From: an uncultured Rhizobiaceae group bacterium
GTDB taxonomy: Bacteria; Pseudomonadota; Alphaproteobacteria; Rhizobiales; Rhizobiaceae
NCBI GenBank assembly: GCA_947501445.1
Contig: CANMVS010000034.1
Coordinates: 1-37,239 of the forward strand
Length of the DNA stretch: 37,239 nt
Reading direction: 5' to 3'
A program made the translations under genes and the position numbers. Under the pieces are notes generated by a model that worked only from the letters and a program-made list of their open reading frames with translations, did no database searches and was not told the origin of the DNA. Below, one piece after another: positions 1 to 37,239 of the stretch; position 1 is the first letter of the stretch; each line of letters opens with the position of its first letter.

Positions 1-81
1 TAACCGCCAACGCACTTTTGAGAGACAATCGTAAATGGAATGAAATCAATGCTTGACTAAGACAGATACTCACGCCGCATC

Positions 82-144
82 GCGCCTATCGGCGCTGGCT
101 CCATAGGGGGTGGCCAAATTATTGGCCGGGCCGCAGTCGCGGCC
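82..144. repeat. three consecutive short hairpins
   Basis: Three perfect inverted repeats lie in a row: GCGCC-TATC-GGCGC (82-95), GGCCAA-ATTA-TTGGCC (112-127) and GGCCGC-AGTC-GCGGCC (129-144). They sit upstream of the first gene. None is followed by a T-run in either direction, so a simple intrinsic terminator is not supported. They may be a folded leader or the end of transcription of a gene outside the window. Confidence 0.45.
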
Positions 145-268
145 TGATTGAGTGCCATGCAGGAATACACGGTGCAGCGTGAGACAAAACAACAACCTTG
201 CACAACCAATTTGGCTTCCCTCAAAATCACAGCTTCCATGCAAAACATCCCATGCTATGGTCCATCAC

Positions 269-1330
269 ATGAGATTGCAGCCCTTGTTAATTGTTGTTGT
301 GACGATCACCCTTTTGGCACTCCAGGGGTGTGGCAGTGTTTCCTATTATACCCAATCCATAAATGGCCATCTCAAGCTGGTATCGGCCGGGCAAGCGGTC
401 GACAAGCTTATCGATGATCCTACCCGTGCACCTGACCTGAGAGAACAATTGAAACTGGCGCGCGACATTCGTCAATTTGCCATTGATACGCTCAATCTGC
501 CGGACAACAACAGCTACCGGAACTATGTTGATACGCACAGGCAATTTGTAACATGGGCTGTCTTTGCGGCGCCCAAATTGTCGCTGAATGTGCGCACGTG
601 GTGTTTTCCGGTCGCCGGATGCGTTCCGTATCGTGGATATTTTTCGCAAGAGAAAGCGCTGGAGTTTGCTGACGGATTGCGCGATGAGGGACTGGATGTC
701 TATGTCGGCGGGGTGCCTGCCTATTCGACCCTGGGATGGTTTAACGACCCGCTTTTGAACACCATGTTCCTGCGTGGCGAACCCTATCTTGCGGGCGTCG
801 TTTTTCATGAGCTTTCCCATCAACAGGTCTATGTCCCCAATGACACCGCATTCAATGAGGCATTCGCAACAGCTGTTGAACACAGCGGAACAGTCGCATG
901 GCTGAAGCACAGGAATGACCGGGCGGCGCAACGGGAATATCTGGCATCGCAAAAGCGCAATGATGATTTTCTGGCTTTGATCGCCAATGGCCGCAAAGAA
1001 CTGGGGCGTATCTATGCCAGCCAAATGAGCGATGGTGATAAATTAAAGGCGAAAGCTGCCGCTATCGAAAAGCTGCGTGCGCGCTACCGCCAGGTCAAAA
1101 CACAACGGTGGCGTGGATACAGTGGTTACGACCTGTGGTTCAGCGAACCGATCAACAACGCAAAACTGGCAACGGTCGCGGTCTACAACGACCTGCTACC
1201 GGCTTTTTCACGCCTGCTGAAAACCTGTCATGACAATTATGATCGGTTCTACAATACCGTTCAGCGCATCGCCAGGCTTGATCCGCAACAACGCCTGGAG
1301 ACGTTGAACAGCATAGCACGCTGCGATTAG
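269..1330 (+). CDS. predicted lipoprotein aminopeptidase / zinc metalloprotease (COG4324-like)
   Basis: This is a predicted zinc-dependent aminopeptidase of the COG4324 type, probably anchored as a lipoprotein. I chose the ATG at 269 because translation from it gives a short hydrophobic signal peptide ending in a lipobox L-Q-G-C with Cys at residue 21. An in-frame ATG at 257 would add only four residues, and neither start has a clear Shine-Dalgarno sequence. The zinc site is HELSH near residues 180-184, followed about 13 residues later by N-E-A-F, as in gluzincin-like enzymes where a downstream Glu is the third ligand. Length (353 aa) fits the family. The substrate is unknown. The stop codon TAG coincides with the first bases of a dispersed repeat. 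It has no operon partner in the window. Confidence 0.8.
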   Translation: MRLQPLLIVVVTITLLALQGCGSVSYYTQSINGHLKLVSAGQAVDKLIDDPTRAPDLREQLKLARDIRQFAIDTLNLPDNNSYRNYVDTHRQFVTWAVFAAPKLSLNVRTWCFPVAGCVPYRGYFSQEKALEFADGLRDEGLDVYVGGVPAYSTLGWFNDPLLNTMFLRGEPYLAGVVFHELSHQQVYVPNDTAFNEAFATAVEHSGTVAWLKHRNDRAAQREYLASQKRNDDFLALIANGRKELGRIYASQMSDGDKLKAKAAAIEKLRARYRQVKTQRWRGYSGYDLWFSEPINNAKLATVAVYNDLLPAFSRLLKTCHDNYDRFYNTVQRIARLDPQQRLETLNSIARCD

Positions 1331-1430
1331 ACCGTTTCACGTTGCTTCAGATACGGGACAACGGTGCCGTCCCTTAAATTTGTTGATGCATTCGGGTTTT
1401 GTCGATTCTGTCAAAATCTGAGTTGCTCTA
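1328..1430 (+). repeat. dispersed repeat element, copy A
   Basis: This is one of three related elements of about 100 bp. All share a start resembling GACCGTT(T/A)CAC, an identical internal 13-mer TGTTGATGCATTC (here 1381-1393), and an end resembling TGAATTGCTC. This copy begins within the TAG stop codon of the metalloprotease gene and is the most diverged (it ends in GAGTTGCTCTA). No coding potential is apparent. Copies B (5005-5106) and C (19866-19970, inverted) align with it along the whole length. Confidence 0.8.
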
Positions 1431-1633
1431 ACCACCGGTTCGTCCAACCAGTGCGGATATTGTCGCTGTTCTGATGCCTCGCCTCCCACATTGGCAAAAC
1501 GCATGGGCTGCGATGTTCCGGATGCAATTCCCAATTCGATCGAAACGAACCTTGAATGATCGCACTGCACGATCAAACGGGTGGCATGCCAAAAGCTATG
1601 CCTGCCGTATTGAATGCTTCCATTGAAAACAGC
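1431..1633. other. intergenic stretch without a recognisable gene
   Basis: Between repeat copy A and the promoter of the reductase/TetR pair I find no gene. The only open frame here is a minus-strand frame (1337-1576) that runs into the repeat and has no family resemblance, so I do not call it. Confidence 0.5.
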
Positions 1634-1670
1634 TTGATCAGACTGGGTAATTTAATTATACACCGTATAA
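1634..1670 (+). promoter_or_regulatory. probable promoter with overlapping TetR-type operator
   Basis: A perfect inverted repeat TTATAC-ACC-GTATAA occupies 1656-1670. A possible -35 box TTGATC (1634-1639) lies 17 bp before a possible -10 box TATACA (1657-1662), which falls inside the palindrome. A short TetR-type operator covering the -10 box upstream of an operon that encodes a TetR protein suggests autorepression. The palindrome is seen directly; the regulator assignment is inference. Confidence 0.55.
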
Positions 1671-1692
1671 ATTATTTGTGCAGGAGCACCCC

Positions 1693-2226
1693 GTGGTAAC
1701 AGGACACATTTTTATGGCGATGAGCCTGGACGGCTTTGTCGCCCGCAAGGATCACACGATCGACTGGCTGATAAAACAGAAGACAGAAAGTGAGGAGCAC
1801 GGTTTTGCCGCGTTTGAAGCCAGCAATGATTGCATAATCATGGGAAGTGGTTCGTTCAAAACCGTGCTGGGTTTTGACTCATGGATATACACCAAACCCG
1901 TCATTGTTATGAGCGGATCAATGGTGCCCAGCGACATTCCGGAAAAATTGCAATCGCAGGTTACCATTTCCGATGAAAGCCCCACGACGCTCATGCGATC
2001 CTTGACCAAAAAGGGCTACGCCCGCGCTTATGTCGATGGGGGCAAAATCGTTCAATCCTTTATAAGGGAGGGGTTGATTGCAAGTTTGTCCATAACGCTC
2101 GTTCCAATTCTGATCGGCAACGGACTTCGCCTTTTTGGCGCACTCAAACGTGATATTGACCTGAGTTTGATACATTCCAGGTCCTATGATTCAGGTCTTG
2201 TCCAACTTCAGTACCGGGTTGCATAA
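1693..2226 (+). CDS. dihydrofolate reductase family protein (RibD C-terminal-like)
   Basis: This is a reductase-like protein with the DHFR/RibD_C fold, 177 aa. The N-terminus G-H-I-F-M-A-M-S-L-D-G-F-V-A is the typical first strand and loop of this family, and the C-terminal part ends in L-V-P-I-L-I-G-N-G-L-R-L-F-G, also typical. I chose GTG at 1693 because AGGAG at 1682-1686 lies six bases upstream; an in-frame GTG at 1678 would place the ribosome-binding site inside the gene. Members presumably use NAD(P)H, but their substrates are mostly unknown, and this need not be a folate enzyme. The next gene, a TetR regulator, starts two bases after the stop, so the two form an operon and the reductase is probably under its repression. 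Confidence 0.8.
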   Translation: MVTGHIFMAMSLDGFVARKDHTIDWLIKQKTESEEHGFAAFEASNDCIIMGSGSFKTVLGFDSWIYTKPVIVMSGSMVPSDIPEKLQSQVTISDESPTTLMRSLTKKGYARAYVDGGKIVQSFIREGLIASLSITLVPILIGNGLRLFGALKRDIDLSLIHSRSYDSGLVQLQYRVA

Positions 2227-2228
2227 AC

Positions 2229-2783
2229 GTGGTAAAAACAACAGGTGCAGGACGTCCGCCAAAAAAAGCCGGTGGGCTTTCTAAATCACGGGTCATGGAT
2301 GCCGCTTTGAGCATGATTGATAAAGAAGGAGACAATGCTGCTTCCTTCCGAGCACTGGCAAAGCGGCTCAATGTGACGCCAATGGCGGTGGCACACCATG
2401 TTGGCAGCAGGCACGACATGCTTTCAGGTCTGATTGTGCAGGTTTTTGAGGGTGTCGGCGGCAATATTGCCGGTGAAACACCCGCAGCCCGGTTGCGTGC
2501 AATACTGGTGCGTTATTGTGAGCGGGCATTACAGCACCCTAACCTCATCAGATGTGCCTTTGCCGATCCAACACTCATTACAGGTGACCTGAAACTGCTT
2601 ACCGAGAACATCAGAACAATATTGGCAGATTACGATGATGCGAATGACACGATCCTCAACCTGATTGTCGATTATACCCACGGCTTTGTATTGTCAGCCG
2701 CCGCAGCGCCGGACACGTTCACGCTTTCCACCGCTGATTACCTGCAAAGCCTGGATTGGGTGTTGGACAGGATTGATGCCTGA
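2229..2783 (+). CDS. TetR/AcrR family transcriptional regulator
   Basis: This is a DNA-binding repressor of 184 aa. The N-terminal helix-turn-helix spans roughly residues 15-60, with R-V-M-D-A-A-L-S-M-I as the first helix and F-R-A-L-A-K-R-L-N-V-T-P-M-A-V-A-H-H-V as the HTH. The C-terminal ligand domain is short and resembles the TetR_C type. The start is GTG at 2229, two bases after the reductase stop, with no clear separate ribosome-binding site, which suggests translational coupling. The palindrome in front of the operon is its likely operator. The effector is unknown; it may be a substrate or product of the reductase. Confidence 0.85.
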   Translation: MVKTTGAGRPPKKAGGLSKSRVMDAALSMIDKEGDNAASFRALAKRLNVTPMAVAHHVGSRHDMLSGLIVQVFEGVGGNIAGETPAARLRAILVRYCERALQHPNLIRCAFADPTLITGDLKLLTENIRTILADYDDANDTILNLIVDYTHGFVLSAAAAPDTFTLSTADYLQSLDWVLDRIDA

Positions 2784-2984
2784 ACGCATCTGAACGCAGG
2801 CGATGACCACTACAAGCTATCACCTCTGCACATGTTTGTCGCTCGTTCAACAGATATGTCAGTCCGTTTAACATTGTGTTCCGCATAGGTTGCATAACGA
2901 TGGCCTTTCTTCTGCTACACTTAAATAAGGTGCCATTGCAAAGCACCCGGAACTGAGTTTTTCCAATTGAGCGGGGCGGAGCGT

Positions 2985-3362
2985 ATGTATTGGAACTATC
3001 TCAAGGGACATGGCTGCCGTTTTCTCATCGTCGTATCCAATGGTGCAACCCTGGCTGCGGCCTTGCTGCCGCGTGGCAAGGTCACATTCGATGGAGCCGC
3101 ATTGTTTCGCCCGGTCTTGCGGTCAATTACAGCCAATACGCAGCACGCACACCGGCATTCAGTATTGATTCTTGATGGTTCACACGATACCCGTGGAAAT
3201 CCAGACCACGCCGCCGAGGCAGCATCAGTACTTCTTGCCAATGGTTGCGAAGTAACCCGGCGAACATCTCAGTGCGGGCATGATCCAACCGGAGACGAAT
3301 GCACAATGGTGACGCAATGGTTGCAAAGACCCACCCAGACCGGAGCGAGGCAAACATGGTGA
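2985..3362 (+). pseudogene. truncated alpha/beta-hydrolase (carboxylesterase) C-terminal half
   Basis: These 125 residues match only the second half of a phospholipase/carboxylesterase-type alpha/beta-hydrolase. The nucleophile region reads V-V-S-N-G-A-T-L-A-A-A, followed by F-D-G-A-A-L-F-R-P-V-L, the acid region L-I-L-D-G-S-H-D and the histidine region C-G-H-D. It lines up with residues about 95-200 of the complete hydrolase at 17397 in this same window. The first ~90 residues, including the oxyanion strand H-G-T-G-G, are absent, and I see no remnant of them in the 200 bases upstream. The usual G-x-S is V-V-S here. The frame is open and its stop overlaps the cytochrome start by 7 nt (ATGGTGA), so it was probably once a functional coupled gene. 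It could still be expressed, but a working hydrolase is unlikely. Confidence 0.6.
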
Positions 3363-5002
3363 AGAAACCGATTGTTTTCCTTGCCCTGGGACTCATAATA
3401 CTTGTGGCGCTGCTTATGTGGCTGTTTTCGCAGACACAAACAATATCGAGCGCACGGCCGGCGGTGAAAGACAGCACCGATCAGATATCGATGGGGGCCG
3501 CCGCCTTTGAAGGAGCGGACTTTGGTGGTCTGAGCCTTGCAACCATGCAATCCCACGCTTTACCGTGGCGATTGGTTGCCGCAGCTCTGGTGCTACAGGA
3601 ACAAACGCGCACCCCGCAAACCAGCATTGATCACACGACGCTCAATCGCATATTGGCAGGTTTCGGTTTCCTGCCCTCAGCCGACATTGTCAATCGTCCT
3701 TCCGGCGTTTCGCAAAGCAAAAGGGAAATGCCACTGGGCTTTACCTATGGTGACCTTGCACCCATTGGCGGTACCAAGGTGCGTGTGGCCAACCTTGGCT
3801 GTGCAGCCTGCCATGCGGGGGTTTCCTATTTTGTTGACGGCAGGCCAAGACCCGACAGAGCCTGGCTCGGCATGCCCAATACATCACTGGACCTTGAAGC
3901 CTATACCGCAACAGTGTTCCTGGCCCTCAAAACCAGCCTGACCGATTCACAAAAATTGTTGGCCACGACTGACACGCTTTTTCCGGAAATGGGGTTTCGT
4001 GAACGTCAGTCACTGCGATTTGTGGTTCTGCCACTGGTCAGACAACGCATGGTGCAACTGGGCGACATTGCACGGCCCCTGCCCTTTCCAAATGGTGTGC
4101 CTGGCAGCACAAATGGTGTGGCAGCGCTCAAATACAGCCGGCAACTTCCACTTGCCGGCCATGGTGCGGCAGATGCCGGTATTGTGTCGATCCCCGATCT
4201 TGGTGATCGTATCTGGCGTTCAAGTCTTTTGGTCGATGGAAGCTATGCCATTCCTGGCGGCGCACGGCAAAGTGCCATATCAGCCGCATTGATTGATGAT
4301 GAACATCTGAACGCATTGGCTATGATTACAAGTTTTTTCACGGTCCCGAGCATGGGCGTGGACCCCAATGAAGCCATTACCCACTATGATGACATATCCA
4401 GTATTTTTGCTTTTTTGGATCAGGGTTATCGACCGCAGGTTTTCCCCGGGCCCGTCGACCGGGCAATGGCGGCCGACGGTCGCATGATCTATGCAGACAA
4501 TTGCAGCCAGTGTCACGGCACCTATGACAGCAATATTCAACAACCCCATCTGATGGAGTTTCCCAATTGGCTGGGTGATGTGAAGTCAGACGATCTGAGG
4601 GCCACACTGTTCAGCGACGAACTCGTTGCAAGCTTTGAAAACACGATCTACGCACCGGTGATCTCCGTACAACGCACCGGACAATACGCCGCGCCGCCGC
4701 TCACCGGCGTCTGGGCGTCGGCCCCCTATCTGCACAATGGGTCCGTTCCAACGCTTGCCCAGCTGCTTGATCCTGAAAGCAGACCGCGGAAATTTCAACT
4801 GGGCGGTCATGCCCTGGACTTTGAAAAAGTCGGACTTCGGATCGATGCAAACGGGGCTTATCCGGAAAACTATGTTCCGTTCTCAACGCCTGTCTGGTTT
4901 GATACGCAGGAGCCTGGCAAGAGCAATGGCGGGCACACTTTCGGCGCCGAATTAAGCGACGAGCAGAAACTGCAGCTTATTGAATATCTCAAGCTCTTGT
5001 GA
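3356..5002 (+). CDS. di-haem c-type cytochrome (DHOR/RoxA-like, cytochrome c peroxidase superfamily)
   Basis: This is a 548-residue exported c-type cytochrome. An N-terminal hydrophobic segment (about residues 5-23) acts as a signal peptide or membrane anchor. Two haem c attachment motifs are present: CAACH at residues 149-153 and CSQCH at 383-387. Near residue 458 the segment V-W-A-S-A-P-Y-L-H-N-G-S-V-P-T-L is a hallmark shared by di-haem oxidoreductases and RoxA-type rubber oxygenases. I chose ATG at 3356 because GAGG lies five bases upstream and the hydrophobic segment follows at once. It probably works in the periplasm in electron transfer, peroxide reduction or oxidative cleavage; the sequence does not decide. 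It overlaps the hydrolase fragment by 7 nt. Repeat copy B begins three bases after its stop. Confidence 0.8.
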   Translation: MVKKPIVFLALGLIILVALLMWLFSQTQTISSARPAVKDSTDQISMGAAAFEGADFGGLSLATMQSHALPWRLVAAALVLQEQTRTPQTSIDHTTLNRILAGFGFLPSADIVNRPSGVSQSKREMPLGFTYGDLAPIGGTKVRVANLGCAACHAGVSYFVDGRPRPDRAWLGMPNTSLDLEAYTATVFLALKTSLTDSQKLLATTDTLFPEMGFRERQSLRFVVLPLVRQRMVQLGDIARPLPFPNGVPGSTNGVAALKYSRQLPLAGHGAADAGIVSIPDLGDRIWRSSLLVDGSYAIPGGARQSAISAALIDDEHLNALAMITSFFTVPSMGVDPNEAITHYDDISSIFAFLDQGYRPQVFPGPVDRAMAADGRMIYADNCSQCHGTYDSNIQQPHLMEFPNWLGDVKSDDLRATLFSDELVASFENTIYAPVISVQRTGQYAAPPLTGVWASAPYLHNGSVPTLAQLLDPESRPRKFQLGGHALDFEKVGLRIDANGAYPENYVPFSTPVWFDTQEPGKSNGGHTFGAELSDEQKLQLIEYLKLL

Positions 5003-5004
5003 GT

Positions 5005-5106
5005 TAGACCGTTACACGTTTTGTCGGAAACGGGACAGCGGTGTCAGCCTTTGATTCTGTTGATGCATTCAAGTTTTGCCGGTTCCGTTAAAACCTGAAT
5101 TGCTCC
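5005..5106 (+). repeat. dispersed repeat element, copy B
   Basis: This is the second copy of the ~100-bp element, in the same orientation as copy A. It starts two bases after the cytochrome TGA, carries the invariant 13-mer TGTTGATGCATTC at 5058-5070 and ends in TGAATTGCTCCA. It agrees with copy C more closely than copy A does in the second half (GCCGGTTCCGT is shared). Confidence 0.8.
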
Positions 5107-5549
5107 AGCGACCTGCTAACGTTGATTGGCGTATTTCTGTAGTGACTCAATATCTGGGCGAGAATAGCCCATCGTTTGCAATTGATACACTTGAGTTCCG
5201 TTGAATTTATATATTGATACAACTTATATGTTGTATATACGCAACAATTATACGCTACTAAACACTAAAAACACCACAAATTCCAAAAATTACCTATCAT
5301 TTGTACACACACCATGCCTTAGATTATCTCGCGTTAGATATATAAAGATTAACTGTTTTGTATAAAAAGTTTCTCTTCATTTTATATGCGAAATAGTTGG
5401 GGTTTGCGGTTGAAATGTTGATGAGATGTAGTTGCCGGAAATGATATAAGGGCGGCTTTGGATTATATACATCTCAAACACAGATAGGCACCACAGATAC
5501 ATGGTGTAACTCACCGAAACCCTTTCGTGTAAGCGAATAGGGGGTTGTA
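5107..5549. other. AT-rich intergenic leader upstream of the autotransporter
   Basis: These ~440 bases hold no convincing gene. The stretch from about 5190 to 5420 is conspicuously AT-rich compared with its surroundings and contains many TATA-like motifs, so no single promoter can be named with confidence. A clean inverted repeat is listed separately. The ribosome-binding site of the autotransporter is the G-run at 5540-5544. Confidence 0.5.
5217..5236. promoter_or_regulatory. inverted repeat ATACAAC-N6-GTTGTAT, possible operator
   Basis: The two 7-bp arms (5217-5223 and 5230-5236) are exact reverse complements separated by TTATAT. The site lies in the AT-rich region about 310 bases before the autotransporter start. 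Its size and symmetry fit a dimeric regulator site. The regulator is unknown. Confidence 0.4.
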
Positions 5550-8500
5550 GTGGTAATTAATTTTTTGATCAGGACTTCGCGGACCGGTGCCGATGCATGT
5601 GCATCACACAAGAGTGCTTTGCATTCCAATCACAATCAACATTTGAGAAGACTATTCGCCGGGACTGCGCTGTTCGGCCTGTCCGGCGGCATGTTTGGTG
5701 TAAGCGTGATGGGTGCGCTTTTGCTTGTGCCGAATGACGCCTATGCCGAGTGCAGTATCAGCCCGGGTGAATGGCTGTGCAGCACATACGAAGTTGACGT
5801 CGATAAATTTCCATATCAGGAAATAGCGATTACACCCGACCCTCCTGTTGAAACATTCAATCTTGAGCTTATCGGATCGCAGGTCACCCGCGATACCCCG
5901 CTTGGCGTCAGTATCACCAAGGAAAATACAAGTGGAAACGCATATGCAGATGTAACTGTTACAACTCGGCTTGGTGATGAGTCAGGACTAGCGCCTCTCA
6001 TACTCAACGAGAGCGAGATTGGGCGGGATCATCCGGCGCTGAATGTAGAAGTCGACCTTGGCAACATCACCGTAAATCACAACGTTGGAAAGTTTGTAAG
6101 TTCATACGGCTCAGGAATGAGGCTCGCGACATTTGGTGGAGACATCACGGTCAACAATGGCAGTACGGTGATTGGATCAGGCAGGCATGGGGTCGAAGCC
6201 CATGGCGCTGGACACGTAAGCGTAACCAATAGCAGCTTTAACTCCATGCTAGGTCTTAGTGATGGCGCAAACATCGATGACTCTAATCAGACCAGCTACC
6301 ATAATGATGGTGGTTTAACGGCAGGCCTTACAAAAAATGGCCTGTCCGTGAGCAGAATAGCTGGACGCGACCTTGAGGGTGAGTATGCCGCAAGCGTTAA
6401 AATCAGCAACCGGGATTCAGGTTCAATTACCGGCGGCGAATCTGGAGTCTATTTAGGCAGAATAACGCGAAGCCAACCCGGTGATAGGGACATTGATTTT
6501 TATGCAAATGCAGTTCTCATCGATAATTCCGGCACTGGTGAAGAAGATGATCGTGGCGGCCTGATTGCTGGCTTTGGGTCGAACGGCATCACCGCCGAAA
6601 TCATTGGTGGCAATTTTGTCGTAATGAACCAGAATACACTTGCCTCGACACAATCGCTCAATCGAACGCTGGACGAATTGTTTGTCGGAGAGCGGGGTGA
6701 CGTGGACGGTCTTGAAGGTCTTGGAACCTGGGCGCATGCACAAGGCGGGATCACCGGTATCTTTGGCAATCAGGACGGTATCAGTGTACGGGACATTTTT
6801 CAGCACGATGATGACGGTCAAAATGCTATCGGTGGTGTTGATATCAACAATGATCATGGCCTGATTGTCGGTACCAATGCCAATGGTATCAATTTGCGGG
6901 CAATCGGTGTTGATAAAGGTATACCGGTTCCTGTCCATGATATGAATATCAGCAATGCAGGCGGCTACATTGTCGCCGCCGGTGCCGATGACTTTGTTGT
7001 TCATACCATTAGCCAGGCGCGTCAGCAGGAAGGTTCACGCCACGGGATTAATATCCAATATGCGGCAGGCGACATATATATCAACAATGGTGCTTCATCA
7101 GCCGAAAACACCGCTGGCGGAGGGCTTATTGCCTCGCTCGCCCGTGATCTGGGCGATGTGGATATACCAGGTGCCAAAGCCAATAGTGGCGCCGAAGGTC
7201 ATGGTGTTCATATCGAACAAACGTACGGTAATGTGTTCGTCAACAATTATCGTGGCTTGATATTCAGCGGCAATGGCGACGCGGTTAACGTCGAAGCTGC
7301 TGGCCTGCCTCTTGACATAGAGGAGATGATGAACACGCCCGGAGATGAGATTTATCGATACGGCGCGGCCTATATTGGCTATCACAATGAAGCACTCACG
7401 GATACGCTGCAGGTCATTTCGGATGATGTGCCTTATCTGCCGCCAAACGCAGCAGGAGACGATTACTACATTGCAAAGAATGGCAGTGCCATAGAGGTAA
7501 AAAACACAGCGCATGTCTATGTTAATACCGGTGGCCTGGCGATTGGCTCCGGTCAGCGCATAGACCTTGTTCCTGATTTGCAAATGGCCAATCAAGGTGA
7601 TGGCGGCAATTGGAACGCTGTTACCAGATACGAGAACTTCAGATATGTCAGCCATCAAAATTCCGGCATTCTGGCAAGTCGCAACCTGCCAGGTTTTGGG
7701 ACCGAACTGGGCATTGATAATTTCCTGAGCACAACACCCATTGGCTTTTTTGATGCTGATGAGAATGATACCTACATCAATGTGGACAGCATCTGGTCTG
7801 ATGTCGAAAACATCCGCAACTTTGTGGTCAATATGAACGATGCAGGCGTTGCGCATTTGTACGGTTACGGCAACGCGGCTGACGACATGCTGGTTTACAC
7901 AACAAACAGGAAAATGACTGATCGAATTTCGATGGGGGATGGCCCGCCGCCGGACGACGACGATAGTCCCATCTATATGATGGACAATTCCGGCCTGATG
8001 GTTGGCCGCGTTTCACTCGAAAAAAGTCACATGAGTTCCATAGGCAACAGCGGCAATTGGTTTACACGTGGCTGGAATGAACTTGGCTATCACGGCTTTC
8101 TCCACAATGAAGAGGGCGGCCTGATTCAGACAGCCTTCACAATGGACTATGCCGCTGAGGCGAAAGTGGTGGAGAATGAAATCCAGCAAGAGGATAGTGA
8201 ACAGGTTGTCCTCGTTGATCTGCCTGAAATGAATGATTATGAGCCTGTATGGACCAGATTCAATACCTGGGGCTATCGCAACGATGGCATGCTGAGCATG
8301 ACCGATGGGGAAACCAACGACAAAGTAAGTATCCACTTCCATGACAAGTGGCGGGAGGATATTCCGGCCCTGCAAGACGCGATCTTTGATGTTGAAATGG
8401 GAGACATGGAGTATCCATATTCCCCGGGTTGGTCAGGCAATGGATATCTGGGTGTCGATGTTGATTTCTATGAGGGCAGATCCGATGTTCTCTGGCTTCT

Positions 8501-9893
8501 GGCTGAACGCCGATACGTGGAAGACAACATTGAGAACGTGTCCGTCTCGGATGTGCAAATTCCCGAGATCGAAGCCATGCCATTTTATATCGGTGGCTCT
8601 ACCGGGATCATCTCCAATACGATCAACACCATGCCGGGTAATTTTGACGGCGGGATTACCGTTGTTGAATACGGTGAGGGCGGAATGATTGAAAATGGTT
8701 GCTCTGGAAACTGTAAAGCTGGTGATGCATTTTACATCTCTGAATACTCGGAGGGTTATGCTGAAGTTGATGGCATTGGTTTCGTAACCGGTGAAGACAG
8801 CAACTGGCTTTCCTGGTATCTGGTCCATGACGAAGAGGATCGTCGCTTTGAATACCAGGCAGGCGCATCGCCCGGTGGTGCACAATTGCCCGGTCTGCAA
8901 ACGCAGATGCAGAATGTCTGGTATGAGACACAAGGGGTCGTGTCCGATCATATCCGTGCAGACCGGTTTGGTGGTAGCGGACTTTCCAGCACATCCAATG
9001 CTGACCTGGTCGACATAATTCCTGAAGCACCGCAGGCAGATGCCGAGCGCTACAACAGCAAGGGTATCTGGGCGAAAATTCAGGGGTCGTGGACAAATCG
9101 TGATACGGCAGTCAATACCGTTATCGGTGGTGGAACAGCCAGTTTCGATACCAGCTATGATCAGGATATCTTCAGTATCCTTGGCGGTTTCGATATGCTG
9201 CTTGGCCAAAACAGTCCGGTGCGGGTTGGTGTGTTTGGTGGTTACATCAATTCATCGGCAGATTTTAATTCCTGGGCCACATCCAGTGATGCGGACGGCG
9301 GGACAGTTGGTGCCTATGTCGACTATACCAAAGACAACTTCTATGTTGATGCAACCTTCAAGGCCGACTTCCTCAACATTGACTATTCAACCAATATCAC
9401 CGGTGTGAATGCGCAGACAGGAAGCGCTGATGTCACCAACTATGGTGTTGAAGCCAATGCCGGATATCGCTTTAACGCAACGCATGGGTTCATTGAGCCC
9501 ATCATCTCGGCAACCTATGTGCACACACAAATTGACAACTTCGCGCTTGGTGGGGTCTCCGCCGGGTTCTCGAATGCCGATAGCATTCGTGGTGGTGTTG
9601 GCGCCAGGGTTGGTACGAACAAGCGGTTCGCCAATGGTATGCAGGGTGAGTTCACACTGCTTGGTAAAGTCTGGAATGAGTTCGAAAATGCCAACCAGGT
9701 GACACTGGTTGATACGCTCGGCAACACGGCATCCTTTACCGACGGTATCAATGGTGTGTTTGGTGAAGTGGAAGGCGGCATTAACATATTCAATGCAGCC
9801 AAGAACGCTTCTGCCTTTGTATCGGGTGGTGCCGAGTTCAACAGCGACTTCACAACCTATAATGCCAAGGCCGGCTTCCGCTGGATGTGGTAA
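5550..9893 (+). CDS. autotransporter with beta-helix-like passenger and C-terminal beta-barrel
   Basis: This is a type Va secretion autotransporter of 1,447 aa. The start is GTG at 5550, with a G-rich ribosome-binding site five bases upstream. The N-terminus is long: about 31 polar residues rich in His, Ser and Asn precede a basic stretch and a hydrophobic core, with likely signal peptidase cleavage after A-Y-A (residue 66). The passenger (about 67-1,160) is Gly-, Asn- and Asp-rich. It repeats a loose unit of the form N-N-x-G-G-L-I-x-G-x-x-x-N-G-I, as expected for beta-helix rungs. From about residue 1,165 (K-G-I-W-A-K-I-Q-G-S-W) to the end is the 12-strand autotransporter barrel, closing with F-R-W-M-W and its terminal aromatic residue. 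No protease or lipase motif is evident, so adhesion or surface interaction is likely but unproven. It stands alone, facing the nitroreductase gene. Confidence 0.9.
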   Translation: MVINFLIRTSRTGADACASHKSALHSNHNQHLRRLFAGTALFGLSGGMFGVSVMGALLLVPNDAYAECSISPGEWLCSTYEVDVDKFPYQEIAITPDPPVETFNLELIGSQVTRDTPLGVSITKENTSGNAYADVTVTTRLGDESGLAPLILNESEIGRDHPALNVEVDLGNITVNHNVGKFVSSYGSGMRLATFGGDITVNNGSTVIGSGRHGVEAHGAGHVSVTNSSFNSMLGLSDGANIDDSNQTSYHNDGGLTAGLTKNGLSVSRIAGRDLEGEYAASVKISNRDSGSITGGESGVYLGRITRSQPGDRDIDFYANAVLIDNSGTGEEDDRGGLIAGFGSNGITAEIIGGNFVVMNQNTLASTQSLNRTLDELFVGERGDVDGLEGLGTWAHAQGGITGIFGNQDGISVRDIFQHDDDGQNAIGGVDINNDHGLIVGTNANGINLRAIGVDKGIPVPVHDMNISNAGGYIVAAGADDFVVHTISQARQQEGSRHGINIQYAAGDIYINNGASSAENTAGGGLIASLARDLGDVDIPGAKANSGAEGHGVHIEQTYGNVFVNNYRGLIFSGNGDAVNVEAAGLPLDIEEMMNTPGDEIYRYGAAYIGYHNEALTDTLQVISDDVPYLPPNAAGDDYYIAKNGSAIEVKNTAHVYVNTGGLAIGSGQRIDLVPDLQMANQGDGGNWNAVTRYENFRYVSHQNSGILASRNLPGFGTELGIDNFLSTTPIGFFDADENDTYINVDSIWSDVENIRNFVVNMNDAGVAHLYGYGNAADDMLVYTTNRKMTDRISMGDGPPPDDDDSPIYMMDNSGLMVGRVSLEKSHMSSIGNSGNWFTRGWNELGYHGFLHNEEGGLIQTAFTMDYAAEAKVVENEIQQEDSEQVVLVDLPEMNDYEPVWTRFNTWGYRNDGMLSMTDGETNDKVSIHFHDKWREDIPALQDAIFDVEMGDMEYPYSPGWSGNGYLGVDVDFYEGRSDVLWLLAERRYVEDNIENVSVSDVQIPEIEAMPFYIGGSTGIISNTINTMPGNFDGGITVVEYGEGGMIENGCSGNCKAGDAFYISEYSEGYAEVDGIGFVTGEDSNWLSWYLVHDEEDRRFEYQAGASPGGAQLPGLQTQMQNVWYETQGVVSDHIRADRFGGSGLSSTSNADLVDIIPEAPQADAERYNSKGIWAKIQGSWTNRDTAVNTVIGGGTASFDTSYDQDIFSILGGFDMLLGQNSPVRVGVFGGYINSSADFNSWATSSDADGGTVGAYVDYTKDNFYVDATFKADFLNIDYSTNITGVNAQTGSADVTNYGVEANAGYRFNATHGFIEPIISATYVHTQIDNFALGGVSAGFSNADSIRGGVGARVGTNKRFANGMQGEFTLLGKVWNEFENANQVTLVDTLGNTASFTDGINGVFGEVEGGINIFNAAKNASAFVSGGAEFNSDFTTYNAKAGFRWMW

Positions 9894-9931
9894 TGCCAGC
9901 ATACTGAAACGTATTTTGACTGAATATTGAG

Positions 9932-9951
9932 CCAGCCCAGCAAGGGGCTGG
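9932..9951 (+). terminator. possible hairpin terminator after the autotransporter
   Basis: CCAGCCC-N6-GGGCTGG forms a 7-bp GC-rich stem 38 bases after the stop codon. No T-run follows, so intrinsic termination is uncertain. It lies between two convergent genes. Confidence 0.35.
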
Positions 9952-10076
9952 TCATTGAACGGCTGTCATTGCCTGTCAACGATCCATTCCTGCCATCGGT
10001 AGGCAAGTATAAAGTGCCTGTCGGTCGCTCCTACACCAGACAAGAGCCGTAATAATTGTATGACAGCCTGTCTCGT

Positions 10077-11060
10077 TCAAACCAGAATTTCCCCTAATGG
10101 GCGGCGTGCCCGTATCGCTGTTTGTGCTCCAGCAGGGCGTCGCCCGATGCGAAAAGCGGAAACAATGCGTCGATCCGGTCCGATACCAGCCCGCTCGGCA
10201 AGCAACTTTGCTGCATCGCCATCATCGGCCAGAGCGGCCAGAACGGCGGCAGCAAACCCGGCCGCTTCAATGCGCAGCCAGAGGCGGTAAAAATGCCTGC
10301 CGCTTTCAAAGGCGGTTTCAGTTACCGGGCGATGGAAAACTACCAGTCCGGCGGCAGATGTCGTCTTTTTTGTTTCTGCCAATAACTTCGGTGCAAGTGA
10401 CAGACGGTCAAGCAGACCGAAGGCCGGCCCCATGATGATGCCGGCAGCAAAGGCTTCGGCTGCATTGAGATGCATGGCTGATGCGTTCAATCCATCAAGG
10501 GCCCACCGTTCATGCCTGTGCGACAGTCGCATCCAGGAAAGCAATTCAGAGCGAAAGGCACCATTTCGCATGAAACCAAAACTTGCCGCATCCACAAGAG
10601 GCGCAAGCGCGTGCACGTCATCCGCATCACAAAGAACGCTGGTATCATCAGTGACAAGCGATCGGGCATTTTGCCGATCCTTCTGTGATGGCGTTTCAAA
10701 AGTACCGCGCCAGGATTGCCGTTTTGAAACATAATCGGCAAGTGGGTCTGTGCCAACGGCTGCCGCGAAACCATAGCGGGCAATCGGTCGCAAAGTTGTC
10801 CCTGCCTGCGGCAGGGAGCTGTTCTCCTCAACTACAGACATCCCATTTTGAGACGCCGCCAGCGCCAGGCCTTCAACAGAAGCGCCAAGGCTCATTGCCG
10901 CATCGCTGCCCTGCGGGTCGGCCGCATCCAGATGCGTTGAAAGATCGTCAAACAGCACAAGACTTTCATCTTCAATACGCCAGCGTGCAGGCTGTACATT
11001 ATGAACGCTTGGTGCAAGGGATGCCTGTTTGATCAGTGACAGGATTTCATCGTGTGTCAC
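10077..11060 (-). CDS. Acg-type nitroreductase family FMN-binding oxidoreductase
   Basis: This is a 327-aa flavoprotein-like member of the nitroreductase superfamily, of the tandem-domain Acg type. The N-terminus I-K-Q-A-S-L-A-P-S-V-H-N-V-Q-P-A-R-W is the FMN phosphate-binding helix and loop of the family. A second conserved segment, Y-V-S-K-R-Q-S-W-R-G-T-F near residue 150, marks the second domain. It is the last gene of a five-gene coupled minus-strand operon: its GTG start overlaps the preceding acetyltransferase stop (GTGA, 4 nt). In the best-known E1/nitroreductase partnerships (azole formation in modified peptides) the flavoprotein oxidises a product of the adenylating enzyme; whether that holds here is inference. 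The role of Acg proteins themselves is poorly known, and some members are thought to sequester FMN rather than catalyse. Confidence 0.8.
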   Translation of the reverse strand: MTHDEILSLIKQASLAPSVHNVQPARWRIEDESLVLFDDLSTHLDAADPQGSDAAMSLGASVEGLALAASQNGMSVVEENSSLPQAGTTLRPIARYGFAAAVGTDPLADYVSKRQSWRGTFETPSQKDRQNARSLVTDDTSVLCDADDVHALAPLVDAASFGFMRNGAFRSELLSWMRLSHRHERWALDGLNASAMHLNAAEAFAAGIIMGPAFGLLDRLSLAPKLLAETKKTTSAAGLVVFHRPVTETAFESGRHFYRLWLRIEAAGFAAAVLAALADDGDAAKLLAERAGIGPDRRIVSAFRIGRRPAGAQTAIRARRPLGEILV

Positions 11061-12184
11061 GTCAACGCCTTTCGGAAAAGATGAAGATGCTGCAACGGCC
11101 TGCCACCCAGGCGCTCCATCTGTCTGAGACTGGCCACATTCTCATCGGCGATCCAGGTTACGCCCAATTTTTCATATCCAGCGTTCTTCAGGCAAGCAAT
11201 GGTTCGTGCCAGCATGGTGCCCATTATGCCACGTCCGTGCTGCTGCTGAATGACTGAATAAAATATGATCACCGCGCGTTTGCGGTTTAGGCGGTAGCGC
11301 AAAAAATGATAGGGTGTCAGCAACCCAATGCGTGATCGTGTTGCTTTCAAGAATCCATTCAGATCAGGAATGCAAATCACCACACCAACCGGCTGGCCCT
11401 CATGGTGCAGCACAGATGACAGCCGGGGATCAAGGATTGTCATCATCTCGCCTGCCTGAAACTGGAACTCCTGCGCCGTAAGCGGCACAAACATCGGGTT
11501 TTCAGCAAAGCCGTCATTCAGAACAAGCCGTCCTTCTTCCATACGCGCGGCAAAGTCCTTCGATTTTATTTCTGCAAATGTGTAGCCCGCATTGTCTGCC
11601 AGTTTCCTTGTCTGAGCTGCTGTATTTGTCAGATCCACCTCAAAAGTCGACATCGGAAAAAAGCGCTCAAATCCGTTTTGTTCCAGCAATGCCGGAATAT
11701 GCGGTGGATTGACGATCATGTCGGTGTAACCGACGGTCTCAAACCCACCGGTTTGCACGCCCATTTGCTGCATTGCCGTCAGATTGAAATTGCCGGCAAG
11801 CTCATTGAATTTTTTCTCTTTTGCCCAGTCCTGAGCCGCTGACAGCAGCAAATCAGCAGCCTGCGGATCATCGGCACAATCGAAGAAACCAAAGCTGGCC
11901 CTATTGGTATCATGCGCTCGATTGGAGGCATGATGTACATGAACAACAATCCGGCCAATGGGCCGCCCATCGCGCATGGCAGTGAAATAGGTAAAATCGG
12001 CATTGCTGGTGAACAGCGGATTTTGCTGCGCATCCAGCATCCGCCTGAGATCACTTTTCATTGGTGATACATAGGCTTGGGGCGATACATAGGCTTGAGG
12101 CGATACGTAAGCCTGGCCATCATCGTAGGCATTAAATGGCGCCTTGAAGAATGCTTCAAAGTTGCGTTCCTCAAGGGTAATCAT
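11057..12184 (-). CDS. GNAT family N-acyltransferase with N-terminal hexapeptide repeat
   Basis: This is a 375-aa acyltransferase. The C-terminal GNAT domain shows the acyl-CoA pyrophosphate loop as Q-Q-Q-H-G-R-G-I-M-G-T-M-L, followed by L-G-V-T-W-I-A-D-E-N-V-A-S-L-R-Q-M-E-R-L-G-G, the usual end of the fold. The N-terminal half (about 40-200) looks like a further, degenerate GNAT-like domain. Residues about 24-41 are three tandem copies of Q-A-Y-V-S-P, encoded by an 18-bp DNA repeat. ATG at 12184 overlaps the upstream membrane-protein stop (ATGA), and the 3' end overlaps the nitroreductase by 4 nt, so it is translated as part of the five-gene unit. The acceptor is unknown; an amino-acid-derived metabolite or peptide handled by the adjacent E1-like protein is a reasonable guess. 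Confidence 0.75.
   Translation of the reverse strand: MITLEERNFEAFFKAPFNAYDDGQAYVSPQAYVSPQAYVSPMKSDLRRMLDAQQNPLFTSNADFTYFTAMRDGRPIGRIVVHVHHASNRAHDTNRASFGFFDCADDPQAADLLLSAAQDWAKEKKFNELAGNFNLTAMQQMGVQTGGFETVGYTDMIVNPPHIPALLEQNGFERFFPMSTFEVDLTNTAAQTRKLADNAGYTFAEIKSKDFAARMEEGRLVLNDGFAENPMFVPLTAQEFQFQAGEMMTILDPRLSSVLHHEGQPVGVVICIPDLNGFLKATRSRIGLLTPYHFLRYRLNRKRAVIIFYSVIQQQHGRGIMGTMLARTIACLKNAGYEKLGVTWIADENVASLRQMERLGGRPLQHLHLFRKALT
12063..12116 (-). repeat. 18-bp in-frame tandem repeat, three units
   Basis: Plus-strand units are ggtgatacataggcttgg (12063-12080), ggcgatacataggcttga (12081-12098) and ggcgatacgtaagcctgg (12099-12116). On the minus strand each encodes Q-A-Y-V-S-P within the acetyltransferase. 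Units 1 and 2 differ at two positions; unit 3, the 5'-most in the gene, is more diverged. The multiple-of-three length keeps the frame whatever the copy number. Confidence 0.9.
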
Positions 12185-13377
12185 GAGACAGCCCTTTGCT
12201 GTGAAAGCAGATATGCAACACGCTGCACAGCGCGCAATTCAATTTCCGCACCGGGCGATGCTGCCAATGTCGGCATATTAAGCGCGACGACAACAAACGG
12301 GTTTTCGGAAACGAGCATGACGTGCGTCGCATCATATTTTTCGAAAAACCAACCAAGCTGTTCATTGTGGCTGTGTGCGTTCTTCATATCCAACTCTGAG
12401 CGCTTGCGAATGGGGTCATGGGTAAAACAGGCACGAAAGGATGCATCAAAATCCCCAAGCGCGGCCGTATCGAGAATGAGCGCGCCCTCGACCAGGGCAT
12501 GCCGTTGAAGCCCTTGCAAAAAGACGGCTGGCGAATCCGTCGTGGACCGGGCGATGTAGCGCAAAAGACTGTCGCGTTCCGCATCTCTCTGGGTTGTTTT
12601 CGCCTCATTGTAGATGGAGGCAAGTATACTGAATGCCATTATGATGGCGGTTGCCTGTATCGCGGTGCGGATATCAAACCCCGCCAGCCATGCCACCGAC
12701 ACACCGGCAGCCACGGCACTGACGAATAGCATCAGGAACGAGCGGGCAATCTCCTGATGGCTCAGGTTGCCGCGCCCCAGACTGACCGCCAGCCAGCAAA
12801 GAAACAGAACCGCAATCCCCGACAACCGCACCGGTGTATCGAAGGGATCAGTGCGGTAGTCGCTTATCGCAAAGGGCAAAATCAGGACAAGGGACAATCC
12901 AATTCTGCCAACGGTTCTGTTTTGCGCAACGGAAAGGCTGTCCCGGTCCCGTGTCAGTACCAACACACCGATGGACATAAACATGAAACTTTGCAGCAGC
13001 AGTAAAGCGTAAATCCTTGCCGGGTCCGCAAACTGCGGGGAAAGAAATGCCAGAACAAAAAACACCAGCGCCCCACCCGCTGCGATCAACTTCAAAAAAC
13101 GGGGCGCATGGCGCAACAACAGACCTTCAGACAGGATCAAGGCAGCAAGCGGGATCATGCCCGCCGCGATGATGGTAATCGTATCAAAAAGGCTGATACC
13201 TGATACCCACCACAAAAGCCTTGCAAGCATCATTGTACAGATGACATCGATACCGAACAAAAAACGCCTGTCGATTGAAGACCCGGCCTCGCCGCGTTTG
13301 ATTGTTCCACGCAAGATCAACAGGCCTGCCACAGCCGTCAGGGAAACCAGTGTATCGGCGACAATGGCCTGCTGCAT
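12181..13377 (-). CDS. polytopic inner-membrane protein with cytoplasmic C-terminal domain, function unknown
   Basis: I do not recognise a named family for this 398-aa protein. Roughly nine hydrophobic segments are visible between residues 4 and 255, for example L-S-L-T-A-V-A-G-L-L-I-L and F-L-M-L-F-V-S-A-V-A-A-G-V. They are followed by a soluble tail of about 140 residues. The tail starts with a helix (D-S-L-L-R-Y-I-A) and contains G-A-L-I-L-D and V-A-L-N-M-P-T-L before a final helix, a layout reminiscent of a GAF-like sensory domain; this resemblance is by eye only. Its ATG shares one base with the stop of the E1-like gene (TAATG), and its 3' end overlaps the next gene by 4 nt. It may localise the pathway at the membrane, sense its product or transport it. 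Confidence 0.7.
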   Translation of the reverse strand: MQQAIVADTLVSLTAVAGLLILRGTIKRGEAGSSIDRRFLFGIDVICTMMLARLLWWVSGISLFDTITIIAAGMIPLAALILSEGLLLRHAPRFLKLIAAGGALVFFVLAFLSPQFADPARIYALLLLQSFMFMSIGVLVLTRDRDSLSVAQNRTVGRIGLSLVLILPFAISDYRTDPFDTPVRLSGIAVLFLCWLAVSLGRGNLSHQEIARSFLMLFVSAVAAGVSVAWLAGFDIRTAIQATAIIMAFSILASIYNEAKTTQRDAERDSLLRYIARSTTDSPAVFLQGLQRHALVEGALILDTAALGDFDASFRACFTHDPIRKRSELDMKNAHSHNEQLGWFFEKYDATHVMLVSENPFVVVALNMPTLAASPGAEIELRAVQRVAYLLSQQRAVS

Positions 13378-14258
13378 TATTGCCCCGCCATCTTTTTACC
13401 CAGGAACCGGCGAACAATGGGTCTGAGTACGGCCGCAATCAGCCCATTTCTGGGGCGCTCGACGCGGCCGGCATAGGGATTGAAAAACCAGCCCCGGCAG
13501 TCAGCACCAGGCTTTCGACCCAAAATGGCATTGATGACCTCATAGGCCATCAGATTGCCTGTCGTCAGAACCATGGGCGCGAATGACATGCGGCTGCGGG
13601 TACCTGCTGCCACTTCACCCGCCAGATCCAGATCAATGTAGTGGCGTGAGGTTGAATGCAGCACAACATATTCAGCTTCACGCAGAAATGCCTCATTGCG
13701 CTGTTCATCACTCAATGCATTCCATGGTGTCGAAAGGGTTGGATAACCAAGGCGATACTCAGGCGCATTGTCGCCGGGCTGGGTTACAAATATCGATGGT
13801 AACGGCGATGCATAGGCATCAATCACCGCCTTGCCATGTTGTTTTGCTGTTCGATATAACAGCAAAGACGCGCCAAGGTCATCCGTGCCATTCACCACAA
13901 TGGCGCTATTTCCCACCGCCCGCTCCACATGCTCAGGCCAGTCCTCACCATGGATCGTGATATTCATTTCAGGATTGATTGTCAGGCAAATTTTACCCGT
14001 TGCCTCGGCTTTGTGCTGATCTAGCGTATGTTGAAACGCGAATGCCTGACGATTAAGATTTGAAACTTCAAACTCATCTATGTCAGCCAATATCAGATTG
14101 CCGACGCCAGCCCGTGCCAGTGCAAATACGCAAGCCCCGCCCATACCGCCGGTGCCGCAAATAAATACCGTAGCGTTGCGCAGCGTATTTTGCTCATCAG
14201 TCGTCACAAACCCGATATTGCGGGTTGTAAATTCGGCGTAGGAAAATGCGGTACTCAT
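13377..14258 (-). CDS. ThiF/MoeB/HesA-type (E1-like) adenylyltransferase
   Basis: This is a 293-aa E1-like enzyme predicted to adenylate a carboxylate. I chose ATG at 14258 because it overlaps the preceding stop as ATGA. The nucleotide-binding core is visible: G-T-G-G-M-G-G at 35-41, D59 (L-A-D-I-D), N69-R70-Q71, K83 and the T-D-D acid pair at 126-127, which match the ATP-binding and catalytic positions of MoeB/ThiF. Unlike MoeB and ThiF it has no CxxC pairs, so the structural zinc site is absent. Cysteines are few (in F-I-C-G, G-A-C-V, K-I-C-L and A-D-C-R), and no obvious thioester cysteine can be assigned. No ubiquitin-like/ThiS-like partner is encoded nearby, so the substrate may be a small molecule or peptide. 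It is the second gene of the five-gene unit. Confidence 0.85.
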   Translation of the reverse strand: MSTAFSYAEFTTRNIGFVTTDEQNTLRNATVFICGTGGMGGACVFALARAGVGNLILADIDEFEVSNLNRQAFAFQHTLDQHKAEATGKICLTINPEMNITIHGEDWPEHVERAVGNSAIVVNGTDDLGASLLLYRTAKQHGKAVIDAYASPLPSIFVTQPGDNAPEYRLGYPTLSTPWNALSDEQRNEAFLREAEYVVLHSTSRHYIDLDLAGEVAAGTRSRMSFAPMVLTTGNLMAYEVINAILGRKPGADCRGWFFNPYAGRVERPRNGLIAAVLRPIVRRFLGKKMAGQ

Positions 14259-15205
14259 TTTGTTCTTGGCCTTAATATGTTCCACTGCTTTGAGCTGTCG
14301 AACCAATGGACAATGGGCAGGATGATGCGCTGCAGGCTAGCAAAACCGGCGGCAATGAACAGGCCACCCAAAGATGCGGTCGGCACGCTGCTTTGAAGGT
14401 ATTTTCGCATGGCCTGCAAATCAATCCTGCCAAGCTGCAGGACATCATCACCACGGCCATAATCCAGTTGTTCCCGGCAAAAATCATTATAGATTTCATT
14501 GCGATGCTTGGGCGCCACCTCAAAAGTCTTCTTCAGGTCATCCGAGCCGCCCGTATAGGCATTGGTAATGACAAACCGATCTTCATCAAACTCCGCATCT
14601 GCACCGACGCCAAAAACATGGCGATGATTGCTGACAATCTCACGGGCGATGAGAAGATGTCTGAGCGAGCGGTTCTGCGCTTTTTGCGGTGCCGGATAAA
14701 CTTGCGAGAATGTCTCACTGACCATGCCGATGATGGCCGGTACCTGCGTTACATTTGAAATCCACATTGGTCGAAGCTGATTGCGCAGAAACAGCAATAT
14801 GCAGGTCAGACCGTAAAGTACCCAGGACAGGCCACGTGACTGTTCATTCGGGTCAACCATCACCAACCCAAGATGCAGAACCTGCACGGGCTGGTCGCCA
14901 AGTTCCATATCCATGATTGCCAGTGCATTGAAGGCAATGGGTCTGCCATCTTCCTTCCGCCGCACAAGGGTAATGACTGTATTTTTCAAACGTTCCGGAT
15001 CGCCGGAAAACACCCCGTAGGTCAGTCCACCTCTGGGCAAGGTGTGCGCAGCGACCTCCACGAGATCTGCGCTAAGCGCTATCAGTTCGTCACCTGACAT
15101 CCAAAGGCCGGGGCGCTCGACAATACGCGTTTCCACGCCTTTGACTGCGTTCACATAAATATCCATCTGTCTGCGCAGCATCATCTTGGCAAATATGTTG
15201 AGCAA
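14255..15205 (-). CDS. GNAT-like acyltransferase, first gene of the ThiF/GNAT/nitroreductase operon
   Basis: This protein of up to 316 aa has a GNAT-like core. The segment V-L-H-L-G-L-V-M-V-D-P-N-E-Q-S-R-G-L-S-W-V-L-Y-G (about residues 122-146) resembles strand 4 and the acyl-CoA loop of GNAT enzymes, with Q-S-R-G-L-S replacing the stricter Q/R-x-x-G-x-G/A. The C-terminal ~40 residues contain a hydrophobic segment (L-G-G-L-F-I-A-A-G-F-A) that could be a membrane or lipid contact. The longest frame starts with TTG at 15205; ATGs at 15184, 15181 and 15166 are alternatives, and none has a clear ribosome-binding site. The TGA overlaps the E1-like start by 4 nt. The specific donor and acceptor are unknown. 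Confidence 0.6.
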   Translation of the reverse strand: MLNIFAKMMLRRQMDIYVNAVKGVETRIVERPGLWMSGDELIALSADLVEVAAHTLPRGGLTYGVFSGDPERLKNTVITLVRRKEDGRPIAFNALAIMDMELGDQPVQVLHLGLVMVDPNEQSRGLSWVLYGLTCILLFLRNQLRPMWISNVTQVPAIIGMVSETFSQVYPAPQKAQNRSLRHLLIAREIVSNHRHVFGVGADAEFDEDRFVITNAYTGGSDDLKKTFEVAPKHRNEIYNDFCREQLDYGRGDDVLQLGRIDLQAMRKYLQSSVPTASLGGLFIAAGFASLQRIILPIVHWFDSSKQWNILRPRTK

Positions 15206-15323
15206 TTTTGCACCCGCAACAAATAATTGATTTGGAACACCTACATGCGTTCATGTTTATTTTATGTGAATTGTTGAAGTCCAGTCATTTGACGATCCGC
15301 CATCTTGCCAGGAGTTACCGGTT

Positions 15324-16244
15324 CTATTGCAGCGTAAAGGCATCCTTTCGATCTGATACGGCACCTTCTATGTAATCTGTCAGTGTCTGTACCTTTGCCG
15401 GCAGGATATCGTATGGTGGGTAATAGGCCGTCAGCCAGATAGGCGGTGCCGACCAATCATCCAGCACGGTCTGCAACGCACCACCGGCCAGATGTTTCGC
15501 CACAATGAACATTGGCAGGAGTGCGATGCCGCAGTCCCGCAGCGCCATCTCTGTCATCATCTCACCATTGTTACACAAAAACGGGTGATGCGCTCTGACC
15601 GTGCGCGATATTCCAGACCGGGAATTTTCAAGTTGAAGTTCATTGCCACCGGAAAAATGCGAATAGCCGAGACAATCATGGTCCAGTAGCTGGGCAGGTT
15701 CCAATGGCATCCCTTTACGCTCCAGATAGACAGGCGTTGCCACCAATACCCTTGGAACCAGACAGATTTTGCGCCAGATCGTGGACTTGTCACCTGGCGG
15801 TCCAGATACCCGCAATGCCATATCGTAATCCTCGGAAAGAATATCGATAAACCGGTCAGACAAATCCAGTTTCAACGCGATACCCGGATGCATCATCGTA
15901 AATTGCGCAATCACATCCGGCAAAAAACGCAGACCCAATGAAAGGGGCGCACTGACACGCAGGGTTCCGGTCAGGCTGTTTTGTTGTTCGCGCGCACTTT
16001 CATTGGTGCGATCCAGATCCCGTGTAATAGCCAGGACACGTTCAAGGTAATTTTCACCGGCCAGCGTCAGACTCACGCTTCTGGTGGTACGAACCAGAAG
16101 CTGTACACCCAAGTCCGCCTCCAGGTCACCCACATGGCGTGTTGCCACACTGCGCGAGATATTGAGTTGGCGTGCGGCGGCAGCAAAACTGCGCGCTGAT
16201 GCCACTTCAATGAACACTCTGATGCGTTCGATTTGACCAACCAC
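15324..16244 (-). CDS. LysR family transcriptional regulator
   Basis: This is a 306-aa LysR-type regulator. The winged helix-turn-helix covers residues about 5-63 (R-I-R-V-F-I-E-V-A-S-A-R-S-F-A-A-A-A-R-Q and R-H-V-G-D-L-E-A-D-L-G), and the effector domain covers about 90-295. The frame is open to 16286, but that start would lie inside the palindrome at 16284-16302. GTG at 16244 has AAGGA eight bases upstream, which gives the usual short N-terminus. It is divergent from the VOC dioxygenase operon, which it most likely controls in response to a quinone or aromatic compound. It is also 118 bases upstream of the E1/GNAT operon on the same strand, so partial read-through into that operon is possible. 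Confidence 0.88.
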   Translation of the reverse strand: MVGQIERIRVFIEVASARSFAAAARQLNISRSVATRHVGDLEADLGVQLLVRTTRSVSLTLAGENYLERVLAITRDLDRTNESAREQQNSLTGTLRVSAPLSLGLRFLPDVIAQFTMMHPGIALKLDLSDRFIDILSEDYDMALRVSGPPGDKSTIWRKICLVPRVLVATPVYLERKGMPLEPAQLLDHDCLGYSHFSGGNELQLENSRSGISRTVRAHHPFLCNNGEMMTEMALRDCGIALLPMFIVAKHLAGGALQTVLDDWSAPPIWLTAYYPPYDILPAKVQTLTDYIEGAVSDRKDAFTLQ

Positions 16245-16283
16245 AGGCACAATCCTTTTGAAGGAACGTTGCTGAATTAGGCA

Positions 16284-16302
16284 CAATAATCACATATTAT
16301 TG
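16284..16302. promoter_or_regulatory. 19-bp palindrome, probable LysR-type operator
   Basis: CAATAAT-CACAT-ATTATTG has perfect 7-bp arms, sits 40 bases before the LysR start and 124 bases before the dioxygenase start. LysR recognition sites are typically short interrupted AT-rich palindromes of this size in the divergent region. The link to this regulator is inference from position. Confidence 0.55.
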
Positions 16303-16343
16303 CATATACCACAACAAATAATCGCGCAATTGGGCGCTTCTAA

Positions 16344-16374
16344 CTGGCCTGCAAATGATCAAATATAAGGCCAG
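16344..16374. promoter_or_regulatory. second inverted repeat CTGGCCT-N17-AGGCCAG near the dioxygenase promoter
   Basis: The 7-bp arms at 16344-16350 and 16368-16374 are exact complements. The spacer ends in an AT-rich AAATATA stretch that could be a -10 region. It could be an activation-site element for LysR or simply a hairpin in the 5' leader. Confidence 0.35.
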
Positions 16375-16425
16375 GAGATTGCAGCGCATATCACCGCGAC
16401 TGCCAACAGAACCGGGAAAACGATC

Positions 16426-17355
16426 ATGATCCAAGAAATCAAGGGCCTGCACCATGTCACATCGCTGGCCAGCGATGCGGTTGAAAACAATGCATTCTTT
16501 GCCAATGTGCTTGGATTGCGCCGCGTCAAGAAAACAGTCAATTTCGATGCGCCGGATGTCTATCACCTCTATTATGGTGATGCGGCTGGAACACCCGGTT
16601 CCGTCATGACCTATTTCCCCTTTGTGGGTCTTAATCGCGGTCGCGCCGGTACGGGTGAAGTCAGCATGACACGTTTTTCGGTTCCACCGGGAGCAATTGG
16701 GTTCTGGAAAGAGCGGTTTTCAACACTCGGATTACAGGGCCTGAAAGAAGATCGCCTGTTTGGAGAGAACCGGCTTTGCTTCCATGGCCCGGACGGCGAC
16801 CCGTTTGCACTGGTTGAAAGTGCCGGAGATGAGCGCACTGGCTGGACCGGCAATGTGAGAAATGACGTTGCAATTCGCGGTTTCCATTCTGCCTCGATGC
16901 GCCTGCGCGACGATGGCCGGACAAATGAACTGCTGACTTTCATGGGATATCAACAGAGCGATGAAGCCGACGGGGTCAAACGATTTCAGATCGCTGGTGG
17001 CAATGGTGCGGATATTATTGATGTGGAAACCGCACCGGGCTCCACCAACAGCGAACAGGGATCGGGTTCGGTACACCATATTGCCTTCGCCGTTGAAAAC
17101 CGCGCAGCCCAGCTTGAAGTGCGCCAGGCCCTGATGGACACCGGCTATCAGGTGACACCGGTGATAGACCGGGACTATTTTTGGGCAATCTATTTCCGCA
17201 CCCCTGGTGGCGTGCTGTTCGAAATTGCCACCAATGAACCGGGCTTTGACCGTGACGAGGATACGGCTCATTTGGGTGAGGCGTTAAAACTGCCAACCCA
17301 GTACGAGCATCTTCGCGCACGGCTGGAACAGCATCTGCAGCCATTGGTAGCCTGA
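16426..17355 (+). CDS. VOC family ring-cleaving dioxygenase (MhqO/PcpA-like)
   Basis: This is a 309-aa protein with two tandem vicinal-oxygen-chelate modules, about residues 1-130 and 145-290. Likely metal ligands are a His in L-H-H-V-T (residues 9-10), a His in S-V-H-H-I-A-F near 216, and the Glu in L-F-E-I-A near 266, the usual 2-His-1-carboxylate set. Relatives open hydroquinone or catechol rings with Fe(II) and oxygen and take part in quinone resistance. GGGAAAA precedes the ATG. It is the first gene of an operon with a carboxylesterase and a pirin, and the LysR gene is divergent. This set resembles the methylhydroquinone (mhq) detoxification genes of Bacillus in content, though not in regulator type. 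Confidence 0.85.
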   Translation: MIQEIKGLHHVTSLASDAVENNAFFANVLGLRRVKKTVNFDAPDVYHLYYGDAAGTPGSVMTYFPFVGLNRGRAGTGEVSMTRFSVPPGAIGFWKERFSTLGLQGLKEDRLFGENRLCFHGPDGDPFALVESAGDERTGWTGNVRNDVAIRGFHSASMRLRDDGRTNELLTFMGYQQSDEADGVKRFQIAGGNGADIIDVETAPGSTNSEQGSGSVHHIAFAVENRAAQLEVRQALMDTGYQVTPVIDRDYFWAIYFRTPGGVLFEIATNEPGFDRDEDTAHLGEALKLPTQYEHLRARLEQHLQPLVA

Positions 17356-17396
17356 GTTGACCATTGCCAGAGTAAACCATTGAAGGAAATGAACAC

Positions 17397-17999
17397 ATGT
17401 CTCTCAATGCTTACCATTACGAACACATAACCGCGCCGCGCGGCAGTCCGCTGCTGTTTACCTTTCATGGAACGGGCGGCGATGAACATCAGTTTAGCGC
17501 GCTGGTTCATCAACTGGCCTTCAGGGCGGCTCTCATTTCACCACGTGGAGATGTTTCCGAAAACGGTGCATTGCGGTTCTTCAAGCGCACTGCCGAGGGC
17601 ATCTATAACATGCCGGACCTTCAGGCACGCACTGCAACCATGGCCACATTCGTCAATGCACACATCAAGGCGCTTGCACCCTCGCGGGTCATCGGACTTG
17701 GCTATTCCAATGGCGCCAACCTATTGGCATCCATGCTCTTTCAACAGGCTGATCTGTTCGATGATGCCATTTTGATGCATCCCCTGATACCGTTTGAACC
17801 AGACCGGAATGGTTCTCTGTCAGCAAAGCGCATTTTAATAACCGCCGGTCGCAACGATCCAATCTGCCCGGCGCCATTAACCCGCAAACTGGCTGACCAC
17901 TTTGCCGAACAGGGCGCCGTCACATCAACAAAATGGCATGAAGGCGGCCATGAAATCCAACAAGGTGAACTGAAAGAAATAGCCGCATTCCTGACATAA
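17397..17999 (+). CDS. alpha/beta-hydrolase, carboxylesterase type (MhqD-like)
   Basis: This is a 200-aa serine hydrolase. It has the oxyanion strand F-H-G-T-G-G-D-E, the nucleophile elbow G-Y-S-N-G (Ser104), the acid Asp154 in A-G-R-N-D-P and His185 in E-G-G-H-E, a complete triad. Size and the G-x-S-N-G elbow fit the phospholipase/carboxylesterase group that accompanies VOC dioxygenases. It starts 41 bases after the dioxygenase, with AAGGAA in front of the ATG. It probably hydrolyses a ring-fission product or an ester adduct. The truncated hydrolase at 2985 is a degraded relative. Confidence 0.85.
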   Translation: MSLNAYHYEHITAPRGSPLLFTFHGTGGDEHQFSALVHQLAFRAALISPRGDVSENGALRFFKRTAEGIYNMPDLQARTATMATFVNAHIKALAPSRVIGLGYSNGANLLASMLFQQADLFDDAILMHPLIPFEPDRNGSLSAKRILITAGRNDPICPAPLTRKLADHFAEQGAVTSTKWHEGGHEIQQGELKEIAAFLT

Positions 18000-18066
18000 A
18001 TGCTGCTTGTTTTGTCTGGGCAATAGATCAACAATCAATCAACGTGAAACACGGATGGAAGCAACA

Positions 18067-19002
18067 ATGAGCTGGAACCCCGCAATTGAAGCCCACAACC
18101 TGGATGCCGGATCGATGGATTCCATCGAAACCATGATCATACCGCGTGCCCGTGATCTGGGAGGGTTCGAAGTACGTCGCGCCCTGCCCTCTGCAAAACG
18201 AAAAATGGTTGGTCCCTTTGTTTTTTTTGACCAGATGGGGCCCGTGGAATTCATCACTGATCAGGGTATTGATGTGCGTCCGCATCCCCATATCGGATTG
18301 GCGACCGTTACCTATCTGTATCAGGGAGAATTTCAGCATCGCGACAGTCTGGGCACCAATCAGATGATTTATCCCGGCGAAGTCAACTGGATGATTGCCG
18401 GCAATGGCGTCACCCATTCGGAGCGCACCAGCGCACAAACCCGCAAAGGTAAAAGCAGCCTGTTCGGGATTCAGACCTGGGTGGCACTCCCTGAAGAGGC
18501 CGAAGAGACCGATGCCGGGTTTGAGCACCACGGGCAAGCCGCCCTGCCGTTTCTGGAAGGAGAAGGCAAACAGGTTCGCCTTATCATTGGCAATGCCTGG
18601 GGCGAGCGTGCGCCAACCAAGACATTTACCGAGATGTTCTATGCTGATGCCGTGTTGCAGGCCGGTGCGTCGTTGCCACTGCCCGATAACCATGAAGATC
18701 GTGGGCTCTATATAACACAAGGGTCCATCGAGATCGCCGGAACCAGCTACGATGCGGGCCAAATGATGGTTTTTCGTCCCGGTGACGCAATGACGATCAA
18801 GGCAGGACCAGCCGGTGCCCGTTTGATGCTGCTGGGTGGCGAAACACTCAATGGTCCGCGCTATATCTGGTGGAATTTCGTTGCGTCATCACGCGACAAA
18901 ATCGAGGCCGCAAAGGAAGCCTGGGCAGCCGGTGACTGGAAACACGGGCGCTTTCAGTTGCCACCCGATGACGCTGACGAGTTTACACCTTTGCCAAAAT
19001 GA
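18067..19002 (+). CDS. pirin family protein
   Basis: This is a 311-aa bicupin of the pirin family. The N-terminal motif F-V-F-F-D-Q-M-G-P is followed by the metal ligands in V-R-P-H-P-H-I-G-L-A-T-V-T-Y-L and G-V-T-H-S-E-R-T, which are diagnostic of pirins. Bacterial pirins bind a single metal, and some have quercetinase activity. The frame is open from 18007, with ATGs at 18055 and 18067. I chose 18067 because GGAAG lies five bases upstream; the first ATG would overlap that site. It is the last gene of the LysR-linked operon. In this context a quinone- or flavonoid-related oxygenase or redox sensor role is likely. Confidence 0.85.
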   Translation: MSWNPAIEAHNLDAGSMDSIETMIIPRARDLGGFEVRRALPSAKRKMVGPFVFFDQMGPVEFITDQGIDVRPHPHIGLATVTYLYQGEFQHRDSLGTNQMIYPGEVNWMIAGNGVTHSERTSAQTRKGKSSLFGIQTWVALPEEAEETDAGFEHHGQAALPFLEGEGKQVRLIIGNAWGERAPTKTFTEMFYADAVLQAGASLPLPDNHEDRGLYITQGSIEIAGTSYDAGQMMVFRPGDAMTIKAGPAGARLMLLGGETLNGPRYIWWNFVASSRDKIEAAKEAWAAGDWKHGRFQLPPDDADEFTPLPK

Positions 19003-19005
19003 GAT

Positions 19006-19061
19006 CGAAGAAACCGGCAGGGGTTTCTCTTCGCGCCCGACAGTTACCCGGTGTCCCGGGT
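19006..19061 (+). terminator. two hairpins after the pirin gene, possible terminator
   Basis: CGAAGAAACC (19006-19015) pairs with GGTTTCTCTTCG (19022-19033) with a two-base bulge, and ACCCGG-TGTC-CCGGGT (19046-19061) follows, leading into TTTC. The T-run is short, so termination strength is uncertain. They separate the pirin operon from the GntR promoter. Confidence 0.4.
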
Positions 19062-19094
19062 TTCAGTACAGGCGCATCACGCCGCTTAAACATC

Positions 19095-19122
19095 TTGACT
19101 CATCAAACATCATATGTTTAAT
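19095..19122 (+). promoter_or_regulatory. promoter of the GntR gene with overlapping operator
   Basis: A -35 box TTGACT (19095-19100) lies 16 bp before a -10 box TTTAAT (19117-19122). An inverted repeat AAACAT-CAT-ATGTTT (19105-19119) fills the spacer, as expected for autoregulation by a FadR-type GntR protein. The predicted transcription start falls at about 19128-19130 and the ATG is at 19131, so the message would have almost no leader. Confidence 0.55.
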
Positions 19123-19130
19123 GTTTTTGC

Positions 19131-19868
19131 ATGAGTGAAATGATATACTATGATCTGAAGCAGATTGCCGGTCTTGCACCGAGCCTTTCGACACAGGTGG
19201 CACGAGAAATCGGACGGCGTATTGTCTCGCAGATTTATGCGCCTGGAGAGCTGGTCGAAGACGAGGGAACACTGGCTGAACGGTATCAGGTCAGTCGATC
19301 GGTCATTCGTGATGCGGTTAAGATACTGGTTGGCAAAGGCCTGCTGGAGGTGCGCCGTGGCATCGGCACCAAAGTGCGTTCCCGCACCAGTTGGGGCCTG
19401 TTGGATGATGACGTTCTCGCCTGGTATCAATCCGCCCCACCCAATAGCGATTTTTTGCGGCAGTTGATGGACATAAGGCTGGTGTTTGAGCCCAAGGCAG
19501 CCCGATGGGCGTCAGAGGTGGCCAGTGAAGACGAACTGGCACAGATAGAGGCAGCAATTGAGCGGATGGAAGCTGAAAAAGGCTCAACAGAGGATTTTGT
19601 CATTGCTGACGCCCTGTTCCATCGTTCCATTTTGCGCGCAGCCCATAATGAATTTCTTATTGCCATGGAGGGCGTGATCTTCTCCGCACTTTTGAGCAGC
19701 ATAAGACTGACGAACAAGGACCCGCGCGACAATGAAGGGTCAATTCCCTTTCACCGTGAGGTGTATGAGGCCATAGCTGCGCGGGATGGAGACCGGGCAG
19801 AACAGGTTATGGAAAGACTGCTGGGTGACGCCAACCGCCGTTTGGGAGGACGATTGCAGGGCGCCTAG
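19131..19868 (+). CDS. GntR family (FadR/FCD subfamily) transcriptional regulator
   Basis: This is a 245-aa regulator. The N-terminal winged helix-turn-helix covers residues about 15-80 (L-A-E-R-Y-Q-V-S-R-S-V-I-R-D-A-V-K-I-L and R-R-G-I-G-T-K-V). The C-terminal all-helical FCD domain covers about 95-230, with probable metal-ligand histidines in F-H-R-S-I-L-R-A-A-H and F-H-R-E-V-Y. The ATG has no Shine-Dalgarno sequence and sits next to the predicted transcription start. FCD regulators commonly sense sugar acids, which fits the downstream transporter and galactonate-type enzymes. The TAG stop is the first triplet of repeat copy C. Confidence 0.88.
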   Translation: MSEMIYYDLKQIAGLAPSLSTQVAREIGRRIVSQIYAPGELVEDEGTLAERYQVSRSVIRDAVKILVGKGLLEVRRGIGTKVRSRTSWGLLDDDVLAWYQSAPPNSDFLRQLMDIRLVFEPKAARWASEVASEDELAQIEAAIERMEAEKGSTEDFVIADALFHRSILRAAHNEFLIAMEGVIFSALLSSIRLTNKDPRDNEGSIPFHREVYEAIAARDGDRAEQVMERLLGDANRRLGGRLQGA

Positions 19869-19970
19869 AGCAATTCAGGGTTTGACGGAACCGGCAATGC
19901 CTGAATGCATCAACAAAATAAAAGACCGATACCGGTGTGCCCTTTTTGACAAAAGGTGAAACGGTCTGGA
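19866..19970 (-). repeat. dispersed repeat element, copy C (inverted)
   Basis: This is the third copy, in the opposite orientation to A and B. It starts with the GntR stop codon TAG, carries the invariant 13-mer in reverse at 19903-19915 and ends in GAAACGGTCTGGA. It is the most regular copy and shows the internal part best: ACCGGTATCGGTCTTT and GCCGGTTCCGTCAAA on the reverse strand. Confidence 0.8.
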
Positions 19971-20230
19971 GGATCGAGCCGGTTATCACCGGCTCATAGG
20001 AAATCATTATTGCAGCCGTAACGCTCCGCTAACGGAGCAATGGCGAAGCTGTGTGCAGATGTTGGTGAGTATATCGATGTGACATTGCCCTGACATCTGC
20101 CAACGGCCCACTATTTCCGATCAGCAATGATCGGTCAAATGCAGATCCGCAGGATGGATTGAATGTGCTCATGCAACATGAGCGCAGTGGCGGAGCTGTA
20201 TCTTTTTGTAGAGCAAAACGGGAGGTACCT
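19971..20230 (+). promoter_or_regulatory. hairpin-rich leader of the sugar transport operon
   Basis: No gene is visible here. Four perfect hairpins occur: GAGCCGGT-TATC-ACCGGCTC (19976-19995), GCTCCG-CTAA-CGGAGC (20023-20038), CCGATCA-GCAA-TGATCGG (20117-20134) and GCTCATG-CAA-CATGAGC (20167-20183). An 8-bp pair GCAGATGT/ACATCTGC also brackets the middle of the region. The last hairpin ends 38 bases before the GGGAGG ribosome-binding site (20220-20225). They may be operators, a processed or attenuated leader, or terminators. No defined riboswitch class is recognised. Confidence 0.45.
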
Positions 20231-21307
20231 ATGCTCAAAACACTACGCAATACCCTCAAACGCTTTGGTGCGGGTGCGGCTGCACTGGCAATGGTCGCCA
20301 CTGCGACATCTGGCGCCTATTCGGCTGATATGGTCGCATTGCTTCTGCCGGAAAACGTCAACCCGCGCTGGGAAAGTCAGGACGCGCGTTTCTTTGTCGA
20401 AGCCATGGGCAAAATCGCTCCGGATGTCAAAGTTGAAGTCTTCAATGCCAATAATGACACAGCCACACAGCAGCGTCAGGCAGAACAGGCACTCACCCAG
20501 GGTGCAAAGGTTCTGGTCGTCATTCCAATTGACGGAGAAAGCTCTGCCATCATAGCCGATGATGCCGCAGATGCGGGCGTGCCGACAATTGCCTATGACC
20601 GGATGATCAATTCCAAAAATACCAGTTTTTGGGTTCAGGCCGATCTGGAGGGCATGGGATTCGACCAGGCACAGCATGTGATCGACAACACAAAGTCGGG
20701 TGATACGCTGGTTTTGCTCAAGGGATCGCCAACAGATCCGAATGCTGCCGTTATCCACGCCGGCCAGCTGCGCGCCCTGCAGCCTCTCTTTGATTCCGGC
20801 GAACGTGTGATGGGATATGAAAACTGGACCCAGGGTTGGGATCCGGCCATAGCCCGCCGCTCAATGGATCAGGCACTAACCCAGCTCGACAACAATGTGC
20901 AGGGTGTCGTGTCATCCAATGATGGCAATGCCGGTGCAGCAATCGCATCGCTGTCAGAGCAAAAAATGGCCGGCAAAGTGCCTGTATCGGGGCTCGATGC
21001 CACTGTGCAGGCATTGCAGCTGATCCTTCTGGGTGAACAGACCCAGTCGGGCTGGCGGCCGCTCGCAGATATGGCAAAAGCGACGGCAGAAGTCACGGCA
21101 AAACTGGTTAAGGGTGAAAGTGTCGATGATCTGGCGCCAAATACCGTCAAAAACGGTGTCGGTGCCGATGTTAATTTCGTTGGTGTTGCTTCCTACTCAG
21201 CTGTTGGTGAAGAAGGCGTCGCCTATGTGATCGAGAACGATACATCGATCTCAAAGGAAGACGTCTGTCAGGGTGTGGCAGCAGAAACCAGTTTCTGTAA
21301 GGGCTGA
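20231..21307 (+). CDS. periplasmic sugar-binding protein of an ABC transporter (XylF/FrcB type)
   Basis: This 358-aa secreted receptor belongs to the sugar-binding periplasmic type I family. The signal peptide runs to about residue 32 (L-A-M-V-A-T-A-T-S-G-A-Y-S-A|D). The mature part has alternating Rossmann-like lobes with V-L-V-V-I-P-I-D-G-E-S, A-Y-D-R-M-I and G-V-V-S-S-N-D-G-N-A-G, the last being characteristic of the xylose-type receptors. I chose ATG at 20231 because GGGAGG lies five bases upstream; the frame is open further 5' to 20159. The downstream ATPase starts three bases after its stop. The ligand is presumably an aldose or its acid, judging by the enzymes encoded downstream; xylose itself is not supported by them. 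Confidence 0.88.
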   Translation: MLKTLRNTLKRFGAGAAALAMVATATSGAYSADMVALLLPENVNPRWESQDARFFVEAMGKIAPDVKVEVFNANNDTATQQRQAEQALTQGAKVLVVIPIDGESSAIIADDAADAGVPTIAYDRMINSKNTSFWVQADLEGMGFDQAQHVIDNTKSGDTLVLLKGSPTDPNAAVIHAGQLRALQPLFDSGERVMGYENWTQGWDPAIARRSMDQALTQLDNNVQGVVSSNDGNAGAAIASLSEQKMAGKVPVSGLDATVQALQLILLGEQTQSGWRPLADMAKATAEVTAKLVKGESVDDLAPNTVKNGVGADVNFVGVASYSAVGEEGVAYVIENDTSISKEDVCQGVAAETSFCKG

Positions 21308-21310
21308 ACA

Positions 21311-22150
21311 GTGACAACGTCATCTGAAAATCAAAAGGTGGGGCCTGGTGCCCCACCCCATTCACCACAATTGACACCACACCTGCGTGTGTCGGGCATC
21401 CGCAAACGATTTGGTGGAGTTGAGGCACTGCGTGGCGTGGATTTTGACGTGCGCCGCGGTGAAGTTGTGGCTCTTGTCGGCGACAATGGTGCCGGCAAAT
21501 CGACATTGATGAAAATTCTCGCCGGCGCCCATCATGCCGATGAGGGACAGTTTTTCCTGGACGAACAGTCTGTATCCATATCATCGCCCCATGATGCTAC
21601 GGATCTTGGAATACAGATCGTTTATCAGGATCTGGCACTGTGTGAAAATCTGGATGTGGCTGCCAATTTGTTTCTGGGCGCTGAACCGACGCGGCCAGGT
21701 TGGCAGTTTCTGCCAAAATTTCTGCGTCCGATCGATGAAATGCGTATGGAAAAAAAGGCCCTGGAAGCCATCGATCAGCTGCGCGTGCGCACATTGCAAT
21801 CCGTCAGGGCAAAGGTCGGCGGCCTATCCGGTGGACAGCGACAGGCCATTGCCATTGCGCGGGCAGTCGGTGCTGAATCGACAGTTGTTCTGCTGGATGA
21901 ACCAACTGCAGCTCTGGGTGTCGCACAAACGCGCCAGGTTCTGGATGTGGTCAAACGTCTTCGCGATAACGGCCACGCGGTGGTCTATATCTCGCATAAT
22001 CTTCGCGACATTTTCGAAGTTTCTGACCGTATTACGGTTCTGCGCCACAGCGCCAATGTCGCCACCTATGACACTCAAGATACCAATCCGGATGCCATCG
22101 TTGTCGCCATGACACGCGGATTGGACGGAGATGGCACACATGCAGCCTGA
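21311..22150 (+). CDS. sugar ABC transporter ATP-binding protein, single-domain (FrcA type)
   Basis: This is the 279-aa ATPase of the importer. Walker A is G-D-N-G-A-G-K-S-T, the signature is L-S-G-G-Q-R-Q-A-I, Walker B is V-V-L-L-D-E-P-T-A-A-L, and the switch His is in Y-I-S-H-N-L. RbsA/XylG/MglA proteins carry two such cassettes in about 500 residues; this one has a single cassette, as in FrcA-type systems, so it presumably works as a homodimer. The start is GTG at 21311, three bases after the binding-protein stop. The 3' end overlaps the permease gene. Confidence 0.88.
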   Translation: MTTSSENQKVGPGAPPHSPQLTPHLRVSGIRKRFGGVEALRGVDFDVRRGEVVALVGDNGAGKSTLMKILAGAHHADEGQFFLDEQSVSISSPHDATDLGIQIVYQDLALCENLDVAANLFLGAEPTRPGWQFLPKFLRPIDEMRMEKKALEAIDQLRVRTLQSVRAKVGGLSGGQRQAIAIARAVGAESTVVLLDEPTAALGVAQTRQVLDVVKRLRDNGHAVVYISHNLRDIFEVSDRITVLRHSANVATYDTQDTNPDAIVVAMTRGLDGDGTHAA

Positions 22151-23324
22151 TGTTCAATTGAGTTTTTCAGACCGCTTTCGCCAGCTTCGTGAAACCCGGT
22201 TTGGCACTTTTGCACCTGTATTGCTGGCGCTGGCGGCAATCTGGATCTACTTCGGCATAACGGAACCGGCATTCCTGAGCCCAAGAAACTTCTACTTTTT
22301 GTTCATGCAAAGCGCTGTTGTCGGCACACTGGCTGTGGGGATCACAATTGTTCTTCTATTGGGAGATATCGATCTTTCAGTGGCTGCCACATCCGGGGTC
22401 TGTGCGGCATTGATGGCCGTACTCATTGCGATGGCCGGTGTCCCGGGCCCGCTGGCCTGCCTGATTGCCATCGCACTGGGGATATTTCTGGCTACGCTGC
22501 AGGGCCTGTTGGTTGCCTATGTTGGCATACCTTCCTTTGTTGTCACACTCGCCGGCTTGCTTGGCTTTCAGGGATTGATGCTCAAAATTCTTGGAACACA
22601 GGGCGCAATCAACATGCGTGATCCCTTTGTTCGCGGCATAACCACAATTACATTGCCAGCGGCACTCGGCTGGGGGCTTGCCGCCGCCTGCGTATTGGCA
22701 TTTGCACTTGCGAGTTTTCGCCGACAGACACAACGACGCGCCCTTGGTCTCGAGCTGGAAGCCAATTCCACACTCTATGGCCAGGTCATATTCTTTGCTG
22801 TGCTGGCCTTTGCAGCCGTCGCAACCCTGAACAGCTATCGCGGTATCCCGCTGCTGGTTGTTCTGCTGATTGGCCTGACCGCGCTGCTGGGCTGGGTTAC
22901 CACTTCAACGCCCTTTGGCCGGTCCTTGTTTGCCGTCGGCGGTAATGCCGAATCCGCCCGGCGTGTCGGCATGAATGTGAAGCACATCCGTGTCGCGGCC
23001 TTTGGCATTGTCGGCATGATGGCGGCGATTGGCGGTATCGTTGGCGCGTCACGCTATGCCTCGGTCTCATTCAATGCATTTGCCGGTGGTCCCCTGTTGC
23101 TGGAAGCAATTGGCGCGGCGGTCATCGGTGGCACATCGCTGTTCGGCGGACGTGGATCGGTTTGGAATGCCATCCTTGGTGCCCTGGTCATCGGTTCACT
23201 GGGCAATGGGCTTGATCTGTCCGGCGCCAGCGCCGCCGACAAACTGATGTTTTCCGGCGCAATTCTCCTATTGGCCGTTGCCATTGACGCGATCTCGCGA
23301 TCCGGCACCAGCCAGACCCGATAA
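22140..23324 (+). CDS. sugar ABC transporter permease (XylH/FrcC type)
   Basis: This is a 394-aa polytopic inner-membrane permease with about ten hydrophobic segments. It includes the family features G-I-T-I-V-L-L-L-G-D-I-D-L-S-V, which follows the second segment, and G-R-S-L-F-A-V-G-G-N-A-E-S-A-R-R-V-G, the cytoplasmic loop that contacts the ATPase. ATGs exist at 22131 and 22140. I prefer 22140 because GGAG at 22127-22130 lies nine bases upstream of it but directly abuts the first. It overlaps the ATPase gene by 11 nt, so the two are probably coupled. It completes the importer with the genes at 20231 and 21311. Confidence 0.88.
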   Translation: MQPDVQLSFSDRFRQLRETRFGTFAPVLLALAAIWIYFGITEPAFLSPRNFYFLFMQSAVVGTLAVGITIVLLLGDIDLSVAATSGVCAALMAVLIAMAGVPGPLACLIAIALGIFLATLQGLLVAYVGIPSFVVTLAGLLGFQGLMLKILGTQGAINMRDPFVRGITTITLPAALGWGLAAACVLAFALASFRRQTQRRALGLELEANSTLYGQVIFFAVLAFAAVATLNSYRGIPLLVVLLIGLTALLGWVTTSTPFGRSLFAVGGNAESARRVGMNVKHIRVAAFGIVGMMAAIGGIVGASRYASVSFNAFAGGPLLLEAIGAAVIGGTSLFGGRGSVWNAILGALVIGSLGNGLDLSGASAADKLMFSGAILLLAVAIDAISRSGTSQTR

Positions 23325-23336
23325 AGGAAAAACCTG

Positions 23337-24311
23337 ATGAAAACCTACACCATCAAACCCTTCACCAAGCCCGTATCGGCGATCGGCATGGGCACCATGA
23401 TCTTCCATCCCGACACAATGGCCCGTGACCATGATCTGCTTGACGCATTTGTTGAAAACGGCGGCACCTATGTCGATACGGCTGAAGTTTACGGCGCTGT
23501 TGAGGAGCACGGCTATTCCGAGATGGTCATTGGTGACTGGCTTGCACAACGGCCCGGCATGCGCGACAGGATCGTCCTTGCTTCAAAAGGGCTCATCACC
23601 GGCTATTGTGCCCCCCTTCATCCGGGCGGTGCCAAAATCAATCCGCAATCGATACATCGCGCCATTGACGGCTCGCTTGACCGGTTGAAAACAGACCATC
23701 TGGATATCTGGATGTTTCATCGCGACGATCTGTCCCAGCCTGTTGGTCCGCTTGTCGATGCACTGGACGAGGAGGTCAGGACCGGGCGCATCAAGGCCTA
23801 TGGCGCATCCAACTGGTCGACAGCACGCATTCAGCAGGCCATCGACTACGCAACGGCCAATAACAAGACTGCGATGATGAGTTCCAGCCCAAATTTCTCA
23901 CTGGCCCGCGCCAATGAACCTTTCTGGTCTGATACGGTCACAACCAACGAGGATGACCGCACCTGGTTCACCGAACACAATATGCTTCTGGTGGCATGGT
24001 CTGCACTTGGACGGGGCTTTTTCGCCAGGGCGGACCCGCAAGACAAGAGCGATACGGATTTGGTGCGGGTTTTCTATTCCGATGGCAATTTCAAGCGTAA
24101 AAAACGCGCCGAAGAATTTGGTGAAGCCAAGGGCATGTCGATGTTCGAAATTGCCCTGGCCTATGTGATCAGCCAGGACTTCCCGGTGGTAGCGCTTAAC
24201 GGTGCCGAGACGCCAGAACAGGTTGCCTCATCAGCAAAGGCCGGCAGTCTGCATTTGACCCAATCCGAACGAGATTGGCTCGACCTGACCAGTGATCACA
24301 AGCCTGTTTGA
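23337..24311 (+). CDS. aldo/keto reductase
   Basis: This is a 324-aa NAD(P)-dependent oxidoreductase of the AKR TIM-barrel family. The catalytic tetrad can be placed: Asp and Tyr in D-T-A-E-V-Y-G, Lys in L-A-S-K-G, and His in W-M-F-H-R-D-D. The cofactor end shows A-L-N-G-A-E-T-P-E-Q. AAAGGA lies eight bases before the ATG, 12 bases after the permease stop. Within this operon it probably interconverts an aldose or deoxy-aldehyde with its alcohol or lactone. The direction and substrate cannot be read from sequence. Confidence 0.85.
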   Translation: MKTYTIKPFTKPVSAIGMGTMIFHPDTMARDHDLLDAFVENGGTYVDTAEVYGAVEEHGYSEMVIGDWLAQRPGMRDRIVLASKGLITGYCAPLHPGGAKINPQSIHRAIDGSLDRLKTDHLDIWMFHRDDLSQPVGPLVDALDEEVRTGRIKAYGASNWSTARIQQAIDYATANNKTAMMSSSPNFSLARANEPFWSDTVTTNEDDRTWFTEHNMLLVAWSALGRGFFARADPQDKSDTDLVRVFYSDGNFKRKKRAEEFGEAKGMSMFEIALAYVISQDFPVVALNGAETPEQVASSAKAGSLHLTQSERDWLDLTSDHKPV

Positions 24312-24321
24312 GGATCAGCTC

Positions 24322-25773
24322 ATGACACATCAAGAGAATTCGACACTTTCCAAAAAAATGTACATTGGCGGCAATCTTGTGAATGGTCAGTCAATAACGC
24401 AGATCATCAATCCTGCAACCGAAAAACCGGTCGGCACTATTGCTTCAGCAGGTCCCGATGATGTCGAAGCCGCCCTGAAAGCAGCTGAAGCCGCAAAAGT
24501 CGATTGGGCAGCGACCTCGATATCACAGCGTACCGCCTGGATGTTGAAATTGCGTGATGCAGTAATCGAAAATGAAGAACATCTGCGCGATTGCATTCAT
24601 ATGGAAATGGGCAAAAACTGGGGTGGAACCCAGGAAGACTATGACAGTCTGGTCAATAGTCTGCACTTTTATGCCGAAGAGATATCCCGGATACGACCCG
24701 AGATTATTGTCGACCGCGAAGGCACCCACAGCCATACGCTTGTACATGAACCCTTGGGCGTGGCCGTGGCCTTCATCGCCTGGAATTTTCCACTGCTAAA
24801 TCTGGCTTTTAAAATTGGCCCGGCCATGGCTGCCGGTTGTCCGATCATCATCAAGCCATCGGCGCTCACCCCCATATCTGCCTATGCTGTAGGTGAACTG
24901 TGCCACAGGATTGGTCTGCCTGCCGGTGTCGTTAATATTCTCAGCACCGACAGCGCACAAACGGCCGATGCCTTATCCGCCTCAACGATACCCTCATTGC
25001 TGACCCTGATCGGTTCAACGGCAACCGGTCGACACATCATGAAAACCGGGGCGACTTCGATCAAACGCTATTCAATGGAATTGGGCGGCAATGCACCAGT
25101 GCTGGTTTTTGCCGATGCCGATCTTGATCTGGCTGCTGACATTGTCTGCGCGGTAAAATTTGGTAACGCCGGTCAGATCTGCGTGACACCCAACCGTGTC
25201 TTTGTCGAAACATCCGTTGCAGATGCCTTTCGCAGCAAAGTCATTGAACGGGCTAATGCAGTCAGAACAGGCTTTGATAAAAACGCCCCCATTGACATGG
25301 GACCACTGATCGATGGCGGTGCCTGGCAGCGTGTGGATGGTTTGGTGCGGGATGCGGTTAACAGCGGTGCACGTCTGTTAACAGGTGGCAAACGGCCCGA
25401 TACGATGACCACCGGCCACTTTTATGCGCCCACTGTACTGGATGGCGTAACCCCACACATGCGCATCTACAGGGAGGAAATTTTTGGACCTGTTGTCAGC
25501 CTGATTTCCTTCGACGATGAAGCCGCCGTCATGCAGAACGCGAATGATACCGATGCCGGATTGACGGCCTATGTCTTTACCAAGGACCTGCAAAAGGCAG
25601 AACGTTGTGCAGCCCAATTGCAATTTGGCGAAGTTCAGATAAACGGTGTCAAATATGGTATTGATCTGCCCCATGGTGGAATTGGCCAGTCGGGCATCGG
25701 CCATGATTGCTCGCATCTGGCATTGCACGACTATCTGGCAGTAAAACGCGTGTCACGCGCCCTTGCGGCCTGA
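24322..25773 (+). CDS. NAD(P)-dependent aldehyde dehydrogenase
   Basis: This is a 483-aa aldehyde dehydrogenase. The catalytic Glu lies in M-E-L-G-G-N-A-P, the nucleophilic Cys in F-G-N-A-G-Q-I-C, and the cofactor-binding region in A-F-I-A-W-N-F-P and G-S-T-A-T-G. It most resembles the succinate/2-oxoglutarate-semialdehyde or glycolaldehyde group. I chose ATG at 24322 with GAGG eight bases upstream; the longer frame from 24292 would overlap the aldo/keto reductase. In context it may oxidise an aldose to an aldonic acid or remove the aldehyde end product of the route. Confidence 0.85.
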   Translation: MTHQENSTLSKKMYIGGNLVNGQSITQIINPATEKPVGTIASAGPDDVEAALKAAEAAKVDWAATSISQRTAWMLKLRDAVIENEEHLRDCIHMEMGKNWGGTQEDYDSLVNSLHFYAEEISRIRPEIIVDREGTHSHTLVHEPLGVAVAFIAWNFPLLNLAFKIGPAMAAGCPIIIKPSALTPISAYAVGELCHRIGLPAGVVNILSTDSAQTADALSASTIPSLLTLIGSTATGRHIMKTGATSIKRYSMELGGNAPVLVFADADLDLAADIVCAVKFGNAGQICVTPNRVFVETSVADAFRSKVIERANAVRTGFDKNAPIDMGPLIDGGAWQRVDGLVRDAVNSGARLLTGGKRPDTMTTGHFYAPTVLDGVTPHMRIYREEIFGPVVSLISFDDEAAVMQNANDTDAGLTAYVFTKDLQKAERCAAQLQFGEVQINGVKYGIDLPHGGIGQSGIGHDCSHLALHDYLAVKRVSRALAA

Positions 25774-25784
25774 GGTTAGCACTC

Positions 25785-26954
25785 ATGAAAATCACCGAAG
25801 TCATCAGCCACGTTCTGCAATATGAATTACCGGAGGAACTGGGCTATTCACAGCAATATTATGCCAGGCGTACCGCGCATCTCGTCGAGGTACGCACGGA
25901 TGAAGGCATCAGCGGCTGGGGCGAGTGTTTCGGCCCCGGCAATGTCGCTGTTGCGAACAAAACCATTGTTGAAAAAGTCATTCAGCCGATGGTTCTGGGC
26001 TGTGATCCCCTCGACCGGGACGTGATCTGGCACAATGTCTACAATCTGCTGCGCGATCACGGGCAAAAGGGCATGCCTATTCAGGCACTGTCTGGCGTTG
26101 ATATCGCCCTTTGGGATTTGTCAGGCAAAATTGCCGGCATGCCGATCAGCAAACTCATAGGCGGTGCGCACCGCGATCGCGTGGCTGTTTACGGCTATGG
26201 CATGATGTTGCGTCGTGAGGATATGCCATCACTCACGTCACGCTTTAGCGATGAGGCCACTTCGATCAGGGCAGCCGGATTTGTTGCAACAAAAATGAAG
26301 GTCGGCCTGGGACCGGCCGATGATATCAAACTCGCAACAGCGGTGCGCAAAGGCGTAGGTGATGACTTTCCGTTCATGGTGGATGCCAACCATTGTTACA
26401 CCACAAGCGATGCCTTCCGCGTTGGCCGCGCGCTTGATGAGCTGGACGCATACTGGTTCGAAGAGCCAATCGCACCCGAAGACCTTGACGGATACAGGGA
26501 ACTGCGCGCCGGGTTGAAACTGAACATTTCCGGTGGTGAAGCAGAATTCACACGCTGGGGCTGGCGTCACCTTCTGGAAGGGCGTTGTGTGGACATAGCC
26601 CAGCCTGAGGTCTGCGCACTCGGTGGTATTTCGGAATATCTCAAAGTGCTTGCCCTGGCGCACGCGCATTTCACACCGGTTATCAATCATGTCTGGGGAT
26701 CAGCCATCGCCGTTGCCACCAATCTGCAGCTTCTTGCGGCCATGCCACCCATGCCGGGCGGGCTGCATCCACGCGAACCCATGCTCGAATTTGACACAAC
26801 CGACAATCGGTTTCGCGACGATCTGCTGATGGAACCACTGAACATACAGCAGCAGGTTGCCAGTAACGGTGGCTATGTGAACATTCCAGACGGCCCCGGC
26901 CTTGGTGTTGAACCGGACCGCGAATTCATTCGGAAATATACCCTTGATGTTTGA
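25785..26954 (+). CDS. enolase-superfamily sugar-acid dehydratase or cycloisomerase (mandelate racemase group)
   Basis: This is a 389-aa member of the mandelate racemase/muconate-lactonising enzyme group. The capping domain is residues 1-130. The barrel carries the K-M-K base motif (T-K-M-K-V-G), metal ligands Asp in M-V-D-A-N-H, Glu in F-E-E-P-I and Glu in G-G-E-A-E-F, and the general-base His in N-H-V-W-G. Overall it looks most like galactarolactone cycloisomerase and galactonate-type dehydratases. With a 2-dehydro-3-deoxygalactonokinase next door, an aldonate (galactonate-like) dehydratase is the simplest reading. ATG at 25785 follows the dehydrogenase stop by 11 bases. The kinase start overlaps its 3' end by 8 nt. 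Confidence 0.82.
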   Translation: MKITEVISHVLQYELPEELGYSQQYYARRTAHLVEVRTDEGISGWGECFGPGNVAVANKTIVEKVIQPMVLGCDPLDRDVIWHNVYNLLRDHGQKGMPIQALSGVDIALWDLSGKIAGMPISKLIGGAHRDRVAVYGYGMMLRREDMPSLTSRFSDEATSIRAAGFVATKMKVGLGPADDIKLATAVRKGVGDDFPFMVDANHCYTTSDAFRVGRALDELDAYWFEEPIAPEDLDGYRELRAGLKLNISGGEAEFTRWGWRHLLEGRCVDIAQPEVCALGGISEYLKVLALAHAHFTPVINHVWGSAIAVATNLQLLAAMPPMPGGLHPREPMLEFDTTDNRFRDDLLMEPLNIQQQVASNGGYVNIPDGPGLGVEPDREFIRKYTLDV

Positions 26955-27921
26955 TACACACCTGAAAGACAAAGCGGACACAATCGATGATGCGGCCTTT
27001 GTGTGCGTGGACTGGGGGACCACCCATTGCCGGCTCTGGGTTGTCGCCGGCGATGGCCAACTCCTGGCGGAACGGTTCGGCCTGTCGGGCATGTCGAGGC
27101 TGAAACCATCAGAATATGAAGCCGTGCTGGAAACGGAACTCAGCGAACTTGGCGTTCCTCCCACAATACCGGCAATAATCTGTGGCATGGCGGGTTCAGC
27201 ACAGGGTTGGCATGAGGCACCCTATGTCGATCTGCCGACGCCACTGACCTCGATACCGCACAAATGTGTCAGTACATCATCCGGCAGGCGTGACATCAAA
27301 ATCCTGCCCGGGCTCGCACAAAGGCGCGAAGCCTCGCCTGATGTCATCCGTGGAGAGGAAACGCTTCTGCTGGGTGCATTGCTGGAAAAGGGCATCAGTG
27401 GCACCGTCTGCCTGCCGGGCACGCACTCCAAGTGGGTCGAAATCGAAAACGGCATTGTCAGCGAGTTCAGCACCATGATGACCGGTGAGATTTTTGCGCT
27501 CCTGGCAAACAATTCCACACTGGCGCATTTTATTTCCACCACCGATGCAGATCTGTCGCAGACAGCCGCCTTTGCAAGAGCAGTTGGTGAAGCCATGGCT
27601 GCGCCGCAGAAGGTTGTCCGTGCGCTGTTTTCAGTGCGCTCGACCCCGCTTTTGATGGGTGTGGAAATGGCATCGGAAATGCCCGCAAGGCTTTCCGGTC
27701 TGCTGATCGGACTGGAAATCGCCGGTATGAGCAAGGCAGCGGGTGACCGAGTAACGCTGATTTCAAATGGTGTGCTGGCGCAAAGCTACGCCAGTGCATT
27801 CAAGGTTGCCGGGCTGGAATTTGACCTGCTCGAAGCCGATGAGATTGCCCGTACGGGCCTCTACTACGCGGCCAGAGCCATATGGAAAGATACCGTTTCC
27901 AGTGCGGTTCTTACCGCCTGA
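26947..27921 (+). CDS. dgoK: 2-dehydro-3-deoxygalactonokinase
   Basis: This is a 324-aa sugar-acid kinase of the DgoK family, which phosphorylates 2-dehydro-3-deoxygalactonate at C6 with ATP. The N-terminal phosphate motif is V-D-W-G-T-T-H-C-R-L-W. The characteristic P-G-T-H-S-K-W-V and the later M-M-T-G-E-I-F and G-L-L-I-G-L-E-I segments are present. I chose ATG at 26947 because it gives the normal N-terminus and overlaps the dehydratase stop by 8 nt. The partner aldolase (dgoA type) is not encoded in this window. The TGA stop abuts the stop of the convergent Mur-ligase gene. Confidence 0.88.
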   Translation: MFDTHLKDKADTIDDAAFVCVDWGTTHCRLWVVAGDGQLLAERFGLSGMSRLKPSEYEAVLETELSELGVPPTIPAIICGMAGSAQGWHEAPYVDLPTPLTSIPHKCVSTSSGRRDIKILPGLAQRREASPDVIRGEETLLLGALLEKGISGTVCLPGTHSKWVEIENGIVSEFSTMMTGEIFALLANNSTLAHFISTTDADLSQTAAFARAVGEAMAAPQKVVRALFSVRSTPLLMGVEMASEMPARLSGLLIGLEIAGMSKAAGDRVTLISNGVLAQSYASAFKVAGLEFDLLEADEIARTGLYYAARAIWKDTVSSAVLTA

Positions 27922-29658
27922 TCAGCGCAGCATCTCAAACACTTTATCGCGCTCTGAAAGCACCAGAAGCAACGCCAGATCACCCGGTTCCAACCGGTCA
28001 AGAATTTTCGCCACCCCGTCCGCCGGTGACGAACCATTGATGATCTGCTGCGGCTTCATTCCAAGTGAAAGCGATGTTTGTCTGATGAGCTGTGTCGTTT
28101 CACCGGCTGCGCGGCCCCGCAGATAATCGGGCAATTCGGCAGCCACCACAAAGTCGGGACCGAAGGCAAATGCGCTTGTTGTTACATCGCGTATATCCTG
28201 GTCTGATCGATCACCCGCATGGCTCAGCAATATAAAGCGTCGTTTTGCCGGAATGGACGCCATGGTCTGGGTCACGGCTTCAATTGAATGTGGATTATGG
28301 GCAAAATCCACAAAAACGCGGGCGCCATTGACGGCAAATTCATTGCAGCGCCCCGGATTGTCATCGGGATTGCTTTTGAAGCCTGCAAGTCCGGTGCGAA
28401 TGAACCTGTAATCAATCTGCATGGCACACGAAACACAGGTTGCACCCAACGCGTTGCTGATATTGTAGCGCGCCGCGCCGTCCATGGTGATGGGGATGTT
28501 CTCAACGCTGATGATATTGACTGCGTCCACGCCATTAAAATAGACCAATTGCCTGCCATCCAGCCAGGCACAGGTTTTTTGTTCCGCTTTCGCCATCTGT
28601 ATCTGCGATGTCGCCTGATCCAGTGAAAACCAGCAGATATTGGCATTTGTGCGGCTGGCTTCCGCAACGACATAGGGATCATCAGCATTCAAAACGAGCA
28701 CACCGTCGTCATCCAGGGCACGGTGAACGGCGAATTTGGCCGTCGCCAGTTCAGCGACGGTATTGATTCCATATTGGCCCAGATGATCAGCCGCGACATT
28801 GGTTACCAGCGCGGCCTGTGCCCGGCGCAGCGGCAGTCCGCGGCGTAATATGCCGCCCCTTGCGACCTCCAGATGGGCAATTTCAAGCCGTGGGTCGCGC
28901 AGCAGCATACGCGCACCGCCTGGGCCCGAAAAATCGCCCCGCTCGAGAATATCATCACCAACACGAACAAACTCGGTTGACGTCAACCCTGATACCATCC
29001 CGGCAGCTTTGGCAATGGCGGAACACAGGCGCGTCGTCGTTGTTTTTCCATTGGTACCGGTGATCAGTGCAACCGGAACATTGTGTAATCGCGCCCATTC
29101 AACGCTATCAGTATCCGGCAGATCGGTAACCGGCCAGGTGCGTGATCCAATACCATGACCAAGCGACAGCGCGTCATCATCACTCAATGCATCAATGCCG
29201 CGTTGTTCCGCCGCTTCGATCAACGTGATCAGTGGCGGATTGGCTTCACGCGCCATCACGGATTTCAGATCACCAATCATGGCGTCAAAATCACCGGCCT
29301 TTTGTGAAAGCAATTCAGCGGCACAAAAATGCCATGCCGTCTGGGCGACAAATATTGCGCTGTAGAGCTGATCCATCGGTGCAGACACGGCAAGATTGAA
29401 ACCACGCTCAAAGGCCCGCTCACAGGTTTGCTCGTCGTTCCAGCCCACACCATCAAGAACCCGGCGCGCCTGCTGCTGCCACAAGGCGCGTATTCGTGAG
29501 GGATCAATTCCGTCAAAATGCACATCCAGCACAGCGCCTGCTTTGCCCCACAACAGATTGGGCCCGGTCAGCCGACGATAGTCGTCAAGCACCAAGAATT
29601 CGCTGCTCGGGATGGGAATGGACAGTGCTTCTTCAATAATTTCCGCTGCTTCAGCCAT
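27922..29658 (-). CDS. cyanophycin-locus Mur ligase family protein without ATP-grasp domain
   Basis: This 578-aa protein has a Mur-ligase catalytic core related to the C-terminal half of cyanophycin synthetase. The P-loop A-L-I-T-G-T-N-G-K-T-T-T-T-R lies at about 198-210, L-E-V-A-R-G-G-I-L-R-R-G-L follows, and a ligase C-terminal domain begins near F-K-S-N-P-D-D-N-P-G-R. The first ~190 residues are a distinct domain I cannot assign; it is not the ATP-grasp module of CphA. ATG at 29658 is preceded by GAGGGG and follows the cphA stop by 12 bases. It probably modifies or extends cyanophycin or a precursor. CphA2 of cyanobacteria, the best-known second synthetase, keeps ATP-grasp instead, so this is a different arrangement. 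It is the last gene of the operon. Confidence 0.8.
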   Translation of the reverse strand: MAEAAEIIEEALSIPIPSSEFLVLDDYRRLTGPNLLWGKAGAVLDVHFDGIDPSRIRALWQQQARRVLDGVGWNDEQTCERAFERGFNLAVSAPMDQLYSAIFVAQTAWHFCAAELLSQKAGDFDAMIGDLKSVMAREANPPLITLIEAAEQRGIDALSDDDALSLGHGIGSRTWPVTDLPDTDSVEWARLHNVPVALITGTNGKTTTTRLCSAIAKAAGMVSGLTSTEFVRVGDDILERGDFSGPGGARMLLRDPRLEIAHLEVARGGILRRGLPLRRAQAALVTNVAADHLGQYGINTVAELATAKFAVHRALDDDGVLVLNADDPYVVAEASRTNANICWFSLDQATSQIQMAKAEQKTCAWLDGRQLVYFNGVDAVNIISVENIPITMDGAARYNISNALGATCVSCAMQIDYRFIRTGLAGFKSNPDDNPGRCNEFAVNGARVFVDFAHNPHSIEAVTQTMASIPAKRRFILLSHAGDRSDQDIRDVTTSAFAFGPDFVVAAELPDYLRGRAAGETTQLIRQTSLSLGMKPQQIINGSSPADGVAKILDRLEPGDLALLLVLSERDKVFEMLR

Positions 29659-29670
29659 GAGACGGGCCCC

Positions 29671-32466
29671 TCAATCGCCATCCTCACTGGTATCACGTGC
29701 CAGGCGAACGCCACGCTCATCACGGATCAGCGTGTCGCCATCATCCATCAGATCGTCCAGCGCGACCTCTTCCTCGTCGGGCAGGGTTGCAACGATCTCC
29801 GGCTCATTTTCGCTGCGGAAATAGATGATCTGTTTCCAGCACCGCACGCTGTCATCTCCGAACACCACCAGAAGATCACCTTCCTGTGCCATATTAAGCC
29901 CATGGTCGACAGCTTCCACTTCTGAAGGAATCACAGTAATCGCCTCTGCCGCAACGCCCTGTTTGATAAAGCCTTCCTGCAGCATTTTGGGTATCTCATC
30001 ATGGCCGCGTTTACGGCGATTATCGTCAGCCTTGCAGATATAATGATCAAAATGACCAGCCAGTATTTCGGTGGCCTCAATCACATCCTCATCACGCCTG
30101 TTACCTGGAACCGCCACGACGGCCAGACGACGTCCGGTCACATCCAACCGATCAACCAGATCGGCGATTGCGCGAAATGCAGCGGGATTATGCGCATAAT
30201 CCAATATGACTTTGAACGGATGTTCGTCGAAAACATTGGTACGTCCGGGTGCCTGAAAGAAGCTCGTATCAAACGTGCGCAAACCATGGCGAATATTATC
30301 CAGGTCAACACCAAAACCATAGGCCATGACGGCTGCAAACATGGCGTTCTGCACATTGTGCATCGCCTTGCCTTCCATCGTCGCGGGCACCAGGTGTGAC
30401 CATAAAACCGGAATATGGGTACCATTGTCATAAATGGTTATCATGTCTCCATTCATGGCCTTTTCGAGCACGATTGCCTGCCCACCGGCCTGAATGTGTT
30501 CCTTGACCAGGGCATGTTCAGAATTCATCGTCACATACCAGATGGTTTTTGCATGGGAAAAATCTGCCATGCGGAGACAGTGGATATCATCGGCATTGAG
30601 AACGATAGCCTCTGTCGCCGATTCCACCACGACCCGTTTGACAACCGCCAGTTCCTCAACGGTATCGATGCCGCCAAGCCCCAGATGATCTGATGTCACA
30701 TTCAAACAGGCCGCCACATCGGAACGCTGGTAGCCAAGACCGCTGCGCAACAGGCCTCCGCGCGCGGTCTCCATCACGGCAAAATCAACGGAAGGATCAC
30801 GCAATACGATCTGCGCTGAAGTCGGCCCGGTCATGTCACCCTTGACGCTCAACTTGCCGTCCACATAAACACCGTCCGTCGATGTCATGCCGACAATGCG
30901 ACCATTGGTTTTCATGATGTGACCAAGCATGCGCGAGGTTGTGGTTTTACCATTGGTGCCGGTGATGGCCGCAATGGGAATACGGGACTGCGAATTGGCC
31001 GGAAACAACATGTCTATGACATTGCCCGACACATCACGCGGTGTCCCTTCACTGGGGGCGACATGCATGCGAAACCCCGGCGCTGCATTGACTTCGACAA
31101 TAGCACCGCCGATTTCCTTGTAGGATTTTGTGATGTCATCAATCAGAAAATCCACACCGCCAACATCCAGTCCGACAGATTTGATGGCACGTTCTGCCAT
31201 ATCCCGGTTGTCCGGGTGCACAACATCCGTCATGTCGATAGCCGTTCCACCGGTTGACAAATTGGCCGTCGAACGCAAATAGAACGCTTCTCCCACTGGC
31301 AAAACGGTGTCCACGCTCAGCCCTGCTTCGTCCAGCAATCGCTGTGCCTGTCCGTCAATTTCCAGGTTGGTCAGAACTTTTTCATGACCAACACCGCGTC
31401 GCGGGTCGCTGTTGACCACATCGACCAGTTCAGCAATTGTCATTTTTCCGTCACCGATGACATGGCCAGGCACCCGCTTGGCAACGGCAACAAGCACATC
31501 ATTGACAACCAGCATACGGTGATCAAATCCGGTCACAAAACTTTCCACTAAAATGGCACGACTGGTGCCCTGCTCTCTCGCCTCGGCAAACGCAATTTCG
31601 ACCTGATCATCTTCGGTCAGATTGATCGTAACACCACGTCCGTGATTGGCATTTAGTGGTTTGACGACCACCGGGTAACCGATATGGCGTGCCGCGCGCA
31701 CAGCTTCCTTCGGGCTATAGACCATGCGCTGCTGGGGCACCGGCAAGCCGAGGTCGCTCAGCAGATTGTGCGTGTCTTCCTTGTCGCAGGAAATCTCCAC
31801 GGCAATGTGGCGTGTTTCACTGGTAATTGTTGCCTGAATGCGCTGCTGGTATCTGCCATGGCCAAATTGCACCAGAGATCCGCTGTTGAGCCGCAGCCAG
31901 GGAATATCCCGTTCTTCCGCAGCCTTGACAAGTGAACCGGTGGAGGGACCAAATTCACGCCGCTGCGCCAGAAGAATATAGGCTGTCAGCTCTTCTTCCC
32001 AATCAAATTCAGGGTCAAATTTATAGTCCGTTTTCGCGCGCACATTTTCCGGCAGAAGATGCATCAAAAGACGCAGGGCAAGTTTTCCCGCTTCCAACCC
32101 GACGTCACGCTGCCGATAGGCATAGACCATGTTGTACTGGCCTGTTTCACCGGTGGACCGTGTCCGCCCGAACGTGACGTCAGTACCTGCAACATTTTGA
32201 ATTTCCAGCGCACAATGTTCCATGACATGCCCGAGCCATGTGCCTTCATCTTCGCGCAAACGACGCAGAAAGCCACCCGGTTCGCGGTAGGAGCACCCGT
32301 GTTCAGCCAGACCTGGCAGTGCCGCAACAAGCCCATCAATGAAGTCCGGTCCAATTTTCGCCGATGGCCAGTCTTCCAGCACACCCAGATCAATCACATG
32401 ACGAATAACCGGAAACCCGGCCCACACATTTGGGCCAACAAAAACATTGGTGGATAGAATTTTCAT
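29671..32466 (-). CDS. cphA: cyanophycin synthetase
   Basis: This is a 931-aa ATP-dependent enzyme that builds multi-L-arginyl-poly-L-aspartate. The N-terminal domain is about residues 1-220. The ATP-grasp module (about 224-490), with V-V-V-K-P-L-N-A-N-H-G-R-G-V and I-V-E-V-N-A-A-P-G-F-R-M-H, adds Asp. The Mur-ligase module from about 497, with P-loop G-T-N-G-K-T-T at 503-509 and M-E-T-A-R-G-G-L-L-R, adds Arg. All modules look complete, and the length is slightly above the usual ~870-900. ATG at 32466 has GAGAGG eight bases upstream. The last ~50 residues are very acidic. It lies between cyanophycinase and the extra Mur ligase on the same strand. Confidence 0.95.
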   Translation of the reverse strand: MKILSTNVFVGPNVWAGFPVIRHVIDLGVLEDWPSAKIGPDFIDGLVAALPGLAEHGCSYREPGGFLRRLREDEGTWLGHVMEHCALEIQNVAGTDVTFGRTRSTGETGQYNMVYAYRQRDVGLEAGKLALRLLMHLLPENVRAKTDYKFDPEFDWEEELTAYILLAQRREFGPSTGSLVKAAEERDIPWLRLNSGSLVQFGHGRYQQRIQATITSETRHIAVEISCDKEDTHNLLSDLGLPVPQQRMVYSPKEAVRAARHIGYPVVVKPLNANHGRGVTINLTEDDQVEIAFAEAREQGTSRAILVESFVTGFDHRMLVVNDVLVAVAKRVPGHVIGDGKMTIAELVDVVNSDPRRGVGHEKVLTNLEIDGQAQRLLDEAGLSVDTVLPVGEAFYLRSTANLSTGGTAIDMTDVVHPDNRDMAERAIKSVGLDVGGVDFLIDDITKSYKEIGGAIVEVNAAPGFRMHVAPSEGTPRDVSGNVIDMLFPANSQSRIPIAAITGTNGKTTTSRMLGHIMKTNGRIVGMTSTDGVYVDGKLSVKGDMTGPTSAQIVLRDPSVDFAVMETARGGLLRSGLGYQRSDVAACLNVTSDHLGLGGIDTVEELAVVKRVVVESATEAIVLNADDIHCLRMADFSHAKTIWYVTMNSEHALVKEHIQAGGQAIVLEKAMNGDMITIYDNGTHIPVLWSHLVPATMEGKAMHNVQNAMFAAVMAYGFGVDLDNIRHGLRTFDTSFFQAPGRTNVFDEHPFKVILDYAHNPAAFRAIADLVDRLDVTGRRLAVVAVPGNRRDEDVIEATEILAGHFDHYICKADDNRRKRGHDEIPKMLQEGFIKQGVAAEAITVIPSEVEAVDHGLNMAQEGDLLVVFGDDSVRCWKQIIYFRSENEPEIVATLPDEEEVALDDLMDDGDTLIRDERGVRLARDTSEDGD

Positions 32467-32548
32467 GCGCGGTGCCTCTCCCTCTTGAACCGGTTGCGAT
32501 CCGGGGAGCCAGCCTATGCGTCAATCAAAATGCAAATTCAGCAGGCTC

Positions 32549-33388
32549 TCAGGTCTCAACATCTTCTTCCGGCGGAAACGCCAGACGATTGGTTAGATCA
32601 TATCGACAGCCTTGGCCCAATACGTCAAGCTTCAATCCAAGCAGACTGAGCGCCTCACCGCGTTCTGCCTGCCAGACGGATGAATAACTCAGATCAGCAG
32701 CATTGACGACGGTCACCGTGCCACTGCCAACCACATCCAGAATATTATCCGGACCGATAAAGGCCGCCGTATCTTCATCAACGCCCAGACCGATCAGAAA
32801 CGGATTATAGGATGTTGCTGACAAAAGCCTGCCAAGACGATTACGCTGGGTAAAGTGCTGGTCGATGATCACGGCATTTGTCAGGCCGAGACCCGGTGCC
32901 ATATTGATGCCGCCTTCAGCCGGAGCACGGCCGCTGCGGCCACCTGCAACCATATGTTCGGACATGATAGAGGCCCCGGCAGAGGTACCTGCAACAGGTA
33001 CACCGGCGGCATTTGAACGCCTGATTTGCTGCGCAACAAGCGTGCCACCCAAAATAGTCGACAGGCGCAACTGGTTACCACCGGTCATGAATATGCCCGT
33101 GGCACGGGCCAGCATCTCAACAAACGCCGGATTGTCGCCGTCTGCGCGCCGAGTGATTGGCAAATAGGCGACCTGCCCGGCACCAAGTTCGCGGAAAATG
33201 GCGTTATAATCCGGACCGGTGCGTTTGAGTTGAGATGCCGTGGGGATCACCACAATATCGGCCTTGTTGCCGCCTGAAAGGTCTACAAACCTTCGATGGA
33301 TGCGCATTTCCTTGACTCTGTCCTCACCACCCCCAATCGGGATGATAAAACCACGGTCCTTATCGTCGCTTACGGGTGCGGGGCACAT
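32549..33388 (-). CDS. cphB: cyanophycinase (peptidase family S51)
   Basis: This serine exopeptidase degrades cyanophycin to beta-Asp-Arg dipeptides. The nucleophile elbow is G-T-S-A-G-A-S (Ser136 counted from the ATG at 33388). The N-terminus F-I-I-P-I-G-G-G-E-D and the segment G-I-F-M-T-G-G-N-Q-L-R-L are typical of CphB. There is no signal peptide, so it is the intracellular type. The frame also opens with TTG at 33400; neither start has a clear ribosome-binding site, and I give the ATG. It is 82 bases upstream of cphA in the same direction. Confidence 0.93.
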   Translation of the reverse strand: MCPAPVSDDKDRGFIIPIGGGEDRVKEMRIHRRFVDLSGGNKADIVVIPTASQLKRTGPDYNAIFRELGAGQVAYLPITRRADGDNPAFVEMLARATGIFMTGGNQLRLSTILGGTLVAQQIRRSNAAGVPVAGTSAGASIMSEHMVAGGRSGRAPAEGGINMAPGLGLTNAVIIDQHFTQRNRLGRLLSATSYNPFLIGLGVDEDTAAFIGPDNILDVVGSGTVTVVNAADLSYSSVWQAERGEALSLLGLKLDVLGQGCRYDLTNRLAFPPEEDVET

Positions 33389-33555
33389 AAGGGTCGTCAA
33401 CTTTCTGATTTGTTTCTATCCTGGTCCTTCAGTGGTTTTCCCAATGGAATGAACTGAAGAAGCCCGTCTATTATTGTTTTGTTCACATTGCCTTAAATCT
33501 GCCATGGGGATCAAAAAGCCAAGCAGTTTTAAGTTCAACGCATATCATTCTTTCG

Positions 33556-34731
33556 TCATGTGGCAGGCTGGTTTTCATAGGTGCCTAGAATTCCTGCCTG
33601 CCCCTCTTTTACATGCCAGCGCCCCAGGGCCATAACATCTCTCACGTTGTAGCGGCTATCAAGCACCACAAGATCCGCATCATGCCCCTGTTTCAGGCGC
33701 CCTTTGGAATGCAGACGAAGCAGATCCGCAACATTGGAAGTCATTGTGGGCAAAACAGTCTCGATCACCACACCATGTGCCACCAGCTCTTTCAGCGTTT
33801 CAGGCAATGTCGAGGAACAACCAACACCCATGCGGGTTAAATTGCCCTCGTCATCAAAGGCGGGAAGACATCCACCGCCATCGGAACTGATCGTCAGGCC
33901 ATCTGCCGGCCGCTTTTGAGCGTGATACTGCAAAAATCCTTCACCAGCAGAAAGCCCCGGATCAATATGACCGCCTGGAAAAGCGGTAAGATCTATGCGG
34001 CATCCCGCGTCAACCAGTTCCAGCGCCTGTTCGAACAGGTCCCTGTTTCGGTTAACATGGGTCGGATTGAATACCCGGGCCGGAATTTCCGACTGCTCCA
34101 ATGCCTGCCGTAGAAGCGAGAGCCCGCGTTTTCCATCTCCCATGTGGCAGTGAACGATACCGGCTTTACCAGTCATCAGCCCGGCAACATGGGCTTCGCT
34201 GGCCACACGCAGGAATTCATCCAGGGTTGGCTGACTTGAACGGTGATCACTGATCGCCAGTTCACCCACACCAATGATGGGATCAATGAAAACGATATCC
34301 GAGCGGGCACTGCCCGTCAGTGTCGTCAGTGGTAAATGGTAACCACCGGTGTGGCACCAGGCCGAGAGTCCCTCTTCACGCAAACCATAGGCCTGTGTTA
34401 CCAGCGTATGCGTATTGCGTGTCAGGTCATCCGTACCAAGAACCCCGACAACACTGGTGACACCTGCGAGGGTAAAAGCAGAAAGAAAGGTTGGCGGCAC
34501 CCGGCTACTGGGTCCGGATTCACCACCGCCACCGGTAATATGCGCATGGGCGTCGATAAAGCCCGGAACAACACGCGCACCGTCGACATCCACAACACTG
34601 ACATCCAGGCAACTGTCGAGATCAGGCGCTTTTGCGCCGATATAGGCGATGGATTTTCCGGCAATCAGAATGTCGCAAATCCCCATGGGATCGGGCGCAA
34701 ACAGATTTGCATTTTTGATAAGCTGAAACAT
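33556..34731 (-). CDS. iadA: isoaspartyl dipeptidase (beta-aspartyl peptidase)
   Basis: This 391-aa amidohydrolase hydrolyses beta-aspartyl dipeptides, here presumably the beta-Asp-Arg released by cyanophycinase. Zinc ligands are visible: H62 and H64 (D-A-H-A-H), H196 (H-C-H-M-G-D), H225 (P-T-H-V-N-R-N) and D284 (S-S-D-G-G-G). The position corresponding to the carbamylated bridging Lys162 of the E. coli enzyme is Glu157 (G-V-G-E-L-A-I-S-D-H-R-S). Gene order iadA-cphB-cphA-Mur ligase in one direction suggests a cyanophycin turnover operon. The 167-base gap before cphB could hold a second promoter. Confidence 0.9.
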   Translation of the reverse strand: MFQLIKNANLFAPDPMGICDILIAGKSIAYIGAKAPDLDSCLDVSVVDVDGARVVPGFIDAHAHITGGGGESGPSSRVPPTFLSAFTLAGVTSVVGVLGTDDLTRNTHTLVTQAYGLREEGLSAWCHTGGYHLPLTTLTGSARSDIVFIDPIIGVGELAISDHRSSQPTLDEFLRVASEAHVAGLMTGKAGIVHCHMGDGKRGLSLLRQALEQSEIPARVFNPTHVNRNRDLFEQALELVDAGCRIDLTAFPGGHIDPGLSAGEGFLQYHAQKRPADGLTISSDGGGCLPAFDDEGNLTRMGVGCSSTLPETLKELVAHGVVIETVLPTMTSNVADLLRLHSKGRLKQGHDADLVVLDSRYNVRDVMALGRWHVKEGQAGILGTYENQPAT

Positions 34732-34841
34732 TCCAGTTCGGTTATATTATTCTATTTCCAATTGCTATGGCGCAGTTACAACTCAAAGCAATAATTTCTG
34801 CCGGACAGTCTCGGCACACGATGACGGTTCTGCAGATGCCA

Positions 34842-35492
34842 TCAGCCCAAAAAATAGAAAAACAAAGGGACCGGCGCGATGGCAACGGCAATCGCAGTAA
34901 TAAAACCCCAAAACGAAAACAGTCCGCTCAGACCAGCGGTAAAGGCAATGCCGCCACCGCCGCCGACAATGGAATTTCCAGGCAAATTCAACAGCAACAT
35001 CACGGCCACATAACGGTAGCGCAACATCAGCGGCACAAAGCGACGTGGCGCATTATCGGTCAGCATGGACAGGCGTGCCTCGCCATCAAGCGGCGTGAGG
35101 CGCATGATAAAATCGTCAGCCCTTTTCAGCCCCAGTGCGCGAACAGCCCTTGCCAGCACTGACAAGGGAACAAACCGGCCAACCAGAAACGCTATCACCA
35201 GGGCCGCAAGCATGCTGAAGTAGACCAGCAAAGCAATGCGCCCACCAAACATGACAATTAGACCAAGCCCGATTTCAGCGCCGGGCACAAACGGGATAGC
35301 GGAGGCAACGATAAACACCGCAGCTGTTATCATGATCATCGTGCTGAGCATCGGCTCATTTTCAGAATGTGTTTTGAGATCAATAAAATCCAAAAACCAG
35401 TGTCCAACCAGCCACCCTGCCGACAAAAGCGCAATGTAAACAACAATGATGAGAGCGGGTGTGTATCTGCTGGCAGCCGACATCAGATACAC
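34842..35492 (-). CDS. VTT/TVP38 (SNARE-associated, DedA-like) membrane protein
   Basis: This is a 216-aa inner-membrane protein with about five or six hydrophobic segments. A central V-A-S-A-I-P-F-V-P-G-A-E-I-G-L-G-L-I-V-M-F-G-G segment resembles the re-entrant loop of the VTT domain, and L-P-G-N-S-I-V-G-G-G-G-G-I-A lies near the C-terminus in the second conserved region. DedA/TVP38 proteins are linked to lipid or small-solute movement. It is on the same strand as iadA but 110 bases upstream of it, so it may be a separate unit. Family assignment is by motif and topology only. Confidence 0.65.
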   Translation of the reverse strand: MYLMSAASRYTPALIIVVYIALLSAGWLVGHWFLDFIDLKTHSENEPMLSTMIMITAAVFIVASAIPFVPGAEIGLGLIVMFGGRIALLVYFSMLAALVIAFLVGRFVPLSVLARAVRALGLKRADDFIMRLTPLDGEARLSMLTDNAPRRFVPLMLRYRYVAVMLLLNLPGNSIVGGGGGIAFTAGLSGLFSFWGFITAIAVAIAPVPLFFYFLG

Positions 35493-35676
35493 TCAGAATG
35501 ATCGCTTACGTATGGATGACACCCGATATCCACACAATCTGGTTTGGTAATAACTGACATGTTCGATCATAACACGCAGTTGCATCCAGCACAGACAAAA
35601 AGCTTTCTTTGCTACAAGCCACAATGATGCCCCACGGGGATAGGTCGTTCCTGTATTCTGTAGAAGGTGGCGCACC

Positions 35677-36384
35677 CTAGAAGCGTTCCACCCAGGGTCT
35701 GATGGCCAGTTCATCAGACCAGGTCGATCTGTGCTGGCGGATCAAGGCAAGGTAATTGTCGGCAATGGCATCAGGATCGAGCATGGAATCAGGATTATCA
35801 TCCGCTGGCGTCCGCTCCGACCGCGACAGATTGTGAATACCGCCATCAATATTGACCCATGTCACATGTATGCCCTTGGGATGAAGTTCACGCGCCATGG
35901 ATTGGGCCAAACCCCTTTGTGCAAATTTGCCCATGGCAAAGGGCGCCGATTGGGCAAATCCTTTGGTACCGGCTGAAGCACCGGTAAACAGGATTGTTCC
36001 GCGCGATCCATTCTCCAGTGGCTGTGATTGCATTTTTCTTGCTGCTGCCTGCCCGACCAGAAATGAACCAAAGGCTGTAACTGCAATTGCATCACGCACG
36101 GTCCTGGGGTCCAGATCAGCCACCGGACCACGCTGGCGTGCAGAGGGATTATAGATCGCCACCTCCAGCCGGCCATTCAGGGAGGCAAACAATTGTTCCA
36201 CCTGTTCGATATCAGACCCATCGCACGCATGAACCTGCGCGCCCGTCTGCGCTGCAAGTTCAGATATCTTGTCAACATTTCGCGCAGCAAGCACCGGTTG
36301 GTACCCCTGCCTGACCAACAGTCTTGCCAGTGACGCCGACAGTCCGTCGCCAACACCCACTATAAGTGCCAATGGTTTTGACAT
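35677..36384 (-). CDS. SDR family oxidoreductase with Phe in place of the catalytic Tyr
   Basis: This 235-aa short-chain dehydrogenase/reductase-like protein starts with ATG at 36384 (M-S-K-P-L-A-L-I-V-G-V-G-D-G-L). The cofactor loop reads G-V-G-D-G-L-S instead of T-G-x-x-x-G-I-G. Ser137 (T-G-A-S-A-G-T) is present. The usual Y-x-x-x-K is F-A-M-G-K, with Phe149 and Lys153, and N-N-A-G is Y-N-P-S. The fold looks intact, but chemistry needing the Tyr hydroxyl is doubtful; it may be a divergent reductase or a binding protein. It has no clear operon partner: the VTT gene starts 184 bases downstream of its stop. Confidence 0.8.
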   Translation of the reverse strand: MSKPLALIVGVGDGLSASLARLLVRQGYQPVLAARNVDKISELAAQTGAQVHACDGSDIEQVEQLFASLNGRLEVAIYNPSARQRGPVADLDPRTVRDAIAVTAFGSFLVGQAAARKMQSQPLENGSRGTILFTGASAGTKGFAQSAPFAMGKFAQRGLAQSMARELHPKGIHVTWVNIDGGIHNLSRSERTPADDNPDSMLDPDAIADNYLALIRQHRSTWSDELAIRPWVERF

Positions 36385-36471
36385 GTTCTTTACTCGCTCC
36401 AGCCTCATGAATCGCCAGCCATTAGATATGGCGGTTGTCTGTAAAGAACAGCGTCTGTGGTGGAATTAATT

Positions 36472-37017
36472 TTACGCGCGATGCGTTGTTGCAGGACCAG
36501 CATCTGTGCCAGCCCCGATGGAGGCGACAAAAGATCTGATATCAGCTGATCTGCTGAAACGGTGAATCGTTAGATGCTGTGGTGCATCATCGATTATGGC
36601 CTGGAGTTTTGCACGCGAGGATTTGCGGGTCCGCAGAATGAAACGCAAAAATTCCAAATCAAGCCGTTCAGGGCAATCGGGTGCCATATCCGGTCTGCTC
36701 TTGCCGTAGCCAACCAATATTCTTTTGACAACCCGCCAAAGACGCAACGGCAGCGCGATATCAAGCCAGATCAGCGTATCTGCGTGTGCCACCCGATCCG
36801 CATAGGTACGGGAATGACCGCCCTCCAAAATCCACGCATCCTTGCGGTGGATTTGCTTCGTCATGCGATCTTTTTCATCCGCACATCGTTCCTGCCATCC
36901 GGGCAACCAGTGAATATGATCCATATGGTAAAGAGGCAGGGCTGTGTGTTGTTGGAGTACATACCCAAGTGTCGTCTTGCCTGATCCCGGTCCACCAACA
37001 ATCATGACCCGTTTCAT
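36472..37017 (-). CDS. P-loop NTPase, adenylate-kinase-like (FlaR/topology-modulation type)
   Basis: This is a 181-aa small AAA/P-loop protein. I chose ATG at 37017, which gives M-K-R-V-M-I-V-G-G-P-G-S-G-K-T-T with the Walker A motif at about 8-15. It continues with L-Y-H-M-D-H-I-H-W-L-P-G-W, W-I-L-E-G-G-H-S and D-T-L-I-W-L-D (Walker B-like), then a basic lid helix. This is the pattern of proteins often labelled DNA topology modulation protein FlaR, which are really kinase-like NTPases of unknown substrate. The frame runs nine codons further upstream to 37044 but without a better start. It stands 87 bases upstream of the SDR gene. Confidence 0.8.
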   Translation of the reverse strand: MKRVMIVGGPGSGKTTLGYVLQQHTALPLYHMDHIHWLPGWQERCADEKDRMTKQIHRKDAWILEGGHSRTYADRVAHADTLIWLDIALPLRLWRVVKRILVGYGKSRPDMAPDCPERLDLEFLRFILRTRKSSRAKLQAIIDDAPQHLTIHRFSRSADIRSFVASIGAGTDAGPATTHRA

Positions 37018-37239
37018 CGCATTGCCTTTTGACTGAGCCCACACACATACCGGAACTTATCATAACACCGGCGGAGAGAATATGGGACACAAGTTCCCGC
37101 GCAGCGGGCAAGAAGACATTGTTGAAAGCCATCAGTGATCGGGGTGCAGCGCAGATGAGCGCTCCTGTGAACACGTGGGTTTGGCAGGCGGGGTTGATTT
37201 GTTTTCTATTCACGGCGCACCGGCGCTTTCGCGCCTGCC
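37018..37239. other. intergenic end of the window, no gene called
   Basis: I see no supported gene here. A short hairpin GGCGC-TTTC-GCGCC lies at 37222-37235. A minus-strand open frame (36875-37213) overlaps the NTPase gene in another frame and has no family resemblance. Confidence 0.4.

What the first reader, a model, noticed from the sequence alone, without database searches (positions are those of the whole stretch)
10077..15205. Five-gene translationally coupled operon: GNAT-like, E1/ThiF-like, membrane protein, GNAT, Acg nitroreductase
All four junctions are overlaps: ATGA at 14255-14258, TAATG at 13375-13379, ATGA at 12181-12184 and GTGA at 11057-11060. Such tight coupling suggests one pathway or complex with fixed stoichiometry. 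The enzyme classes (carboxylate adenylation, acyl transfer twice, flavin redox) are those used to make or modify amino-acid- or peptide-derived compounds. No ubiquitin-like protein, precursor peptide, NRPS or known cofactor-biosynthesis partner is visible. E1 plus nitroreductase pairing is known from azole-modified peptide pathways, but the other standard parts (YcaO, peptide) are absent here. I cannot name a described system that has this content.
Basis: partly seen in the sequence, partly recalled or inferred. Interest (0 to 1): 0.78.

Follow-up and report, generated by a model that had tools for sequence, protein, structure and literature searches.

The report
Alphaproteobacterial variant of acyl-oxazolone lipid operon

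Summary
In detail: five minus-strand genes with four overlapping junctions at the stated coordinates. The unit is conserved: 54 related loci, mostly Alphaproteobacteria by record title, keep one order and strand; 178 of 180 scored junctions are 11 bp or less. [quoted passage not shown] PMC10404671, PMC12856293). The operon's E1 groups with E1s of that side rather than with MoeB/ThiF (branch 96/93; moderate support), keeps the adenylation residues and has no CxxC pair. It is a variant: the first GNAT is not detectably FeeM/NasY-like; gene 3 is an unnamed membrane protein of about nine helices; gene 4 is a full-length YghO/CerS (ceramide N-acyltransferase) relative. The neighbour is a convergent RoxA-like di-haem cytochrome in 23 of 54 loci or an acyl-ACP-synthetase fusion in 14 of 54, never both. 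Best reading: a membrane-associated pathway to N-acyl oxazolones or their dehydroamino-acid products. No product is known; the reactions, and the roles of genes 3 and 4, are inferred.

The parts
14255..15205 (-). Gene 1 (GNAT1): divergent GNAT-fold protein, 316 aa; proposed N-acyl amino acid synthase. VDPNEQSRGLS stretch resembling the CoA pyrophosphate loop (motif recalled); hydrophobic C-terminal helices
   Evidence: present, in a few loci shortened, in 52 of 52 related loci where its place is on the contig
13377..14258 (-). Gene 2 (E1): ThiF-family adenylating enzyme, 293 aa; proposed oxazolone cyclase. GxGGMGG, D59, N67, R70, K83 and D126 invariant and D61 nearly invariant in 32 aligned sequences; no CxxC in 55 of 55
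12181..13377 (-). Gene 3 (MEM): integral membrane protein of about nine helices with a C-terminal cytosolic domain; no named family
   Evidence: (pLDDT 90.9); present in 53 of 54 related loci
11057..12184 (-). Gene 4 (GNAT2): YghO/CerS-like N-acyltransferase, 375 aa; present in 42 of 53 assessable related loci
   Evidence: YghO/CC_1154 as ceramide N-acyltransferase: PMC9386255, PMC11324152
10077..11060 (-). Gene 5 (FDO): Acg-like flavin-dependent oxidase, 327 aa; proposed C-alpha/C-beta desaturase; present in 51 of 52 assessable related loci
   Evidence: (Acg structure 2YMV, E=3.5e-20)
3299..5002 (+). Associated gene: RoxA-like di-haem cytochrome c, 567 aa, convergent to the operon; two CXXCH and PYLHNGSVP; recurrent direct neighbour in relatives
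5550..9893 (+). Autotransporter gene lying between the cytochrome and the operon; not part of the conserved unit

Best explanation
The operon encodes a membrane-associated pathway of the acyl-oxazolone kind. Gene 1 (GNAT1) transfers a fatty acyl group from acyl-ACP or acyl-CoA to the amino group of an amino acid. Gene 2 (ThiF-like) adenylates the free carboxylate of the N-acyl amino acid with ATP, so that the amide oxygen closes an oxazolone (azlactone) ring. Gene 5 (Acg-like flavin oxidase) desaturates the C-alpha/C-beta bond with O2. Opening of the ring would give N-acyl dehydroamino acids. Gene 4, a YghO/CerS relative, makes a second or alternative acyl transfer; gene 3 anchors, exports or senses the product. 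Where they are neighbours, an Aas-type fusion may supply acyl-ACP and a RoxA-like di-haem protein may oxidise the lipid outside the cytosol. Shown here: gene order, coupling, conservation, families and folds, E1 grouping and conserved adenylation residues. Inferred: all reactions, substrates and products, and the roles of genes 3 and 4.
For: Published sets of the same three activities make acyl-oxazolones: TyzA/TyzB/TyzC, and TrzA with the ThiF-FDO fusion TrzS. NCBIfam models of ThiF-nitroreductase proteins match both window proteins, below cut-off: Rv1355c family against gene 5 (E=2.3e-14) and gene 2 (E=1.3e-10), PRK14851 against gene 5 (1.1e-10) and gene 2 (4.4e-19). The window E1 shares the F-Y...RNIG-x-[ILV]T...EQ..LR start with the E1 of an NAS-ThiF-FDO cluster (L091; 36% over 147 aa); 52 of 55 operon E1s carry the RNIG-type motif, E. 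coli MoeB, ThiF and TcdA do not. Seventeen operon E1s, four Tyz-like E1s and a Rhodococcus E1 fall on one side of a 96/93 branch, MoeB, ThiF, TcdA and eight other ThiF-like rows on the other. No CxxC in 55 of 55 operon E1s, two pairs each in E. coli MoeB and ThiF, which speaks against sulphur-carrier chemistry. The smallest architecture, L065, is GNAT1-E1-FDO. Pairwise-distance correlations between the five proteins are 0.68-0.92 over 37 complete loci (shared ancestry of the hosts alone also raises these). Lipid context: in six loci an acyl-[ACP]-phospholipid O-acyltransferase fusion (1750.9 bits, cut-off 1349, for L056) ends -1 to +5 nt from gene 1, in eight others it is the convergent neighbour. 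Gene 4 aligns end to end with YghO.
Against: No metabolite is known. GNAT1 shows no sequence relation to FeeM/NasY synthases (hhalign probability 0.4 of 100; no FeeM match among 32 members at E<=0.1; PF21926 finds three other genes in the genome but not this one), so its substrate is a guess. Gene 5 scores better with the Acg/Rv3131 family than with the Rv1355c family (138.9 against 52.6 bits) and only E=2e-4 with the FDO of L091, so it may not be the FDO type of the known pathways. Of the four 'Tyz-like' reference E1s, picked by their match to NF011425, L091 has all three genes, L089 has a FeeM-type neighbour, and for L090 and L092 no such partners were identified. Absence of CxxC is not decisive: E. 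coli TcdA lacks it too and L090 has one. The AU test only fails to reject {operon, Tyz-like} as one clade (p=0.40), and TcdA is a very long branch. For stieleriacines, thalassotalic and kyonggic acids no oxazolone was observed and the ThiF role is called enigmatic (PMC12479983). L034 has GNAT1-E1-MEM without genes 4 and 5. Genes 3 and 4 have no counterpart in the published sets.
Confidence: 0.58

Rival explanations
1. The E1-activated N-acyl amino acid is not cyclised but handed to a second amine or alcohol acceptor, for example through GNAT2, giving a conjugate lipid (lipopeptide-, capnine- or ceramide-like), with the flavin oxidase acting on that product.
For: GNAT2 is of the YghO/CerS family, which is thought to N-acylate sphingoid bases; other E1-like enzymes such as MccB couple carboxylates to nitrogen (recalled); no oxazolone has been seen here.
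Against: GNAT2 is missing in 11 of 53 assessable loci, while in 10 of these 11 the set GNAT1-E1-FDO stays (the exception is L034), so the core chemistry need not use it; the E1-FDO pairs characterised biochemically make oxazolones.
Confidence: 0.19
2. The product is a signal and gene 3 is its receptor: a membrane sensor with a cytosolic C-terminal domain, so that the operon is a self-contained signalling system comparable to an AHL synthase and receptor pair.
For: Gene 3 has conserved charged residues in its cytosolic loops and an N-out, C-in topology by the positive-inside rule; 1 of 35 members matches 7TMR-DISM_7TM weakly (E=0.0012); N-acyl oxazolones are likened to cell-cell signals in the discussion of PMC12856293.
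Confidence: 0.1
3. A cofactor, thiolation or protein-conjugation pathway (MoeB/ThiF or ubiquitin-like) with an accessory flavin enzyme.
For: ThiF fold family; the E1 scores 65-92 bits with MoeB and ThiF models, all below cut-off.
Against: No CxxC pairs and no invariant cysteine, no further gene for a small carrier protein between the tightly packed operon genes, two acyltransferase-like proteins and lipid-linked neighbours, E1 tree.
Confidence: 0.05

Closest known systems
TyzACB (Mycobacterium tuberculosis Rv2336, Rv2338c, Rv2337c), acyl-tyrazolone pathway (PMC10404671, parts 1-2 of 6 seen)
   Same: Separate, clustered genes for an acyltransferase, a ThiF-like cyclase and a single-domain Acg-like flavin oxidase
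   Different: TyzA models like FeeM/BjaI; TyzC is of subgroup FDO-A; no YghO/CerS-like gene; an mmpL9 transporter gene lies nearby, its role only suggested; actinobacterial
TrzAS (mycobacteria, Rhodococcus) and OxzAB (Pseudoalteromonas rubra) (PMC12856293, PMC10404671)
   Same: Same three activities, E1 and flavin oxidase functionally paired
   Different: ThiF and oxidase are fused there and separate here; genes 3 and 4 are extra. OxzAB is known to me only through these two papers; their sequences were not fetched
[quoted passage not shown] L091 has this make-up
   Same: NAS, ThiF and nitroreductase genes together, operon-like in some; the E1 of L091 groups with the operon E1s
   Different: GNAT1 is not a detectable NasY/FeeM; genes 3 and 4 are extra; the oxidase is only remotely similar
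YghO/CerS (CC_1154) ceramide N-acyltransferase (PMC9386255, PMC11324152, passages)
   Same: Full-length relative of gene 4
   Different: About 23% identity; the other four operon genes are not ceramide genes

Membership tests
Acyl-oxazolone biosynthesis (Tyz/Trz/Oxz) | Clustered N-acyltransferase, ThiF-like cyclase and flavin-dependent oxidase | tested here: met
   Gene content and order in the window and 54 loci, by family and fold; that GNAT1 is an N-acyltransferase of amino acids is inferred
Acyl-oxazolone biosynthesis (Tyz/Trz/Oxz) | Cyclase belongs to the TyzB/OxzB side of the ThiF family | tested here: inconclusive
   Branch 96/93 with Tyz-like rows and AU p=0.40, but few reference families and long branches; published TyzB, OxzB and TrzS sequences were not fetched
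Acyl-oxazolone biosynthesis (Tyz/Trz/Oxz) | Acyltransferase of the FeeM/AHL-synthase type | tested here: inconclusive
   No relation found by sequence or profile; the model is a GNAT fold, which does not settle it
Acyl-oxazolone biosynthesis (Tyz/Trz/Oxz) | Oxidase of subgroup FDO-A | tested here: inconclusive
   138.9 bits with Acg/Rv3131 against 52.6 with Rv1355c family; no tree of the subgroups was built
Acyl-oxazolone biosynthesis (Tyz/Trz/Oxz) | Product is an N-acyl oxazolone | not testable with these tools
   Needs enzymes or metabolite extracts
MoeB/ThiF sulphur-carrier activating enzymes | Two CxxC pairs as in E. coli MoeB and ThiF | tested here: not met
   0 of 55 operon E1s have any CxxC
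YghO/CerS N-acyltransferases | Full-length homology | tested here: met
   hhalign probability 99.9, E=4e-34, 358 columns against E. coli YghO
YghO/CerS N-acyltransferases | Acts on a sphingoid base, with spt, acpR and cerR at hand | not tested
   Substrate cannot be tested here; spt, acpR and cerR were not searched for in the genome
Azole-modified peptide pathways | YcaO cyclodehydratase and precursor peptide | not tested
   No YcaO match among the 16 window proteins scanned with Pfam (14 window proteins outside these were not scanned); no search for short peptide genes

The most novel reading that the evidence does not exclude
The operon is a self-contained lipid-signal or envelope-lipid system: a new GNAT type makes an N-acyl amino acid, the E1/oxidase pair turns it into a reactive oxazolone at the membrane, a CerS-like enzyme or the nine-helix protein captures the activated ring (acylating an amine, exporting or sensing it), and a RoxA-like di-haem oxygenase outside the cytosol cleaves or oxygenates a double bond of the product.
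Probability: 0.15. Interest if true: 0.8.

Novelty: new variant of a known kind. Interest (0 to 1): 0.55.

Why it matters
Acyl-oxazolones were tied to genes only recently, and PMC12856293 calls their physiological role a major unresolved question. This operon would extend the gene logic to Alphaproteobacteria, several in genera that are easy to handle (Caulobacter, Brevundimonas, Bosea, rhizobia), with a different acyltransferase, a conserved membrane protein that may be a missing transport or sensing step, and links to ceramide-type acyl transfer and di-haem oxygenases. In the two annotated records opened, genes 1, 3 and 5 are called hypothetical.

Tried and rejected
Azole-peptide reading: set aside because the described E1-oxidase pairs that match best act on N-acyl amino acids; YcaO and peptides were not searched for specifically. 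Sulphur-carrier or ubiquitin-like reading: no CxxC, no partner seen. GNAT1 as FeeM/NasY: not detectable; FeeM is not among the rows shown by Foldseek or VIA-align, which excludes nothing. GNAT1 as NodA-like: 2 of 32 members, best E=0.017, not followed. MEM: PDB sequence search (best E=0.04, chance-like), Pfam, Foldseek (no match at E<=0.001) and VIA gave only generic seven-helix receptors; the C-terminal domain was not tested alone. LysR gene 15324-16286 as operon regulator: no relative of it, of the autotransporter or of the glyoxalase gene in the loci of the two same-genus genomes at E<=1e-3; not tested in the other loci. MEM in 240 genomes drawn from the class: found in 1, the window's own. 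The first E1 tree was spoiled by rows read on the wrong strand and was rebuilt; the second tree, without TcdA, holds only three groups and cannot test which two are nearest. Of the AAS hits, L023, L028 and L066 (513-595 aa) were dropped as other AMP-binding enzymes; of them only L023 was identified (malonyl-CoA synthase). In the scan (200 genomes, 194 with a match, none over cut-off), only the four best places were opened. L025 and L028 are the contigs of G002 and G003 (L021, L022), so these two genomes are counted once, within the 54. Recurrent neighbour clusters other than the cytochrome and the fusion were not identified; several are antisense ORFs. Papers: searches for YghO with ceramide synthase and for 'bacterial ceramide synthase' found none; searches listed no paper that names this five-gene operon, within the held open-access library; the published sequence-network figures and supplements, which might include this E1 group, could not be seen. 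Seen of the papers: PMC10404671 parts 1-2 of 6 and passages; PMC12856293 abstract, sections 4, 7, 8 and passages; PMC12479983 parts 1-2 of 5; PMC9386255, PMC11324152 and PMC4496055 passages only.
Full report
Observation. On the minus strand they run GNAT1 (14255-15205), E1 (13377-14258), MEM (12181-13377), GNAT2 (11057-12184), FDO (10077-11060); the junctions ATGA, TAATG, ATGA and GTGA are in the sequence. The start of GNAT1 (TTG 15205, or an ATG about 20 nt later) is not certain.

Conservation. Of seven other genomes of the genus, two (G002, G003) carry a close E1, and both have the five genes in the same order, at 52-75% identity. Their flanks differ from the window's, except that G003 too has a RoxA-like gene convergent to the operon; the two share some upstream genes with each other. 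A scan of one genome per species gave 54 loci (found by two peptide patterns of the E1, so a lower bound; L025 and L028 are G002 and G003). In 54 of 54 the genes found lie in one order and on one strand. Where the place lies on the contig, GNAT1 is present in 52 of 52, MEM in 53 of 54, GNAT2 in 42 of 53, FDO in 51 of 52. Leaving out five cut or broken loci (L031, L037, L055, L073, L074), 153 of 180 junctions overlap and 178 of 180 are 11 bp or less (starts chosen by script). L065 has GNAT1-E1-FDO alone; L034 has GNAT1-E1-MEM alone. On a tree of GNAT1+E1 (51 rows) presence of GNAT2 needs 5 changes, one of which rests on L051, whose contig ends there, and the neighbour type (cytochrome, fusion, neither) needs 13, so the extras come and go. 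The operon is rare: gene 3 was found in 1 of 240 genomes drawn from the class, the window's own.

What the parts are. E1: ThiF family, best NCBIfam model PRK08223 at 110.6 bits, below its cut-off of 266. In 32 aligned sequences GxGGMGG, D59, N67, R70, K83 and D126 are invariant and D61 nearly so. In TrzS an Asp of the adenylation motif (D217) was shown to be needed (PMC12856293); that D126 is its counterpart is my inference. No CxxC in 55 of 55; among references MoeB and ThiF have two, L090 one, TcdA and the others none. Seventeen operon E1s, four Tyz-like E1s (L089-L092) and the E1 of a Rhodococcus plasmid with an N-acyltransferase gene nearby (L095) fall on one side of a 96/93 branch, and MoeB, ThiF, TcdA and eight other rows on the other (95/91). 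TcdA is a very long branch, so this is moderate support. The Tyz-like rows are the four best matches to NF011425 in 200 genomes; L091 stands with a FeeM-type synthase and an FDO, L089 with a FeeM-type gene, and for L090 and L092 no partners were identified.

FDO: relative of Acg (2YMV, E=3.5e-20); an APS.HN.QP.RW stretch is nearly invariant. Each of the 8 genomes of the genus searched holds at least one Acg-type gene over the family cut-off elsewhere; the operon copies in G000, G002 and G003 score below it.

GNAT2: full-length YghO relative. YghO and Caulobacter CC_1154 are listed as the presumed ceramide N-acyltransferase, aca/cerS (passages of PMC9386255 and PMC11324152). In Roseomonas a distant relative (about 26% identity) sits with two LptF/LptG permease genes and a nucleotidyltransferase gene, a neighbourhood like the CC_1156-CC_1153 region described in PMC11324152.

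MEM: model pLDDT 90.9 with nine long hydrophobic helices; mean K+R in alternate loops 2.9, 3.4, 2.2, 1.7 against 0.1, 0.7, 1.3, 0.3 over 35 sequences, giving N-out, C-in. No named family was found.

Neighbours. A RoxA-like di-haem cytochrome stands convergent to the operon in 23 of 54 loci, in 22 of them -14 to +24 nt from its end (51 of 54 loci have 800 bp or more downstream). Of the 23, 22 have at least two CXXCH and 18 the PYxHNGSVP-type motif. The window's copy is at 3299-5002, parted from the operon by a 1447-aa autotransporter gene. It has two CXXCH and PYLHNGSVP, like PYFHNGSVP of the P. aeruginosa oleate oxygenases PA2077 and PA2078, relatives of RoxA (PMC4496055, passages). Against an oxygenase reading: the only NCBIfam model it passes is di-heme-cytochrome C peroxidase (155.6 bits, cut-off 150), the RoxA, RoxB and RoxC models match over about 40 residues far below cut-off, and the RoxA structure 4B2N matches over 78 residues only. 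An Aas-type fusion (MFS, PlsC, AMP ligase) is the neighbour in 14 of 54: six upstream, -1 to +5 nt from GNAT1, and eight convergent downstream at 33-436 nt. No locus has both. Two annotated plasmid records show both arrangements, with genes 1, 3 and 5 called hypothetical.

Mechanism. By analogy with TyzACB and TrzAS, GNAT1 makes an N-acyl amino acid, E1 cyclises it with ATP, FDO desaturates it with O2. In TrzS cyclisation comes first; in TyzACB either order works. Ring opening would give N-acyl dehydroamino acids, as known from strains that carry NasY-ThiF-nitroreductase genes, where no oxazolone was seen and the ThiF step is open (PMC12479983). Which amino acid and chain is unknown. That GNAT1 rather than GNAT2 is the main acyltransferase follows from its presence in all assessable loci; genes 3 and 4 are assigned by inference only.

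Verdict. A real, conserved operon and a new variant of a recently described kind. It is filed as 'works like' the oxazolone pathway, not as a proven member: acyltransferase type and oxidase subgroup could not be matched, and no product is known.

Noticed in passing
window 12062-12112, minus strand: Gene 4 holds three in-frame copies of AYVSP(Q), 12 residues more than in the two same-genus relatives: it looks like a tandem duplication.
   Followed up: partly
window 5550-9893: A 1447-aa autotransporter lies between the operon and the RoxA-like gene; no relative of it was found among flanking ORFs of the 54 loci at E<=1e-10, so it looks like an insertion.
   Followed up: partly
window 3299-5002 and L022:13407-15125: RoxA-like di-haem cytochromes recur next to this operon; their substrate is unknown.
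   Followed up: partly
L031, L037, L074: Shortened or split genes: GNAT1 and GNAT2 in L031, MEM and FDO in L037, E1 in L074; decaying copies or assembly errors.
   Followed up: no
L095:1846-4729: Rhodococcus plasmid with an N-acyltransferase gene and a ThiF gene parted by an IS256 transposase gene.
   Followed up: no
G000:C20:34142-34615: FeeM-type N-acyl amino acid synthase match elsewhere in the window's genome.
   Followed up: no
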